Part shown: piece by piece, positions 1-64,000 of the stretch
Layout of the letters: each line of letters starts with the position of its first letter
How positions within the stretch are numbered: position 1 is the first letter of the stretch
Assembly: GCF_002798405.1 (NCBI RefSeq)
Contig: NZ_PGGV01000037.1
Location: 62,001-126,000, forward strand
Length of the DNA stretch: 64,000 nt
DNA from: Glycomyces xiaoerkulensis
GTDB taxonomy: Bacteria; Actinomycetota; Actinomycetes; Mycobacteriales; Micromonosporaceae
Reading direction: 5' to 3'
The notes under the pieces: generated by a model
Seen by the model: the letters and a program-made list of their open reading frames with translations, nothing else
Told to the model about the DNA's origin: nothing
The model's database searches: none
Made by a program: the position numbers and the translations under genes

Positions 1-1
1 G

Positions 2-946
2 CGCGGCCTGGCCGCCGACGGCGACGCCCTGGACGCCGGCCGCGAACCGCTCCTGGTGGTCGACCGGCCGCGCTACCGGGCGATGGCGGCCTACTTCGAC
101 GGCAACCGGTCCGGGATGCGGATCATGTGCTCCACCGCGTCGATCCAGATCAACCTCGACGCCGGCGAGGAGACCGGCCGGTTCGGCTACCGGCGCCGCT
201 GGGCGCTGGCGCACCGTCTCGGGCCGGTCCTGACCGCCGCGTTCGCGAACTCGCCGCTGCTGGACGGGCGCCCGACAGGCTGGAAGTCCACCAGGCAGGC
301 GAGCTGGGCCAGGCTCGACCCCGGCCGGACCAGAGCGGTCGACGGCGATGACGACCCCCGACGGGCCTGGGCGAGGTACGCGCTGGACGCGCGCCTGCTG
401 TGCCTCAGGCGCGAGCCGCCGGCCGACTGGTCGGCGCCGCACGGGCTGACCTTCCGGCGGTGGCTGCGAGGCCGCTGCACCGAACGCGAACCCACCGTCG
501 ACGACCTGATCTACCACCTGAGCACCCTGTTCCCTCCGGTGCGGCCGCGCGGCTGGCTGGAACTGCGGATGGTCGACGCCCAGGAGGGCGACGACTGGAT
601 CGTCCCGCTCGCGGTGGCCACGATGCTGTTCGACGACCCCGACGCCACGGCCGCGGCATGGGAGGCCACCGAACCGCTCACCCGCGGACGGGACCGGCCT
701 TCGTGGACGCTGTGGCTGCGCGCCGCGCGCATCGGGCTCGCCGACCCGGCCCTGCGCGAGGCGGCGCGGGCGTGCTTCGCCGCCGCGAGCGCGGCCCTGC
801 AACGCGGCGACGCGCCCGACCGGGCGCGGGACGCGGTCGCCGAATACGGCCGCCGATACATCGAACCCGGCCGCTGCCCGGCCGACGACCGGCTCGCGGC
901 CGATCCGAGCCCGCCCGTGACAGCCGATCTGGAGGTGCGGTCATGA
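2..946 (+). CDS. egtA: Glutamate–cysteine ligase EgtA, C-terminal part (5' end cut by window)
   Basis: EgtA joins glutamate and cysteine to give gamma-glutamylcysteine, the sulfur donor used by EgtB in ergothioneine synthesis. The open frame runs in from the window edge, so the true start lies upstream; the first GTG at 56 is internal. Ligase-like landmarks are the stretch around YFDGNRSGMRIMCSTASIQ and, further on, WKSTRQASWARLDPGRT, both typical of the GCS2/EgtA active-site half. The stop overlaps the egtB start by four bases (ATGA at 943–946), and egtB, egtC and egtD follow, which makes the EgtA assignment firm even though the N-terminus is missing. Confidence 0.9.
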   Translation, partial: RGLAADGDALDAGREPLLVVDRPRYRAMAAYFDGNRSGMRIMCSTASIQINLDAGEETGRFGYRRRWALAHRLGPVLTAAFANSPLLDGRPTGWKSTRQASWARLDPGRTRAVDGDDDPRRAWARYALDARLLCLRREPPADWSAPHGLTFRRWLRGRCTEREPTVDDLIYHLSTLFPPVRPRGWLELRMVDAQEGDDWIVPLAVATMLFDDPDATAAAWEATEPLTRGRDRPSWTLWLRAARIGLADPALREAARACFAAASAALQRGDAPDRARDAVAEYGRRYIEPGRCPADDRLAADPSPPVTADLEVRS

Positions 947-2259
947 CACAGTCCCAAGCCACCACCGCGGGAGTCGACCGGCAGGCGTTCCGGGCCCGCG
1001 TCCTGGGCGCCCTCGACGCCGCCCGGCGGCGCAGCCTCGCGCTCACCGACTGCCTCTCCGACGCCGAACTGGTCGCCCAGCACTCGCCGCTGATGTCGCC
1101 GATGGTGTGGGACCTGGCCCACGTCGGCAACGTCGAAGAGATCCATCTGGTGCGACAGATCGGCGGGCGCGAGCCGATCCGGCCCGACCTCGACGGGATC
1201 TACGACGCGCTCGAGCACCCGCGCCCCGAACGGCCCCGGCTCCCGCTGCTGGAGCCGCGGGAGGCACGCCGGTACATCGCCGAGGTGCGCGCCCAGGCCG
1301 CCGACGCGCTCGCCGACGCCGACCTCGACGAGGCGGCCACACGCGAACTGCTCGCGTTCGTCGCCCAGCACGAGCAGCAGCACGACGAGACGATGCTGAT
1401 CACCCACCAGATGCGCCGCGGCGAGGCGGTCCTCGACGCGCCCCGGCCGGAGGCCGCCGGACCCGGCCCGCCGACCGAGGTCCCGGTCCCGGGCGGGGCG
1501 TTCTCGATGGGGACCTCGACCGACCAGTGGGCGCTCGACAACGAGGGCCCCGAGCACTGGGTGGAGGTCGCACCGTTCCGGATCGACGCCGCGCCGGTCA
1601 CGTGCGGCGACTTCCAGGCGTTCATCGACGACGGCGGCTACGACGACCCGCGCTGGTGGTCCCCCGACGGCTGGCGGCTGCGGCTGGAGTCGCGCCTGCA
1701 CGCGCCGCTGTTCTGGCACCGCGAGGACGGCCGCTGGACGCGCCGCCGCTTCGGCCGCACCGAACCGGTCCCGGCCGAGACGCCGGTGGTGCACGTGAGC
1801 TGGTACGAGGCCGACGCCTACGCCCGATGGGCGGGGCGGCGGCTGCCGACCGAGGCCGAATGGGAGAAGGCCGCCCGCTGGGACGGCGCGACCGGCGAAA
1901 CGCGGCGGAACCCGTGGGGCGGCGACGCCGCCGGCACCGACCGGGCCAATCTCGGCCAGTCGCACCTCGAACCGGCCCCGGCCGGGTCGTATCCGGGCGG
2001 CGAGGCGCCGTGCGGGGCACGGCAGATGCTCGGCGACGTGTGGGAGTGGACCACCAGCGACTTCGGCGGATACCCCGGCTTCCGGCCGTTCCCGAGCCCG
2101 GAATACTCGGCGGTGTTCTTCAACGGGCGGTACAAGGTGCTGCGGGGCGGCTCGTTCGGCACCCACCCGGACGCGTGCCGGGCGACGTTCCGCAACTGGG
2201 ACTTCCCGGCCCGGCGGCAGATCTTCAGCGGCTTCCGGACCGTCCGCGACGCGACCTGA
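943..2259 (+). CDS. egtB: Ergothioneine biosynthesis sulfoxide synthase EgtB
   Basis: EgtB is the non-heme iron enzyme that couples gamma-glutamylcysteine to hercynine with O2 to form the sulfoxide intermediate. The 438-residue protein has an N-terminal DinB-like four-helix domain (about 15–165) carrying the probable iron ligands His60 (WDLAHVGN) and His143/His147 (HEQQHDETM), then a formylglycine-generating-enzyme-like FGE-sulfatase domain (about 175–436) with RLPTEAEWEKAAR, GDVWEWTTSDF and VLRGGSFGT. Length and order match the family. The ATG at 943 overlaps the egtA stop, and the stop shares a base with the egtC start, so translation is probably coupled. Confidence 0.97.
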   Translation: MTQSQATTAGVDRQAFRARVLGALDAARRRSLALTDCLSDAELVAQHSPLMSPMVWDLAHVGNVEEIHLVRQIGGREPIRPDLDGIYDALEHPRPERPRLPLLEPREARRYIAEVRAQAADALADADLDEAATRELLAFVAQHEQQHDETMLITHQMRRGEAVLDAPRPEAAGPGPPTEVPVPGGAFSMGTSTDQWALDNEGPEHWVEVAPFRIDAAPVTCGDFQAFIDDGGYDDPRWWSPDGWRLRLESRLHAPLFWHREDGRWTRRRFGRTEPVPAETPVVHVSWYEADAYARWAGRRLPTEAEWEKAARWDGATGETRRNPWGGDAAGTDRANLGQSHLEPAPAGSYPGGEAPCGARQMLGDVWEWTTSDFGGYPGFRPFPSPEYSAVFFNGRYKVLRGGSFGTHPDACRATFRNWDFPARRQIFSGFRTVRDAT

Positions 2260-3017
2260 TGTGCCGCCACCTGGCCTACCTGGGTCCGCCGCGCACCCTC
2301 GCCGAACTGCTGCTCGACCCGCAGCACGGGCTGGTCGAGCAGTCGTTCGCGCCGCGCCGCCAAGAGCACGGGCGGGTCAACGCCGACGGATTCGGCCTCG
2401 GCTGGTGGACCGGCGACCGGAGACCGGCCCGGTACCGGCGGGCGGTCCCCGTCTGGGCCGACCCGAACCTGGAGGACCTGGCCCGGAACCTGAGCAGCGG
2501 CGCGGTCGTGGGTGCGGTACGGGACGCCTCGACCGGTTCGGCGCTCGGCGAGGCCGCCGCCGCCCCGTTCGACGCCGGCGGGATCCTGTTCAGCCACAAC
2601 GGCTCGGTCGAGGACTGGCGGGACCTGCCCGAGCAGATCGACACCGGGCTCGGGCGCTCGCTGCCGCCCGGCCTGGAGGCGCTGTCCGACTCGGCCCTGA
2701 TGGCGGCGATGGTCGGCGCGCGCCTGGCGGACGGGCGGGCCGTCGGCGACGCCGTGGCGGCGGTGGTCGCGCGGATCGCCGCGGTCCGGCCGGAAGCGCG
2801 GATGAACCTGCTGGCGGTGGGCCCGGACTCGATCGTCGCGACCCGATGGGGCGACAGCCTCGTGTACCGGCGCGGCGAGGGCCGCGTATGGGTGGCCTCG
2901 GAGCCGACCGACGGCGACGACGACTGGCGCGAGGTGCCGCAATACCATCTGATCCTGGCCACCGCCGCCGAGGCGGAGGTGCGGCCGCTGCCGATCGAGA
3001 CCGACCGGGCGGCATAG
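2259..3017 (+). CDS. egtC: Gamma-glutamyl-hercynylcysteine sulfoxide hydrolase EgtC
   Basis: EgtC removes the gamma-glutamyl group from the EgtB product. It is a class II glutamine-amidotransferase (Ntn-hydrolase) fold protein of 252 residues. The sequence opens MCRHLAYLG, so Cys2 becomes the N-terminal nucleophile once Met is removed; NADGFGLGWW and FSHNGSVEDW are the other usual amidotransferase motifs. The start at 2259 overlaps the egtB stop (TGATG). The frame continues upstream into egtB, but the nucleophile Cys right after this ATG fixes the start. Confidence 0.96.
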   Translation: MCRHLAYLGPPRTLAELLLDPQHGLVEQSFAPRRQEHGRVNADGFGLGWWTGDRRPARYRRAVPVWADPNLEDLARNLSSGAVVGAVRDASTGSALGEAAAAPFDAGGILFSHNGSVEDWRDLPEQIDTGLGRSLPPGLEALSDSALMAAMVGARLADGRAVGDAVAAVVARIAAVRPEARMNLLAVGPDSIVATRWGDSLVYRRGEGRVWVASEPTDGDDDWREVPQYHLILATAAEAEVRPLPIETDRAA

Positions 3018-3026
3018 GAGCGACGC

Positions 3027-3989
3027 ATGGGCGACCGATTCAGCATCGAGGCACTGCTGCCCGAGGACTACCTCGACCACCAGTTGCGGTCCGACGTCCG
3101 GGCGGGCCTGACCGGCCGACCGAAGTCCGTGCAGCCCAAGTGGTTCTACGACGCCGCGGGCAGCCGCCTGTTCGAGCGGATCACGCGCCTGCCGGAGTAC
3201 TACCCGACCCGCGCCGAGCGCGAGATCCTCACCGCCCGCTCCGGCGAGATCGCCGCGGCGACCGGCGCCGCGAGCCTGATCGAGCTGGGTTCGGGCTCGT
3301 CGGAGAAGACCCGGATCCTCCTCGAGGCGCTGGAGCCGGACGTCTACATCCCGGTGGACGTGAGCCGGACCGCGCTCGAGGACGCGGCCGCCGGGCTCGT
3401 GCGCGCCCACCCGGACCTGACCGTCCACGCGGTCGTCGGCGACTTCCAGCACGAGTTGAAACTCCCGCGCTCGCCGGGGCCGCGGCTGCTGGCGTTCCTC
3501 GGCGGCACGATCGGCAACCTCACGCCGGGCCGACGCGAACGGTTCCTGGCCGGGCTCCCCGGGCTCCTGGAACCGGGCGACTCGCTGCTGGTGGGCACCG
3601 ACCTGGTCAAGGACGAGCGGACGCTGGTGGCGGCCTACGACGACGCCCAGGGGGTGACCGCGGCGTTCAACAAGAACATGCTGCGGGTCCTCAACCGGCG
3701 GCTGGGGGCGGACTTCGATCCGGAGCGGTTCTCGCACGTCGCCCGGTGGGACGCGCGGCGCGAGTGGATCGAGATGCGGCTGCGCTCCGACGGGGCGCAG
3801 TCGGTGCGGATCGCCTCGCTCGATCTGGAGGTCCGCTTCGACGACGGCGAGGACCTGCTGACCGAGACCTCGACCAAGTTCCGCCGCGAGGGCGTGGCGG
3901 CCGAGCTGGAGCGGGCCGGCTTCGCGCTGCGGCGCTGGTGGACCGATGAGGCGGGCCGCTTCGCGGTGAGCCTGGCCGAGCTCAGCTAG
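3027..3989 (+). CDS. egtD: L-histidine N-alpha-methyltransferase EgtD
   Basis: EgtD trimethylates the alpha-amino group of histidine with S-adenosylmethionine to give hercynine, the first committed step of ergothioneine synthesis. The 320-residue protein has the SAM-binding motif LIELGSGSSEKTRILLEAL near residues 86–104, then IPVDVSRTAL, FLGGTIGNLTPGRRERFL and LVGTDLVKD, all characteristic of the EgtD/DUF2260 family. An AGGAG box at 3016–3020 sits just upstream of the ATG. The gene ends the egt operon: the next gene is on the other strand and overlaps by 8 bp. No egtE-like PLP lyase follows. Confidence 0.97.
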   Translation: MGDRFSIEALLPEDYLDHQLRSDVRAGLTGRPKSVQPKWFYDAAGSRLFERITRLPEYYPTRAEREILTARSGEIAAATGAASLIELGSGSSEKTRILLEALEPDVYIPVDVSRTALEDAAAGLVRAHPDLTVHAVVGDFQHELKLPRSPGPRLLAFLGGTIGNLTPGRRERFLAGLPGLLEPGDSLLVGTDLVKDERTLVAAYDDAQGVTAAFNKNMLRVLNRRLGADFDPERFSHVARWDARREWIEMRLRSDGAQSVRIASLDLEVRFDDGEDLLTETSTKFRREGVAAELERAGFALRRWWTDEAGRFAVSLAELS

Positions 3990-4512
3990 CGGCCGGTGCG
4001 ACCGGATCGAACCGATCCTCGGGGTCGGGGTCCTCGATGCATCCGGAGTCGACGCTGATGGTGACGGTGCCGTGGTCGGGGTGGCGGGTGGCGCTGTAGA
4101 CCACGTCGCCGCGGCCGGCCCGCACGACCGCGTACCCGCTTCGTCCCCAGTAGATTCCGTCGTCGAGTTCCTGGTAGCCCAGTTCGTCGACCCAATGGTT
4201 CCGGATGGTGCGCATGGTGCTCACCGAGGCGACCGGTTCTATGTCGACGGTGTAGCGGGCGACCATCCGGTACATGGCCGGCTCGTCCTCGTCGGTCTCG
4301 CACGCTTCGTCGACGGCGTCGAGGAAATCGACCGCTCCGATGCCGGTGCCCTCGAGCTCCTCGGCGGCCCGGTCGCCGAGGACGATCACGTCGTCGATCG
4401 CCTCGGACTTGGGCTTGACCTCGTTCACGCACCCGGCCAGGAAGACGGCCGGGGCCGCCAGGACGGCCGCCCCGAGGACGCGGACCCGGCAGAGGGATCG
4501 CTGCTGGCTCAT
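3982..4512 (-). CDS. Putative secreted lipoprotein, function unknown
   Basis: The protein has an N-terminal basic segment, a hydrophobic stretch and a lipobox (VFLAGC) near residues 24–29, so it is probably a lipid-anchored cell-surface protein. I chose the start at 4512 (MSQQRSL) over an upstream ATG at 4602 for two reasons: it puts the signal peptide at the N-terminus, and a TATCCT box ends 7 nt upstream, suggesting a leaderless message. The mature part (about 145 residues) is acidic with two further cysteines. I do not recognise a family. It overlaps egtD tail to tail by 8 bp, so a role in the egt pathway is not implied. Confidence 0.75.
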   Translation of the reverse strand: MSQQRSLCRVRVLGAAVLAAPAVFLAGCVNEVKPKSEAIDDVIVLGDRAAEELEGTGIGAVDFLDAVDEACETDEDEPAMYRMVARYTVDIEPVASVSTMRTIRNHWVDELGYQELDDGIYWGRSGYAVVRAGRGDVVYSATRHPDHGTVTISVDSGCIEDPDPEDRFDPVAPAAS

Positions 4513-4519
4513 CGGTGGG

Positions 4520-4525
4520 AGGATA
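4520..4525 (-). promoter_or_regulatory. -10 box of a likely leaderless promoter (lipoprotein gene)
   Basis: On the minus strand TATCCT ends 7 nt before the ATG at 4512. No Shine–Dalgarno sequence is present. This spacing would put the transcript start on or next to the A of the ATG. Confidence 0.4.
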
Positions 4526-4617
4526 TGAGGCGCCCGCAAATGCGGAGCAGCCGGGCGAAAGACGCGGCTTGGAGAGACGCGCGATCTCCAACGGCCCGTC
4601 ACGTCGGCCGCCGGTGC

Positions 4618-4623
4618 TAGATT
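4618..4623 (+). promoter_or_regulatory. -10 box of a likely leaderless promoter (SRPBCC gene)
   Basis: TAGATT ends 6 nt before the ATG at 4630 and there is no Shine–Dalgarno sequence. No convincing -35 box is visible. Confidence 0.4.
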
Positions 4624-4629
4624 GCGCTC

Positions 4630-5091
4630 ATGGCACGAATCGACCGGGCCTCCCGGAACATCGCGGCATCCACCGAGCGGACGTATGCGGCGCTCGTTGA
4701 GCCTGAGGCACTGCTCGCGTGGCTGCCGCCCGAGGGCATGACCGGCAGGTTCGAACGGTTCGACGCCCGCCCCGGCGGATCGTACCGCCTGGTGCTCACT
4801 TACGCCGACGGCTCCGCGTCCCCGGGCAAGGCCACCGCCGACTCCGACATCGTCGAGGCCCGGTTCGTGGAGTTCGCCCCCGGTCAGCGTGTCGTGCAGG
4901 CGATCGAGTTCGTATCCGACGACCCGGCCTTCGCCGGGACCATGACCATGACGTGGAGCGTCACCCCGAGCGCTGCGGGATCACGAGTCGAGATCACCGC
5001 CGCCGACGTGCCGACGGGGATCTCGGCCGAGGACCACGCCGCCGGACTGGCGTCCTCCCTCGCGAACCTCGCCGCCTACCTGGAGCGGTGA
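4630..5091 (+). CDS. SRPBCC/AHSA1-domain protein
   Basis: This 153-residue protein looks like a single START/AHSA1-type (SRPBCC) helix-grip domain, a hydrophobic-ligand-binding fold. Supporting features are the N-terminal ERTYAALVEPEALLAWLPP segment, the central RPGGSYRLVLTY strand pair, the VEFAPGQRVVQAIEF segment, and the C-terminal helix EDHAAGLASSLANLAAYL. Such proteins bind lipids or other small molecules or act as polyketide-type cyclases; no substrate can be inferred here. It lies alone between two minus-strand genes and is probably transcribed from its own leaderless promoter. Confidence 0.85.
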   Translation: MARIDRASRNIAASTERTYAALVEPEALLAWLPPEGMTGRFERFDARPGGSYRLVLTYADGSASPGKATADSDIVEARFVEFAPGQRVVQAIEFVSDDPAFAGTMTMTWSVTPSAAGSRVEITAADVPTGISAEDHAAGLASSLANLAAYLER

Positions 5092-5171
5092 CGGCACGTC
5101 GGCCGTAGTGGCACTCGGTCGAGCTGCAGCGGGCTATCGATCCGCGGGAAGGACACGCCATCCGAGCTCGC

Positions 5172-5402
5172 TCACCTCTGCGACGGCCAGATCTCGTGTC
5201 GCGGGTCCCAGAACACCAGGTGGAACACGCACCCGACCCGGTAGCCGTACAGCCTCCCAGGTCCATTGGTACGGAGCCTCCAGATCTGGGTCTGATCGTC
5301 GAGCCCGAGCCGCGCCAGCCGCTTCGGCGCCTCCTTGGTCGGGGGCTTGCGGTTGGGTTTTTGCTTTCGACTCACTGAGAACTTACTCGTCCTCGGAGTC
5401 AC
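5172..5402 (-). CDS. Candidate toxin gene paired with a Panacea-type antitoxin
   Basis: This 76-residue, strongly basic protein overlaps the upstream DUF4065/Panacea gene by 20 bp. Its N-terminus is Lys/Arg-rich; the C-terminal half (about 38–76: IWRLRTNGPGRLYGYRVGC, then VFHLVFWDPRHEIWPS) resembles a short domain seen in small actinobacterial proteins, but I cannot name its activity. In Panacea (SocA/GepA-like) systems the partner gene usually encodes the toxin, so toxin is an inference from position and size. The start may be the GTG at 5402 or an in-frame GTG at 5375, just after the antitoxin stop. Confidence 0.6.
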   Translation of the reverse strand: MTPRTSKFSVSRKQKPNRKPPTKEAPKRLARLGLDDQTQIWRLRTNGPGRLYGYRVGCVFHLVFWDPRHEIWPSQR

Positions 5403-5844
5403 GGGTGGTCAAGTCGATGAAGAACTCGGCGATCTCGTCATCACGGAGACGTTCGTTCGACCGCTCCAAGGGCTCGGCACCTGAGCGCCTACGGGCCTCC
5501 TTCCACGGCGGTTCGCGATGAGTCATCGCCGACAGCTCGTGCGCAGTGAACGTCTCGAGGCCCTGGAGGACAAGGTTGATCGATTCGCGTTCACCGTGGT
5601 CGAGGGCGTCGGGGTTGCAGGGGACGTCTTCGCTGGAGAGCTCGAACCGGCCGCGATGTTTCGCGTACAACTGGGGCGAGACCGGGCCGTTGGCCCATGC
5701 TTCGAAGTGCTCGTCGAAGAGTCTGCGGTCTTCCCAAGCGAGGTGGTAACCGTAGGAGTAGTAGCAGAGTTTCTGCAGTTTCATTGACGTCATGGGGCCT
5801 GCGTGCTGCAGAATGTAGGCCGCAACGTCGACGATGGTGGCCAC
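5383..5844 (-). CDS. Panacea-domain (DUF4065/SocA-like) antitoxin candidate
   Basis: The 153-residue protein begins with DVAAYILQHAGPMTSMKLQK followed by LCYYSYGYHLAWEDRRLFDE, and continues EHFEAWANGPVSPQLYAKH, the hallmark of the DUF4065 'Panacea' domain (SocA, GepA). In characterised cases this domain neutralises a variety of toxins encoded next door. The GTG start has a GGAGG box 9 nt upstream. The downstream small gene overlaps its 3' end, the classic compact antitoxin-first arrangement. The 5' region (about 5845–5910) is AT-richer than its surroundings and could hold an autoregulated promoter. Confidence 0.85.
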   Translation of the reverse strand: MATIVDVAAYILQHAGPMTSMKLQKLCYYSYGYHLAWEDRRLFDEHFEAWANGPVSPQLYAKHRGRFELSSEDVPCNPDALDHGERESINLVLQGLETFTAHELSAMTHREPPWKEARRRSGAEPLERSNERLRDDEIAEFFIDLTTRDSEDE

Positions 5845-5991
5845 CGTTCAGCACCTCCAGCCACTACCAAGGGGATTGTGGAATCATTACAACTACCCTA
5901 ACGAGCGGGTGCGACTCCGGGATACCACTTGTGCTGAAGAAAACCGATCCCGATCGGTCCGGCGACCGACCATCCCCCGTCCGGCAGGACC

Positions 5992-6020
5992 GAGGCGGAA
6001 CTCACGGTGAGTCCTGCCTC
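5992..6020 (-). terminator. Hairpin terminator candidate after the acyl-CoA dehydrogenase gene
   Basis: GAGGCGGAACTCA and TGAGTCCTGCCTC form a 13-bp stem with a 3-nt loop (one mismatch, one wobble), 36 bp beyond the stop of the minus-strand gene ending at 6057. There is no U-tract, as is common in high-GC actinobacteria. A smaller perfect inverted repeat (CCGATC/GATCGG) lies at 5944–5957. Confidence 0.45.
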
Positions 6021-6056
6021 GCCCTTCCGTGCGGCGAAATCGACGGCTAGCCCGAA

Positions 6057-7226
6057 TTACCTGTTCAGGACGCCCTTCATGAGTTCGCGGGCCATGACGA
6101 TCCGCTGGACCTGGTTCGTTCCCTCGTAGATCTGGGTGATCTTGGCGTCGCGCATCATGCGTTCCACCGGGAAGTCCTGGGTGTAGCCGTAGCCGCCGAG
6201 GACCTGGACCATGTCGGTGGTGATCTCCATGGCGGCGTCGGAGGCGTAGCACTTGGCGGCGGCGCCGAAGTAGGTCAGGTCGGGGTCGACGCGTTCGGAC
6301 TTGGCGGCCGCGGCGTAGGTCATCTCTCGGGAGGCGGTGACCTTCATGGCGGCGTCGGCCAGCATGAACTGGATCGCCTGGAACCCCGAGATGGGCCTGC
6401 CGAACTGCTCGCGCTCGGCGGCGTAGCCGACGGCGAAGTCCAGCGCGCCCTGGGCGATGCCGAGGGCCTGGGCGGCGATGGTGACGCGGGTGTGGTCGAG
6501 GGTGCGCATCGCCAGGGAGAAGCCCTGGCCTTCGGTGCCGATGAGGCGGTCGGCGGGGATGCGGACCGAGTCGAAGTACACCTCGGCGGTGGGCGAGCCC
6601 TTGATGCCGAGCTTCTTCTCCGGTTTGCCGAACGAGACGCCCCGGTCGCCCTTCTCGACCAGGAACGCCGAGATGCCGCGGGAGCCGGCCTCGGGGTCGG
6701 TGACGGCGAAGACGGTGTAGTACTCGCTGACGCCCGCGTTGGTGATCCAGCGCTTGACCCCGTCGAGGACCCAGGCGTCGCCGTCGCGGACGGCGCGGGT
6801 CTTCATGGAGGCGGCGTCCGAGCCGGCCTCGGGCTCGGACAGGCAGTAGGAGAACATCGCCTCGCCGGTGGCCACCGGCGGCAGGTACCGCTGCTTCAGG
6901 TCCTCGGAGGCGTCCAGGAGCAGGGGCACGGTGCCCAGCTTGTTGACCGCCGGGATCAGCGACGAGGAGGCGCAGGCGCGGGCGACCTCCTCGATCACGA
7001 TGGCGGTGCCGAGCGCGTCGATGCCGGCCCCGCCGTATTCGGTCGGGATGTGGGGGGCGTGGAGGTCGGCCGAGCGCAGCGCCTCGTACGAGGCGGCCGG
7101 GAACGTCGCTGTGGCGTCGGCTTCGGCGGCGTGAGGCGCGACTCCCGAGTCGCACACGTCGCGGGCGGCGTTCCGGATTTCGGAGTATTCTGCTGGCATC
7201 TGGTAGGGGCTGAAGCCGTTGCTCAT
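6057..7226 (-). CDS. Acyl-CoA dehydrogenase
   Basis: This FAD enzyme oxidises acyl-CoA to trans-2-enoyl-CoA in fatty-acid or branched-chain amino-acid breakdown. The 389-residue length is standard. Visible landmarks are FSYCLSEPEAGSDAASMKT (flavin/substrate region, about 129–147), RWITNAG, the FLVEKGDRGVSFGKPEKKLG stretch, and near the C-terminus LGGYGYTQDFPVERMMRDAK and QIYEGTNQVQRIVMAREL; the E in YEGTNQ is the usual catalytic-base position of short-chain and branched-chain members. An AAGGAG box lies about 8 nt before the ATG. An inverted repeat at 7307–7320 may control it. Substrate chain length cannot be told. Confidence 0.95.
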   Translation of the reverse strand: MSNGFSPYQMPAEYSEIRNAARDVCDSGVAPHAAEADATATFPAASYEALRSADLHAPHIPTEYGGAGIDALGTAIVIEEVARACASSSLIPAVNKLGTVPLLLDASEDLKQRYLPPVATGEAMFSYCLSEPEAGSDAASMKTRAVRDGDAWVLDGVKRWITNAGVSEYYTVFAVTDPEAGSRGISAFLVEKGDRGVSFGKPEKKLGIKGSPTAEVYFDSVRIPADRLIGTEGQGFSLAMRTLDHTRVTIAAQALGIAQGALDFAVGYAAEREQFGRPISGFQAIQFMLADAAMKVTASREMTYAAAAKSERVDPDLTYFGAAAKCYASDAAMEITTDMVQVLGGYGYTQDFPVERMMRDAKITQIYEGTNQVQRIVMARELMKGVLNR

Positions 7227-7533
7227 AGGGTTTACTCCTTCTCGGGACGCGAGCGAAGCGAGCGGCCGGGAGGGCGCTGGGCGGGGCCATCGGCGGCCCC
7301 CGTTTGTTACTCGAGAGTAAGATAGGCAGAGTGTAACCCACCGCCCGGGTGGGCGGTGACACGGAACACCCGGAATTCTCCGCGACTTTCCCGCAACGTT
7401 GTCGGTAGTTCATGCGTGAAGCTGAATATACGATGGCGCAAGCCGCGGAGCGCCGCGAATCGGACCGGTTCGGCGGCCAGCTTGCAAACCGGCCCCGGAC
7501 ACCGACGACGAGCACAGACAGGGCACGCATCAG
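7227..7533. other. Divergent intergenic region (acyl-CoA dehydrogenase / UDP-glucose dehydrogenase)
   Basis: 307 bp without a supported gene. It holds the 5' leader of the dehydrogenase, the TTACTC/GAGTAA inverted repeat, an AT-richer stretch near 7305–7345, and an unassigned segment up to 7533. Short open frames here have no coding bias. Confidence 0.6.
7307..7320. promoter_or_regulatory. Operator candidate TTACTC-N2-GAGTAA
   Basis: A perfect 6-bp inverted repeat with a 2-bp spacer lies about 80 bp upstream of the acyl-CoA dehydrogenase start. On the minus strand a -10-like TATCTT abuts it. Dyads of this size and place are typical of TetR-family repressors of fatty-acid genes, but no regulator gene is adjacent. 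Confidence 0.4.
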
Positions 7534-8934
7534 ATGGGAAACGCGACGCAGTCCCCGGAGACCCCGCAGAACACCACCACCCGGCCCCGCATCTCGTTCC
7601 TGGGCTGCGGCTACCTCGGCGCCACGTACGCGATCTGCTTCGCCGAACTCGGCTACGAAGTGGTCGGCTACGACGTCGACGAGGCCAAGATCGAGGCGTT
7701 CTCGGCCGGGACGGTCCCGTTCCACGAACCCGGGCTGCCGGAGCTGCTGAAGAAGAACCTCGACTCCGGGCGCCTGCGGTTCACCACCGACGTCCAGGCC
7801 GTCGCCGACTTCGCCGACGTCCACTTCATCTGCGTGGGCACCCCGCAGCGGCCCGGCGACCACGGCGCCGACCTGTCCTACATCGAGGCCGCCGTCACCG
7901 AACTGTCCCGGCACCTCAACCGCAAATGCCTCGTCGTCGGCAAGTCGACCGTGCCGGTCGGCACCGCCACCTGGGTCCAGCAGATCATCGACCGCCACGC
8001 CCCCGCCGAACTCGGCGTCGAGGTCGGCTGGTCGCCGGAGTTCCTGCAGGAGTCCAACGCGATGCACGACGTGCTCCGGCCCAACCGCATCGTCTACGCC
8101 GCCCAGAGCGAGTGGGCCTCCAAGCTGCTCCGGGACGTGCACAAGGGCATCCTCGAGCTGGCCGCGGTCGAGGACCGCGAGGTACCGATCGTCGAGACCG
8201 ACCTGTCCACGGCCGAGCTGGTCAAGGTCGCGGCGAACGCGTACCTGTCGACCAAGATCTCCTTCATCAACGCCATGGCCGACCTCTGCGAGACCACCGG
8301 CGGCGACATCACCGACCTGGCGCGCGCGATCGGCTACGACGCGCGCATCGGCAACAAGTTCCTGCGCGCCGGCATCGGCTTCGGCGGCGGGTGCCTGCCC
8401 AAGGACCTGCGGGCGCTGGTCACCCGCGCCGGGGAGCTCGGCGTCGGCGAGTCCTTCCGGTTCCTCGGCGAGGTCGACCACATCAACAGCCGGCGCCGCG
8501 TCCACACCGTGCGGGCGATCGCCGAACTGGTCGACCGCCCGTCGGGCCCGGCCGGGCCCAACCTGGAGGGCGTGCGCGTCGCCTACCTGGGGGCGACCTT
8601 CAAGCCCGACACCGACGACATCCGCGACTCCCCCGCCCTGGCGATCGCGCGCAAGCTCCGCCAGGCCCGCGCCGAGGTGGTCGTCTACGACCCCGAGGGC
8701 ATCGACAACGCCAAGGCCGAGGCCCCGGAGCTGACCTACGTCAAGACCCTGGCCGAGGCCGTGGCCGAGGCCGACGCGGTGTGCGCGATGGTGCCGTGGG
8801 AGGAGTTCCGCACCCTCGACCCCGAGGCCCTGGGCCAGCAGGTCGCCCAGCGGCGCCTGCTGGACGGCATGAACGCCTACGACCCCGACGAGTGGCGGGC
8901 CCACGGCTGGAGCTACCGCGGCATCGGCCGCTGA
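7534..8934 (+). CDS. UDP-glucose 6-dehydrogenase
   Basis: The enzyme oxidises UDP-glucose twice with NAD+ to UDP-glucuronate, a precursor for surface polysaccharides. The 466-residue protein has a Rossmann motif GCGYLGATYA (about 25–34), the middle dimerisation helix region, the catalytic cysteine Cys287 in GFGGGCLPKD, and a C-terminal UDP-binding domain with VAYLGATFKPDTDDIRDSPA. FHEPGL and KSTVPVGT are also typical of the UDP-glucose subclass. The N-terminal 18 residues are extra. Together with the nucleotide-sugar dehydrogenase at 20.6 kb it would feed uronate sugars to the polysaccharide locus between them. Confidence 0.94.
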   Translation: MGNATQSPETPQNTTTRPRISFLGCGYLGATYAICFAELGYEVVGYDVDEAKIEAFSAGTVPFHEPGLPELLKKNLDSGRLRFTTDVQAVADFADVHFICVGTPQRPGDHGADLSYIEAAVTELSRHLNRKCLVVGKSTVPVGTATWVQQIIDRHAPAELGVEVGWSPEFLQESNAMHDVLRPNRIVYAAQSEWASKLLRDVHKGILELAAVEDREVPIVETDLSTAELVKVAANAYLSTKISFINAMADLCETTGGDITDLARAIGYDARIGNKFLRAGIGFGGGCLPKDLRALVTRAGELGVGESFRFLGEVDHINSRRRVHTVRAIAELVDRPSGPAGPNLEGVRVAYLGATFKPDTDDIRDSPALAIARKLRQARAEVVVYDPEGIDNAKAEAPELTYVKTLAEAVAEADAVCAMVPWEEFRTLDPEALGQQVAQRRLLDGMNAYDPDEWRAHGWSYRGIGR

Positions 8935-8952
8935 CGTCGAGTCCGCCGCGGC

Positions 8953-9216
8953 TCACAGGCTCGGCTGGCGGGCGTTCGAAGTGATCCTGGTGAACGGCCA
9001 GGCGTGCGGCGGGCGTTCGATCAGGTCGTCCGGGGGCTCCGGGAGGGACCTCGGCGCGGAGTGGCCCACCACGATCACCACGATCCGGTCCGAGGCGGTG
9101 AACACCTCGGTCCGCAGCGACTCGCCCAAGTCGGCCACCCCCGCGGTCAGCACCCATCGCAGCAGCTCCGGGCCGAGCCCGTCGCGGGCCTTGGCCTCCC
9201 ACATCAGCGTGTCCAT
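8953..9216 (-). CDS. Conserved-looking small protein, unknown function
   Basis: This 87-residue protein shows normal coding bias and starts 13 bp after the ubiX stop, so the two are probably co-transcribed. It has a soluble profile: an N-terminal helix (WEAKARDGLGPELLRWVL), a beta-rich middle (TASDRIVVIVVGHS) and a proline-rich tail. The tail phrase HAWPFTRI might be a binding motif, but I cannot name the family. Its tie to ubiX suggests a link with flavin prenylation or quinone biosynthesis only by position. Confidence 0.65.
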   Translation of the reverse strand: MDTLMWEAKARDGLGPELLRWVLTAGVADLGESLRTEVFTASDRIVVIVVGHSAPRSLPEPPDDLIERPPHAWPFTRITSNARQPSL

Positions 9217-9229
9217 CGCGCCTCGATTC

Positions 9230-9820
9230 CTAGGGGTCGGAGGGATGGGGACCCTCTGAACCTAGCCCGGACCAGCGGCGCGCCTTCGGGCTGGGCAGGC
9301 CGAACTGGTCGAGCACCCGCACCACCACGTGGTCGACCAGGTCGTCGACGGTCTCGGGGTGGTTGTAGAACGCCGGCACCGGCGGCATCACCACCGCGCC
9401 CATCCGCGAGAGCGCCAGCAGGTTCTCCAGGTGGATCTCCGACAGCGGACTCTCGCGCGCCACCAGCACCAGCTTGCGCCGCTCCTTCAGCACCACGTCG
9501 GCGGCCCGGCCGATCAGGCCCTCGGTATAGCCGGTGCGGATGCCGGCCGCGGTCTTCATGCTGCACGGCGCGATCACCATCCCATCGGTGCGGAACGACC
9601 CCGACGAGATCGGCGCGGCCTGCTCGGTGGGGCCGTAGCTGTGATCGGCCAGCGCGGCCACCTCGGCGACGGTGCACCCGGTCTCCAGCTTGACGGTGGT
9701 CCGCGCCCACTTGCTGATCACCAGGTGCGTCTCGACCCCGTCGATCTCGCGCAGCGCCTGCAGCATCCGGACCCCGAACACGGCCCCGGTCGCCCCGGTC
9801 ATGCCGACGATCAATCTCAC
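9230..9820 (-). CDS. ubiX: UbiX-family flavin prenyltransferase
   Basis: UbiX attaches a dimethylallyl group to FMN to make the prenyl-FMN cofactor of UbiD-type decarboxylases. The family opening RLIVGMTGATGAVFGVRML is seen right after a GTG at 9820, the start I chose (196 residues). An alternative GTG at 9886 overlaps the upstream stop (GTGA) but would add 22 residues outside the family. Other landmarks are PISSGSFRTDGMVIAPCSMK, VLKERRKLVLVARESPLSEI and PPVPAFYNHPETVDDLVDHV. No ubiD gene is in the window, so the client enzyme (possibly in menaquinone synthesis) lies elsewhere. Confidence 0.94.
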   Translation of the reverse strand: MRLIVGMTGATGAVFGVRMLQALREIDGVETHLVISKWARTTVKLETGCTVAEVAALADHSYGPTEQAAPISSGSFRTDGMVIAPCSMKTAAGIRTGYTEGLIGRAADVVLKERRKLVLVARESPLSEIHLENLLALSRMGAVVMPPVPAFYNHPETVDDLVDHVVVRVLDQFGLPSPKARRWSGLGSEGPHPSDP

Positions 9821-9882
9821 GACTGAACCGTAGATCCGACGCGCGGTCGGCCGCCACCCGGTCCGGGAACCGGCGAAGTCGC

Positions 9883-10305
9883 TCACCGCAGGCGCTCGGG
9901 CATGCGGCGGCCCGGCAGCAGCGCCAGGAACGCCAGGGCGATCACGCCGACCGACAGTCCGGTCTGGGCCGGGACCGACAGTCCGAGCATCCCGCCGGCG
10001 GCGTCGTCGGTGTCGCCGTCGGCGCCCGGCCCTTCGACCTCCGGCTCTCCGGCCTCACCGGCGCCCTCGGAGTCCGGATCGGACGGATCGCCCTCGCCGC
10101 CGTTCCCGTCGCCGTCCGGATCGGACGCGCCGCCGCCCTCCTGGCCGGGGCTCGGCGATTCGGGCGGGACGAGGGGGTTGGTCTCGTCCGCCAGCGTCCA
10201 TTCGACGCGTTCCGGCTCGGCGCTGGGCGTTGGGAAGACGAAAACACCCGCCGCGACGACGAAGGCCGCGGCGAGCACCAGACGCAGTAGCCGGTTCTTG
10301 CGCAC
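9883..10305 (-). CDS. Small secreted or membrane-anchored protein with acidic Gly/Asp/Pro linker
   Basis: The 140-residue protein has an N-terminal hydrophobic segment (LVLAAAFVVAAGVFVFP, about 10–26), a long low-complexity acidic linker rich in G, D, E, P and S (about 45–108), and a C-terminal membrane span (about 113–131) followed by RRMPERLR. This layout resembles a sortase-like or wall-spanning anchor but there is no LPXTG motif. A GTG start with a TAAGGTG box is used; its stop overlaps an in-frame upstream ubiX GTG. Function is unknown. Confidence 0.7.
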   Translation of the reverse strand: MRKNRLLRLVLAAAFVVAAGVFVFPTPSAEPERVEWTLADETNPLVPPESPSPGQEGGGASDPDGDGNGGEGDPSDPDSEGAGEAGEPEVEGPGADGDTDDAAGGMLGLSVPAQTGLSVGVIALAFLALLPGRRMPERLR

Positions 10306-10395
10306 AGGTACACCTTAGTTCCAATGGCCCACGCGCGCCCGCCTGTTGGCATCAGTAACCCGTTCGAGTCCGCCGGGAGTCGGCGGCCGTGGGAT

Positions 10396-12402
10396 TCAGG
10401 CGGTCGCGGCGCGTCGGGCGCCCACCAGGATCGCGCCGATGAAGGTGGCCGCCACGTAGGCGGCGAGGCCGGCGAACACCGCCGTGGCCAGGAACGGCCC
10501 CGTCGGGAGGGACGCGGCCGCGGCGGCGACGGCGATCAGTCCGCGCGCGGGCCAGCCGAGAGCGAGGTCGCGGCGCTCGACCGGGGAGGCGGCCTTGTCG
10601 AGGCCTGCGGCCAGATCGTAGAAGTAGAGGGCGACGACGGCCAGCAGCGCGAACAGGACCGGCCAGGCGACCTCGGCGGTGAGGCCGGCGGCGGTGATGA
10701 CGCCGAGTTCGACCGCGCGGAGCCCGGCCGGGACGAGCCAGTCGAAGATCCCGTCGTGGTCGCTGCGGGCCGCGGCCAGGCCGATGCCGATCGCGGCGAG
10801 AGCGACCGCCAGTGAGATCGCGGTGGCACCGGTGGCGGCCTGCCACACGGCGAGGAACGCGGCGGCGACGGCGAGCGCGGTCGCGACGATCGGGACGTGG
10901 CTGAGGCGGTTCCGGTTCGCCGGCATGAGGCGCGCCAGTGGGCCGTCGTCGCGGTGGGCGGCCCGGTCGGGTCGGCGCAGGGCGGCGGTGCGGGCCGCGA
11001 AGGTGCGCAGCGTCCGGCCGGCGCCGGTGTAGACGAGGGCGAGGAGCTGCCAGGCCAGGAGCACGGTGAGTGCGAGGCGGGGGCCGAAGGCGACCGCGGT
11101 GGCCGCCAGAACGATCCAGCGGTCGCCGACGCCGGCGACGACGGTGCGTTTGGCCCAGTACAGGAACGACCGGTGGGCGCCCATGACCTGTTCGGAGGCG
11201 GAGCCGAGGCGCCGGCCGAGGTGGGCGGCGCGGCCGGCCGGCGGGGCGGTCTCGCGCTGCCGGGCCTGGCGGATGACGGCGGTGTCGAGCAGGACGGCGT
11301 ACCAGGTGTCGGCGGTGTGGCGCACGGTCTGGACGGTCATGGCCGCGATGGCCAGGCCCCAGGCCGCGGTGGAGGGGTTGTCGAGGGCGGCTCCGGCGGC
11401 GAGGCCGGCGTAGATGGCGTACTCCTTGCCGCGGTCGGCCATCATGTCGAGCCAGCCGCCGAAGGCCGAGAAGTTCTGGGTGTAGCGGGCGAGCTGGCCG
11501 TCGACGCAGTCGAGGACGAAGCTGAAGTACATCAGCGCGGCGGCCAGGAGGTACCACCACGGCACGGTGGGGCCGGCGGCGCCGAACATCGGCTCGGAGG
11601 AACCGGTGGCGAAGATGGCGGCGGCGGCCCCGGCGAAGGCTATGGAGATCCAGGTGATCGTGGTGGGGCTGAGGCCGAGCGCGGCCGCCGGGCGGACCAG
11701 CTTCGGCGACCAGGAGGAGACGCAGTAGGTGGCGAAGAGGTCGTCGTCGCGCTTGACGGCGTTGCGCATCCGCCAGCGGTCGAGGTCGACCGCCTCGAAC
11801 TCGGCGATGGTGCGTTCGGCGTCCTCGGCCGTCCGGGCGCGCCGGTGGGCCAGGCCGGCGGTGCGGTAGGCGGTCACCGGGACGGCGCGGGCCTGGAGGG
11901 AGGCGAGCACGGTCTCGAAGGCGTCGCCCTGCGGCTCGGTGGGCCAGTGGCGGCGCAGGCGGGCCAGGTGGGCGGCCGAGATCTTGGCGAGGCCGCCGAG
12001 GCGGGCCGGTCCGGGTCCGGGGCCGGTGACCAGGCCGCGTTCGACGCCGACCGGGGCGGCGGCGGGGTCGTCGGCGCCGACCAGGACGCCGGAGCGGCGG
12101 GAGGAGTCGGCCAGGACGGTGGCGACGGTGGTCTGCGAGGCCACGAGGTCGGCGTAGGCGAGGAAGACGGCGCCGGGGGTGTCGTAGGCGAGGCGGCGGA
12201 GGTGTTCGACGTCGGCCGCGGCGTCGGCCGATTCGATCTGGTCGGCCTTGACGGTGAGATCGGTCCCGGGGCGGGTCAGTACGGTGACGTCGTCGCAGCC
12301 GGCCTCGCGGAACTGCCCGATGAGCCGGTCGAGGACCGTGGTGTCGCTGGTCGTCGGTTCGATCGTGCCGCCGTCCGCAGGGAGGATGACGGCTCGGCTC
12401 AC
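10396..12402 (-). CDS. CDP-alcohol phosphatidyltransferase fused to an N-terminal nucleotidyltransferase-like domain
   Basis: The C-terminal half carries a complete CDP-alcohol phosphotransferase signature, D-x2-D-G-x2-A-R-x8-G-x3-D-x3-D (DCVDGQLARYTQNFSAFGG, then WLDMMAD), within a multi-span membrane domain (from about residue 230). The first about 190 residues read like a sugar-nucleotide transferase fold (AVILPADGG, LIGQFREAGCDDVTVLTR), suggesting that one protein both activates and transfers an alcohol head group. The GTG start at 12402 overlaps the upstream ABC ATPase stop (GTGA). The product is probably a phospholipid or polyol-phosphate-linked wall polymer precursor. Length is 668 residues. 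Confidence 0.85.
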   Translation of the reverse strand: MSRAVILPADGGTIEPTTSDTTVLDRLIGQFREAGCDDVTVLTRPGTDLTVKADQIESADAAADVEHLRRLAYDTPGAVFLAYADLVASQTTVATVLADSSRRSGVLVGADDPAAAPVGVERGLVTGPGPGPARLGGLAKISAAHLARLRRHWPTEPQGDAFETVLASLQARAVPVTAYRTAGLAHRRARTAEDAERTIAEFEAVDLDRWRMRNAVKRDDDLFATYCVSSWSPKLVRPAAALGLSPTTITWISIAFAGAAAAIFATGSSEPMFGAAGPTVPWWYLLAAALMYFSFVLDCVDGQLARYTQNFSAFGGWLDMMADRGKEYAIYAGLAAGAALDNPSTAAWGLAIAAMTVQTVRHTADTWYAVLLDTAVIRQARQRETAPPAGRAAHLGRRLGSASEQVMGAHRSFLYWAKRTVVAGVGDRWIVLAATAVAFGPRLALTVLLAWQLLALVYTGAGRTLRTFAARTAALRRPDRAAHRDDGPLARLMPANRNRLSHVPIVATALAVAAAFLAVWQAATGATAISLAVALAAIGIGLAAARSDHDGIFDWLVPAGLRAVELGVITAAGLTAEVAWPVLFALLAVVALYFYDLAAGLDKAASPVERRDLALGWPARGLIAVAAAAASLPTGPFLATAVFAGLAAYVAATFIGAILVGARRAATA

Positions 12403-13214
12403 GAAACCGCCTCTGCGGGCCGCTTGGCGGCCTCCTTGGCCTTCTGCTTCTCGGCCTTGCGCTTGGCCTCGGCCTCCTCGGCCTCCTTGTAGGAGTCGAG
12501 GGCCTCCTGGACGGTGCCGTCGGTGACGACGCGGCCGGCGTCGAGGAAGAGGCCGCGTCGGCAGTACTTCTTGAGTTCGCCTTCGGAGTGGGAGACGAAC
12601 ACCAGGGTGCGGCCCTCGTCGAGCAGGCGGCGGATGACGCCCTGGCACTTCTTCTTGAATGCCTTGTCGCCGACGGCGAGGGCCTCGTCGACCAGCAGGA
12701 TCGGGTGCGGGAGCTGGGTGATGACGCCGAAGCCGAGCCGGACCTTCATGCCCGAGGAGTAGTGCTTGACGGGCGTGTCGATGAACTCCTCGAGTTCGGA
12801 GAAGTCGACGATCTCGTCGAACTTGGACCTGATCTCCTTGTTGGTCATGCCGTGGAGGGCGCCGACGAGGTTGACGTTCTCGCGGCCGGTCAGGTCGCCG
12901 GAGAAGCCGGCCGACAGGGCGATGAGCGGGGCGACGCGGCCTTCGCGGCGGACGTAGCCCTCATCGGGGATCAGGACGCCGGTGATCAGGCGCAGCAGGG
13001 TGGACTTGCCGGTGCCGTTGCGCCCGATGACGCCGACCGAATCGCCCGGGAAGATGTCGAAGTCGACGTGCCGCAGCGGCCAGAAGTCGTCGCTCGCGGC
13101 ACCCTGCTTGTTGGCGGAGCGACGGACGAACAGGTCCTTGACCCGGCCCTTGCGCTGCTTGCCCTTGGCGAAGCGTATGCCGAGGTTCCGAGCCTGGATG
13201 ATCGGCTCCTCCAT
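12399..13214 (-). CDS. ABC transporter ATP-binding protein, TagH/Wzt type (polysaccharide or teichoic-acid export)
   Basis: The ATPase has Walker A GRNGTGKST, signature YSSGMKVRLGFG and Walker B ILLVDEALAVGD, in the arrangement of the TagH/Wzt/RfbE subfamily that exports lipid-linked cell-wall polymers. The N-terminal segment before the first strand contains a basic insert (KGKQRKGRVKDLFVRR) like that of other actinobacterial members. The C-terminus ends in a Lys/Ala/Glu-rich helix with no sugar-binding domain. It sits between glycosyltransferase genes and the CDP-alcohol transferase; its membrane partner (TagG/Wzm) is not in the window. A GGGAGGG box precedes the ATG. Confidence 0.92.
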   Translation of the reverse strand: MEEPIIQARNLGIRFAKGKQRKGRVKDLFVRRSANKQGAASDDFWPLRHVDFDIFPGDSVGVIGRNGTGKSTLLRLITGVLIPDEGYVRREGRVAPLIALSAGFSGDLTGRENVNLVGALHGMTNKEIRSKFDEIVDFSELEEFIDTPVKHYSSGMKVRLGFGVITQLPHPILLVDEALAVGDKAFKKKCQGVIRRLLDEGRTLVFVSHSEGELKKYCRRGLFLDAGRVVTDGTVQEALDSYKEAEEAEAKRKAEKQKAKEAAKRPAEAVS

Positions 13215-13316
13215 CGGGTCGGCCCTCCCAGAACAGGTGGTTGATACGGCGCGCCAATACTACCGCCCGAGGCTGGTAGAGCGATTCCGGCCGAGCCCGG
13301 TGGTGCGCGGCGCCCG

Positions 13317-13643
13317 TTATCGGCGGTTCTGTTCTCGGTAGCGCCGCTCGGAGGCCAGGCGCTCGACCTCGATGGCGGCCAGGATCCGGCGGAAGGTGAC
13401 CTCGGAGCGCTCGGCAGAGGCGCGGACCTCGGCGCGGGCCTTGCGTCCGTCGTTCCACACCAGCGCCAGGCCGCCGAGGGTGGCCAGGCTCATCAGCAGC
13501 GCCAGCGCCGAGACCAATCGCTGGTCGCCGAGGAAGGCGACGGCGACCAGCGCCGCCGCGGCGAGCAGGCCGAGTGCGGCGGCGACGCGGCGCAGCGGGG
13601 GGCGTCCCAGGCGGTTGTAGGCGGCTCTCAGGATTGACTTCAC
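13317..13643 (-). CDS. Small membrane protein with two membrane spans and a charged helical tail
   Basis: This 108-residue protein has two hydrophobic segments (about 19–37 and 43–62) and a long, highly charged C-terminal helix (KARAEVRASAERSEVTFRR) that may form a coiled coil. It lies 10 bp after the bifunctional glycosyltransferase gene and upstream of the TagH-like ATPase on the same strand, so it is likely part of this operon. I know no function; a scaffold role for the membrane glycosyltransferases is only a guess. Confidence 0.7.
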   Translation of the reverse strand: MKSILRAAYNRLGRPPLRRVAAALGLLAAAALVAVAFLGDQRLVSALALLMSLATLGGLALVWNDGRKARAEVRASAERSEVTFRRILAAIEVERLASERRYREQNRR

Positions 13644-13653
13644 GTGCGGTCCT

Positions 13654-16113
13654 TCAGGCGGTGATGGAATCGGACAGCAGGCCCGTTACGAGTTTGCGGT
13701 AGGAGTCGTGGCTGAAGCGCTCCCTGACCCGCTGCTGGGCGAGGGCGCTGCGGGCGGCGAATCGCTCGGGGTCGGCGTAGTGGGCGTCGACCAGGTCGAC
13801 CACTTCCGCCGGTTCACAGTACAGGGCGGCGTCGCCGAAGGTCGGTTCGAACCGCGGCGGCAGGACCACCGCGCACCCGGAGGCGAGGGCTTCGAGCACG
13901 GCGCGCCCGAACGCCTCGTACTGCCGGGGATGGGGGAAGTAGATCCAGAAGTCGAGCTGGTAGAGGAACGAGTCGACGTCGGTCTCGTTGTAGTTGTAGC
14001 AGGTCCATTCGGCGGGGGCCTCCTCGCCGGTGAGGCGGCGGACGGACTTGACCCCGCCCATGATGCGCACGTCCCAGCGGCCGTCGCCGGGGTAGACCTT
14101 GAACAGGTCCTCGGCCACCGGCCACTTGGTGAGGTCGTCGCGGGAGTGGCGGCCGACCACCGGCAGGAGTGAGCGGAAGCCGCGGCGCGGCGGCGCGATG
14201 TGGGCCTCGTCGAGGATGCCGGGCATGTCGAATCCGGCCAGGGGCGCGGTGGCGGTGAAGTCGGCGAGGGCCTCGCGGACCTGGGGCCCCTGGGGGACCC
14301 AGAGCGGTTCGACGCCGAACATCTCGGCGGCGTTGGCGTGGCAGGCGTCGGGCAGGTAGCGCAGGTCGGAGCCGTCGCGTTCGGCGGGGGCCTGGTTGGC
14401 CAGGACGATCATGCGCCGGGGGCGGACAGCGAGCCGCTCGCCGGTGCGGTACTGGAGGATCGGCGGGTAGCGCAGGACCAGCAGGTCGCAGTCGACCTCC
14501 TCGGTGGGCAGGACGTGGTCGACGACGCCGTCGTTGATGAGCCGCTGGACCGGTTCGCAGAGGACGCGGTCGTCGGTGGTCATGTGCCGCCAGGACTCCA
14601 GGTGCATGACCGCCAGGTCGAGCCCGTCGGCCTTGAGGGCCCTGATCTCCTCGATGGTGGACTTCTGGGGACCGCCGAACGGCCGCCAGTCGAGGGTGAA
14701 CACGACGTCGAAGCGGCGGCGGGCCGGGGTCCGGTCCTGCCGGGGCGCCCAGAACGGGCGGGGGTCGGCGCCGCCGGCCGGCAGGCGCGGGTCGGCCTTG
14801 CCGGCGGCGACCCTCCGGTGCCACGGCGGGTAGGCCGACTGGTAGGCGCGGCGGGACGGGTGCTTCCAGCCGGGGCCGAACTCCTCGCGGGAGAGCGAGC
14901 CGGGCGCCTGCCGCATGAGGGTGTCGCAGGTGCCCTGCATCCGCAGGACGCGGTCCCTGCCGAACGCGGCCGCGGCCCGCTGGAGGTATTCGGTGTCGGC
15001 GCCCTTGCGGATCTCGTCGAGGTAGCCGATGCGGTCGAGGACGGGTCGGCGGCGGATCATCATCGAGGCGGTCGAGGGGGTGGTGAGGACGCGGCCGGGC
15101 CGGGTGACGGTGAGGTCCTCGAGGAACAGGAAGGCGTCGGAGTAGGTCAGCATCAGCTCGGGGTCGGCCAGGAGCGGGGCGACCGAGTGCTCGAGCCGCG
15201 CGGGGGCGGCCCAGTCGTCGGAGTCCAGGCCGGTGATGAAGTCGCCGGTGGCCTCGGCGTAGGCGGTATTGCGGGCCGCGAAGGTGCCGGCGTTGACGGA
15301 CTTGCGGATGACCCGGACGCGGTCGTCGAGCGCTTCGACCCGGTCGAGCACCGGCGCGTACTCGGGGCCGGAGGCGTCGTCGACCACCAGCACCTCGAGG
15401 TGCCGCCAGGTGCCGGCCAAGAGGGAGGAGACGGCCGTGACCAGGCCCTGGTCGGGCCGGAAGCAGGAGGTGACGACGGTGATCTTGGGGCCGTCGGCGA
15501 TCGTGCGGGGCGCGTCGGCGCGCAGCCGGTCGAACCGGGGCAGGTCGCGGTCGGGGTCGAGCCGCAGTCCGGGGTGGCCGCAGAGGCGGCCGAGTCGCTT
15601 GATCCAGGCGCGCTCGTCGCCGCCGCGGTCGGGGTGGGCCAGGTCGGCCTCGAGGGCGCCGCGTTCGAGCGGCGGCATCCGGCGGCGGTAGCGGCGCAGC
15701 AGGGCGGCGGCGCGGTCGGCCTCGTCGAGTGAGAGCGCCAACTGCGCGTGGACGGCCTGGTGGCGGGGGCCGATGTGCTTGGGCCCGGCGAGTTCGAGGG
15801 CCAGGTCGTAGAGGGCGAGGGCGTCGCGGCGGTCGGCTTCGCCGCCGAACTGGAGGCCGACGACGCGTGCCAGCTCGCACAGTCCGCGGCCCTCCACCCG
15901 GGCGGTGCCGGCGTCGCCGCGGCGGGCGGCCTGGAGCAGCTCCGGAAGCGTCAGATCGCGGGTGGCGCCGCGGGCGAGCAGATGGCGGGCGCTCGGTGAC
16001 CGGGTGCGCAGTGCGGTGGCGCTCAGGGTCCCCGGTCGGCGCGTTTCGGTCCGCACCAGGTAATCGTCGATCAATCGCGCCGGGAATCGCTCGGTCGCGT
16101 CGTTCACGTCCAT
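13654..16113 (-). CDS. Large bifunctional glycosyltransferase (GT2 domain plus GT4-like domain)
   Basis: This protein has a helical TPR-like N-terminal region (to about residue 190), then a GT-A family 2 domain starting at KITVVTSCFRPDQGLVTAV with LEVLVVDDASG and the DxD-like GLDSDDW. A C-terminal GT-B-like region follows (from about residue 460), ending in a GT4-type donor site: HPRQYEAFGRAVLEALASG, CAVVLPPRF. The two domains could build a disaccharide unit. I chose the ATG at 16113: codons between an upstream TTG (16188) and this ATG are AT-rich and lack the gene's bias. It is transcribed away from the tandem GT2 genes. Confidence 0.88.
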   Translation of the reverse strand: MDVNDATERFPARLIDDYLVRTETRRPGTLSATALRTRSPSARHLLARGATRDLTLPELLQAARRGDAGTARVEGRGLCELARVVGLQFGGEADRRDALALYDLALELAGPKHIGPRHQAVHAQLALSLDEADRAAALLRRYRRRMPPLERGALEADLAHPDRGGDERAWIKRLGRLCGHPGLRLDPDRDLPRFDRLRADAPRTIADGPKITVVTSCFRPDQGLVTAVSSLLAGTWRHLEVLVVDDASGPEYAPVLDRVEALDDRVRVIRKSVNAGTFAARNTAYAEATGDFITGLDSDDWAAPARLEHSVAPLLADPELMLTYSDAFLFLEDLTVTRPGRVLTTPSTASMMIRRRPVLDRIGYLDEIRKGADTEYLQRAAAAFGRDRVLRMQGTCDTLMRQAPGSLSREEFGPGWKHPSRRAYQSAYPPWHRRVAAGKADPRLPAGGADPRPFWAPRQDRTPARRRFDVVFTLDWRPFGGPQKSTIEEIRALKADGLDLAVMHLESWRHMTTDDRVLCEPVQRLINDGVVDHVLPTEEVDCDLLVLRYPPILQYRTGERLAVRPRRMIVLANQAPAERDGSDLRYLPDACHANAAEMFGVEPLWVPQGPQVREALADFTATAPLAGFDMPGILDEAHIAPPRRGFRSLLPVVGRHSRDDLTKWPVAEDLFKVYPGDGRWDVRIMGGVKSVRRLTGEEAPAEWTCYNYNETDVDSFLYQLDFWIYFPHPRQYEAFGRAVLEALASGCAVVLPPRFEPTFGDAALYCEPAEVVDLVDAHYADPERFAARSALAQQRVRERFSHDSYRKLVTGLLSDSITA

Positions 16114-16274
16114 GAAGGCTGCAGTCTCCAAATCCAATTCGCCCTGATCGTCGAGACCCTGTCCGCCACGCTCGTTAATTGAATTCAAACAGAATTCCGC
16201 TTTCGAGTAAACAACCGCTTAACTCGGCATCCGGTCATTGATCGCGGTTGGGAACAGGATATCGTGAGCTTGAA

Positions 16275-17783
16275 ATGAACGACTCCCCGAGACACCCGCG
16301 CATCGTCCGGAATGACTATAGGGCGCTGCGGCCGCCGAATACCACGGACTGGCGGCCGAATCTGGCGGTGAGCGTGGTCATACCGGCCTACGGCTCCCAA
16401 GAGAAGCTCGATCTGGTCCTGGCCGCGCTCGCCGCCCAGACCTATCCGGCCGAACTGACCGAGACCGTAGTCGTCGACGACAACTCCGCGCCCCCGCTGC
16501 GCCTGCCCGAGCTGCGCCCCGAACGGACCCGACTGGTCGTCGCCGACAAGGAGTCGTGGGGATCGGCGCACGCGGTCAACACCGGCGTCGCCCACAGCGA
16601 GGGCGAGGTCATCCTGCGGCTGGACTCCGACATGGTCGCCTGGCGCGACCACATCGAGGCCCAGATGCGCTGGCACCACGCCGCCGACTACCTGGCCGTC
16701 CTCGGCCACAAGCGCTTCGTCGACTGGGCGGACGGCGATCTGACCCCCGAGCAGGTCTACGAGAAGGTCGTCTCCGGCGAAGGCTGGTCCCTGTTCGAAC
16801 GCGAGCGCTCCCGACCGCAGTGGATCGAGCACGTCATCGCCGACACCGACGGGCTGACCGTGCACCACCCGGGGAACTACCGGGTGTTCATCGGGGCCAC
16901 CGGCTCGCTGCACCGCGACCTGTTCAAGACCGCCGGCGGCCTCGACGCGGGGCTGCGCCTGGGCAGCGACACCGAGTTCGCCTACCGGCTGGCCCAGGCC
17001 GGAGCGGTGTTCGTGCCCGAGACGACCTCCTCGGCCTGGCACCTGGGCATCCCGCAGATGCAGGCGAAGGAGGCCGAGGGCCGGGAGCAGCGCCTCCCCT
17101 ACATCGCCCAGCGGGTGCCGCTGCACGGCATGCGCCGCAGCGCCCCCACCCGCGGCTGGCTCGTCCCGCACGTCGACGTGGTCATCGACGTCGCCGCGGC
17201 CGACGTCGCCGACGTCGACGCCGCCGTGGCCCCGATCCTGGCCGGGCCGGACGGCGACGTGCGCATCACCCTGGTCACCGGGCAGGACCGGCCGCGCCAC
17301 GACCGCGAGGCGATCCTCTCCGGCGAGGGCGCCCAGGCCCGCCTGATAGAGGAGATGTACGACGCCGAGTCGCGGGTCCGCATCGCCTCCGAGGCTCCCC
17401 CGGCCGACCCGGCCGTGCCCTACCGGCTGCTGCTGCCGGCGCCGGCGCCGCTGCGCGAGAACGCCATGTCGAAGATCCTCGGCACCGCCCACCGCGAGGA
17501 CGCCGGCCTGGTGCTGGCCGCGCTGCCCGGCGCCCCGCCGGCGCGCCTGGAACGCACCGCGGCCTTCGCCCGCGCCCGCCACATCGCCGGCGGCGAGGCC
17601 GACCTCGACCGGATCGTCGCCGGCATCTGGGGGGTCGCGAACCACCGGGGCCTGGCGGCGCGCGAACCGGGGAACACCGCCTTCACCCCGCCGCCGGCGA
17701 GCCTCCCCCGGCGCCTGGCGCGCAGGTTCCTCAGCGCCCGCCGGCGCGCCCGGCTGCGCACGCTGTTCAAACGCCCCGCCTGA
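16275..17783 (+). CDS. Family 2 glycosyltransferase, first of a tandem pair
   Basis: The GT-A domain begins LAVSVVIPAYGSQEKLDLVL and has ETVVVDDNSA and the donor-metal motif LRLDSDM, then RFVDWADGD and TGSLHRDLFKTAGGLDAGL as the acceptor half. The C-terminal about 180 residues form an extra region of unknown fold that is also present in the next gene. I used ATG 16275 rather than the TTG at 16248. Sugar and acceptor are unknown; the surface-polysaccharide setting is clear from the neighbours. It shares an identical 94-bp block with the paralog downstream. Confidence 0.9.
   Translation: MNDSPRHPRIVRNDYRALRPPNTTDWRPNLAVSVVIPAYGSQEKLDLVLAALAAQTYPAELTETVVVDDNSAPPLRLPELRPERTRLVVADKESWGSAHAVNTGVAHSEGEVILRLDSDMVAWRDHIEAQMRWHHAADYLAVLGHKRFVDWADGDLTPEQVYEKVVSGEGWSLFERERSRPQWIEHVIADTDGLTVHHPGNYRVFIGATGSLHRDLFKTAGGLDAGLRLGSDTEFAYRLAQAGAVFVPETTSSAWHLGIPQMQAKEAEGREQRLPYIAQRVPLHGMRRSAPTRGWLVPHVDVVIDVAAADVADVDAAVAPILAGPDGDVRITLVTGQDRPRHDREAILSGEGAQARLIEEMYDAESRVRIASEAPPADPAVPYRLLLPAPAPLRENAMSKILGTAHREDAGLVLAALPGAPPARLERTAAFARARHIAGGEADLDRIVAGIWGVANHRGLAAREPGNTAFTPPPASLPRRLARRFLSARRRARLRTLFKRPA
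16645..16738 (+). repeat. 94-bp direct repeat, copy 1 (identical to 18156–18249)
   Basis: Ninety-four consecutive bases are identical between the two tandem GT2 genes, coding for DHIEAQMRWHHAADYLAVLG and HKRFVDWADG. Flanking parts of the genes differ clearly at both DNA and protein level. The pattern suggests recent gene conversion. Confidence 0.9.
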
Positions 17784-17800
17784 AGCGATTGGAGACCGTC

Positions 17801-19246
17801 ATGGCCAGTCCCACGATCCGCCGCAACGACTACGGCGAGCTGTCGCGGCCGGTCGGGGCGTGGACGCCGCGGCTGAGCGTCAGCGTCGTCATCCCGGCTC
17901 ACGGCGGCCAGGAGCGGCTCGCGGTCGTGCTCGCCGCGCTTGCGGCGCAGACCTACCCCGGTGAGCTGACGGAGGTCGTCGTCGTCGACGACGGCTCCGA
18001 TCCGGCCCTGCGTCTGCCGGAGCTGCGGCCCCGGCACGCCAGGATCGTGGCGCCGCTGCCGGGCGGCTGGGCCTCGGCGCACGCCACGAACTCGGGCGTC
18101 GAGCGCAGCGAGGGCGAGGTCGTGATGCGGCTGGACTCGGACATGCTGGCCTTCGGCGACCACATCGAGGCCCAGATGCGCTGGCACCACGCCGCCGACT
18201 ACCTGGCCGTCCTCGGCCACAAGCGCTTCGTCGACTGGGCGGACGGCGACCTGGCCCCGGAGGCCGTGCACGAGGCGGTGCGGGCCGGGCGGGCGGGCGA
18301 GCTGTTCGACGCCGAGTCGTCCGAGCCGCAGTGGATCGAGTCGATCATCGACCGCACCGACGGGCTCAAGCAAGCCGACCACCGGGCCTTCCGGGTGATG
18401 GTCGGGGCCACGTTCTCGGTGCCCAGGGCGCTGTACAAGGCCTCCGGCGGCATGGACGCGGACGTGCTCCTCGGCTCGGACACGATCTTCGGCTACCGGC
18501 TCCACCAGGCGGGGGCGGCGTTCGTGCCCGACCTCGACTCCTCGTCGTGGCACCTGGGGCCGCGGCAGATCACCGCGCGCGGGGACCTCGCCAAGCGCTA
18601 CCGCCGGCCGTTCATCGCCAACCGGGTACCCGAGCTCGACCTCAAGCGGCCGCGGGCCGCGCGCTCGTGGGCGACGCCGCTGGCGGACGTGTTCATCGAC
18701 GCCGCCGACGGCGCCGAAACCTGCACCGACCGCCTGCTGCGCGGAACGGTCCCGGACGTGCGGGTGACGCTGCTGGGCGACTGGCCCGAGCCGCCGCCGG
18801 AGCGGTACCGGCCGCTGGACGACCCCTATCTCCGGCTGCGGCTGCTGGCCGAGTCCTTCCGGGGCGAGCCGCGGGTGCTGCTGGACGAGCAGGCGCGGCG
18901 CGACCAGTCGGTGCCATACCGGATCCGGCTGCCGCCCGGGGCCAAGCCGAGCCGGGACGCGATAGCGACGCTGGTGGGTTACGCGAACGACCGGATGCTC
19001 GGCGAACTCGAGGTCGAGCTGCCCGTCGGCACGGCGCGGCTGGAGCGGACCGCCGCCCGGGCCAGGGCCGACCACCTGGGGGCCGACATCGCCCGGGTGT
19101 GGGGTTCGGAGCGGGTCACCGAGGGGCCGCCGGTGGAGGCCCTCACCGGGCAGCGGGAGCGATCAGGAGCGGCCGGCCCGCGCCGAACGGCCCCGAAGGG
19201 GCTGCTCGGGCGGGCGCGGGGCGCCCTGCGGCGGCTCGCCGGCTGA
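17801..19246 (+). CDS. Family 2 glycosyltransferase, second of a tandem pair
   Basis: This 481-residue protein is a paralog of the preceding gene, with the same plan: SVSVVIPAHGGQERLAVVLA, EVVVVDDGSD, MRLDSDM, RFVDWADGD and FSVPRALYKASGGMD in the GT-A domain, then the same kind of C-terminal extension. It starts 17 bp after the first copy's stop behind a TTGGAGA box, so the two are co-transcribed. Its 3' end overlaps the convergent glycosyltransferase gene by 84 bp. Such pairs may add two related sugars in turn. Confidence 0.9.
   Translation: MASPTIRRNDYGELSRPVGAWTPRLSVSVVIPAHGGQERLAVVLAALAAQTYPGELTEVVVVDDGSDPALRLPELRPRHARIVAPLPGGWASAHATNSGVERSEGEVVMRLDSDMLAFGDHIEAQMRWHHAADYLAVLGHKRFVDWADGDLAPEAVHEAVRAGRAGELFDAESSEPQWIESIIDRTDGLKQADHRAFRVMVGATFSVPRALYKASGGMDADVLLGSDTIFGYRLHQAGAAFVPDLDSSSWHLGPRQITARGDLAKRYRRPFIANRVPELDLKRPRAARSWATPLADVFIDAADGAETCTDRLLRGTVPDVRVTLLGDWPEPPPERYRPLDDPYLRLRLLAESFRGEPRVLLDEQARRDQSVPYRIRLPPGAKPSRDAIATLVGYANDRMLGELEVELPVGTARLERTAARARADHLGADIARVWGSERVTEGPPVEALTGQRERSGAAGPRRTAPKGLLGRARGALRRLAG
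18156..18249 (+). repeat. 94-bp direct repeat, copy 2 (identical to 16645–16738)
   Basis: Second copy of the identical block, lying in the equivalent codons of the downstream GT2 paralog. Confidence 0.9.
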
Positions 19247-20281
19247 AGCCGCGCGGGCCCGGCGCCCGGCCAGCGGGGCTCGCAGGAACCGCCCGAACCG
19301 CCAGCCCAGGCGGAACAGCTCGTAGCTGCGGTAGGCGCGGGCGGCCAGCAGGCGCTGCTTGAGTCCGTCGACACCGCCGGAGGGGCGCCAGGCGTCCTGA
19401 CCGGGGTGGTAGCGCCCGAACAGCTCGGAGGTGCGGTCGAAGAACTCGCGTCGCAGCTTGGGGTCGACCCGTTCGGTGTTCCCGATGACCAGCAGCAGGT
19501 GCCGGACCATGTGGTCGAACAGCGCGGTGCGGACGCCGGGGTCGGCCACCGGCTCGAGGTCCTCCCAGGTGCGCCGCCACTGGGTGAACACGTCGAAGTG
19601 GCGGTCGTCGCGGGTGCGGGTGATGGAGGACCCGGCGCGCTGGATCCAGCGGTAGCAGCACTCGGTGACCACGGCCATGCGCTTGGCGCGGCGGAACAGG
19701 CCGTAGGTCCACGGGATGTCGGTGTACCAGCCGGACGGGAATTCGAGGTCGATCGAGGTCAGGAACTCCCTGCGGGAGACCTTGGTCCAGGGGGTGTGGG
19801 TGTAGTCGACGATCCGGGGCCACTGCTCGAGCGTGAAGTCGCCGGGATCGGCCGGGCAGTCCCGGGCGAGGTCGACCAGCTCGCCGGGCTCGACCGCGCC
19901 GGTTTCGCGGATCTTCCGGTGCTGGACGAGCACGACGTCGGGGCGCGCCTCGGAGTCGGAGACGGCGGCGATCACCCGGTCGACGGCGCCGGGCTCCAGC
20001 TCGTCGTCGGCGTCGACGAACCACACGTAGTCCCCGGTGGCGTGGGTGAGGCCGAAGTTGCGGGCGGGGCCCGATCCGGCGTTCTCGGGTGTCGATACGA
20101 CGCGGACGCGCGGATCGGCCTCCGCGTAGCGCTCGGCGATGCCGCGCGAGCCGTCGGGAGAGCAGTCGTCGGCGACGACGACTTCGAGCCGGTCTCCGCC
20201 GCCACCGACGATGGTGTCGAGGCACCCCGCGAGGTAATCCTCGGCCCGGTGGACGGGGATGACGATGCTCAATGAAGGCAT
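19163..20281 (-). CDS. Family 2 glycosyltransferase
   Basis: This 372-residue enzyme has a clear GT2 (GT-A) domain: SLSIVIPVHRAEDYLAGCLD, VVVADDCSPDGSRGIAERY and the DxD motif DYVWFVDADDE, followed by the acceptor region with SRREFLTSIDLEFPSGWYTD. The C-terminal about 80 residues are Arg/Ala/Pro-rich and probably disordered or membrane-associated. The 3' end overlaps the convergent GT2 gene by 84 bp, so part of the basic tail may reflect constraint from the other strand. The domain resembles CDP-glycerol/teichoic-acid-type and capsule GT2 enzymes, but the sugar is unknown. Confidence 0.9.
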   Translation of the reverse strand: MPSLSIVIPVHRAEDYLAGCLDTIVGGGGDRLEVVVADDCSPDGSRGIAERYAEADPRVRVVSTPENAGSGPARNFGLTHATGDYVWFVDADDELEPGAVDRVIAAVSDSEARPDVVLVQHRKIRETGAVEPGELVDLARDCPADPGDFTLEQWPRIVDYTHTPWTKVSRREFLTSIDLEFPSGWYTDIPWTYGLFRRAKRMAVVTECCYRWIQRAGSSITRTRDDRHFDVFTQWRRTWEDLEPVADPGVRTALFDHMVRHLLLVIGNTERVDPKLRREFFDRTSELFGRYHPGQDAWRPSGGVDGLKQRLLAARAYRSYELFRLGWRFGRFLRAPLAGRRARAASAGEPPQGAPRPPEQPLRGRSARAGRS

Positions 20282-20621
20282 GCCCCGATATTAGCCCGCG
20301 AATGCCCGGCCAGGAGTACATCGAATGCGGCCGGGATCATTTTTGTCGAGCCGTATTCCTGCACGTGGAAGGGGGACTTCGCAAGCCGCGTAGCGATCGA
20401 CCGCGACGCGCCGGCGGAAACGTAAGGCGGGTGAACTCTTGTGGTCCAGCAAGTGAATTGTTTGGACATTTGTCTGTATAGTTTCCAACAGATGGACGAA
20501 GTGTGAACCGAAGTCAAACATCCATCCCCCGTCGCCCTGGCCGGAAATCCGCCTTTCGCCGTTGCTAATCTCGGAATCATCACCTAGTCAACACCCCCAC
20601 AGCAGCGAAAAGGAATCCACT
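20282..20621. other. Intergenic promoter region between two divergent polysaccharide genes
   Basis: 340 bp, noticeably AT-richer than the genes, with no supported coding frame. It contains a TATAGT hexamer at 20477–20482 inside a TCTGT-N10-ACAGA inverted repeat (20473–20492), which could be a promoter with an operator. It presumably serves the dehydrogenase gene at 20622 and the glycosyltransferase ending at 20281. Confidence 0.5.
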
Positions 20622-21899
20622 GTGGCACCCAAGGATATCGCGAGCGGTACGCCGTTCGATCTGGTCGTGGTCGGGCAGGGCTACGTCGGTCTGCCGCTGG
20701 CCCAGGCCGCGGCCGGCGAGGGCCTCGGCGTGGCCGGCCTCGACCGCTCCCAGCCGGTCGTCGACGCATTGAACTCCGGCACCAGCCACATCGACGACAT
20801 CTCCGACGACGAGCTCGCGGCCATGCTCGAGCAGGGGTACCGCGCCACCACCGACGCCTCGGTGCAGTCCCGGGCGGCGGCCGTCGTCATCTGCGTGCCG
20901 ACCCCGCTGTCCGACACCGGCGGGCCGGATCTGACCGCGGTCACCTCCGCGGCGCGCTCGGTCGCCGAGCACCTGCGTCCCGGGACCCTGGTGGTGCTGG
21001 AGTCGACCACCTATCCGGGCACCACCGACGAGGTGGTGCGGCCGATCCTGGAGGAGTCGGGCCTGACCGCCGGGAAGGACTTCCACCTGGCCTTCTCACC
21101 CGAGCGGGTCGACCCGGGCAACCCCGTGTACGGCATCGTCAACACCCCCAAGGTCGTCGGCGGCCTCACCCCCGAGTGCACCGCGACCGCCGCGGCCTTC
21201 TACAGCAAATTCATCGAAACCGTCGTCGAAGCGGCGGGCACGCGCGAGGCCGAGATGGCGAAGCTGCTGGAGAACACCTACCGGCACGTGAACATCGCGC
21301 TGGTCAACGAGATGGCGGTGTTCTGCCGCGAGCTCGGGATCGACCTGTGGGACGCGATCGGCCTGGCGGGGACCAAGCCGTTCGGATACCAGGCGTTCTA
21401 CCCCGGCCCCGGCGTCGGCGGGCACTGCATCCCGATCGACCCCAACTACCTGTCGTACAAGGTCCGCACCCTCGGCTACCCGTTCCGCTTCGTCGAACTG
21501 GCCCAGGAGATCAACAACCGGATGCCCGAGTACGTGGTGAACCGGGCGATGGCGCGGCTCAACGCGCACGGCCTGGCGCTGTCGCGGGCGCGGGTGCTGC
21601 TGCTGGGCGTCACCTACAAGCCCGACATCGCCGACCAGCGCGAGTCGCCGGCCGAGCCGGTGGCGAAGAAGCTCATCGACGCAGGCGCCGAAGTGGTCTA
21701 CCACGACCCGCACGTGGCCGCCTGGTCCGTGCGCGGCCGGGAGATCGAGCGGGTCCTCGAGCCGAACGCGGCCAAGGCCGACCTGGTGGTCCTGCTCACC
21801 GGTCACCGCGAGTACACCCCCGACTCGCTCCCGGCGGGGGTCCCGGTGCTCGACACCAGGGGCTCGCTGCGGGGGGCCGCGGGCGTCGAGACGCTCTGA
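20622..21899 (+). CDS. Nucleotide-sugar dehydrogenase, WecC/UDP-HexNAc 6-dehydrogenase type
   Basis: This 425-residue enzyme belongs to the UDP-glucose/GDP-mannose dehydrogenase family but is closer to UDP-ManNAc/GlcNAc 6-dehydrogenases (WecC, TviB) than to the first copy at 7.5 kb. The motifs are VVVGQGYVGLPLAQAAA, FHLAFSPERVDPG, KLLENTYRHVNIALVNEMA, GPGVGGHCIPIDPNYL with catalytic Cys269, and LLLGVTYKPDIADQRESPA. I chose GTG 20622 because AAAGGA precedes it and the family motif starts soon after; the frame extends upstream without bias. The product would be a uronic acid of an N-acetylhexosamine for the polysaccharide. Confidence 0.9.
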   Translation: MAPKDIASGTPFDLVVVGQGYVGLPLAQAAAGEGLGVAGLDRSQPVVDALNSGTSHIDDISDDELAAMLEQGYRATTDASVQSRAAAVVICVPTPLSDTGGPDLTAVTSAARSVAEHLRPGTLVVLESTTYPGTTDEVVRPILEESGLTAGKDFHLAFSPERVDPGNPVYGIVNTPKVVGGLTPECTATAAAFYSKFIETVVEAAGTREAEMAKLLENTYRHVNIALVNEMAVFCRELGIDLWDAIGLAGTKPFGYQAFYPGPGVGGHCIPIDPNYLSYKVRTLGYPFRFVELAQEINNRMPEYVVNRAMARLNAHGLALSRARVLLLGVTYKPDIADQRESPAEPVAKKLIDAGAEVVYHDPHVAAWSVRGREIERVLEPNAAKADLVVLLTGHREYTPDSLPAGVPVLDTRGSLRGAAGVETL

Positions 21900-21905
21900 T
21901 GCGGC

Positions 21906-21934
21906 GGGGGCCGCGGGGCGGTGTCGCGGCCCCC
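21906..21934 (+). terminator. Perfect hairpin terminator after the nucleotide-sugar dehydrogenase
   Basis: GGGGGCCGCG and CGCGGCCCCC form a perfect 10-bp stem with a 9-nt loop, 6 bp beyond the stop at 21899. It lies between two convergent genes and may act in both directions. Confidence 0.6.
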
Positions 21935-21957
21935 GGTTTCCCGGTTCGGCGCCGTCG

Positions 21958-22734
21958 CTACGCGACGGCGCGGGCGAATTTGCGGCCGGCCCACCACACC
22001 AGGAGGAGCGCCAGGCCGCCGATGAAGGCCGCCGCCTGCCAGATGAAGTCGCTGTCGAGGTCCCCGGCGAACAGGGACCGGGCGGCCTCGACCGCGTAGT
22101 AGAACGGGTTGAAGTCGGCGACGGTCTGGAGCCAGGTCGGGGCCAGGGCCATCGGCAGCATGATGCCCGACAGGAGCATGACCGGCTGGACCACGGTGTT
22201 GAGCACCGGCGCGAGGGTGTCCTCGCTCTTGAGCACGATCGCCACGCCGTAGGAGAGCGCGCCGAGCATGAAGGAGGTCAGGACGATGATGCCGAACATC
22301 AGGAACACGCCGGGCCAGTAGATGGTCAGGCCGCCGATCGGCGAGGCCAGCAGGACCAGGATGAGCGCCTGGAAGATCGTGGTCGTCACAGTCGACAGTG
22401 TCCGTCCGATCAGGAGCGCGACGCGGCTGACCGGGGTGACCCGCATGCGTTCGATGACGCCCTGGCGCAGCTCGGCGATGAGGCCGAAGCCGACGAAGGT
22501 GGACCCGAACAGGGCCATCATGATGATCAGGCCGGGCACGAAGGTCTCCATCGCGCCGTTCTCGAAGCCGGGCATCGCGCCGCCTCGCACGTCGTCGAAG
22601 GAGTTCAGCAGCGGGGCGAAGAAGATGAGGAAGTACAGCGGCTGGACGAGCATGACCACGAGCCAGACCGGCTGCTTCAGGTTGAGCTTCATGGCCCTGG
22701 AGTAGACGAGCCAGGTGTCGCGGAGGGCTTTCAC
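21958..22734 (-). CDS. ABC-2 type permease (DrrB-like)
   Basis: This 258-residue membrane protein has about six spans: QPVWLVVMLVQPLYFLIFFA, FVPGLIIMMALFGSTFVGFG, a span near LSTVTTTIFQALILVLLA, VFLMFGIIVLTSFMLGALSY, VVQPVMLLSGIMLPMAL and a last one ending LLLVWWAGRKFARAVA. The ELRQGVIERMRVTPVSR loop is the ABC-2 family hallmark. The GTG at 22734 follows AGGAG, 2 bp after the ATPase stop. With the ATPase it forms an exporter of the daunorubicin-resistance type; the substrate (drug or lipid) is unknown. Confidence 0.93.
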   Translation of the reverse strand: MKALRDTWLVYSRAMKLNLKQPVWLVVMLVQPLYFLIFFAPLLNSFDDVRGGAMPGFENGAMETFVPGLIIMMALFGSTFVGFGLIAELRQGVIERMRVTPVSRVALLIGRTLSTVTTTIFQALILVLLASPIGGLTIYWPGVFLMFGIIVLTSFMLGALSYGVAIVLKSEDTLAPVLNTVVQPVMLLSGIMLPMALAPTWLQTVADFNPFYYAVEAARSLFAGDLDSDFIWQAAAFIGGLALLLVWWAGRKFARAVA

Positions 22735-22736
22735 GG

Positions 22737-23705
22737 TCAGGACTCCTCTCGCAGCGAGCGGCCGGTCTGCTTCAGGAACACGTCGTCCAGGCTGGGCCGG
22801 TGCAGCTCGATGGACGCGGCGGCGATGTCGGCGCCGTCGAGGGCGCGGAGCAGCTCGGGCAGGGCCGCGGAGCCGTCGTCCACATAGAGGCGGAGCTCGG
22901 CGACGCCGGTGGCGGGGTCGGGCTCGCCGGCCTCGATCTCGCGGACGGACCCGCGGCCTTCGAGCACGGCCCGGGCCTCCTCGGCCCGCCCGTTGACGCC
23001 GATGCCGACCACGTCGCCGGCCACCTCCTTCTTGAGCTCGATCGGGGTGCCCTCGGTGACGATCTCGCCGTGGTCGATGATGGCGAGCCGATCGCACAGG
23101 GCGTCGGCCTCGTCGAGGTAGTGGGTGGTCAGGAAGATCGCGGTGCCCCGCTCGCGCAGGGCGCGGACCTCGTCCCACATGTGGGCCCGCGACTGCGGGT
23201 CGAGACCGGTGGTGGGCTCGTCGAGGAACAGGAGCCGCGGCTCGTGCATCACGCCCAGGGCGATGTCGAGGCGGCGCTTCTGGCCCCCCGAGTAGGTCTT
23301 GATGTTGCGGTCGGCGAAGTCGGTGAGCTGGAAGGCCCGCAGGACGGTCCCGGCGCGCGCGGCGGAGTCCCGCTTGGACATGCCGTAGAGGCGTCCCTGC
23401 ATGATCAGCTCCTCGCGGGCGGTGACCTCGCCCCAGGTGCCGCCCTCCTGGCCGACGTAGCCGATGTCGCGCCGGACGGCGGCCTGGTCCTTGGCCAGGT
23501 CGTGCCCGCACACGGCGGCGCGTCCGTCGGTGGGCTCGATGAGGGTCGAGAGCATGCGCATCGCGGTGGTCTTGCCGGCCCCGTTGGGGCCGAGGAGGCC
23601 GAAGATCTCCCCCTCCTGCACGGAAAGGTCGACGCCGCGGACGGCCTCGACCTCCTTCCCGCGGGACTTGAAGGTCTTCCTCAGCCCCTTGGTCTCTATG
23701 AGCAT
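22737..23705 (-). CDS. ABC transporter ATP-binding protein (DrrA family)
   Basis: This 322-residue ATPase has Walker A GPNGAGKTT, the signature YSGGQKRRLDIALG, and Walker B RLLFLDEPTTGLDPQSR. The region after residue 230 matches the C-terminal domain found in DrrA-type ATPases (VLEGRGSVREIEAGEPDP, ELHRPSLDDVFLKQTGRSL). It pairs with the ABC-2 permease downstream and diverges from a PadR regulator, the usual layout of a PadR-controlled multidrug exporter. The ATG follows an AGAGG box. Confidence 0.95.
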   Translation of the reverse strand: MLIETKGLRKTFKSRGKEVEAVRGVDLSVQEGEIFGLLGPNGAGKTTAMRMLSTLIEPTDGRAAVCGHDLAKDQAAVRRDIGYVGQEGGTWGEVTAREELIMQGRLYGMSKRDSAARAGTVLRAFQLTDFADRNIKTYSGGQKRRLDIALGVMHEPRLLFLDEPTTGLDPQSRAHMWDEVRALRERGTAIFLTTHYLDEADALCDRLAIIDHGEIVTEGTPIELKKEVAGDVVGIGVNGRAEEARAVLEGRGSVREIEAGEPDPATGVAELRLYVDDGSAALPELLRALDGADIAAASIELHRPSLDDVFLKQTGRSLREES

Positions 23706-23757
23706 CGGTGCCTCTCGGGTGGGTTTCCGGTGGTTTCGCTGAGGGTGTTGTTAAAGA

Positions 23758-23823
23758 TTGACTATAAACATGCCGGGAAAGCGGCTGCAACCAGGTATCC
23801 CGTGCCGAGGAATCGATAGTCAA
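23758..23823. promoter_or_regulatory. Inverted-repeat operator pair TTGACTAT … ATAGTCAA in the padR/ABC divergent promoter
   Basis: The perfect 8-bp inverted copies TTGACTAT (23758–23765) and ATAGTCAA (23816–23823) are 50 bp apart in the divergent region. Each copy contains a TTGACT -35-like hexamer pointing toward the space between them. A TATACT box at 23827–23832 lies just beyond the second arm, 9 bp before the ATG at 23842. Control by the PadR protein next door is an inference. Confidence 0.5.
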
Positions 23824-23841
23824 CGCTATACTATGGCGGGC

Positions 23842-24513
23842 ATGTGGAGCACCCGACTTCTCGTCCTCGGCCTGGTCCGGTGGCTCGGCCCGGTCCACGG
23901 CTACCTGGTCCGCCGCGAGATCGACTCCTGGCGGATGCCGGGGGTCTCCGAGGTCGGCGCCGGCTCGGTCTACCACGCGCTCAAGAAACTGACCGGCGAC
24001 GGACTGATCGAGGTCGACTCCACCGAGTCGGTCGACGACCGCCCGGCCCGGACCTCCTACCGGATCACCGTGGAGGGCGAGGCCGAATTCCAGCGGCTGC
24101 TGCGCGAGAAACTCTGGGAGGCGGCGCCGATCGACGACCCGTTCCACACCGCCTGGTCGTTCGCCAACGTGCTCGGCCGCGCCGAGAACACCGCGCTGCT
24201 GCGGCAGCGGGCCGATACGCTCTACCGGCGCATCGACGCCTGCACCGCGCTGCTGGCGTCCTCTACCGACCGGTTCACGACCGGCCGGGAGCAGCTCTAC
24301 ATGCCCGCCCACGTGCGCGCGCTGCTCCGGAGGCAGATCGACCTGTGGCTGGCCGACGCCGAGTGGTGCGAGTCGACCGCCGGGCGCATCGAGGCCGGGG
24401 AGCTGGACCTGGGCGGCGAGATCGGCCCCGAGCAGGCCGCGGCCTGGCGCGAATCGATCCGCGACGGGTGCCACCACGAAGTGGTCGAGCAGTGGCACCG
24501 GGCGATGGACTGA
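23842..24513 (+). CDS. PadR-family transcriptional regulator
   Basis: The N-terminal winged helix is recognisable from LLVLGLVRWLGPVHGYLVRR, VGAGSVYHALKKLTGDGLIE and RTSYRITVEGEAEFQRLL. The C-terminal part (from about 95) is a long helical dimer region as in subfamily-1-like larger PadR proteins. PadR repressors typically control a neighbouring ABC or drug exporter and release DNA on ligand binding. The start is uncertain: ATG 23833 and ATG 23842 are 9 bp apart and the frame runs up to 23758. I favour 23842 because a TATACT box abuts the first ATG. Confidence 0.9.
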   Translation: MWSTRLLVLGLVRWLGPVHGYLVRREIDSWRMPGVSEVGAGSVYHALKKLTGDGLIEVDSTESVDDRPARTSYRITVEGEAEFQRLLREKLWEAAPIDDPFHTAWSFANVLGRAENTALLRQRADTLYRRIDACTALLASSTDRFTTGREQLYMPAHVRALLRRQIDLWLADAEWCESTAGRIEAGELDLGGEIGPEQAAAWRESIRDGCHHEVVEQWHRAMD

Positions 24514-24656
24514 ACCGCTCCCCAACGAACGTTCGGCAGATCACCTCAAAAAATCCACAAAGAGAATTGTCGACGTTCTCTAAAATCTGCCCGGTTTAAG
24601 GGCCTTTGACGTTCCATCACGGTTCGCCGTCGGACCGCGCTCGCAGCCCGGACCAT

Positions 24657-24662
24657 TACACT
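24657..24662 (+). promoter_or_regulatory. -10 box of a likely leaderless promoter (accA gene)
   Basis: TACACT ends 7 nt before the GTG at 24670. No Shine–Dalgarno sequence is present between it and the start. Confidence 0.4.
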
Positions 24663-24669
24663 GCGGAAC

Positions 24670-27950
<3,281 letters not shown>

Positions 27951-28010
27951 GCCGCCGGCCGCCTCGGGTCTCAGAGGTCGGGCCGCGCGGCGGAAACGCG
28001 GGGCTTTCGG

Positions 28011-29393
28011 TCAGTACTGCATGAGCTGGCGGGCGGCCTCGGTGATCGAGCCCGACTGGGACGGGTAGATCGTCAGGGTGCGGGCCAACTGCTCGACGGT
28101 CAGGCGCTGCTCCACGGCGAGTGCGATCGGGGTGATGAGCTCGGAGGCGCGGGAGCCGACCACGACGCCGCCGGCGACGATGCCGGAGGCGCTGCGGGCG
28201 AACATCTTCACGAAGCCCTCGGTGCGGTCGACCATCTTGGCGCGGGGGTTCGAGGTGAACGGCAGCATCACCGACCGGCAGTCGACCCTGCCGGAGTCGA
28301 CCTCGGACTGGGATACGCCGACCGAGGCCAGTTCGGGGTCGGTGAACACGTTCGCGGCGACGTTGGCGAGCTTGAGCGGCCGGACGGCCTCGCCGAGGGC
28401 GTGCCAGATCGCGATGCGGCCCTGCATGGCCGCGACCGAGGCGAGGGCGTGGACGCCGGTGACGTCGCCGGCGGCGTAGACGCCGGGCACGTTGGTGCGG
28501 GAGACCTTGTCGACCGGGAGGTTGCCGCGCTCGTCGAGCTTGACGCCGTAGGAGTGCAGGCCGAGGTCGTCGGAGTTGGGGGTGGAGCCGACGCAGATGA
28601 GGACGTGGCTGCCCTCGACGACGGTGCCGTCGTCGAGTTCGACCTCGACGCCGTCGCCGACGCGGCGGGCCGCGGCGGCGCGGGAGTGGTTCCGGATGTC
28701 CATGCCGCGCTGTTCGAAGACCTTGCCGACCGTCTCGGCGGCCTCGGCGTCCTCGTGGGGCATGACGCGGTCGCGCGAGGAGATGAGGGTGACGCGGCTG
28801 CCCATGGCGAGGTAGGCGGAGGCGAACTCGGCGCCGGTGACGCCGGAGCCGACCACGACCAGGTGTTCGGGCAGTTCGTCGAGGTCGTAGAGCTGCCGCC
28901 AGGAGAGGATGCGCTCGCCGTCGGTCGGCGCGGAGGGGAGCGTGCGGGGCGTGGCGCCGGTGGCGACGAGGACGACATCGCAGTCGAGGTCGAACGGCTC
29001 GCCGTCGACCGGCGCGATGCGGATGCGGTGGACGTAGTTGATCTGGTTGTCCAGGAGAGTGCCGCGGCCGTGGACGACCTCGACGCCGGCGGCGGCGAGC
29101 TTGCCGGCGATGTCGCCGGACTGCTGGCCGGCCAGGCGGCGCACCCGGGCGTTGACGGCCTTGGCGTCGATGGTGGTGTCCACCGCCCCCACGCCCATCG
29201 AGGTGGATTCGTGGATCTCGGTGAGGACGTTGGAGGCGGCGATGAAGGTCTTGGACGGCACGCAGTCGGCCAGGACGCAGGCACCGCCGGCGCCGGTGGC
29301 CTCGACGAGGGTCACCTCGGCGCCCAACTGCGCGGCGACGAGCGCCGCCTCGTATCCTGCCGGTCCGCCGCCGATGATCGCTACTCGAGCCAC
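28011..29393 (-). CDS. lpdA: NAD(P)H-quinone reductase LpdA-type flavoprotein
   Basis: This 460-residue protein has the lipoamide-dehydrogenase fold: VAIIGGGPAGYEAALVAAQ, GGACVLADCVPSK (two cysteines, C-x4-C), VVVGSGVTGAEFASAY and GVYAAGDVTGVHALASVA. True lipoamide dehydrogenases end in an HPTxSE His–Glu dyad, which here reads YPSQSGS, so lipoamide activity is unlikely. That change matches the mycobacterial LpdA (Rv3303c) type, reported as a quinone reductase. The GTG start at 29393 has an AAAGG box. Confidence 0.9.
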   Translation of the reverse strand: MARVAIIGGGPAGYEAALVAAQLGAEVTLVEATGAGGACVLADCVPSKTFIAASNVLTEIHESTSMGVGAVDTTIDAKAVNARVRRLAGQQSGDIAGKLAAAGVEVVHGRGTLLDNQINYVHRIRIAPVDGEPFDLDCDVVLVATGATPRTLPSAPTDGERILSWRQLYDLDELPEHLVVVGSGVTGAEFASAYLAMGSRVTLISSRDRVMPHEDAEAAETVGKVFEQRGMDIRNHSRAAAARRVGDGVEVELDDGTVVEGSHVLICVGSTPNSDDLGLHSYGVKLDERGNLPVDKVSRTNVPGVYAAGDVTGVHALASVAAMQGRIAIWHALGEAVRPLKLANVAANVFTDPELASVGVSQSEVDSGRVDCRSVMLPFTSNPRAKMVDRTEGFVKMFARSASGIVAGGVVVGSRASELITPIALAVEQRLTVEQLARTLTIYPSQSGSITEAARQLMQY

Positions 29394-29443
29394 GATTGCG
29401 CCTTTCGATGTCTGGGATGCTTTAGTGCGGGCGGGTTCAAGGG

Positions 29444-29449
29444 TATCGT
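29444..29449 (+). promoter_or_regulatory. -10 box of a likely leaderless promoter (GGCT-like gene)
   Basis: TATCGT ends 6 nt before the GTG at 29456, with no Shine–Dalgarno sequence. Confidence 0.4.
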
Positions 29450-29455
29450 CGAGGC

Positions 29456-29899
29456 GTGCATCTCTATGCCGCGTATGGATCGAACCTGGACCCCGCCCGG
29501 ATGCGGGCGATGAGTCCGCGATCGCCGCTGGTCGCGACCGGGTGGCTCGAAGGCTGGCGACTGACGTTCGCCGGCGAGGACCTCGGCTGGGAGTCGGCGG
29601 TGGCCACGGTCGTGGAGTCGCCCGGGGACCGGGTGTTCGCCGCCCTGTACGACCTCGACCCGGCCGACAAGGCGGTGCTCGACGAACTCGAGGGCTGCAA
29701 CTCCGGCCTCTATCGCCGGATGCACGCGATCGCGGCGACCCTGGAGGCCAACCGGCCGGTGTGGATGTACATCTTCGAAGGCTTCGAGGGCGGCCTGCCG
29801 AGCCAGTGGTACCTGGACGAGATCGTCCACGCCGCGGAGGCCGCGGGCGCACCCGAGGACTACGTGGAGGACCTGCGGAAGCGCCCGACCGCGGATTAG
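29456..29899 (+). CDS. Gamma-glutamylcyclotransferase-like protein
   Basis: The protein opens HLYAAYGSNLDPARM, the substrate-loop signature (YGSN) of the GGCT/AIG2-like fold, and has the later FAALYDLDPADKAVLDELEG with the usual acidic catalytic Glu region, then GLYRRMHA and WMYIFEGF. Members cut gamma-glutamyl dipeptides to 5-oxoproline and a free amino acid; others have different roles. Its distance from the egt genes means no link is claimed. It lies between lpdA and the M20 hydrolase, is divergent from lpdA, and likely starts leaderless at GTG 29456. Length 147 is normal. Confidence 0.88.
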   Translation: MHLYAAYGSNLDPARMRAMSPRSPLVATGWLEGWRLTFAGEDLGWESAVATVVESPGDRVFAALYDLDPADKAVLDELEGCNSGLYRRMHAIAATLEANRPVWMYIFEGFEGGLPSQWYLDEIVHAAEAAGAPEDYVEDLRKRPTAD

Positions 29900-29939
29900 G
29901 CGGTGTTCGGCAACTCCGGGCGAGGCCGCCTCGCGCCGA

Positions 29940-31130
29940 TCAGAGCGAGAGACCGGCGGCCGCGGCCAGGGCGGTGTGGACCATGACCCGCACACCGTGT
30001 CCCAGCGCGGCCTCGTCGATGTCGAAGTTGGCCTGGTGGATGTCGGAGGCGGCGCCGGGCCAGCCGATGCCCAGGCGCGCCAGGGCGCCCGGGACCTGTT
30101 CGAGGTAGTAGGCGAAGTCCTCCCCGCCCATCGACATCGGGGCCTCGGCCACGGCCTGCTCGCCGAGGGCGGCGGCGGTGGCGCCGGCGAACATCGCCGA
30201 GGCGGCCCGGTCGTTCACGACCGGCGGCACGCCGCGGCGGTAGTCGATCTCGACCTCGACGCCCGCCGAGCGGGCGACCGAGTGCGTGACCTCCTTGACC
30301 AGGTCGGGCACCTGCTGCCAGGTCTCCCGGCCCTGCATGCGGACGGTGGCGCGGGCGACCGCCTCCTCGGGGATGGCGTTGGCGGCCTCGCCGGCCTGGA
30401 CGGCCCCGAACACGATCGCGACCGCCTGGCGCGGGTCGAGACGGCGGCCGACCAGCGAGGGCACGTCGACGATGATGCGGCCCATCGCGTTGATGATGTC
30501 GGTGGTCAGGTGGGGCCGGGAGGTGTGGCCGCCGCGGCCGCGCATCTTGATCTCCATGACGTCGCAGGCGGCGGTCAGGGCCCCGTTGCGGATGCCGATC
30601 TGGCCGGCCGGGAACTGCGCGTCGCAGTGGAAGGCGAAGATCGCCGCCACGTCGGTGAGCGCCCCGTGCCGGATCATGGTGGGCGCCCCGGAGGGGAACT
30701 GCTCCTCCGAGGGCTGGAAGACCAGGCGGAAGCGGCCCGGGAGTTCGCCGACGGCGGCCAGTTCGGCGAGCACGCGGCCGACGCCGATGACGATCGCGGT
30801 GTGGGCGTCGTGGCCGCAGGCGTGGCACACCCCCTCGACCGTGGACCGGTACGGGACGTCCTTGGGGTCGTGGATCGGCAGGGCGTCCATGTCGGCCCGG
30901 ATGGCGATCACCCGGTCGCCGTCACCGATGTCGCAGGTCAGACCGGTACCGTCGGGAATGAACTGCGGTTTGAGACCGGCCTGTCGGAGCTGCTCGGCCA
31001 CGAACTCGGCGGTGTCGTGCTCCCGGCGCGACAGCCGCGGGTTGGCGTGGATGTGGCGGCGGGTGGCGACGACTTCGTCGAAATGCTCGTCGAGCCACGC
31101 GTCGAGGAACTCTGGCAGAGATATGGACAT
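29940..31130 (-). CDS. M20-family amidohydrolase
   Basis: This zinc-dependent hydrolase of the M20D (IAA-amino-acid hydrolase/aminoacylase) group shows RRHIHANPRLSRREHDTA, the metal motifs IRADMDALPI and HACGHDAHTA, LVFQPSEEQ (catalytic Glu and ligand), AFHCDAQFPAGQ and the last metal region MSMGGEDFAYYLEQVPG. The lid-domain segment GRGGHTSRPH is also present. I chose ATG 31130 (GGAG box), which gives the family length of 396. An in-frame ATG at 31295 with a GAGAGG box would add 55 low-complexity residues and cannot be excluded. The substrate is an N-acyl or amide bond of unknown kind. Confidence 0.9.
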   Translation of the reverse strand: MSISLPEFLDAWLDEHFDEVVATRRHIHANPRLSRREHDTAEFVAEQLRQAGLKPQFIPDGTGLTCDIGDGDRVIAIRADMDALPIHDPKDVPYRSTVEGVCHACGHDAHTAIVIGVGRVLAELAAVGELPGRFRLVFQPSEEQFPSGAPTMIRHGALTDVAAIFAFHCDAQFPAGQIGIRNGALTAACDVMEIKMRGRGGHTSRPHLTTDIINAMGRIIVDVPSLVGRRLDPRQAVAIVFGAVQAGEAANAIPEEAVARATVRMQGRETWQQVPDLVKEVTHSVARSAGVEVEIDYRRGVPPVVNDRAASAMFAGATAAALGEQAVAEAPMSMGGEDFAYYLEQVPGALARLGIGWPGAASDIHQANFDIDEAALGHGVRVMVHTALAAAAGLSL

Positions 31131-31736
31131 GGCGGAAGGCTCCGATGCGGTGGTTTCCGGTGAAGCGCCGATCGAGGGGAACGCAGCCGGCACCAGGAGG
31201 CGGGGCTCTGGCGCCGAGGCGTCGGATAGCTGGGCCTCAGTGGACTTCGCGGCGGTTCCCATTTCGTCGACATTCTCCGCAGTGAGCGTGTGCATTCCTT
31301 CGCGCCTCTCAAATCGCTTCAATGAATCAGCGCCGATAAGAGACCGATTGAGCAAGCTTAAACCCGATCGCTCTCCGTCGCGGCGGACGCCGGGTTGAGC
31401 GACACTGCCGGCTGCTCCGGGTTAGCCAGCGGCTACGCTTGCCGCACAATCGAAACGCGCTCGTGGCGACGCTTCCGAGCCGAGAATCGACCCAGCCACT
31501 CAGCGTGGTCGGCCGAAGGGCGCGAGGTTGCGCACCCGCCGTCCGATCCCGCCTCCGGTGGCGCCGTCATGGTGCATAACGCTTACCGGAATCAAAAGTT
31601 ACGGCCCTGATCCGAGTTTTCAGACAGAGGATGGACGCGCCGGAGGCTTTCGACGCGCCTGCACGCAAGTTCTACACGTGATTTCGATCTCCGGAACACA
31701 CACGATGTGCGCTTTCGCCATTCGGTGACAATGGGA
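31131..31736. other. 606-bp intergenic region without a supported gene
   Basis: Between two minus-strand genes. The part up to 31295 could be a 5' extension of the M20 hydrolase. The remainder contains short open frames without codon bias and an AT-richer stretch around 31570–31740 that may hold the hydrolase promoter. I find no RNA gene and no repeat. Confidence 0.55.
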
Positions 31737-33323
<1,587 letters not shown>

Positions 33324-33462
33324 GACTGCGATCCTAGCCATTGAACGCCGCCGAGGAGAGGGCTGGCCTCGGCGGGACCAGGAAGCCGGAAATGTACCCT
33401 GACGTGCGGACGGTGGTCGCGACACGGCACACTGGTGAGGATCCCTCGCGAGGAGTTGCCGG

Positions 33463-35394
33463 ATGACGTATTCACCTGACTACGGACGCGGCGGTCAAGG
33501 TGCCTATGAGGACCCCCGCTCCGGGACCGTGCCCTCCCAACGGCACCCCAGCGATCCCTCTGGGGCGTACGGAGTCTCATCGTACGGGTCACCGGGCGTG
33601 ACCGGATACGATCCCCACCCCTCCAGCTCGCAGCCCTACGGCGGCTCGGGCGCCTACGGTCAGGACCGGTACGGCGGCAGCTCCGGGTCGTACGGCAACT
33701 TCGGAGGATACGGGCAGAGCTTCGCCGTCGGCGACGATTACGGCGCGCAGCGGCAGACGTCCTTCGGCTACAACACCGGCGGCGGGAACTACGCCGCCCC
33801 CGGCGACGTGGTCGGGGAGCGCTACCAGCTTATCGACCTGGTCGGCAAGGGCGGCAACGGGTCGGTGTGGCGCGCCAACGACACCGTGCTGCGCCGCGAG
33901 GTGGCGCTCAAGGAGGTCTTCCTGCCGCCCGACCTGCCGCCGGGCGAACGCGTCCAGCTCATCGAGCGGTCCCGGCGCGAGGCGCAGATCGCCGCTGGCC
34001 TGTCGCACCCGTCGGTGATCCGCGTGTTCGACGTGATCGAGCACGGCACGCTGCCTTGGATCGTGATGGAGCTGCTCCAGGCCCGAAGCCTGGCCGACAT
34101 CCTCACCTCGGACGGACCGCTGCCGCCGCGCGTGGGCGCCAAGATCGGACTGGCGCTGGTCGGGGCGCTCCAGGCCGCGCACGAGGCCGGCATCATCCAC
34201 CGGGACGTCAAGCCCGGCAACGTACTCATCTCCACCGACGGCCGGTGCGTACTCTCGGACTTCGGCGCCGCGCAGATGAACCAGGCCTCCGGCGGGACCA
34301 CCCCCGGCAAGGTCCTCGGCAGCGCCCACTACATCGCTCCGGAGCGGGCCGTGGGGCACCCGGCCGAGCCGGCCAGCGACGTGTTCAGCCTCGGAGTGAC
34401 CCTCTACGCGGCCCTGGAGGGGCGGCCGCCGTTCGACCGCGGCGAAGCGGTCTCGACCATGCGCGCGGTCGTGCAGGAGCCGCCCGAGAGCCCCCGGAAC
34501 GCCGGACCGCTGACGCCACTGCTGGGCGGCATGCTCGCCAAGGACCCCCACCAGCGGTACACGCTCGAGCAGGTGCGCCAGGAGCTGGCCGCGCTGGTGT
34601 CCGGGCCGCTGGCCGGGCCCGGCGCGCCGCCGTCCGGTTCGCCGCCGCCGCACGTGTCCGAGCCGCGTCCGCCGACCGACGCCCACCGGGAGGTCCCGTC
34701 GCCGCGCCGGGCGCCGCCGCGCGAACCCGAGCCGGAGCCGAAGTCGAACGCCGGCCGGAACGCGGCGGTCGCCGCGGTGATTCTGCTGGTCGTCCTCGGA
34801 CTGGGCTACGTGGTGTACCAGTGGCAGTTCGCCGGCGACGACGGCGGGCCGGCCGACGCCCCGCCCACCGCGGGCGAGCCGACCGCGAGCGAGCCGCCGC
34901 CCGAGGACCAGGGCGAGGACGAGGGCGAAGACGAGGAACCGGTCGAGCCGAGCTTCGAGACCGCCGTTTTCGAGGGCGACGGATTCAGCGCCGACTATCC
35001 GTCCACTTGGGGCGAAGGGCTCGCCGACCAGGACTTCGCGACCCTGTTCAACCCCGAGGACGAGTCGCACTGGATGCGGTTCTACGGCGGCTCCGACCGG
35101 GGGCTGCCGGATCCGGAGCAGTACCTGAGCGAGTACTACGACGGGCTGCCGGGCGAGATGAGCGATCTCGAGCAGCAGCGCCTGGAGCCGATCGAGTTCG
35201 GCGGCATGAGCGGAGCGGTGCTCGAGTACACCGGCGTGAACAACAGCGACGGGGCCGAGCGCCACTCGATCTGGGCGATCGTCGACGCCGGCGACGGCAC
35301 CTCCCACGCGGTGTTCGTGACCGGCCCCGCCGACGCCTGGGACCTGTCGCAGGAGGTCTTCGACGAGGCCCTGCGCACGTTCCGAACAGGCTGA
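33463..35394 (+). CDS. Membrane serine/threonine protein kinase with Gly/Tyr/Ser-rich N-terminal domain
   Basis: The 643-residue protein has four parts. Residues 1–110 are low-complexity, rich in G, Y, S and Q with repeated (G/S)Y(G/S) units. A Hanks-type kinase follows (about 120–385): GKGGNGSVW loop, VALKE lysine, [10 protein letters not shown] catalytic loop, SDFGAAQ, APER. Then come a Pro-rich linker and one membrane span ([20 protein letters not shown], about 430–450). The outside part (about 500–640) looks like a PsbP/DUF1795-like fold ([12 protein letters not shown] to FDEALRTFR). It has no PASTA repeats, so it is not a PknB orthologue. An SD box GAGGAG precedes the ATG. Confidence 0.93.
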
Positions 35395-35450
35395 CGGCGC
35401 ACCGTCCGCAACACCCGTCCCTCCGGGTCCGGGTGTGCGAGGATTTCGGC

Positions 35451-37127
35451 ATGGAGTCCTCGCACACTGCAGACGTGACCAACGGCCTCGATGCGTTGCG
35501 CGCCGAGGCGCTCACCTGGATCACCGACGATCCCGACAAGTCGAGTCGGGACGAGCTCTACAGCCTGCTCGACCGGCTACCGGACTCGGCCGGGGAACTG
35601 GCCGACCGCTTCGCCGGGCGCCTGCGGTTCGGCACCGCCGGGCTGCGCGGCCCGCTCCGGGCCGGGCCGAACGGGATGAACCGCGCCGTGGTGCGGGCCG
35701 CGGCGGCGGGCCTGGTGGACTGGCTGGGCGCCAAGGAGGCCGAGGGCCCGGTCGTGATCGGCTACGACGCGAGGCACGGCAGCCGGGACTTCGCGGCCGA
35801 GACCGCGCGCGTGGTCACCGGCGCCGGCCGCCGGGCGCTGGTCATGCCCGGCCCGCTGCCGACGCCGATCACGGCCTTCGCCGTGACCAGGCTCGAGGGC
35901 GCCGCGGCCGTGCAGGTGACCGCGAGCCACAATCCGCCGCAGGACAACGGCTACAAGGTCTACCTGGGCCGCGGGCTCGGCGGCGAGCTGGGGGCGGGCG
36001 CCCAGATCGTCCCGCCGGCGGACACCGAGATCGAGCGGGCGATCGCCGGCCTCGGCCCGCTCTCGGAGATCCCGCTGGGCGACGAGGGCGAGACCGTCGA
36101 CGAGTCGATCGTGGACGAATACCTGGCGGCGGTCACCTCCGTGGTCGACCCCGACGATCCGAAGCGGCTGGGATCGGTGGCGACCCCGATGCACGGGGTC
36201 GGCGGCGCGACTCTGGCGAGGGCGATGGAGCTGGCGGGATTCGGCAAGCCGACGCTCGTGACCGAGCAGGCCGACCCGGACCCGGACTTCCCGACGGTGG
36301 CCTCCCCCAACCCGGAGGAGCCCGGGGCGATCGACCGGCTCAAGGCCCTGGCGGCCGAGGAGGGCGCGGACGTGGCCCTGGCACTGGACCCCGACGCCGA
36401 CCGATGCTCGGCGGCGGTGCCGACCGCCGACGGGTCCTGGCGGCAGTTGACCGGCAACGAGGTCGGCGTCCTACTGGCCGACCACTGGATGCGCAAGGGC
36501 CGCAGGGGGACCTACGCGACCACGATCGTGTCGACGACCATGCTCAAGGCCATGTGCCGGGCCCGCGGATTCGGATACGAGGAGACCCTGACCGGCTTCA
36601 AGTGGCTGGCCCGCGCCGGCGCCGACCTGGCGTTCGCGTTCGAGGAGGCCCTCGGCTACTGCGTGGCCCCGGAGTTCCTGCGCGACAAGGACGGGATATC
36701 GGCCGCGCTCGTGATCGCCGAGATCGCGGCGGGCCAGGCCGCGAAGTTCGCGACGCTGGACGACCGCCTGGACGAGCTGGCCGAGGAGTTCGGCGTCTAC
36801 GAGACCGGGCAGTTGTCGATCCGCGTCGAGGACCTGAGCGAGATCGAGGCGTGCATGAAGCGGCTGCGGTCCCACCGGCCGAGCACGCTCCTGGACGAAC
36901 CGGTGGCCGTCTACGAGGACCGCCTGCCGGACGCCGACGTGGTGATCGTCGAGTCCGCCAACGCCCGGGTGGTCGCGCGGCCTTCGGGCACCGAACCGAA
37001 GCTCAAGGCCTACCTGGAGGTCAGGGAGGAGGCCGGGAACGACCTGGACGCCGCCCGCGAACGGGCCCGGGCGAGCATCACCGCCCTGCGGGCCGAGGTC
37101 GCCCAGACCCTCGGGGTGGAGAACTGA
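35451..37127 (+). CDS. Phosphohexomutase (phosphoglucomutase/phosphomannomutase family)
   Basis: This enzyme interconverts sugar 6-phosphate and sugar 1-phosphate via a phosphoserine. The 558-residue protein shows the active Ser159 in QVTASHNPPQDNGYK, the Mg2+ loop ALDPDADRCS, the sugar-binding loop FEEALGY, and the phosphate loop RPSGTEPKLKAYLE. The N-terminal LRFGTAGLRGPLRAG is characteristic of the phosphomannomutase type in actinobacteria (longer than AlgC-type enzymes). It may provide glucose- or mannose-1-phosphate for the surface polysaccharide. Preceded by a GAGGA box. Confidence 0.93.
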   Translation: MESSHTADVTNGLDALRAEALTWITDDPDKSSRDELYSLLDRLPDSAGELADRFAGRLRFGTAGLRGPLRAGPNGMNRAVVRAAAAGLVDWLGAKEAEGPVVIGYDARHGSRDFAAETARVVTGAGRRALVMPGPLPTPITAFAVTRLEGAAAVQVTASHNPPQDNGYKVYLGRGLGGELGAGAQIVPPADTEIERAIAGLGPLSEIPLGDEGETVDESIVDEYLAAVTSVVDPDDPKRLGSVATPMHGVGGATLARAMELAGFGKPTLVTEQADPDPDFPTVASPNPEEPGAIDRLKALAAEEGADVALALDPDADRCSAAVPTADGSWRQLTGNEVGVLLADHWMRKGRRGTYATTIVSTTMLKAMCRARGFGYEETLTGFKWLARAGADLAFAFEEALGYCVAPEFLRDKDGISAALVIAEIAAGQAAKFATLDDRLDELAEEFGVYETGQLSIRVEDLSEIEACMKRLRSHRPSTLLDEPVAVYEDRLPDADVVIVESANARVVARPSGTEPKLKAYLEVREEAGNDLDAARERARASITALRAEVAQTLGVEN

Positions 37128-37193
37128 GCCGCTGCCGCGATGGTCGTGATCAGCGACCGCGACTACGATTCCGCGAAAGTCTTGGAGGCGATC

Positions 37194-37421
37194 ATGGCGA
37201 CGACCAAGTTCGAATACCACTCGGCCTGGACCGACAGTCTCCGGGAGGAAGGGGAACTCAGAGCGACCCGGAGGATGCTGCTCGAGGTCCTCGCCGCGCG
37301 TTCGATTGAAGTCTCGGCCGTTCAGCGCGAACGGGTCGAGTCCACCGAGGACCTCGAACAGCTCCGCGCCTGGCATCTCGACGCGATCAGGGCTGAGTCC
37401 AGCGAAGACGTCTTCATCTGA
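37194..37421 (+). CDS. Small protein resembling the C-terminal end of actinobacterial Rpn/transposase-like proteins
   Basis: The 75-residue protein (FEYHSAWTDSLREEGELRAT, RRMLLEVLAARSIEVSAVQR, then RERVESTEDLEQLRAWHLDA) is very like the ending of long actinobacterial Rpn/DUF4351-like proteins, in which a (x)EG(x)ARG-type helix precedes a REERI-type helix. Here only this C-terminal module remains, and GGAGG 6 nt before an ATG makes it a translatable free gene. It may be a trimmed relic or a stand-alone module; no nuclease domain is present. Confidence 0.65.
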   Translation: MATTKFEYHSAWTDSLREEGELRATRRMLLEVLAARSIEVSAVQRERVESTEDLEQLRAWHLDAIRAESSEDVFI

Positions 37422-37433
37422 ACGACCTCGATC

Positions 37434-37470
37434 CGGTGGGGCCGGGCGCTGAGCGCGTCCGGCCCCACCG
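37434..37470 (+). terminator. Strong hairpin terminator
   Basis: CGGTGGGGCCGG (37434–37445) pairs perfectly with CCGGCCCCACCG (37459–37470), and the loop holds a second short stem (GCGC/GCGC). It lies 12 bp after the stop at 37421, ending the mutase–small-protein unit. Confidence 0.65.
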
Positions 37471-37550
37471 CGTCCACCAAGAGATTCTCGGTGATCTTGG
37501 ATGAATCAAGGCACGGGTCCGTATTCGAGCTCATACGGGGAGGCGAACAG

Positions 37551-37754
37551 ATGGCGATGACCTCGCCGCCGCACCGCGCCAACGGCGGTGCGATCATCGA
37601 CGCCTACGCGTCCCGGAGACGGAACGAGGAGTTCGCCGACGCACTGCAAGAGGTGCATGACCAGTTGAACGGCCCGGTGGCGATCGAGGACCCGTGGCCC
37701 GCCGACTTCGGGGGCCTTCCCGGCGTGGACGTGATCGAGCCACCGGTCGCCTGA
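37551..37754 (+). CDS. Small hypothetical protein
   Basis: The 67-residue product (MAMTSPPHRANGG start) has a GGAGG box 7 nt before the ATG and a charged middle (RRRNEEFADALQEVHDQ) that is probably helical, followed by a Pro-rich acidic tail (PWPADFGGLPGVDVIEPPVA). The frame can be extended to 37491. I recognise no domain. Coding bias is moderate, so this gene is less sure than its neighbours; it sits after a terminator and converges on upp. Confidence 0.5.
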   Translation: MAMTSPPHRANGGAIIDAYASRRRNEEFADALQEVHDQLNGPVAIEDPWPADFGGLPGVDVIEPPVA

Positions 37755-37775
37755 GCTCCCCTGGGACGGGGCCGG

Positions 37776-38408
37776 TCAGAAGCGGCGGTAGGCGCCGAAC
37801 TGGCGGTCGCCGGCGTCGCCGAGGCCGGGGACGATGTAGGCCTTGGTGTTCAACTGCGGATCCACCGCGGCGGTCGTCATCGCCAGGCCGAGCCCGGAGG
37901 CGCGGAGCTTCTCGATGCCGTCGGGCGCGGCCAGGGCGCAGACCAGGGAGATGTGCCCGCAGCCGCGCGAGGCGATCATCTCGCAGCAGCGCAGGAGCGA
38001 TCCGCCGGTGGCGACCATGGGGTCGAGGACGACTACGTGACGGTCGGACAGGTCGTCGGGCAGGGACTCCATGTAGGCGTACGGCTCGTGGGTCTCCTCG
38101 TCCCGGGCCAGGCCCACGAAGCCCATCGTGGCGTCCGGGATCATCGCGAGCGCGGCGTCGGCCATGCCGAGTCCGGCGCGCAGCACCGGGACCAGGACCG
38201 GCGGGTTCGCCAGCCGGTGGCCCTTCGCCGGGGCGACGGGGGTGGCGATGTCGTACTCGGTGACGGCCAGGTCTCTGGTGGCCTCGTAGACGAGCATGGT
38301 GGTGAGCTCGTGCAGGGCGGCTCTGAACCGGGGGGAGTCGGTCCGCTCGTCTCGCATGGCGGTCAGCCGTTCGGCGGCGAGCGGGTGATCGACGATCTGT
38401 ACATCCAC
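37776..38408 (-). CDS. upp: Uracil phosphoribosyltransferase
   Basis: Upp salvages uracil to UMP with PRPP. The 210-residue protein has VDVQIVDHPLAAERLTAMRD at the start, YDIATPVAPAKGH, the PRPP-binding loop VVVLDPMVATGGSLLR and the C-terminal uracil site LGDAGDRQFGAYRRF. The length is typical. The GTG at 38408 directly precedes the conserved N-terminus. It is divergent from deoC and both act in pyrimidine and deoxynucleoside salvage, so a shared regulatory region (38409–38501) is plausible. Confidence 0.96.
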   Translation of the reverse strand: MDVQIVDHPLAAERLTAMRDERTDSPRFRAALHELTTMLVYEATRDLAVTEYDIATPVAPAKGHRLANPPVLVPVLRAGLGMADAALAMIPDATMGFVGLARDEETHEPYAYMESLPDDLSDRHVVVLDPMVATGGSLLRCCEMIASRGCGHISLVCALAAPDGIEKLRASGLGLAMTTAAVDPQLNTKAYIVPGLGDAGDRQFGAYRRF

Positions 38409-38489
38409 GGTTCCCCACCTTAACGGCCTACTCGCCGCGCTAGTCTGAGCTGGTCGGCACGTGAGGGCGACACGATTCTCGAGGACGGA

Positions 38490-38495
38490 TATCAT
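38490..38495 (+). promoter_or_regulatory. -10 box of a likely leaderless promoter (deoC)
   Basis: TATCAT ends 6 nt before the ATG at 38502, with no Shine–Dalgarno sequence. Confidence 0.4.
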
Positions 38496-38501
38496 CGGAT
38501 C

Positions 38502-39416
38502 ATGGGATCTATTCTGAGCGGTGCCGAGGCCGCCTCCCTCGTGCGGTCGCTGCCGGGGGTCGACGCGGTCGGCCTGGAGGCGCGCGCCGCGGACCTGGGC
38601 AGCCGCTCCATCAAGAAGGACTCGAAGGCGTGGGCCATCGACACCGCCGTCGGGATGATCGACCTGACCACCCTGGAGGGGGCCGACACCCCCGGCAAGG
38701 TCCGGAACCTCTGCGCCAAGGCCGTCCGCCCCGACCTCGAGGCCCCGCCGGTCGCGGCGGTCTGCGTCTACCCGGCGATGGCGGGCGTCGCCTCCGAGGC
38801 GCTGTCCGGTTCGCCGGTGAAGGTGGCGTCGGTGGCGACCGGCTTCCCCGCCGGGCAGGTGCCCCTCGAGGTGCGGCTGGCCGACACCGAGGCCGCCGTC
38901 CGCGAGGGGGCCGACGAGGTCGACATGGTCATCAACCGCGGCCAGTTCCTCTCGGGGGACCTGGAGCGGGTCTTCCACGAGATCCGGGCGGTCAAAGCCG
39001 CCTGCGGCGAGGCGCGGCTGAAGGTCATCCTGGAGACCGGCGAGCTGGTCACCTACGACAACGTCCGGCGGGCCTCCTTCCTGGCCATGCACGCCGGCGC
39101 CGACTTCATCAAGACCTCCACCGGCAAGGTCGGGGTCAACGCGACCCTCCCGGTGACGCTGCTGATGATGCAGGCCGTCCGCGACTTCCGCGCCGCCACC
39201 GGGGTCCAGGTGGGCGTCAAGCCCGCCGGCGGCATCCGCACCACCAAGGACGCCGTCAAGTACCTCGTTTCGGTCAACGAGGTCCTCGGCGAGGACTGGC
39301 TCTCGCCACACTGGTTCCGCTTCGGCGCCTCGAGCCTGCTCAACGACCTGCTCATGCAGCGCCAGAAGCTCACGACCGGCCACTATTCCGGACCCGACTA
39401 CGTCACGGTGGACTGA
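38502..39416 (+). CDS. deoC: Deoxyribose-phosphate aldolase
   Basis: DeoC splits 2-deoxyribose 5-phosphate into glyceraldehyde 3-phosphate and acetaldehyde. The 304-residue protein belongs to the longer class and carries the Schiff-base Lys204 in DFIKTSTGKVG, the proton-relay region EVDMVINRGQFLSGD, and VKPAGGIRTTKDA. It is followed after 3 bp by an aldehyde dehydrogenase gene, so the acetaldehyde or a related aldehyde may be oxidised by the next product. The divergent neighbour is upp. Confidence 0.96.
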   Translation: MGSILSGAEAASLVRSLPGVDAVGLEARAADLGSRSIKKDSKAWAIDTAVGMIDLTTLEGADTPGKVRNLCAKAVRPDLEAPPVAAVCVYPAMAGVASEALSGSPVKVASVATGFPAGQVPLEVRLADTEAAVREGADEVDMVINRGQFLSGDLERVFHEIRAVKAACGEARLKVILETGELVTYDNVRRASFLAMHAGADFIKTSTGKVGVNATLPVTLLMMQAVRDFRAATGVQVGVKPAGGIRTTKDAVKYLVSVNEVLGEDWLSPHWFRFGASSLLNDLLMQRQKLTTGHYSGPDYVTVD

Positions 39417-39419
39417 ATC

Positions 39420-40844
39420 ATGTTCGAGTACGCGCCGGCGCCCGAGTCGCACCGCCCCGACATCAGGGAGCACTACGGGCTGTTCATCGACGGCGAGTTC
39501 GTCGACGCCGAGAACGGGGCGACCTTCAAATCGATCAACCCCGCGAACGAGCAGGTGCTGTTCAGCGTCGCCGAGGCCGGGGAGGCCGACGTCGCCGCGG
39601 CGGTCGGGGCGGCGAGGCGGGCCCACCGCACGGTGTGGGGGCCGATGAGCGGGACCGAGCGCGGCAAGTACCTGTTCCGGATCGCGCGCCTGCTCCAGGA
39701 GCGGTCCCGGGAGTTCGCCGTCGCCGAGTCGATCGACAACGGCAAGCCGATCAAGGAGACCCGCGACTTCGACGTGCCGACGGCCGCGCAGCACTTCTTC
39801 TACCACGCCGGCTGGGCCGACAAGCTCGAGTACGCCGGGCTGGGCCCCGGCCCGCGGCCGCTGGGCGTGGTCGGCCAGGTGATCCCGTGGAACTTCCCGC
39901 TGCTAATGCTGGCCTGGAAGATCGCTCCGGCACTGGCCTGCGGCAACACGGCGGTGCTCAAGCCGGCCGAGACGACGCCGCTGACGGCGCTGATGTTCGC
40001 CGAGCTGTGCGCCGAGGCGGGCCTGCCGCCCGGCGTGGTGAACATCCTGCCCGGGGCCGGCGCGACCGGGGCGGCCCTCGTCGAGAGCCCGGTGGACAAG
40101 GTGGCCTTCACCGGTTCGACGGCCGTCGGCCGCCGGATCGCCAAGGCGGTGGCCGGGTCGCGCAAGCGGGTCACCTTGGAGCTGGGCGGCAAGGCCGCCA
40201 ACATCGTCTACGACGACGCGCCCCTGGACCAGGCGGTCGAGGGGATCGTGAACGGGATCTTCTTCAACCAGGGGCACGTGTGCTGCGCCGGATCGCGCCT
40301 GCTGGTGCAGGAGTCGGTCGCCGAGGAGGTCCTGGCGAAGCTCAAGGACCGGGTTTCGACGCTGCGGGTGGGCGACCCGCTCGACAAGAACACCGACGTC
40401 GGGGCCGTCAACTCCGCCGAGCAGCTCGAGCGCATCAGGGAGCTGACCGAGGCCGGCGGCGCCGAGGGCGCCGAGCCGTGGCAGCCGGCCTGCGAGCTGC
40501 CGGAGACCGGTTACTGGTTCCGGCCCACGGTGTTCACCGGGGTGCAGCAGTCGATGCGGGTGGCCCGCGAGGAGATCTTCGGGCCGGTGCTGAGCGTGCT
40601 GACCTTCCGGACCCCGGACGAGGCGATCAAGAAGGCCAACAACACCCCGTACGGGCTGTCGGCCGGGGTGTGGACCGACAAGGGCTCGCAGATCCTGTGG
40701 ACGGCCGAGCGGCTGCGCGCGGGCGTGGTGTGGGCCAACACGTTCAACCGGTTCGACGCCGCCAGCCCGTTCGGCGGCGTGAAGGAGTCCGGTTACGGCC
40801 GCGAAGGCGGCCGCCAGGGGCTGGAGGCCTACCTCGATGTCTGA
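39420..40844 (+). CDS. Aldehyde dehydrogenase
   Basis: This NAD(P)+-dependent enzyme converts aldehydes to carboxylates. The 474-residue protein has VIPWNFPLLMLAWKIAPALA, FTGSTAVGRRI (coenzyme), the general-base region VTLELGGKAANIV, and the nucleophile Cys288 in FFNQGHVCCAGSR. FGPVLSVLTF and PFGGVKESGYGREGG complete the fold. It lies 3 bp after deoC. Its 3' end overlaps by 8 bp a shortened dehydrogenase-like gene, suggesting that the two products work together. Substrate unknown; acetaldehyde from DeoC is the obvious candidate. Confidence 0.95.
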   Translation: MFEYAPAPESHRPDIREHYGLFIDGEFVDAENGATFKSINPANEQVLFSVAEAGEADVAAAVGAARRAHRTVWGPMSGTERGKYLFRIARLLQERSREFAVAESIDNGKPIKETRDFDVPTAAQHFFYHAGWADKLEYAGLGPGPRPLGVVGQVIPWNFPLLMLAWKIAPALACGNTAVLKPAETTPLTALMFAELCAEAGLPPGVVNILPGAGATGAALVESPVDKVAFTGSTAVGRRIAKAVAGSRKRVTLELGGKAANIVYDDAPLDQAVEGIVNGIFFNQGHVCCAGSRLLVQESVAEEVLAKLKDRVSTLRVGDPLDKNTDVGAVNSAEQLERIRELTEAGGAEGAEPWQPACELPETGYWFRPTVFTGVQQSMRVAREEIFGPVLSVLTFRTPDEAIKKANNTPYGLSAGVWTDKGSQILWTAERLRAGVVWANTFNRFDAASPFGGVKESGYGREGGRQGLEAYLDV

Positions 40845-41712
40845 GCGACTGCGCGTCAAGAAGACCTACAAGCTGTACGTGGGCGGGAAGTTCCCGCGGT
40901 CGGAATCCGGGAGGAGCTATCCGGTGACCACTCCGGACGGAACCGAGTTGGCGAACGCGGCCCTGGCCTCCCGCAAGGACGTCCGCGACGCGGTCGCGGC
41001 GGCCCGGAAGGCGCAGGGGCCGTGGGCGGCGCAGAACGCCTACCTGCGCGGGCAGATCCTGTACCGGGCCGCCGAGATGCTGGAGGGCCGGTCCGGGCAG
41101 TTCGCCGCGGAGCTGGCCGAGGCCGCCGGTGCCGAGGCGCGGGAGACGCTCGGGACGGTGGAGGAGGCGATCGACCGGCTGGTCCACTATGCGGGCTGGA
41201 CCGACAAGGTCGCCTCGGTCCTGGGCGGGGCGAACCCGGTCTCGGGGCCGTACTTCAACCATTCCAAGCCCGAGCCGCTCGGCGTGGTCGGCGTCGTGGC
41301 GCCGCAGGACGATCCGCTGGTGGGCCTGGTCGAGGCCCTCGCTCCGGCGATCGCCACCGGCAACGCGGTCGTGGTGGTCGCGAGCGGGACCCGCCCGCTG
41401 CCGGCGCTGAGCTTCGGCGAGGTGCTGGCGACCTCGGACCTGCCCGGCGGGGTGGTGAACGTGCTGAGCGGCAAGGTCGCCGAGTTGGCGCCGTGGCTGG
41501 CGAGCCACGCCGACCTCAACGGGCTGGACCTCTGCGGCGTCGAGGACGCCGACCTGGCGGCCGAGCTGGAGGCCGAGGCGGCGGGGACGCTCAAGGTGGT
41601 GCGCCGCCCCGGCGGGAGCGGCGGCCCCCTCGACCTGCTGCGGCAGTGGATCGAGTACAAGACCGTGTGGCACCCGGCGGGGATGGCCGCGGGCGTCGGC
41701 GGCGGATACTGA
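40837..41712 (+). CDS. Truncated aldehyde-dehydrogenase-like pseudoenzyme
   Basis: The 291-residue protein resembles only the N-terminal coenzyme half of an aldehyde dehydrogenase: YKLYVGGKFPRSESGRSY, the PLGVVGVVAPQDDPLVGLVE and LAPAIATGNAVVVVASG coenzyme-fold stretches, and DLPGGVVNVLSG. It has neither the catalytic Cys segment (FxNQGxxC) nor the ELGG Glu motif nor the C-terminal half. The frame is intact with normal codon use, so it is not a recent pseudogene. The start overlaps the active gene by 8 bp. The active-plus-truncated pair resembles the two domains of ALDH16 proteins, in which the second is also short and inactive. Confidence 0.9.
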   Translation: MSERLRVKKTYKLYVGGKFPRSESGRSYPVTTPDGTELANAALASRKDVRDAVAAARKAQGPWAAQNAYLRGQILYRAAEMLEGRSGQFAAELAEAAGAEARETLGTVEEAIDRLVHYAGWTDKVASVLGGANPVSGPYFNHSKPEPLGVVGVVAPQDDPLVGLVEALAPAIATGNAVVVVASGTRPLPALSFGEVLATSDLPGGVVNVLSGKVAELAPWLASHADLNGLDLCGVEDADLAAELEAEAAGTLKVVRRPGGSGGPLDLLRQWIEYKTVWHPAGMAAGVGGGY

Positions 41713-41807
41713 CGCGCCGGTCCCCACGGGAGGCCCACCGGCCGGTTCGCGGGCGGCGGTCGGGTCGTAGGCTGATCCACATCTGACGACTACGGAAGGA
41801 CCGCGAC

Positions 41808-42557
41808 ATGGCAGCCGATTCCGAAAAGCTCTGGGACGAGACCGGGATCGAACCGGTCGAGATCCACTTGGGCAAGGACTCGGGTTACACCCTTCGCGCG
41901 TACCGCATGTCGGACACGCTTCCGGGGGCGGCCGAGGCCGCCGAGAAGGCGGAGGCCGCCAAGCGCCCCGACATCGCCGAGCGCCCCGAGGACGAGGACA
42001 ACGAGGCGCCCGACGAGTCCGACTTCCTCGACGAGGAGCTCGACGTGCTCGACGCCGAGCCCGAAGAGGTTCCGGTGTTCCTGGTCCGCAAGGGCAAGTT
42101 GCAATTGTTCCGTGACGCCGAGTCACTGGTTCGCTATGTGCGCGAATCGGACGACAACGATTTGGCCGCGGTCGAGGAGTACGGCGATCTGCAGAAGCGG
42201 CTGACCGCCGACGCCGTCGTATGTGACGAAGCCGACATCTATGAATTGGACCTGGTCACGACGAATCTGCGCGGCGGCCACGAATCGTGGGACCCCGAGC
42301 TGCTCATCAAGGCCGCCGAGATCGGCCGCGACTTGGGGTACGCATTGCGCAACTCTTCGGTGATCGACCCGCTCTCCCCGGGTTCGCCCCTCGACGACAT
42401 CGACGAGGCACTCCGAGCCATTGTGGATGGCGGGCTTCGCGGCATGTTCGCCAAACGCCGACTTCGCAAGACCGGCACCGAGCAGGCGGCCATCGCCTGG
42501 CGCGGCGTGATCGGAAAGATCACCGAATCCACCGAATGGCACGGCGAGACCGAATAG
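41808..42557 (+). CDS. Uncharacterised acidic protein
   Basis: The 249-residue protein has an N-terminal domain start (EPVEIHLGKDSGYTLRAYRM), a very acidic linker (about 38–82, DEDNEAPDESDFLDEELD), and a C-terminal part with KGKLQLFRDAESLVRYVRES and EADIYELDLVTTNL. The last about 100 residues look helical. I recognise no characterised family. The ATG at 41808 follows a GGAAGGA box. It stands alone before the IS110-like/Roadblock unit on the same strand, 270 bp away, so a functional link is not shown. Confidence 0.8.
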   Translation: MAADSEKLWDETGIEPVEIHLGKDSGYTLRAYRMSDTLPGAAEAAEKAEAAKRPDIAERPEDEDNEAPDESDFLDEELDVLDAEPEEVPVFLVRKGKLQLFRDAESLVRYVRESDDNDLAAVEEYGDLQKRLTADAVVCDEADIYELDLVTTNLRGGHESWDPELLIKAAEIGRDLGYALRNSSVIDPLSPGSPLDDIDEALRAIVDGGLRGMFAKRRLRKTGTEQAAIAWRGVIGKITESTEWHGETE

Positions 42558-42827
42558 CCCGAGATCGACTCCGCTCTCGGACGGTAACGGCGGGGTTCGA
42601 TCCGAGTAATTCCATACCGGACTCGAACCGGTCCGCAGACGGACGGGGTTGACGGATTTGCGTGCTATGGCCGCAATTTCGCGTGCCACCCCACGCTCGC
42701 CTCCCGCTTGCGGATCAGAGTATTCTGCGGAAAACTGAGTAACGGACCTATAAACGGCTCGGGGCGAAAGTCCACGCTGACAGGGTTGGTGTCTGTACGG
42801 GCGCGCCCTACGAGAGGAGCTCTGCGG

Positions 42828-44324
42828 GTGCAAGTCTTCTGCGGCATCACCACAGATCATGGGGCCGACACCGGTCAGGACGCCGTGCGCGCGGTGGCCC
42901 TCGTCGCCGCCGGCGGCGGGCTGCTCGCCACCGACACCTTCGCCGACGGCCCGCGCGGCTGGGTCCGCTTCGCCGGTCTGCTCGCCCGCCAGACCGCCGG
43001 CCCCTCCCCCGTCTCCATCGCCGTCGACGGCGAGATCGGCCAGATCGCCGAGTTCGCCGCCGCCGCCGGGCACCTCGTGGTCGAGGCGGAGAGCCCGCTG
43101 GCCCGTTCCAAGGACGCCCTCGACGACGCGGTGGCGCTCGCCCGCGGCCTGGCCACCGGCGAGGTCCAATGCGCCCAGCCGCTCGTCACGCGGCCCGACA
43201 CCGCCGCCCTTCGTCCGGTCCTCGACACCGTCGCGGTCGCCTCCAGGGCCCGCCACGAGGCGGCCGAGGCGCTCACCTGCCTGCTGCGCGCGGTCTTCCC
43301 CGCGGCCCTGGCCGCCTGGGACGACCCCAGTGAGACCAATGCGGTCGCGATCCTGACCCATCTGCCCCAACCCGGCGCGATCCATTCGATCTCGACCGAG
43401 GACCTGGCCGCCGACCTGGCGACCGTGGCCGACCCGGGCCAGGTCGCGGCGATGGCCGGCGCCCTGACCGAGGCGATCCGCGAGATCGGCGGCGGCGACG
43501 ACCCGGCGGTGGCGCCGTCGGTCTCGGGCGCCGCCGAGGCGGTCGCCGCCTGGGACCGGTCCCTGGAGGGCCTCATCGGCCTCCTGCAGTCCCGCCGGCC
43601 GCGGACCGAAGCCGGGCCGCCCCAGGCCGCTCCCGAGCCCTCAGAGCCGCGCCACGGCCTCCGCGACGGGCCGCACCGGAAGATGCGGCTCCCCGGCGAC
43701 CTGCCGGACCGCTCCAGCCTGCGCTCGCTCGACCCGAACTCGCAGATGCACTCGTTCGTCTCCCCCGACCTCGAAGCGACGCAAGTGCTCCCCGACGACG
43801 ACCCGCTCGAGGGCGACGCCCCCACCCGCGGCATCCGGCGCCGCCGCGACAGGGCGGCCGGGCTGCCGCAGCAGGACCCGCTCGGCGGCGAGGGCCGGCG
43901 CCACCCGTGGCAGCCGAAGGAGGACACCTTCGAAGACCTGGCCGCCCTCGCCGGCGACGACGACGGCCTGCTCATCTTCGGGCAGGCGCGGTCGGCGTGG
44001 TTCAAGCGGCCCGAGACCGAGGAGCCGGACGCCGCGAGCTGGCACGTGCCCGGCGACGAGGGCTGGCGCACCGCCCGCCACGTCACCGAGTCGCCCGAGG
44101 CCGAGGACGACACGACCCCCGCGGGGCTCCCGCGGCGCAAGCCGCAGGCGAACCTGGTGCCGGGCTCGGTCATCCCCGACGCCGTACCCGGCTCCGACGA
44201 ACCGATCGACCGCGACCCCGAGGTCCTGGCGTACAACACCGCCGGGTACTTCAAGGGGTGGGGCAAGGCCCGCGGCGGCCGCAACCAGGCCCCGCGCCGG
44301 AATGAGAGGATGGCGGCGCGATGA
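42828..44324 (+). CDS. Degenerate IS110-transposase-like domain fused to a conservon-kinase-like C-terminal tail
   Basis: Residues 1–240 resemble the N-terminal DEDD domain and linker of IS110 transposases (typical VFCGIDWA… and …LRSLLREYFPAALAAF): here VFCGITTDHG, LVVEAESPLARSKDALDDA and CLLRAVFPAALAAWDD. The first catalytic Asp is replaced (GIT for GID) and the Glu position reads VDG; the IS110 C-terminal domain is gone. After a Pro/Arg linker, residues about 388–498 share with the CvnA kinase at 46.5–49.6 kb the series SAWFK, DEGW, AGLPRRKPQANLVPG and a final AYNTAGYFKGWG. The GTG start has a GAGAGGAG box. There are no terminal inverted repeats, so this is not an active IS. The 270-bp region before it holds no supported gene. 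Confidence 0.75.
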   Translation: MQVFCGITTDHGADTGQDAVRAVALVAAGGGLLATDTFADGPRGWVRFAGLLARQTAGPSPVSIAVDGEIGQIAEFAAAAGHLVVEAESPLARSKDALDDAVALARGLATGEVQCAQPLVTRPDTAALRPVLDTVAVASRARHEAAEALTCLLRAVFPAALAAWDDPSETNAVAILTHLPQPGAIHSISTEDLAADLATVADPGQVAAMAGALTEAIREIGGGDDPAVAPSVSGAAEAVAAWDRSLEGLIGLLQSRRPRTEAGPPQAAPEPSEPRHGLRDGPHRKMRLPGDLPDRSSLRSLDPNSQMHSFVSPDLEATQVLPDDDPLEGDAPTRGIRRRRDRAAGLPQQDPLGGEGRRHPWQPKEDTFEDLAALAGDDDGLLIFGQARSAWFKRPETEEPDAASWHVPGDEGWRTARHVTESPEAEDDTTPAGLPRRKPQANLVPGSVIPDAVPGSDEPIDRDPEVLAYNTAGYFKGWGKARGGRNQAPRRNERMAAR

Positions 44325-44746
44325 GCGCCAACCTGGGAGTCTACGAACGCTCGCTGAGCATGCTGCTGGGGTCGCTGGTGGCCCGGACCCCCGGCCTGTC
44401 GCACGCGGTGCTGGTGAGCGTCGACGGTATGCCGCTGGCCGTGTCGGCCGGGCTCCCCAAGGAGCGCGCCGACCAGTTGGCCAGTATCGGTTCCGGGCTG
44501 CTGTCGATCGGCGAGGGCGCCGGACGGGCGATGAACCACGGACCGACCCAGCAGGTCATCGTCGAGATGGCCGAGGGCGTCCTCCTGGCGGCCCCGGTGG
44601 GGCCGCAGATCTGCCTGACGCTGCTGGCGGTGTCGCAGTGCGACCGCGAGCAGCTCGGCTACGAGCTCGGCCAGTTCACCATGCAGGTGGGCCCCCTGCT
44701 GAACGAGGCGCTCACCAACACCGGCTCGATCCCGAAGGTCGTTTGA
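44321..44746 (+). CDS. Roadblock/LC7-domain protein paired with the IS110-like fusion
   Basis: This 141-residue Roadblock/LC7 (MglB-like) protein is of the kind called CvnB in conservons: LVARTPGLSHAVLVSVDGMP, LAVSAGLPKERADQLASIGS and QQVIVEMAEGVLLAAPVG. Roadblock proteins bind small GTPases or other Roadblock domains. It overlaps the preceding fusion gene by 4 bp (ATGA), so the two are surely co-expressed. It differs from the conservon Roadblock at 46.1 kb but shares its layout, and could interact with the GTPase encoded opposite. A perfect hairpin follows 4 bp after its stop. Confidence 0.92.
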   Translation: MSANLGVYERSLSMLLGSLVARTPGLSHAVLVSVDGMPLAVSAGLPKERADQLASIGSGLLSIGEGAGRAMNHGPTQQVIVEMAEGVLLAAPVGPQICLTLLAVSQCDREQLGYELGQFTMQVGPLLNEALTNTGSIPKVV

Positions 44747-44750
44747 GGCA

Positions 44751-44788
44751 AGCGAAGGGCCCGGGGCTCTCGCCCCGGGCCCTTCGCT
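44751..44788. terminator. Perfect 17-bp bidirectional terminator stem
   Basis: AGCGAAGGGCCCGGGGC (44751–44767) and its exact complement (44772–44788) are separated by TCTC. The stem lies between two convergent genes (stops at 44746 and 44847) and likely ends both transcripts. Confidence 0.75.
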
Positions 44789-44846
44789 CTGGTCCAGGTG
44801 GTTCGGGTCAGCCTAGACAGGTACGGCCGGCGTCGCTATGTGGGCT

Positions 44847-45434
44847 CTAACCGACGCCGACGGTGCGGGTTCGCCGCATGGACAAGACGTATTCGACGAG
44901 CTTGATGAGCACCTGCTTGGTCGACTCGCGGTTCCGCGCATCGGTGTACATCAGCGGTACATCCTGGGAGACCTGGAGGGCGTCCCGGATGTCCTGGAGC
45001 TCGTGGAGCTGCTTGCCGTCGAAGCAGTTGACGGCCACCAGGTACGGGAGCTTCCGGTGCTCGAAGAAGTCGATGACCGAGAAGCAGTCGGCCAGCCGCC
45101 GGGTGTCGACCAGCACGATCGCGCCGATCGCGCCGCGCACCAGCTCGTCCCACATGAACCAGAACCGGGTCTGGCCGGGGGTGCCGAACAGGTACAGGAT
45201 CAGGTCCTGGTCGATGCTGATGCGGCCGAAATCCATGGCGACGGTCGTGGTCGCCTTGTCGGGCACGAGGTTGTTGTCGTCGACGCCCTCGGAGGCCGAC
45301 GTCATGATCGCCTCGGTGGTCAACGGAGTGATCTCGGAGACCGAACCGACCAATGTCGTCTTGCCGACGCCGAAGCCGCCGGCGATGACGATCTTGGCAG
45401 AGGTCACGCGAGAGGTGTCTGCGGGTGAGTTCAT
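44847..45434 (-). CDS. Conservon GTPase CvnD
   Basis: This 195-residue small GTPase-like protein is the last member of the conservon: P-loop IAGGFGVGKTTLVGSVSEI (about 17–35), the switch-like TTTVAMDFGRI, GTPGQTRFWFMWDELVRGA and the guanine-specificity loop, which reads VNCFDG in place of NKxD. CvnD proteins switch between GTP and GDP and couple to the Roadblock and DUF742 partners at the membrane kinase CvnA. The ATG start lies 6 bp after the CvnC stop. Confidence 0.94.
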   Translation of the reverse strand: MNSPADTSRVTSAKIVIAGGFGVGKTTLVGSVSEITPLTTEAIMTSASEGVDDNNLVPDKATTTVAMDFGRISIDQDLILYLFGTPGQTRFWFMWDELVRGAIGAIVLVDTRRLADCFSVIDFFEHRKLPYLVAVNCFDGKQLHELQDIRDALQVSQDVPLMYTDARNRESTKQVLIKLVEYVLSMRRTRTVGVG

Positions 45435-45440
45435 TAGGGT

Positions 45441-45821
45441 CTAAAGCCTCCTGAGTCCACTGAGAACGCGCTCGAGGAGTTCGGTTCCGACGGATTCGTC
45501 GGCGCCGTCGTCGCCGCTGAATCCAGTGGGTTCGTGCACTGCCAACAAGCCGTCGGCCGCCATGTCGGCCACCAACACGCGAGCAACGCCCAAAGGCACT
45601 TCCATACGGGCGGCGATCTCCGCCAACGATTGCAGTCGGCCGCCGCAGAGATCAACGATCACCTTCTGCTCGCGACCGCCGAGGAACTGCCCCGACCTGC
45701 CGCGAGCGGTGGCTTCGACCAGCGCTTCGAGGGCGATCTCCAATTGGGGTCGCGTGCGGCCGCGCGTGACCGCATACGGCCTGACGAGTGAGCCTGTCGG
45801 CTCATCTCCACCGAGGACCAT
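45441..45821 (-). CDS. Conservon DUF742 protein CvnC
   Basis: This 126-residue protein has GSLVRPYAVTRGRTRPQLEI and the C-terminal winged-helix-like part EQKVIVDLCGGRLQSLAEIA, ARMEVPLGVARVLVADM, both standard for DUF742 (CvnC). The role is thought to be protein binding in the signalling complex rather than DNA binding. I chose the ATG at 45821 with GGAGG five bases upstream over a GTG at 45854. The 251-bp gap to the Roadblock gene before it is larger than usual and holds a hairpin at 45917–45938. Confidence 0.93.
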   Translation of the reverse strand: MVLGGDEPTGSLVRPYAVTRGRTRPQLEIALEALVEATARGRSGQFLGGREQKVIVDLCGGRLQSLAEIAARMEVPLGVARVLVADMAADGLLAVHEPTGFSGDDGADESVGTELLERVLSGLRRL

Positions 45822-45916
45822 TTCTACCTCCAACCGCCGCCGTCCAGGTCCCACAACCCGGAACGACGAGCAGTCATGTCAGTTTTCCGTAACCACCGCC
45901 TGGGGCGACAGTGGTC

Positions 45917-45938
45917 CCGTCGTCTGGGGAGACGACGG
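45917..45938. promoter_or_regulatory. Perfect hairpin in the cvnB–cvnC gap
   Basis: CCGTCGTCT and AGACGACGG form a perfect 9-bp stem with a 4-nt loop in the 251-bp gap between two conservon genes that are normally nearly touching. It could be an attenuator, an RNA-processing site, or the edge of a second promoter. Confidence 0.5.
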
Positions 45939-46072
45939 AGGGGTAACTCTTCAGTTTGTCCCACTCGCGCCTGTTAACCGCATCGAGTGGAGCCTACCGT
46001 GCCGGTGTCCCAAGAGACAAACCGCCATTGGTCGCACACCCTGCCGACCTGGGCCGCGGACCGGAGGGCCCG

Positions 46073-46471
46073 TCAGCTCCGCGCCGACGGGGTGAGGGCC
46101 TGGCCGACCCGGTCCACCAGCAACGCCATCTCGTAACCGACCTGGCCCACGTCGCAATTCTTGGAGGCCAGGACGGCGAACGACGATCCGTCGCTGATGG
46201 ACATCAGGAACAGGAAGCCGTGGTCCATCTCGACGACCGTCTGCAATACCGCACCGCCTTCGAAGCAGCGCGACGCCCCCTGGGTAAGGCTCACCAGGCC
46301 CGAAGTGACGGCCGAAAGCTGGTCGGCGCGGTCCCTGGGCAGGTCCCGCGACGACGCCATCAGCAGGCCGTCGGCGCTGACCGCTACGGCGTGCGCCACT
46401 CCCGGCACGCGTTCGGCGAATCCCGCCAGCAGCCAGCCCAAGTCCTGGACTGTCGTTCCACCAGTGCTCAT
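46073..46471 (-). CDS. Conservon Roadblock/LC7 protein CvnB
   Basis: This 132-residue Roadblock protein has [40 protein letters not shown] and [20 protein letters not shown]. Its position, directly after the kinase-like CvnA, is that of CvnB. The N-terminal [13 protein letters not shown] is characteristic. It likely forms a complex with CvnA and CvnD. The start ATG lies 39 bp after the cvnA stop. Confidence 0.94.
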
Positions 46472-46510
46472 CGTATGCGCTCCTTAGCGTCTACCGTGTA
46501 GCTCAGCGAG

Positions 46511-49500
46511 TCAGTTCCCATCATTGCCACGTCCTCGCTGCACCCCGCGGTGATAGGCCGACAGCAGTCCCCGAATGCCTTCGGGGTTGCGCTTCTGCGC
46601 GCTGACGGTCTCCTGCGTCTCCTCAACACCGCCCGGAACGAGGCGTTCCATGGGGCGGCGTTTGGGGAGCCCCGCCGAGGTGGTTTCATCTGCCGGCTCG
46701 GCGAAGGCGTCGTTGACCCGGCTCCAGCCGTCGTCGGCGGCGGTGCGCCAGGCATATGACGAGTCTGATTCGGATTCATCGGTCTGCAGGCGCCGCCGTT
46801 CGGGGCCGGGCCGGCTAGCCGGCTCGGGCGGCTCGGCGCTCGGGGGCGGGCTGTGCATGGTCGCGCCTTCCGTGGGCTGCGGAGACTGGGAGGAGTCGTC
46901 CCAAGCCGAAGCGGGTGATCCGCTCGCACTTGAGCCATCACCGTACCGCGGCCCGGGCTCGTCCGCCACCCTCGCGGAGGGCTCCTCGACCGGCTTCGGA
47001 GCAGGCGTGACCGCCTTGAACCAGGCCGACTCGACCTCGCGGAATATCGGCAGCTCGGTCGTGGCGTCGACCGCCGACACCCGGTCGGACCGCATCGTCT
47101 TGCGCGGCGCCTCGGTACCGGACCCCGCGGCGGCGTCGGGCCACGACGGCGGCGCGTTCTCCTCCGGCTGCGGGGCGGCCTCGAGCTGGATCTTCGGCAG
47201 CGCCACGTGCTCGGACGAGACGATCTCGCCGGTGACCTCCATGACCTTGCCGTTGGGGCGGGGCTCCTCGGTCAGCCCGCCGGGCCGGAACATGAAGCCC
47301 GGCTCATGCCCGGTCTGCGTCGAGTACTCCCCGGTGCGCGGCTCGCTGTGCGGGGTCGGCTGAGGCGCCGGAGGCGGCTGCTGCGGCGGTGCGGTCGGCT
47401 CCGGCGGCCGGAACGACGGCGGGCGCTCCTGCTGCTGCGGCGGCGACTGCGGCCCGCCCTGCGGGGCGACGGTGTCGAACAGCCCGGCCGGGCTCTCGGG
47501 GACCCGCGGCAGGGAACCGGTGTCGTTCGCCAGCAGCTCGCCGCGGGGACCGCGCTCGCGGTCCAGCCCCATGGTCTCGCCGCTGTCGGGCTGTCCGCGC
47601 TCGGGCAGCCGCGGCTCGGACAGGACCGCCTCGCCGAGGACGAGCTCGGCGACGATACCGCGCTGGTCGCCGGGCCGCAGCTCGACGCCGACGTTGTGGC
47701 GCTTGCCCAGGCGGGCGACCACGACCAGGCCCATCATCCGCGAGGAGGCCAGGTCGATGACGTCGGCGGTCTCGCCGAGCTGGCGGTTGATCTCCTCCAG
47801 TTGGGCCTCGGGCATGCCGATGCCGGAGTCGATGATGCGGATCCGGACCGCGCCGGTCGGGTTCTCGGCGGTGCGCATCTGGTCGGCGGTGACGATGACC
47901 GCCGACTCCGGCGGGGAGAACGCGGTGGCGTTGTCCATCAGCTCGGCGATCAGGTGCACCAGGTCGTTGACGGCGGCCGGCTTGACCTCCCGCTGGGCGT
48001 CGACCTGGCCGAACTCGATGCGGGTGTACTGCTCCACCTCGGACTGGGCGGCCTGCAGGATGTCGCCGATAGGCGCCGGGTGCCGCTCCTGGCGGGTGGA
48101 GTCGGCACCGGCCAGCACCAGCAGGTTCTCGTCGTTGCGCCGCATTCGGGTCGCCAGGTGGTCGAGCTGGAAGAGTTCGGCCAGGCGGTCGGGGTTCTCC
48201 TCGCCGCGCTCCAGGTGGTCGAGGTGGCCGATGAGCCGGTCGACCAGGTTCTGGGAGCGCCGGGCGAGGTTGATGAACATCTGCGAGACGTTGGCCCGCA
48301 GGGCCGCCTGCTCGGCGGCGATGCGGATCGCCTCGGTGTGGACGATGTTGAACGCGTGCGCCACGTTGCCGATCTCGTCGCGCTGTTCGATGTCGATCGC
48401 CTCGCCGGTCTCGGCGGCGACCTCGTCGGGCGTCCGCCCGGCGATGGTCTCGGTGTCGCGCATCTGGGCCACCGCCTGCGGCAGGCCGACGTGCGCCACG
48501 TCCAGCGCACCCTCGCGGAGGCGCCGCAGCCCGCTGGCCATGTTCCGGGCGATGATCAGGGCGATCACGGTCGCGATGACGAACGCGGCCAGGATGAGGA
48601 TGGCCTCGAGCAGGAGCTGGAAGATCTGCGAGTCGCGGTCGGACCGGGCCTGGCTGAGCACTTCGGCGGACTCGTTGTCGATGTAGGTCAGGCCGTTGTC
48701 CAGGATCGCGTCGTAGGCGGAGACGATCTCGGCGTCGACCGACAGCGGTGCGCTGGTGCCGCCGCCGACGGTCTGGGCCTCGAAGTCGAGCGCGGGGCGG
48801 GCCTCCTCGGTGGCCAGGCCGCCGGAGCGGTAGAAGAATGCGAGCTGCTCGTCGCGGTTGGCGATGGTCTTGAACTCGTTCTCGGCGCTCACCCGCAGTT
48901 CGGAGAAGGAGATGAAGCTCGTCCAGCGGGTGGTGTTGAGGAAGTTGTTGCCGTCGCCGACGTTGATCGCGATCGCGCGCTCCTCCTCCATCTGCTCCAG
49001 GACGATGGTGGCGGAGGCGATGGCCTGGAGCTGACGGGCGATCTCCGGGTCGTTGACGATACGGGCGGAGATGTCGGTGATCGTGACCAGCTCGCCGACC
49101 AGGCGCTGGTAGACGCGGGAGGTCGCGTCGATCGAGGTGTGGAGCGGGTTCTCCTCGGCGGCGGTCCGGATCTGCAGCAGGCTCTCGTACTGGGTGTCGA
49201 CCGCGGCGATGCGGTTGGAGATGTCGTCGGACAGGTTCGGCAACTGGCCGGCGCTCTGTTCGAATGCCTCCAGCGCGTCGTCGGTCAGCCTGGCCTGGGC
49301 CTGGATGTCGTCGAGTTCGTACTCCTCGGGGTCGATGCCCTCGACGTGCCCGTCGTCCTTGCGCAGGTAGGTGACGATGAGGCTGCGCTCGCGCTGGAGC
49401 TCGTAGCGCAGCTCGGCGGTGACGGTGTTGAACTCCACCAGGCTCACCATGTCGTCGGATTCGAAGACGCGATCGGCCAGGTCGTAGAGGCGGAGCCCGG

Positions 49501-49639
49501 CGACTGCGACGAGGACTAGGAGCGGTACCAGGAGAATCAGGCCCAGCTTGGACCTGATTCGCATGTCGGCGATGCGGGGCATGCCCAACGGGCCTCGTCG
49601 AGCCGCTGAACCCGCTCGGTTCGAGCTGCGCTTGCTCAC
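46511..49639 (-). CDS. Conservon sensor histidine-kinase-like protein CvnA (NIT–HAMP–HATPase)
   Basis: The 1042-residue membrane protein has a first span near 29–50 (KLGLILLVPLLVLVAVAGLR), an outer NIT-type (nitrate/nitrite-sensing-like) domain with FNTVTAELRYELQRERSLIV, a second span near 345–370 (ILILAAFVIATVIALIIARN), a HAMP region, a dimer helix (MFINLARRSQNLVDRLIGHL) and an HATPase domain with LIAELMDNATAFSPPES and IIDSGIGMPEAQLEEINRQL. The long Pro-rich C-terminus (about 680–1042) ends in the AGLPKRRPMERLVPGGVEE tail module shared with the IS110-like fusion. It starts at GTG 49639. CvnA proteins usually lack phosphotransfer and are thought to signal through the BCD partners. Confidence 0.92.
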   Translation of the reverse strand: MSKRSSNRAGSAARRGPLGMPRIADMRIRSKLGLILLVPLLVLVAVAGLRLYDLADRVFESDDMVSLVEFNTVTAELRYELQRERSLIVTYLRKDDGHVEGIDPEEYELDDIQAQARLTDDALEAFEQSAGQLPNLSDDISNRIAAVDTQYESLLQIRTAAEENPLHTSIDATSRVYQRLVGELVTITDISARIVNDPEIARQLQAIASATIVLEQMEEERAIAINVGDGNNFLNTTRWTSFISFSELRVSAENEFKTIANRDEQLAFFYRSGGLATEEARPALDFEAQTVGGGTSAPLSVDAEIVSAYDAILDNGLTYIDNESAEVLSQARSDRDSQIFQLLLEAILILAAFVIATVIALIIARNMASGLRRLREGALDVAHVGLPQAVAQMRDTETIAGRTPDEVAAETGEAIDIEQRDEIGNVAHAFNIVHTEAIRIAAEQAALRANVSQMFINLARRSQNLVDRLIGHLDHLERGEENPDRLAELFQLDHLATRMRRNDENLLVLAGADSTRQERHPAPIGDILQAAQSEVEQYTRIEFGQVDAQREVKPAAVNDLVHLIAELMDNATAFSPPESAVIVTADQMRTAENPTGAVRIRIIDSGIGMPEAQLEEINRQLGETADVIDLASSRMMGLVVVARLGKRHNVGVELRPGDQRGIVAELVLGEAVLSEPRLPERGQPDSGETMGLDRERGPRGELLANDTGSLPRVPESPAGLFDTVAPQGGPQSPPQQQERPPSFRPPEPTAPPQQPPPAPQPTPHSEPRTGEYSTQTGHEPGFMFRPGGLTEEPRPNGKVMEVTGEIVSSEHVALPKIQLEAAPQPEENAPPSWPDAAAGSGTEAPRKTMRSDRVSAVDATTELPIFREVESAWFKAVTPAPKPVEEPSARVADEPGPRYGDGSSASGSPASAWDDSSQSPQPTEGATMHSPPPSAEPPEPASRPGPERRRLQTDESESDSSYAWRTAADDGWSRVNDAFAEPADETTSAGLPKRRPMERLVPGGVEETQETVSAQKRNPEGIRGLLSAYHRGVQRGRGNDGN

Positions 49640-50132
49640 CTTTGTCTAGCCTCCTGGGGTGGTCCTCTGTTCAGACCGGCGCCGGGCATTGGGGCCGGTG
49701 CTGTTTCGGGCCGGCGGCGCGCGCCGGCTGCCGTCCGGCCGCTCGGGGCGGCCGGGTCGGCATGTGAAGCCCAGCAGATTCCATCATGACGAAAGTGCGC
49801 TCCGAAATCCAGGGGCGTACTGGAGTTCCCCAACCGGCCACGTTACACACCGCGCTACGGGTCCATTCGCCCTAAACCGCATAATTTCGGACACATGCAT
49901 AGGGCGTATTCAGCTCTTCGGGCGGCAAGTCGACCCGCACGGACGAGCTGAACCGCGGTGTCACGGCGGGCGGCGGGGCGAGGCGTCCTCACGCTACCGA
50001 GCGTCCGATGACCGTCCGTGAATGACCTATTCGGACTCCCCTCGCGACGCCCCGAGGGCGGTCGCCGACTCCCGGCGATCGGCGACAGCCCTGGTCAACC
50101 CGGCGTTCACCTCGCCGGAGTGCGACAACCCC

Positions 50133-50152
50133 TCAGGAATCACCATTCCTGA
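50133..50152. promoter_or_regulatory. Inverted repeat upstream of MHYT genes (site 1)
   Basis: TCAGGAAT and ATTCCTGA, perfect 8-bp arms with a 4-bp spacer, about 120 bp before the first MHYT start. Possible operator or RNA hairpin. Confidence 0.45.
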
Positions 50153-50198
50153 ACATGACACCATATCGCCCATATGCGGAGCAAATCCGTGCAAAGAC

Positions 50199-50215
50199 TC
50201 GCACAGCCTGTGCGA
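50199..50215. promoter_or_regulatory. Inverted repeat upstream of MHYT genes (site 2)
   Basis: TCGCACAG-C-CTGTGCGA, perfect 8-bp arms with a 1-bp centre, 57 bp before the first MHYT start. Better suited to an operator than to a hairpin. Confidence 0.45.
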
Positions 50216-50271
50216 CAGATCCCCACGAAGTACCCCCATCGTTGAACTGACCCTTCAGGAGGCCTCATCAA

Positions 50272-51084
50272 ATGGATCCGCAGTACCTGGCTGCCACCTT
50301 GGACCACGACCACTTCACCTACGGCTGGCTCAACCCGGCAATGGGCCTAGCCTTCGCGGCCGCCGGTTCGTTCCTCGGACTGTCCGCCGCCCGCTACGCA
50401 CGCGCCGCCACCGACCTGGCCGGCCGCATCCGCTGGGTCCTCTTGGCCTCCTTGGCCATCGGAGGAGTCGGCATCTGGATGATGCACTTCACCGCCATGA
50501 TCGGCTTCACGGTGGTCGGTTCCGACATCGGCTACGACGTGACCCTGACCATCGCCTCCTTCGGCCTGGCGGTCACCGCCGTCGGCATCGGAGTGTTCAT
50601 CTCCGGAACCACCCACGCCGGCTGGCCGCGCCTGATCCTCGGCGGCCTCGTTTGCGGCGCGGGCGTGGTGGGCATGCACTACACCGGCATGGCCGCGATC
50701 TCCACCTCCGGCACGATCTCCTACGACTCCAGGCTGGTGGCGGCGTCGGTGGCGATCGCCGTCGTCGCGGCCACCGTGGCCCTGCGCTTCACAACGGTCG
50801 TCGACCGGCACGGCACCATGGCGCTCGCCGCGACCGTGATGAGCGTGGCCGTGGTGGGGATGCACTACACCGGCATGGCCGCCGTCAGCGTCGAGGAGAC
50901 GACCGGCGGTCCCGTGCAGGGGCTGAGCCCGCTCGTGCTCATGCTGCCGATCCTGCTGCTGGCGATGGTGGCGATCGTCGGCCTGGTGTTCTGCGTGCTC
51001 AGTGCACCCAATCTGGACTACCGAGACGATCGGGACGTGTCGGGCAACTCTACTGTCCGTCTGGCGAACGGCACCGGGCTGTAG
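50272..51084 (+). CDS. MHYT-domain membrane sensor, first of a tandem pair
   Basis: This 270-residue integral membrane protein has seven or so spans with three MHYT-type motifs: GIWMMHFTAMIGF, VGMHYTGMAAI and VGMHYTGMAAV. The His/Met residues are proposed to bind copper and sense O2, CO or NO. In most known members the MHYT part is joined to a GGDEF/EAL or kinase domain; here no output domain follows and a short tail ends the protein. An AGGAGG box precedes the ATG. The following gene is a paralog 75 bp away. Confidence 0.95.
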   Translation: MDPQYLAATLDHDHFTYGWLNPAMGLAFAAAGSFLGLSAARYARAATDLAGRIRWVLLASLAIGGVGIWMMHFTAMIGFTVVGSDIGYDVTLTIASFGLAVTAVGIGVFISGTTHAGWPRLILGGLVCGAGVVGMHYTGMAAISTSGTISYDSRLVAASVAIAVVAATVALRFTTVVDRHGTMALAATVMSVAVVGMHYTGMAAVSVEETTGGPVQGLSPLVLMLPILLLAMVAIVGLVFCVLSAPNLDYRDDRDVSGNSTVRLANGTGL

Positions 51085-51159
51085 TCGGATAGCGTTCCGA
51101 AAAACCACACAAGCGCAACAATCCACACACTGGCGGCGACCTGGGGAGGAAGACCGCGC

Positions 51160-52068
51160 ATGGACCACGTGAGTCACTTTGCTTACGGCTGGATAAATCC
51201 CATCATGGCATTCGGATTCGCGTACGCCGGGTCGCTGCTGGCCCTGATGTGCATGGCCCAGGCCCGCCGCCACACCGGCACGGTCAGGTCCTTCGCCCAG
51301 CGCCTGCGCTGGATCGCGCTGGCCTCGTTCGCGCTGGGCGGCACCGCGATCTGGATGATGCACTTCACCGCCATGATCGGCTTCCAAGTCACCGAGTCCG
51401 ACATCGCCTACGACCCGGCGATCACGTTCCTGAGCCTGGCGGTGTCGATCGCCTCGGTCTTCTTCGGACTGGTCGTGGCCGGCATGGGGCGGCGCAACAC
51501 CGTCGCGAAGATCCTCATGGCCGGCCCCCTCACCGGTCTCGGCGTGGTGTTCATGCACTACTCGGGCATGGCGGCCATCAACATCTCCGGCGAGATCGCC
51601 CACGAGCGCGGCTACTTCTGGGCCTCGGTCGTGATCGCGGTCGTCGCCGCCACCGCGGCGCTGGCCTGCGGGATGTACCTAGACGGCTGGCGGTGGCACT
51701 CCGCCGCGTCCGTCGTGATGGCCGCGGCGATCTCGGGCATGCACTACACCGGCATGGCCGGCGTGCAAGTGACGCTGTTCGACCAGGGCCGAGGCGCCGT
51801 CGACGGGATCGACCCCATCATGCTGATCCTGCCGATCCTCGGCGTGGCGACCGTCGTGATCATCGTGCTGCTGTTCGCGCTCATGGGAAGCGCGCCGAGG
51901 CCCGCGTCGCGGCGCGAGCGGCTCGGCCTCGAGCCCGACCCGCCGCCTCCCGAACCGAACGACCTCGCCCCGCTTTCGCCGCAAGTGGACCGCCCCTCGC
52001 CCCACCCGCACTACGCGCCTCCGCCCGGGGACCGGCCCGATCCGGCCTCGGACCGCGCCCGGCGCTGA
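51160..52068 (+). CDS. MHYT-domain membrane sensor, second of a tandem pair
   Basis: This 302-residue paralog of the preceding protein has the motifs IWMMHFTAMIGF, VFMHYSGMAAI and GMHYTGMAGV, then a Pro-rich cytoplasmic tail of about 60 residues (from LMGSAPRPASRRER on). The second motif has Ser for Thr. No catalytic output domain is present, so signalling must go through another protein, perhaps by contact with the neighbouring conservon kinase. A GGAGGA box lies upstream, and a strong hairpin terminator follows. Confidence 0.95.
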   Translation: MDHVSHFAYGWINPIMAFGFAYAGSLLALMCMAQARRHTGTVRSFAQRLRWIALASFALGGTAIWMMHFTAMIGFQVTESDIAYDPAITFLSLAVSIASVFFGLVVAGMGRRNTVAKILMAGPLTGLGVVFMHYSGMAAINISGEIAHERGYFWASVVIAVVAATAALACGMYLDGWRWHSAASVVMAAAISGMHYTGMAGVQVTLFDQGRGAVDGIDPIMLILPILGVATVVIIVLLFALMGSAPRPASRRERLGLEPDPPPPEPNDLAPLSPQVDRPSPHPHYAPPPGDRPDPASDRARR

Positions 52069-52074
52069 AGCGCC

Positions 52075-52110
52075 GGCCCGGGGGCGGCGCCGCGGCGCCG
52101 CCCCCGGGCC
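52075..52110. terminator. Perfect terminator stem between MHYT and ccsA genes
   Basis: GGCCCGGGGGCGGCGCC (52075–52091) is an exact complement of 52094–52110, with a 2-nt centre (in practice a 16-bp stem with a 4-nt loop), followed by an AT-rich run. It lies 6 bp after the MHYT stop and between convergent genes. Confidence 0.7.
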
Positions 52111-52163
52111 ATGCCTTATATATACGGGTAGTCACGCAACGCACTCGGCCGTGCGGGTCGGCC

Positions 52164-53132
52164 TCAGACTCCGGCGTAGGAATGCAGCCCCGGGAAGACC
52201 AGATTCACGGCGGTGAGGTTGAACAGCATGACCGCGTAGCCGAGGACGGCGAGCCACGGGGCGTGCGACCGGGCGGACCTGCCGGAGACGCGCGCATGCA
52301 GGTAGGCGGCGTAGACGACCCAGGCGATGAACGCCCAGACCTCCTTGGGGTCCCAGGCCCAGTAGCGGCCCCACGCGAAGTGCGCCCACACCGCTCCGGC
52401 GAAGATGCCGAACGTCAGCAGCGGGAAGGCGAACACGTGGATCTTGAAGGTCAGGCGCTCCAGGACAGCCGCGGCCGGCAGCCGCTCGGCCACGGTGAGC
52501 GGGAACCGCGCCGTCTTCCCGTCGGAGATCCGCCGGTCGAGTCGACGCTTGAGCAGGTGCAGGATCGCGAAGACGCAGCCGATGAGCAGGATGCCGGAGG
52601 CGACGACCGCGGCGGTGACGTGGATGACGATCCAGTAGGAGTCCAGGGCCGGGACCAGCGGGCCGGCCTCGGTGTAGACCCGGACCGAGGTGCCGAGCAC
52701 CATCGTCACCGCGAAGGTCGCGAACAGGCCGAGGCGGCGCGGGACGTGTCCGGCCTGCACCAGCACCAGCCAGGTGACCATGCCCGCCAGCGCGACTCCG
52801 ACGGTGTACTCGAACATGTTGCCCCACGGCCACCGTCCGGTGTAGATGAGGCGGGTGATGATCGAGGCGGCCAGGACGGCGGTGCCGAGATAGGTCAGGG
52901 CGATCCCGATCCGTCCGGCACCGCGGGCGGCGGCCGGGCTGACCGGGGCTTCGGACGGGGAGTCCGCGAACGTGCCGCCGTCGGTGCCCTCGCCGCCGGC
53001 GGCCATGAGGGCCTCGGAGCGTTCGGGGGCGCGCTTGTCGAAGGCGTATTCGAGGGCGTAGGCGAACATCGCCGCAGCGTAGACGAGGATGGTGGCGACG
53101 AACATGGCGTTCGCCGCTGCTGCTCCGGTCAT
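52164..53132 (-). CDS. Cytochrome c biogenesis protein CcsA/ResC (heme handling)
   Basis: This 322-residue multispan protein is the heme-transport partner of ResB in system II cytochrome c maturation. It carries the Trp-rich WWD-like loop WGRYWAWDPKEVWAFIAW, histidines in WIVIHVTAAVV and KIHVFAFPLL, and the TGRWPWGNMFEYTVG external loop. The ATG overlaps the resB stop by 4 bp. It ends the hemL-to-ccsA operon and faces the MHYT genes. An inserted Ala/Gly-rich cytoplasmic linker (about 35–70) is not in short family members. Confidence 0.94.
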   Translation of the reverse strand: MTGAAAANAMFVATILVYAAAMFAYALEYAFDKRAPERSEALMAAGGEGTDGGTFADSPSEAPVSPAAARGAGRIGIALTYLGTAVLAASIITRLIYTGRWPWGNMFEYTVGVALAGMVTWLVLVQAGHVPRRLGLFATFAVTMVLGTSVRVYTEAGPLVPALDSYWIVIHVTAAVVASGILLIGCVFAILHLLKRRLDRRISDGKTARFPLTVAERLPAAAVLERLTFKIHVFAFPLLTFGIFAGAVWAHFAWGRYWAWDPKEVWAFIAWVVYAAYLHARVSGRSARSHAPWLAVLGYAVMLFNLTAVNLVFPGLHSYAGV

Positions 53133-54700
53133 GAGGTGCTCCCAATGGCGTCTTCGGAGTCGGTTCTGGTTCGGGGCGGTTCGGCGGGTGCGACGTCGGC
53201 GGTGAGCTCGTCGCATTCGGCGGCCAGGCCGTCGTAGTCGTTGCGGTTGAGGCCGGCGACCTCGGAGGTGCCGTCGGGGTTCCAGCGGATCCAGTACCGG
53301 CGGCGCCGCACGATGAGGGCGGGCAGCAGGGCGACGAGCAGCACCAGCGCGCCGGCGAGCACGATGGGGCCGCCGGGGTCGTGGCGGACCTGGAGGACGG
53401 CGTACTGCTCGACGTCGTCGAAGGTGAGGGTGGAGCCGTCGGGCAGCTCCATGGTGTCGCCGAGGCCGATGACCTCGACCTCGTCGTTGAGTTTCTCGAG
53501 GTCGCCGGAGGCGATCTGGTCCTCGTCGACGTTGTAGACCGACTCGGGCAGGCCGTCGCCCATGCCGAGGTCGCCTTGGTAGGCGGTCAGGGCGAGCACC
53601 GGGTTGCCGAGCTCGGGTCGGGCGCCCAGCAGCATCCCGGTGGAGTCGTCGAAGGTGGGCACGAGGACGGCGTCGAAGCCGGTTTCGGCGCCGGGGTCGA
53701 CGCGCCCGGTCTCGTGGTCGAAGCCGGCGTCGGGGAACTTGAAGGCGCCTTCGGAGTTGAGCGCGTCGTCCATGGCCAGGAACGGCTGGTGGGTCTCGAA
53801 GGTGTTGCCGTGGCGGTCGGTGTAGGTGGCCACCGGGGTGTAGCCGTGTCCGATGAGGAAGACGTTGGCGCCGTCGATGTTGAGCGGGTGGTTGACGCGC
53901 AGGTCGTAGGTGCCGGTGTCGCCCTGGTGCGTGTAGGTGATCTCGGCGTCGTAGGCGGTGGGCCCGCCGTCGGTGAACTCGGCTTCGAAGTCGTCGAGCC
54001 GGATGCAGAACCGGGGCAGGCCGGTCTCCTCGACGTAGGCGCCGAGGCCGTATTCGTCGTACTGCTGGAGGTTGTTGCAGTATGCGAACTGCTCGCCTTC
54101 GGAGAGGATGCGGTTGCCGTACCAACTGAAGAGGCTGCCGACGGCGACGCCGGCGAGGATGAGGATGATGCTGGCGTGGAACAGGAGGTTGCCGGATTCG
54201 CGGAGGTGGCCCTTTTCGGCGGCGATGGTGACGGTGCCGTCGTCGTGTTCGCGTTCGACGGCGCGGAAGCGGTGGTGTTCGAGGGCGGCGCGGGCGCGGT
54301 TGCGGTCGGCCGGGACCTCGAGGCGGCGGTGGTAGGGCAGGATGTCCATCCGCTTCGGCGCGTCGGGCGGGGCGGCGCGGAGGGCCCTGAGGTGGGCGGC
54401 CAGGCGCGGGAGGATGCAGCCGACGAGGCTGACCACCAGCAGCAGGTAGATCGCGGAGAACCAGGGACTGGTGTAGACGTCGAAGGCCCAGAGCCGGTCG
54501 AGGACCGGAGCGAGGTCGGGGTGGCGCTCGTAGTAGGCGTCGACGTCGGTGGGGCTGATGGAGCGCTGGGGGAAGGTGGAGCCGGGGATGGCGGCCAGGG
54601 CGAGGGCCAGTAGGAGCAGCAGCGCGGTGCGCATGGAGGTGAGCTGGTGCCACCAGCGTCGGCCGAAGGAGCGGAGGGGGCGGGCGGTTCTTGCGGTCAA
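53129..54700 (-). CDS. resB: Cytochrome c biogenesis protein ResB
   Basis: ResB (Ccs1) holds reduced apocytochrome for heme attachment, with CcsA. The 523-residue protein has spans at about 23–42, 70–90, 178–200 and a last one near 447–467, a large outer domain with SLFSWYGNRILSEGEQFAYC, and a C-terminal cytoplasmic tail. The start is a TTG at 54700 that overlaps the ccdA stop (TTGA); this keeps the residues before SMRTALLLLLALALAAIPGS that family members have. A later ATG at 54634 is the alternative. Confidence 0.92.
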   Translation of the reverse strand: MTARTARPLRSFGRRWWHQLTSMRTALLLLLALALAAIPGSTFPQRSISPTDVDAYYERHPDLAPVLDRLWAFDVYTSPWFSAIYLLLVVSLVGCILPRLAAHLRALRAAPPDAPKRMDILPYHRRLEVPADRNRARAALEHHRFRAVEREHDDGTVTIAAEKGHLRESGNLLFHASIILILAGVAVGSLFSWYGNRILSEGEQFAYCNNLQQYDEYGLGAYVEETGLPRFCIRLDDFEAEFTDGGPTAYDAEITYTHQGDTGTYDLRVNHPLNIDGANVFLIGHGYTPVATYTDRHGNTFETHQPFLAMDDALNSEGAFKFPDAGFDHETGRVDPGAETGFDAVLVPTFDDSTGMLLGARPELGNPVLALTAYQGDLGMGDGLPESVYNVDEDQIASGDLEKLNDEVEVIGLGDTMELPDGSTLTFDDVEQYAVLQVRHDPGGPIVLAGALVLLVALLPALIVRRRRYWIRWNPDGTSEVAGLNRNDYDGLAAECDELTADVAPAEPPRTRTDSEDAIGSTS

Positions 54701-55452
54701 ATCCAGATCTCCCCTGCACCGACGGTGGCGCGCAGCCAGTTGGTGAACTCGGTCCAGGCCCCGGTGGCGAGCATGAGTCCGACGGCGATGAGCATGGTGC
54801 CGCCGGCGACGGCGATCGCGCGGCCGTGCCGCTTGATGAAGCCCATCGTTCCGGCCAGCCGCCGGAACCCGACCGCGAAGAGCACGAACGGCAGGCCGAG
54901 CCCGGCGCAGTAGGCGATCATGAGGCCCACGCCGCGGGCGGTGCCGTCCTGGATGACCGCGAGGCCGGTGATGGCGGCCAGCACCGGTGAGGTGCAGGGG
55001 ATCCAGGACAGGGCGAAGACCGCGCCGAAGAGGGGGGCTCCGGCGAGGCCGACCGCGGGCCTCCAGCGGGGCGCGAAGCCGCGGCCGAGCGGGACCAGGC
55101 CGATGAACATGAGTCCCATGGCGATCATGAAGATCCCGACGGCGGTTTCGAGCGCGGAGATGTTGGTCAGCAGGGCGCGCCCGGCGGTCTGGAGGGCGAA
55201 GACCACGGTGGTGTAGACGGCGGTGAAGCCGCCGACGAAGAGGACCGAGCCGGCCAGGACGCGGCCGCGCCTGCCGCCTTCGGCCAGATCGGTGCCGGAC
55301 ATCCCGGTCACGTAGGAGACGTAGCCGGGCATGAGCGGGAGGGTGCAGGGGGAGGCGAAGGAGACCAGTCCGGCCAGGGCCGCGACGCCGAAGGCCGCCA
55401 GCAGGGGACCGGAGGCGGCGGTCTCGGCGAAGCCGGTCTGCGCGTAGGTCAC
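54697..55452 (-). CDS. ccdA: Thiol-disulfide transmembrane protein CcdA
   Basis: CcdA carries electrons across the membrane to keep apocytochrome cysteines and the TlpA-like protein reduced. The 251-residue protein has six hydrophobic spans and the two redox cysteines, in FASPCTLPLMPGYVSYV and LSWIPCTSPVLAAI. A GTG start overlaps the tlpA-type stop (GTGA). In mycobacteria the same order (hemL, phosphatase, thioredoxin-like, ccdA, ccsB, ccsA) is found, so the whole set belongs together. Confidence 0.95.
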   Translation of the reverse strand: MTYAQTGFAETAASGPLLAAFGVAALAGLVSFASPCTLPLMPGYVSYVTGMSGTDLAEGGRRGRVLAGSVLFVGGFTAVYTTVVFALQTAGRALLTNISALETAVGIFMIAMGLMFIGLVPLGRGFAPRWRPAVGLAGAPLFGAVFALSWIPCTSPVLAAITGLAVIQDGTARGVGLMIAYCAGLGLPFVLFAVGFRRLAGTMGFIKRHGRAIAVAGGTMLIAVGLMLATGAWTEFTNWLRATVGAGEIWI

Positions 55453-56039
55453 GGCTCCAGCACCTTGTTGACGTCGGCGATGAGGGTCTCGGCGTCCTGG
55501 AAGTCTTCCCGCCAGACGCTGAAGATGCGGTTCTCGGCGTCGATGACGAAGGTGACCGGGATCGTGGTCGGTGAGATGTCGTAGTGGACGAACTGGAGGG
55601 CGATCTCGCCGCCGGCGTCGTTGAAGGACGGGTACTCGATGCCGTAGCGGCGCTCGAACGCCTGGGCGGCGTCGACGGTGTCGCGGATGTTGACGCCGAC
55701 GAACTCGACCGGTTCGCTCCGGAAGTGCTCGGCGGCCTCGGCGAGGAACGGGGCCTCGGTGCGGCAGGGCGGGCACCACGAGCCCCAGAAGTTCATCACG
55801 ATGACCGATCCGGCCCAGTCGGCGGTGTCGAGCGGTTCGCCGTCGAGGGAACGGCCGGAGACGTGCGGGGCCTCGGGGCGGTCGGCGGGGTCCTCCCACC
55901 GGTAGTTGGAGCCGTCGCCGGAGACGAACCGGTCGCGGTTGATCTGGTTGACCCGGTTGGGGTCGGCCCCGTCGTCGGAGCAGGCGGCGAGGACCGCGAG
56001 CGGCGCCGCCGCCAGCAGTGCCCGTCGCTGGAGACCCAT
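55449..56039 (-). CDS. TlpA/ResA-like lipoprotein thiol-disulfide reductase
   Basis: This 196-residue protein has a lipobox (AVLAAC, Cys20) and a thioredoxin fold with the active site FWGSWCPPCRTEAPFL and the cis-Pro region TTIPVTFVID. WCPPC is typical of TlpA/ResA. It reduces apocytochrome c cysteines on the outer membrane face, being itself re-reduced by CcdA. It lies 2 bp after the phosphatase gene and overlaps ccdA by four bases. Confidence 0.95.
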   Translation of the reverse strand: MGLQRRALLAAAPLAVLAACSDDGADPNRVNQINRDRFVSGDGSNYRWEDPADRPEAPHVSGRSLDGEPLDTADWAGSVIVMNFWGSWCPPCRTEAPFLAEAAEHFRSEPVEFVGVNIRDTVDAAQAFERRYGIEYPSFNDAGGEIALQFVHYDISPTTIPVTFVIDAENRIFSVWREDFQDAETLIADVNKVLEP

Positions 56040-56041
56040 CG

Positions 56042-56695
56042 TCAGGCGCCCTTGGCCCGCTTAGCGGTCTCGGACTTGAGCACCAGGTAGGCCGCGGGTT
56101 CGGAGTATTCGACCCGCTCGATGCCGGTGCCTTCGAACACGAGGCTGGTCAGCGAGGCCAGGCCGCATTCGCGGCGGCGCGGGTCGTGCCAGAGCCGCTT
56201 GCGCTCGGCGAAGCGGCGGAGGGTCCAGATCGGGAGCTGGTGGCTGACCAGGACGGCCTCGGAGCCTTCGGCGGCCTCGCGGGCGGCCTGGGCCGCGCGC
56301 ATCATGCGGCGGGCGATGTCGACGTAGGGCTCGCCCCAGGAGGGCTTGAACGGGTCGCGCATACGCCACCAGTACCTGGGCCGGCCCAGGGCCCCGTCGC
56401 CGACTCCGACGCGGAGGCCCTCGAAGGAGTTGTCGGCCTCGATGAGGTCGTCGTAGACGGTGGCGTCCATGCGGTGGGAGGCCGCGATGGGCTCGGCGGT
56501 CTCCCGGGCGCGCTGGAGCGGCGAGCAGCCGACGTGGACGACGTCGCGGCCGGCGAGTTTCTCGGCGGCGGCGAGGGCCATCTCGCGGCCGAGGTCGGAC
56601 AGGGTGTAGCCCGGCAGCCGGCCGTAGAGGACGCCGTCCGGGTTGTGGACCTCGCCGTGGCGCAGCAGGTGGACGATGGTCTTCGAGCCGCTCAT
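56042..56695 (-). CDS. Histidine phosphatase family protein (phosphoglycerate-mutase-like)
   Basis: This 217-residue protein has the [10 protein letters not shown] motif (His nucleophile, about residue 13), the [15 protein letters not shown] motif, and [10 protein letters not shown] for the second catalytic His. The [16 protein letters not shown] stretch is that of the small actinobacterial group next to hemL. The substrate is unknown. Its start overlaps the hemL stop by four bases (ATGA), and tlpA follows 2 bp later, so it is in the heme/cytochrome operon. Confidence 0.93.
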
Positions 56696-57990
56696 GACCG
56701 CACCCTAGCGGCCGCTTCTGCGGCGCGTGGCAGCGCCTGTGCGAGGTGTGACAGGGCTTCCTCGTCGATCGCGGTCGACACGAACCAGCACTCGAAGGCG
56801 CTCGGCGGGAGGTGGACGCCGGCTTCGAGCATGGCGTGGAAGAACGCGCCGTACGCCTCGGTGTCCTGGGCGGCGGCGTCGTCGAAGTTCCGGACCGGGC
56901 GCTCGCCGAAGAAGACGCTGAACAGGTTGGCCGGGGCCGAGACGCGGTGGGGGACGCCGGCCTTGGTGAGGGCCTCGCCGGCGAGGCGCTGGATCTCGGC
57001 GGCGGTGGCGTCGAGCTTGCGGTAGGCGGCCTCGTCGAGCAGCCGGAGCGTGGCGAGGCCGGCGGCGACGGCCAGCGGGTTGCCCGAGAGCGTCCCGGCC
57101 TGGTAGACGGGCCCGGCCGGGCTGATGCGGTCCATCAGGTCCGCGCGGCCGCCGAAGGCCGCGGCCGGCAGTCCGCCGCCCATGACCTTGCCGTAGGTGT
57201 AGAGGTCGGCGGGGGCGGCCACGCCGCCGGGGCCGACGCGGAAGCCGGTCATGACCTCGTCGGAGACCAGCAGCGCCCCGTGGGCGTGGGCGAGGTCGAA
57301 CAGCTTCTCGTTGAACCCGTCGGCCGGGGCGACCGCGCCCATGTTGCCGGGGATCGCCTCGGTGACGACCGCGGCGATGCGCCCGGGGTGGGCCTCGAAG
57401 GCCGCCTCCACCGCGGCGAGGTCGTTGTAGGGGACCACGACGGTCTCGGCGGTCGCGGTCTCGGGGACGCCGGGCGAGTCGGGGTGGCCGAGGGTGGCGA
57501 CGCCGGAGCCGGCGGCGGCCAGGAAGTAGTCGGCGTGGCCGTGGTAGCAGCCGGCGAACTTGAGGACCGCGTCGCGGCCGGTGGCGGCGCGGGCGAGCCG
57601 GACGGCGCTCATGGTCGCCTCGGTGCCGGAGGAGACCAGGCGGACCTTCTCGCAGGGGGTGCGGCCGACGATCTGTTCGGCGAGCTCGATCTCGCCGAGG
57701 GTCGGGGCCCCGTAGGAGGTGCCCTTCCCGGCGGCCCGCGTGACCGCCGCGACCACCTCGGGGTGGGCGTGGCCGAGGACGAGCGGCCCCCACGATCCCA
57801 CCAGGTCGAGGTAGGAGTTGCCGTCGACGTCGCGCATGCGCGCGCCCGAGGCGTCGGCGATGAAGACCGGCTCGCCGCCCACGCCCCCGAAGGCGCGGAC
57901 CGGCGAGTTCACGCCCCCGGGGATGACCCGGGAGGCGCGCTCGTTCAAGGCGGCTGAGGTCGTGTGCTGCTGCGCATTCTTGTCCGACAC
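56692..57990 (-). CDS. hemL: Glutamate-1-semialdehyde 2,1-aminomutase
   Basis: HemL is the PLP enzyme that makes 5-aminolevulinate from glutamate-1-semialdehyde, the first committed tetrapyrrole precursor in the C5 route. The 432-residue protein has [60 protein letters not shown] and the Schiff-base Lys in [19 protein letters not shown]. The GTG start has a GAGG box. It leads the operon with five cytochrome c maturation genes, linking heme supply to its insertion. Confidence 0.97.
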
Positions 57991-58011
57991 GGCCTCAGCC
58001 TCTCACACGGG

Positions 58012-59643
58012 TCAGCGGCTCTTCACCAAGCCGGTTTCGGCCTTGACCGCGTTCACCAGGCGCCGGGCGAGACTGACCGGCAACTGGCGGGACTCGGCTC
58101 CCGGACCGCACAGCAGCCACCGCAGCGGTCTCGGGACGCGGTAGAGGGCCTGCTCCATCGTGGGCCGCTCGATCACCACCAGGGCCACGTCGACCAGCTC
58201 CACCAGGGCCTCCAGGCTGCCGTCGCGCTGCCGGCACAGGTCGAGTACCTCGTCGACGGTGGCCCCGCCGCCGCGGGCGGCCAGCTCGAGCAGGACCGCC
58301 TGGGCCGGGCCGGAGATGAGACCGACCGCCTCGTCGACGGCGGCCTGGAAGCCGCCGGCGGAGTCGAGGGTGGCCACCGGGTGCTCCCGCAACCGCCGCA
58401 GGGCCGCGGCCGGGGAGCTGAAGGCGGTGACGTCGGCCAGGGGCCGCAGGGCCGGCACGAAGCCCTCGACGGCGGCGGCCAGGGCGCGGCAGTCGGCGGC
58501 GCTCCAGGCGGCGCCCCGTTCCTCGCAGAACCCGGCGAGCATCGCCGCGGCGACCTCGACCGGCGGCAACTGGAGCGCCCGCTTGGCCTCGCCGGGCAGT
58601 TCCAGGGGCCGGATGCCGGCGGCCAGTACGTTCAGCCGGTGGCATTCGCGCAGGAGCTTCTCCACCGCCCAGGCGTGCGAGCGGTCGACGTCGTCCAGCA
58701 CCAGCAGGGCCTCGCGGCCCCGGAGGTGGTCGACGGCGGTCTCGATGGGGTGCCGCAGTTGATCCGGCCGCTTGCCGATGGCCTCGAGCAGGGACGCCCC
58801 GAGGTCGTCACCGGGGCGGCAGTACCAGACGCCGTCGGGATGCAGCGGCACGCGGCCCCTGGCCCAGGCCCGCACCAAGGTGGTCTTGCCGCAACCGTCG
58901 AGCCCGGTGACGGTCACCAGGCGGTGGCCGGCGAAGGCCCGGTCGAGCTCGCGGTGCTCGCCGGGCCGTTCCACCGGAGGCTTCAGATCGGCCGGGAGAT
59001 TGTGCCGCAGCGGCCGGATCGGCGGCGGCGGGAACTCGGCCGGCAGGTCCGGCGCGGTCAACTGCACCAGCTCGGTGGTGCCCGGCAGTCCGCGCAGTTC
59101 GAAGTAGCCCAGTCGCTCCAGTCGCTGCGGGCCGAGGCAGGCGGCGGAGGCGAACTGGGCCGAGCCGAGGATCTGGTCGCCGTGGGCGGCGGCGCAGATG
59201 CGGGCGGTCCGGTGGACCTCGGGGGTGGCGTAGCCCCCGGCCGAAGGCCAGGCCTCGCCGGTGTGCAGTCCCACGCGCACGCGGGGGCGGATCGGACCGC
59301 GTTCCAGACCCAGGTCGGGCCACGGGGCCCGGCGCAGGGCCGCCTGGATCTCCACGGCGGCGCCGGCTGCGTCGGCGGCGTCGGCGAAGACGACGAAGAA
59401 CGAATCACCCTCGGTTTCGATCTCGGTGCCCTGGTGCGTCCGGAGGACCTCCCGGATGAGCGCCCGATGGCGGTGCAGCACGATCCGGTAGGGCTCGGCG
59501 CCCAGGCCCGAGGCGAGGCGGGTGGATCCTTCAATGTCGGTGAACATGAACGTCACGTCACCGGCGGGGAGCAAATCTGCGGTCAGTGTCCGATGAGCCG
59601 TCTGTGTAGTATGCGGTGCCGTTATAGCGGTAGTCGTATCCAC
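58012..59643 (-). CDS. Class III adenylate/guanylate cyclase domain fused to an NTPase domain
   Basis: Residues 25–195 form a class III nucleotide-cyclase homology domain: FMFTDIEGSTRLASGLGAEP with metal Asp36, and ETEGDSFFVVF with Asp80. The transition-state Asn–Arg pair (normally VNRAARI) reads VHRTARI, so Asn is replaced by His; activity may be altered. Residues about 240–400 are a P-loop NTPase of the STAND/AfsR type (GLDGCGKTTLVRAWARG, ALLVLDDVDR) and the rest is helical. Such cyclase–NTPase fusions are common in actinobacteria. The GTG start is uncertain because the first about 20 codons are AT-rich. Confidence 0.85.
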   Translation of the reverse strand: MDTTTAITAPHTTQTAHRTLTADLLPAGDVTFMFTDIEGSTRLASGLGAEPYRIVLHRHRALIREVLRTHQGTEIETEGDSFFVVFADAADAAGAAVEIQAALRRAPWPDLGLERGPIRPRVRVGLHTGEAWPSAGGYATPEVHRTARICAAAHGDQILGSAQFASAACLGPQRLERLGYFELRGLPGTTELVQLTAPDLPAEFPPPPIRPLRHNLPADLKPPVERPGEHRELDRAFAGHRLVTVTGLDGCGKTTLVRAWARGRVPLHPDGVWYCRPGDDLGASLLEAIGKRPDQLRHPIETAVDHLRGREALLVLDDVDRSHAWAVEKLLRECHRLNVLAAGIRPLELPGEAKRALQLPPVEVAAAMLAGFCEERGAAWSAADCRALAAAVEGFVPALRPLADVTAFSSPAAALRRLREHPVATLDSAGGFQAAVDEAVGLISGPAQAVLLELAARGGGATVDEVLDLCRQRDGSLEALVELVDVALVVIERPTMEQALYRVPRPLRWLLCGPGAESRQLPVSLARRLVNAVKAETGLVKSR

Positions 59644-60070
59644 GTGTCGATCAACTTTCGTTCAGCCCCCGTATGCCGGGCCATGGCGCGCTGGTGCGCG
59701 GGCACAACCCAGCGGCCTCACAATGTCTCCCCCATCTCAGTCGGTTACCGGATGTGATGGGCATTCAGACGCCGCACGGCTGGCTCGGTCGCGCCCAGGC
59801 GCGGCAGGGGAGGCGAATTCGCCCGCGGGTTCGCTCCGGGCGGCTCGTGGCCACCGTCGATCCTCTAGGAAAACGATCATGAACGCCGCTGGTAGCGGCC
59901 TGGAAACAGAATTGTTCGCGGTCGAGCGTTGCCCGGGGGATGGCATATAGGGAATACTCGCCTTCAGCGTGGCTTTCCCCGCGGGCGGGGCCCACTCCCA
60001 CCTTCAGCGCCGCCCGCACCGCTCCATGACAGATACTTGCTCCCGTCGCTGCCGTAGCGACAGGAAAGGA
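59644..60070. other. 427-bp intergenic region, divergent promoters
   Basis: No supported gene. A short stem-loop (GTCGCT-N5-AGCGAC, 60045–60061) sits just before the AGGAAAGGA box of the transglycosylase gene and could affect translation. I looked for a ydaO-type c-di-AMP riboswitch because such elements often precede lytic enzymes in actinobacteria, but found no match. Confidence 0.55.
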
Positions 60071-60940
60071 ATGTTCGCCTCCGTGTGGTTCGCACTGCTC
60101 CTCCGCCGACTCGCGTCGCTGCCGTGGAAGGCGCTCAAAGGGTTCGGTCGCGGCGTGCGCGGCTGCGCCCGGTGGCTCCGCTCCCCCGTCGGACGCCTCG
60201 CGGTCAAATGCGCGGTGACGGCGACGGTCCTCGCCGGCGCGCTCACGGCCGGCTACCACGTCGTCCCCGGGGCCGGTCCGGCCTGGTCGTTCGGCGTCGA
60301 ACCGTCGCCGGAGCCCGAGGAGCGCCCCCTGTTCCTGACCCCCGAGGACGCCCCCGACCCCGGCCTCCCGGCAGAGACCGACACCGGCATCGACCCGATC
60401 GACGCCGCCGGCGGCGACCCCACCGAGGAGGCCACCCAGCAGGCCGCCGAGGATCTCGACGGCTGGGCGCAGAGCCTGGAGTTCCTCGGCATCCCCCAGC
60501 GCGCCCTGCTCGCCTACGGGCGCGCCGAGCTGGTCTCGGCCTACCAGAACCCCGGCTGCAACCTGTCGTGGACGACCCTGGCCGGCATCGGGGCCACCGA
60601 GTCCGACCACGGGACCGTCGACGGCAACCGCATCACCGCCGACGGCGGCACGCTGAGTCCGATCGTCGGACCCGAGCACAACGAGCAGGGCCCGATGCAG
60701 TTCATGACCGAGACCTGGGACGAGTGGGGCGCCGACGGCAACGGCGACGGCGCGGCCGACCCCCACAACATCGACGATGCCACCACCGCCGCGGCCGACT
60801 ACCTGTGCACCGGCGGCCGCGACCTGACCGATCCGGCCGACTGGTACGCCGCCGTCCACAGCTACAACCCCGTCGAGGAGTACGTGCAGAAGGTCTACGA
60901 CCGCGCCGACGACTACGGCGCGAAGAGCACGCAGCATTGA
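60071..60940 (+). CDS. Membrane-anchored lytic-transglycosylase-like protein
   Basis: The 289-residue protein has an N-terminal membrane anchor or signal segment (VKCAVTATVLAGALTAGYHV, about 45–64), an acidic Pro-rich linker (about 80–130) and a lysozyme-like SLT domain (about 155–285) with LAGIGATESDHGTVDGNRIT (the E of TESDHG is the likely catalytic Glu), EQGPMQFMTETWDEWGADGN and TTAAADYLCTGGRDL. It would cut peptidoglycan glycan strands. I chose ATG 60071, behind AGGAAAGGA, over an ATG at 59969. Confidence 0.92.
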   Translation: MFASVWFALLLRRLASLPWKALKGFGRGVRGCARWLRSPVGRLAVKCAVTATVLAGALTAGYHVVPGAGPAWSFGVEPSPEPEERPLFLTPEDAPDPGLPAETDTGIDPIDAAGGDPTEEATQQAAEDLDGWAQSLEFLGIPQRALLAYGRAELVSAYQNPGCNLSWTTLAGIGATESDHGTVDGNRITADGGTLSPIVGPEHNEQGPMQFMTETWDEWGADGNGDGAADPHNIDDATTAAADYLCTGGRDLTDPADWYAAVHSYNPVEEYVQKVYDRADDYGAKSTQH

Positions 60941-61015
60941 CCGCCCGCCCCCTCGGTTGCCCCACCGGGTAACTTGGGGGTTTCGTGCGGTGACGAAATC
61001 GGGTAAGGATAAAAG

Positions 61016-62032
61016 ATGCCCCTGAAGCAGCTCGCTCCAGGCGAGATGACGGCCGACGACATCCGCGACTGGTGTTCGGTGCTCAATGACATGACCGCCG
61101 CAGATATGCCGGGCGAGCCCCGCTGGCGAACCGAGCGGCTGCACGACTACCTCACCGCCACGCTCCCGGACGACGAGCGGCTGGTGTTCCTCTACCGCGA
61201 CGACGACGGCGACCTGATCGGGCACGCCGGCCTCATCATGTTCGGCGGCGAGCAGGCCGGCACCGGGGTGATCGAGATGTCGACCCGCCCCAGCGCCCGC
61301 GGCCGGGGCGTCGGCAAGGCACTGCTGGGAGCGGTCGCCGAATGCGCCTCCGCGCACGGCTGCCGGTCCCTGTCGGTCGAGGTCATCGCCACCACCCCGG
61401 CGGTGGGCTTCTACGACCGGATGGGCTTCGAGCGGGCCGTGGTCGAGCAGCGGCACCTGCTGCGGTGGACCGAGATCGACTGGGAGAAGATCGAGCTCGC
61501 GGCCGGACGCCTGGCCGCCGGCTACCGGCTCGAATACCACGCCGGAGGCGTGCCCGAGCGGCTGCTGGACTCGTACACGGCGGTCAAGGCGAACCTGCGC
61601 GCCAGCGACGACGTGGCGGTGGTGCCCGAGTGGCGCGGATCGGCGCAGGCCGACCGGCTGCGCGACTCGCTGACCACCCTGAACCGCCGCGGCATGCGCT
61701 CCCACATCGTCGTGGCCCTCTCCGAGCCGTACGGCACCGTCGTCGGACTCACCGAGCTGGTGGTGGCCGCGCAGCGGCCGACCCGGGCCGACCAGTACGA
61801 CACCGTCGTCGACCCCGCCCACCGCTCGTACGGGCTGGCGATGTCGATGAAGGCCCGGCTGCTGACCGAGCTGCGGCGGGCCGAGCCGCAGTTGGTCGAC
61901 GTCCAGACCTGGACGATGGAGGCCGCCGACGACGTCCGGTGGATCAACTCCGAGCTCGGCTTCGTCCACGACGTCGACTGGTACGACTACGAGACCGACG
62001 TGGACGCGCTGCTGGAGCGGCTGGGGCGGTGA
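61016..62032 (+). CDS. GNAT-family N-acetyltransferase with two GNAT domains
   Basis: The 338-residue protein resembles mycothiol-synthase-like tandem GNAT proteins. The first domain (about 1–150) has a good acetyl-CoA motif, TRPSARGRGVGKALLGAVAE; the second (about 170–335) has DPAHRSYGLAMSMKARLLTE, missing the usual Q/RxxGxG/A in full, so it may be structural. Acyl acceptor unknown. A GGATAAAAG stretch before the ATG includes an AAGGA box. Confidence 0.9.
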   Translation: MPLKQLAPGEMTADDIRDWCSVLNDMTAADMPGEPRWRTERLHDYLTATLPDDERLVFLYRDDDGDLIGHAGLIMFGGEQAGTGVIEMSTRPSARGRGVGKALLGAVAECASAHGCRSLSVEVIATTPAVGFYDRMGFERAVVEQRHLLRWTEIDWEKIELAAGRLAAGYRLEYHAGGVPERLLDSYTAVKANLRASDDVAVVPEWRGSAQADRLRDSLTTLNRRGMRSHIVVALSEPYGTVVGLTELVVAAQRPTRADQYDTVVDPAHRSYGLAMSMKARLLTELRRAEPQLVDVQTWTMEAADDVRWINSELGFVHDVDWYDYETDVDALLERLGR

Positions 62033-62064
62033 CTCGCGGGCGAGCGCCGCTGGCGCCCCGTCCT

Positions 62065-62070
62065 TAGACT
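62065..62070 (+). promoter_or_regulatory. -10 box of a likely leaderless promoter (channel-like gene)
   Basis: TAGACT ends 6 nt before the ATG at 62077; no Shine–Dalgarno sequence is present. Confidence 0.4.
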
Positions 62071-62076
62071 GCCTGT

Positions 62077-63855
62077 ATGCACCCCAATACATTGCCCCCC
62101 GATCGGAAGGGCGACAACGGGAGCCCGCCCGAACGACTGATCATCGTCGTCGGCGACAACCGGCTGACGCTGCGGTTCATCGACAACCTCATCAAGCGGT
62201 ACGGCTACCGGGTCATGGTGATCATCGGTCCCGGGCCGGGCGGGCAGCGCGAGGAGATCCGCCGGTGGGCCTCGCGCTCGCCCTCCCTGGAGGTCTTCGA
62301 GCGCGCCCGGATCACCGCCGAGACCATCCGGGACGCCGGCCTCATCGAGGCCTACGCGGTGGCGCTGATGGATCAGAACGACGTCGGCAACCTGCACCTG
62401 GCGCTGAAGATCCGCGAGATGTCGTACGACCTGGCCGACGAGACCCTCCCCAAGCTCGTCATCAGGATGTACAACCGGCAACTGCGCGACCGGATCAAGC
62501 TGCTGCTGGACGAGGGCGTGTACGTGGAGTCCGACGCCGACATGGTCGCCCGCACCTACGGGGCCGCCGCGCTCGGGCAGATCCCGCCCGGCGAGATGGA
62601 CATCTGGGACCGGCGCCTGTACCTCGAACGTGAGCCCGACCCGCGCGCGGGGGCGCAGTGGGTGGTGGCGAGCGGCAACGGCGGCGGCGTGGAGATGATC
62701 TCGGAGAATCCCGAGGAGTCGGTGCGGGTGCTGTGCCTGGTGCCCGAGCGGAAGCGGCGCCGCTTCCGCTCCAAACCCGGGACCGTGCTGCGGTTCCTGC
62801 GGCGGACCGAGAACGGGCTGCGCCGGGCGGTCGACACCAAGCTGCGGATCGCGGCGCTGGCGCTGATCGCGATCATGTCGGCCGGAATCTGGTCGCTGGC
62901 GCATTTCAGCAGCCGCGTCAACCCGGTCGAGAACGGCTGGGACGCGCTCTACATCATCACGCTCATCGCCGGCGGCGGCATCGACCCCGACCTGGAGTCG
63001 GCGGCGGCGGTCAAGATCACGCACGGGGTGGTGGTCATGAGCGGCTCACTCATCATCCCGATCGTCACCGGTGCGATCGTGCAGGCGATGGTGGCGCGGC
63101 GCTACGCGCTCTCGGAGGGGCGGATCGTCGAGTCGGTGCGGGACCACGTGATCGTGGTCGGGCTCGGCAACATCGGCACGCGCGTGGTGGAGCATCTGCG
63201 GGAGGAGCGGATCCCGGTGGTGGCCATCGAGAAGGACCGCCGCGCGGTGGGCATCCAGGCCGCCCGCGCGGTCGGGGCCCAGGTGCTGCTCGGCGACGCG
63301 AGCCGCCCGGAGACGCTGCGGGAGGCCGATATCGATCACTGCCTCTCGCTGGTGGCGATGGCCAACGAGGATTCGGCGAACCTCGAGGCGGCGCTGTCGG
63401 GCCTGGAGTGCAACCGGGGCCTGCGAACGGTGATGCGGATCTACAGCGACGACTTCGCCAGACTGGTGCGGCGGAGGTTGAACAAGCGCCGGAGCCCCAG
63501 GGACCCCCTGCAGCACCGGTCGTACAGCGCACCGGAAGTGGCCGCGGCCTCGTTCGCGGCGGCCCTCACCGACGACGAGATCCACGAGGTGATCCCCGTG
63601 CGCGGGCACCTGGTCTACATCGGGGAGGTGACGGTCGCCCCGGGCGCGCCACTGGGGGACGCGGAGGCCCGCGAGGCCACGGTGCAGGGCTCGCACCGGC
63701 TGCTGGCGGTCAGGCGCGACCCGGAGGGGGTCAGGTGGGACCCGGACGCGGCCTTCCGGATCCGGGCCGGCGACAAGCTGCTGGTGATGGCCACCCGCGA
63801 CGGGTACAAGGACGTCCAGAACCGCAGTCTGTACGGCCAGGCGCCCCCACCTTGA
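62077..63855 (+). CDS. CASTOR/POLLUX- or TrkA-type channel-like protein with two RCK-type NAD domains
   Basis: The 592-residue protein has two Rossmann RCK-N domains, one at about 20–170 (LIIVVGDNRLTLRFIDNLIK) and one at about 350–475 (HVIVVGLGNIGTRVVEHLRE; RPETLREADIDHCLSLVAMA), and a C-terminal RCK-C part (about 490–585). Between them lie two membrane spans (about 265–288 and 315–340) around the pore-like loop ALYIITLIAGGGIDPD. In K+ channels this loop reads TVGYG; here it is GGGID, so K+ selectivity is doubtful. A possible ion channel or gated transporter; the function is unknown. Likely leaderless start. Confidence 0.88.
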   Translation: MHPNTLPPDRKGDNGSPPERLIIVVGDNRLTLRFIDNLIKRYGYRVMVIIGPGPGGQREEIRRWASRSPSLEVFERARITAETIRDAGLIEAYAVALMDQNDVGNLHLALKIREMSYDLADETLPKLVIRMYNRQLRDRIKLLLDEGVYVESDADMVARTYGAAALGQIPPGEMDIWDRRLYLEREPDPRAGAQWVVASGNGGGVEMISENPEESVRVLCLVPERKRRRFRSKPGTVLRFLRRTENGLRRAVDTKLRIAALALIAIMSAGIWSLAHFSSRVNPVENGWDALYIITLIAGGGIDPDLESAAAVKITHGVVVMSGSLIIPIVTGAIVQAMVARRYALSEGRIVESVRDHVIVVGLGNIGTRVVEHLREERIPVVAIEKDRRAVGIQAARAVGAQVLLGDASRPETLREADIDHCLSLVAMANEDSANLEAALSGLECNRGLRTVMRIYSDDFARLVRRRLNKRRSPRDPLQHRSYSAPEVAAASFAAALTDDEIHEVIPVRGHLVYIGEVTVAPGAPLGDAEAREATVQGSHRLLAVRRDPEGVRWDPDAAFRIRAGDKLLVMATRDGYKDVQNRSLYGQAPPP

Positions 63856-63925
63856 CGGGGGACCGCCGCAACTTCTGCGTATCCCGCTCGTTGAACCACC
63901 GACGCGACTGTGGTGAAAGGGGCCG

Positions 63926-64000
63926 GTGGTGCTCGGAGCGGAACGGAACGCAGGTACAGGACGCGGTCGGCGGTGGCGCCGGTTCGCGATCGCGGCGGCG
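63926..64000 (+). CDS. N-terminus of a gene cut by the window end
   Basis: From GTG 63926 or 63929 an open frame reads VVLGAERNAGTGRGRRWRRF and then AIAAA to the last base, with AAAGGGG (63917–63923) just upstream. The Arg-rich stretch followed by a hydrophobic run looks like a signal peptide or first membrane span. Nothing more can be said. Confidence 0.45.
   Translation, partial: MVLGAERNAGTGRGRRWRRFAIAAA

What the first reader, a model, noticed from the sequence alone, without database searches (positions are those of the whole stretch)
42828..44746. Exapted IS110-transposase-like domain fused to a conservon-kinase tail, overlapping a Roadblock gene
Seen in sequence: a 498-residue product whose first about 240 residues align by eye with IS110 (DEDD) N-terminal domains (VFCGI…, LLRAVFPAALAAW…), but with the leading catalytic Asp lost (GIT) and the Glu position changed to VDG. 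Its last about 110 residues share SAWFK / D(E/D)GW / AGLPxRxPxxxLVPG / AY with the C-terminal tail of the adjacent CvnA. The next gene, a Roadblock/LC7 protein, overlaps by four bases. Known: Roadblock plus kinase-like plus GTPase make up conservons. Inference: a transposase fold has been turned into a non-enzymatic partner that takes the place of CvnA in a second, two-gene signalling unit facing the full conservon. It could share the GTPase CvnD.
Basis: partly seen in the sequence, partly recalled or inferred. Interest (0 to 1): 0.85.

Follow-up and report, generated by a model that had tools for sequence, protein, structure and literature searches.

The report
Dead transposase joins bacterial G-protein signalling
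A jumping-gene enzyme that has lost its cutting chemistry appears to have been turned, in one family of soil bacteria, into a permanent partner protein of a Ras-like signalling switch, carrying a copy of the tail of the switch's sensor kinase.

Summary
The 498-residue product (FUS, 42828-44324 +) has an N-terminal region (about 1-260) homologous to the RuvC-like plus coiled-coil part of IS110 transposases (profile-profile E 2.4e-19 and 1.6e-16; AlphaFold pLDDT 89; 11 of the 12 best PDB matches are IS621/ISCro4). The first catalytic Asp is absent in 81 of 81 homologues, and the Tnp domain with its nucleophilic Ser is replaced by a linker and tail. The tail is homologous to the CvnA C-terminus (E 3.1e-15) and holds the published LPxR motif (79 of 81). 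A Roadblock gene overlaps by ATGA.

It is not a mobile element: 148 of 150 sampled genomes of the GTDB family carry it, and 52 of 60 examined loci face a conservon. One detail does not count: Asp at the Glu position also occurs in 6 of 16 real IS110s. Sharing of CvnD is untested.

Best reading: an exapted, non-catalytic IS110 fold acting as accessory/pseudo-CvnA that presents the LPxR tail in trans to the conservon's Roadblock/GTPase module. Binding and function are inference.

The parts
42828..44324 (+). FUS: IS110-like fold + linker + CvnA-like tail, 498 aa, GTG start
   Evidence: orthologues in 20 Glycomyces loci; N-domain profile match in 148 of 150 family genomes
42828..43607 (+). N-domain (aa 1-260): RNase-H/RuvC-like fold then coiled-coil helices of IS110; leading Asp is Thr8
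   Evidence: hhalign; AF2 pLDDT 89.2, pTM 0.86; Foldseek top matches IS621/ISCro4; residue table
43608..43952 (+). variable linker (aa 261-375), in the place where IS110 has its Tnp domain
   Evidence: alignments; median dN/dS 0.425
43953..44321 (+). CvnA-like tail (aa 376-498): LIF..SAWF, GDEGW, GLPRRKPQANLVPG, GYFKGW
44124..44165 (+). LPxR motif of the tail (GLPRRKPQANLVPG)
   Evidence: motif described for CvnA in PMC4316618
44321..44746 (+). RB2: Roadblock/LC7 (MglB-type) protein, 141 aa; 4-base ATGA overlap with FUS
44847..45434 (-). cvnD: small GTPase of the conservon
   Evidence: best model ATP_bind_1 1.3e-31; Ras 0.0015
45441..45854 (-). cvnC: DUF742
   Evidence: PF05331 2.7e-29
46073..46471 (-). 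cvnB: Roadblock/LC7
   Evidence: PF03259 4.7e-21
46511..49639 (-). cvnA: NIT-HAMP-HATPase sensor kinase-like protein with LPxR tail
   Evidence: PF08376 3.1e-19, PF02518 9.1e-11, HAMP 0.0028 below cut-off; tail sequence
46631..46672 (-). LPxR motif in the CvnA tail (GLPKRRPMERLVPG)
42707..42775 (+). conserved leader / promoter region upstream of FUS in Glycomyces
   Evidence: core motif single copy in the own genome at up to 3 mismatches; no Rfam match

Best explanation
FUS is an IS110 transposase that was domesticated, probably once, in the ancestor of this actinobacterial family, and is now a chromosomal accessory protein of the neighbouring conservon (actinobacterial G-protein system). Shown: IS110 homology of the RuvC-like plus coiled-coil part, loss of catalytic Asp 1 and of the whole Tnp (serine) domain, presence of the CvnA tail with LPxR, near-universal retention in the family, usually beside cvnABCD. 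Inferred mechanism: the dead RuvC/coiled-coil part is a soluble dimerisation and protein-docking scaffold, and on its long linker it presents the same LPxR tail as the membrane kinase CvnA. The tail binds the conservon's GTPase/Roadblock module (CvnD with CvnB, or with its own RB2 where kept), so that FUS supplies or competes for the tail in trans and sets the nucleotide state or location of CvnD away from the kinase.
For: IS110 homology: hhalign 2.4e-19 and 1.6e-16, control 0.13; the A2 profile hits mostly 335-440 aa ORFs at 1e-28 to 1e-20, one at the same place as an independent PF01548 hit of 1.3e-38; 11 of the 12 best PDB matches are IS621 or ISCro4 chains. Dead: D1 absent 81 of 81, D4 absent 60 of 60 outside Glycomyces, Tnp domain absent; in IS621 mutation of D11, E60, D102, D105 or S241 abolished recombination (PMC11208158, passages). 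One group: FUS|IS110 split support 100, 25 FUS and 16 IS110. Conservon link: tail homology 3.1e-15, LPxR in 79 of 81 FUS and 49 of 51 CvnA, convergent cvnD within 5 kb in 52 of 60 loci, cvnD homologue elsewhere in the genomes of all 8 others. N-domain acidic, pI 4.4-6.1 in 22 sequences vs 5.5-9.0 in 15 IS110s (the ranges overlap), which argues against nucleic-acid binding. PMC4316618 (section 18 read) describes LPxR as a C-terminal extension of conservon kinases and notes the missing Arg finger in the GTPase and MglB. Precedent: the inactive RuvC of Nop5 recruits fibrillarin (PMC12045711, passages).
Against: No binding, expression or phenotype data exist here. In 8 of 60 loci FUS is not beside a conservon, and 44 of 60 loci have no RB2, so any model needing RB2 fails there. 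No complex could be modelled, and the full-length AF2 model failed (pLDDT 39), so nothing is known of the tail's structure. The authors who described LPxR were themselves cautious about a catalytic Arg. No Foldseek match to PDB had E below 1e-3 (best 3.8e-3), and rmsd to the IS110 chains was 16-21 A. Known accessory proteins CvnE/F go with kinases lacking a sensory domain (PMC13343842, abstract, passages and part of the Discussion), whereas this CvnA has a NIT domain.
Confidence: 0.55

Rival explanations
1. FUS is a nucleic-acid-binding output protein of the conservon: the dead RuvC/coiled-coil still binds RNA or DNA, and the tail ties it to the G protein.
For: The coiled-coil that FUS keeps belongs to the region of IS110 that binds guide RNA, and IS110's RuvC acts on DNA (PMC12045711 and PMC11208158, passages); box C/D Nop5 structures are among the Foldseek matches (ranks 13 and 19).
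Against: N-domain acidic, net charge -1 to -19 in 22 of 22 members, although IS110 N-regions range from -6 to +3; the C-terminal Tnp part is gone; no Rfam match beside the gene.
Confidence: 0.15
2. FUS is a pure decoy: its tail titrates a tail-binding partner away from CvnA, and the N-domain only makes it dimeric and stable.
For: only fold and tail are conserved; the linker is fast (median dN/dS 0.425) and stop-to-stop ORFs range from about 430 to 1384 aa.
Against: the N-domain is the slowest part (median dN/dS 0.187), more than an inert dimeriser would seem to need.
Confidence: 0.2
3. An ordinary IS110 remnant or transposase pseudogene that happens to lie beside a conservon.
For: real IS110 homology.
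Against: 148 of 150 genomes, conservon beside it in 52 of 60 and N-domain plus tail in one ORF in 58 of 60, dN/dS well below 1, no Tnp domain.
Confidence: 0.02
4. The IS110 and FUS N-domains share an older ancestor, and FUS is not derived from a transposase (this bears on origin, not on function, so it does not exclude the readings above).
For: the unrooted tree puts all sampled FUS on one long branch.
Against: among the listed phylum hits outside the family I recognised no FUS, only IS110-like ORFs (30 of 396 genomes matched, 6 candidates scored in each), while PF01548 matched in 34 of 61 genomes of the order; loss of catalytic residues fits derivation.
Confidence: 0.1

Closest known systems
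Conservon / actinobacterial G-protein system (cvnABCD) accessory proteins CvnE (P450) and CvnF (GAF)
   Same: extra protein encoded beside cvnABCD; CvnF modulates its kinase (PMC13343842)
   Different: fold is a dead IS110 RuvC-coiled-coil; carries the CvnA LPxR tail; encoded convergently, in some lineages with its own Roadblock; kinase here keeps its NIT domain
IS110-family transposase (IS621, ISCro4; PF01548 + PF02371)
   Same: RuvC-like plus coiled-coil region over about 257 columns
   Different: no leading Asp, no Tnp/serine domain, more acidic, fixed in place, fused to a signalling tail
CvnA kinase C-terminal extension (LPxR motif, PMC4316618)
   Same: SAWF, ADxGW, GLPxRxP..LVPG and a Y..G-type end in the same order
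   Different: in FUS it sits on a protein without kinase or NIT/HAMP domains
Nop5 / TIGR-Tas proteins, some with inactive RuvC (PMC12045711)
   Same: IS110-related architecture in which a dead RuvC (Nop5) became a protein-recruiting platform
   Different: these keep a Nop RNA-binding domain; FUS keeps only the coiled-coil part

Membership tests
IS110 transposase | RuvC-like fold homologous to PF01548 | tested here: met
   the window sequence alone has no PF01548 match
IS110 transposase | DEDD catalytic residues | tested here: not met
   D1 0 of 81; E2 position D or E in 70 of 81; D3 6 of 81; D4 20 of 81 (all Glycomyces)
IS110 transposase | Tnp domain with nucleophilic Ser (PF02371) | tested here: not met
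   no Pfam match in the window protein; linker and tail follow the N-domain in the aligned relatives
IS110 transposase | mobility: multiple copies, variable sites | tested here: not met
   one full copy in the own genome, beside a conservon in 52 of 60 loci
IS110 transposase | bridge-RNA region and IS ends | not tested
   only an Rfam search without match; no bridge RNA was modelled and no ends were sought
Conservon (cvnABCD) core | kinase-Roadblock-DUF742-GTPase operon | tested here: met
   the minus-strand operon 44847-49639 meets it; the FUS-RB2 pair itself does not (no kinase, DUF742 or GTPase match)
CvnA | HATPase/HAMP/NIT sensor kinase domains | tested here: not met
   no such match in FUS
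CvnA | C-terminal LPxR extension | tested here: met
AGPS accessory protein (CvnE/CvnF type) | physical and functional coupling to CvnA | not testable with these tools
   needs two-hybrid, pull-down or kinase assay
AGPS accessory protein (CvnE/CvnF type) | P450 or GAF domain | tested here: not met
   no Pfam match in FUS

The most novel reading that the evidence does not exclude
A catalytically dead IS110 transposase has become a conserved component of a bacterial Ras-like signalling system: a soluble pseudo-CvnA that delivers the LPxR tail in trans (possibly the missing activating arginine) to the GTPase/Roadblock module. This would be an IS110-derived signalling protein and a natural separation of tail from kinase.
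Probability: 0.45. Interest if true: 0.88.

Novelty: new variant of a known kind. Interest (0 to 1): 0.77.

Why it matters
How the conservon kinase talks to its GTPase is described as poorly understood (PMC13343842), and the authors who described the LPxR tail did not assign it a function (PMC4316618). FUS carries that tail on a protein with no kinase, so binding and genetic tests on FUS isolate the tail's function. It would also be a clear case of an IS110 transposase exapted into signal transduction and kept in nearly all sampled members of a family that includes many antibiotic producers (the last point is recalled).

Tried and rejected
Known RNA beside the gene: Rfam search of 42000-50200 at E<=0.5 gave nothing. 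Defence system: PADLOC gave nothing for six proteins. RB2 as a duplicate of the adjacent cvnB: the RB2 profile's best non-RB2 hit is the adjacent CvnB in 10 of 10 genomes, but a tree of 33 Roadblocks separates 12 RB2 tips from all 21 others (printed support 91 or 100, according to the side of the re-rooted tree), so I dropped the idea; CvnB has short branches. Fusion outside the family: 0 of 27 tail-bearing loci of other families have the N-domain; 16 of 27 showed the CvnA core, and the rest are cut short by the locus ends or too diverged. A 756-aa hit in G192 contains an IS110 start with its Asp. Single-sequence PDB search: the 60 best of 174 matches are antibody chains, best E 0.0028, taken as composition. 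Viral fold search: nothing at or below 1e-3. Full-length AF2 from 14 close relatives failed (pLDDT 39).

Rows left out: A1 uses 14 of 21 Glycomyces sequences; A2 uses 22 rows (window, 3 other Glycomyces, 18 of the first 20 other loci; L086 and L095 left out). A4, one of the two IS110 alignments, was collected with A2 itself; A3 was not. 16 of the 24 IS110-like ORFs went into (7, 9), and 25 of 81 FUS into the tree. A6 and A7 hold 15 FUS tails and 16 CvnA tails picked by eye, where the script had taken a wrong stretch for some CvnA (L087, L089, L191). RB2 '16 of 60' is 12 by the script's distance rule plus 4 (L088, L173, L185, L196) whose stop-to-stop ORFs begin far upstream but end 380-440 bases after FUS. 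One of the 49 CvnA LPxR pattern matches is doubtful (LPRRTVDAE). The 60 loci come from 38 genera, none of them Glycomyces; of 5 Glycomyces loci annotated, 4 show a convergent cvnD and L006 none within its 8 kb flank. In the class and phylum searches only 5 and 6 candidates per genome were scored, so absence outside the family is provisional.

Literature for prior description: searches (listings only) showed no paper on a conservon-linked IS110-like protein; the library is open-licence PMC only. Papers seen: PMC13343842 (outline with abstract, passages, part 1 of the Discussion), PMC4316618 (passages, section 18), PMC11208158, PMC12045711, PMC8987985 (passages), PMC8510531 (term search, no passage found).

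Full report
What is there. The window contains a two-gene unit on the plus strand, FUS (42828-44324, GTG start, 498 aa) and RB2 (44321-44746, Roadblock/LC7), overlapping by ATGA. It faces, tail to tail, a complete conservon on the minus strand: cvnD, cvnC (DUF742), cvnB (Roadblock) and cvnA (NIT and HATPase, weak HAMP). Twenty Glycomyces loci hold an orthologue, all 20 with the same ATGA junction.

Homology of the N-domain. FUS alone has no Pfam or NCBIfam match at E<=1 and no PADLOC match at E<=0.001. With relatives the signal is clear. An alignment of 22 N-domains (A2) matches two IS110 alignments at hhalign E 2.4e-19 (A4) and 1.6e-16 (A3), against 0.13 for an unrelated control. A4 was collected with A2 itself; A3 came from an independent PF01548 search. 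As a profile in 396 phylum genomes, A2 matches 30 at E<=0.01; the strongest hits outside the family (1e-28 to 1e-20) are mostly ORFs of 335-440 aa, with one of 243 and one of 756 aa, and one place, G142:C1:3296673, is also a PF01548 hit at 1.3e-38. Ten of 22 members hit PF01548 singly, best 1.4e-5. The AlphaFold model (pLDDT 89.2, pTM 0.86) has an RNase-H-like order of strands and helices followed by long helices; 11 of the 12 best PDB matches are IS621 or ISCro4 chains, the other is UvrC. The E-values there are modest (best 3.8e-3, none at 1e-3) and rmsd is high (16-21 A).

Loss of catalysis. In an alignment of 81 FUS and 16 IS110, the first Asp is kept by 16 of 16 IS110 and 0 of 81 FUS; the third acidic position is Asp in 6 of 81; the fourth in 20 of 21 Glycomyces but 0 of 60 others. 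The region where IS110 has its Tnp domain with the serine nucleophile is a linker in FUS; in IS621 mutation of any of these five residues abolished recombination (PMC11208158, passages seen). The N-domain is acidic, pI 4.4-6.1 in 22 of 22, against 5.5-9.0 in 15 IS110; the ranges overlap.

The tail. FUS and CvnA share, in the same order, LIF..SAWF, ADxGWxAA, GLPxRxP..LVPG and an aromatic-basic end; SAWF-type motifs are in 58 of 60 FUS and AWF in 47 of 51 CvnA. Profile-profile E over the last 77 columns is 3.1e-15. The LPxR pattern is in 21 of 21 Glycomyces FUS, 58 of 60 others and 49 of 51 CvnA; the two FUS without it (L179, L202) come from loci whose CvnA frames are broken too. LPxR was described as a C-terminal extension of conservon kinases, and its arginine was noted because the GTPase and its Roadblock lack an arginine finger, with the authors' caution (PMC4316618, section 18 read).

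Distribution and selection. The N-domain gene is in 148 of 150 sampled genomes of the window's GTDB family, 43 of 44 genera. Of 60 loci from 38 other genera, 58 have N-domain and tail in one ORF, 52 have a convergent cvnD within 5 kb and 46 within 2 kb; 16 have RB2 directly downstream (12 by the script's rule and 4 by hand). The eight loci without a cvnD nearby all have RB2, and those eight genomes carry a cvnD homologue elsewhere (in G013 about 13 kb away on the same strand, in G050 the closest copy is split over two frames). In two RB2-positive test genomes RB2 scores 203 and 210 bits; in eight others nothing exceeds 109 bits, which is the adjacent CvnB, so RB2 seems absent there. Median dN/dS in Glycomyces is 0.187 (N-domain), 0.425 (linker) and 0.309 (tail), from 210 pairs each. 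25 FUS and 16 IS110 form a split with support 100, consistent with one domestication; RB2 occurs in both main FUS branches, so the pair is probably ancestral and RB2 was lost later.

How it most likely works. Shown: homology, loss of catalytic residues, the CvnA tail, and long-term linkage to a conservon. Inferred: FUS is a soluble scaffold that presents the LPxR tail to the GTPase/Roadblock module in place of, or in competition with, CvnA. RB2, where present, is probably a dedicated Roadblock partner, mirroring the cvnA-cvnB order. Conservon accessory proteins are known (CvnE, CvnF; PMC13343842, abstract, passages and Discussion part), but those have P450 or GAF domains and accompany kinases without a sensory domain, whereas this kinase has NIT. 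I found no print record of a conservon-linked IS110-like protein (search listings, open-licence PMC only).

Limits. Nothing here measures binding or function; complex modelling was not available; genomes outside the family were searched with few scored candidates each.

Noticed in passing
window 42707-42775: A block upstream of FUS (around GTATTCTGCGGAAAACTGA) is nearly invariant across 21 Glycomyces sequences; the 19-base core is single copy in the genome, no Rfam match. Promoter or leader under an unknown regulator.
   Followed up: partly
L095:10609-11904 and 17 other loci: In 18 of 60 loci a substrate-binding-lipoprotein-like gene (resembles LivJ-type ABC receptors by eye, no family search done) lies between FUS and cvnD on the FUS strand, possibly a further input.
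   Followed up: partly
L081:1492-2634 (G000:C23:48149): The only PF01548 match of the own genome is an IS110 ORF whose far part is overlapped by an antisense ORF (1813-2523 minus) that looks TnpB-like by eye, as if interrupted.
   Followed up: no
G000:C22:355484: A second CvnA-type tail and a Roadblock at C22:355177 in the own genome suggest a second conservon; five Roadblock matches in all.
   Followed up: no
RB2, alignment A5: RB2 forms its own group of Roadblocks, apart from CvnB; it may correspond to an 'orphan' actinobacterial MglB clade mentioned in PMC4316618, not tested.
   Followed up: no
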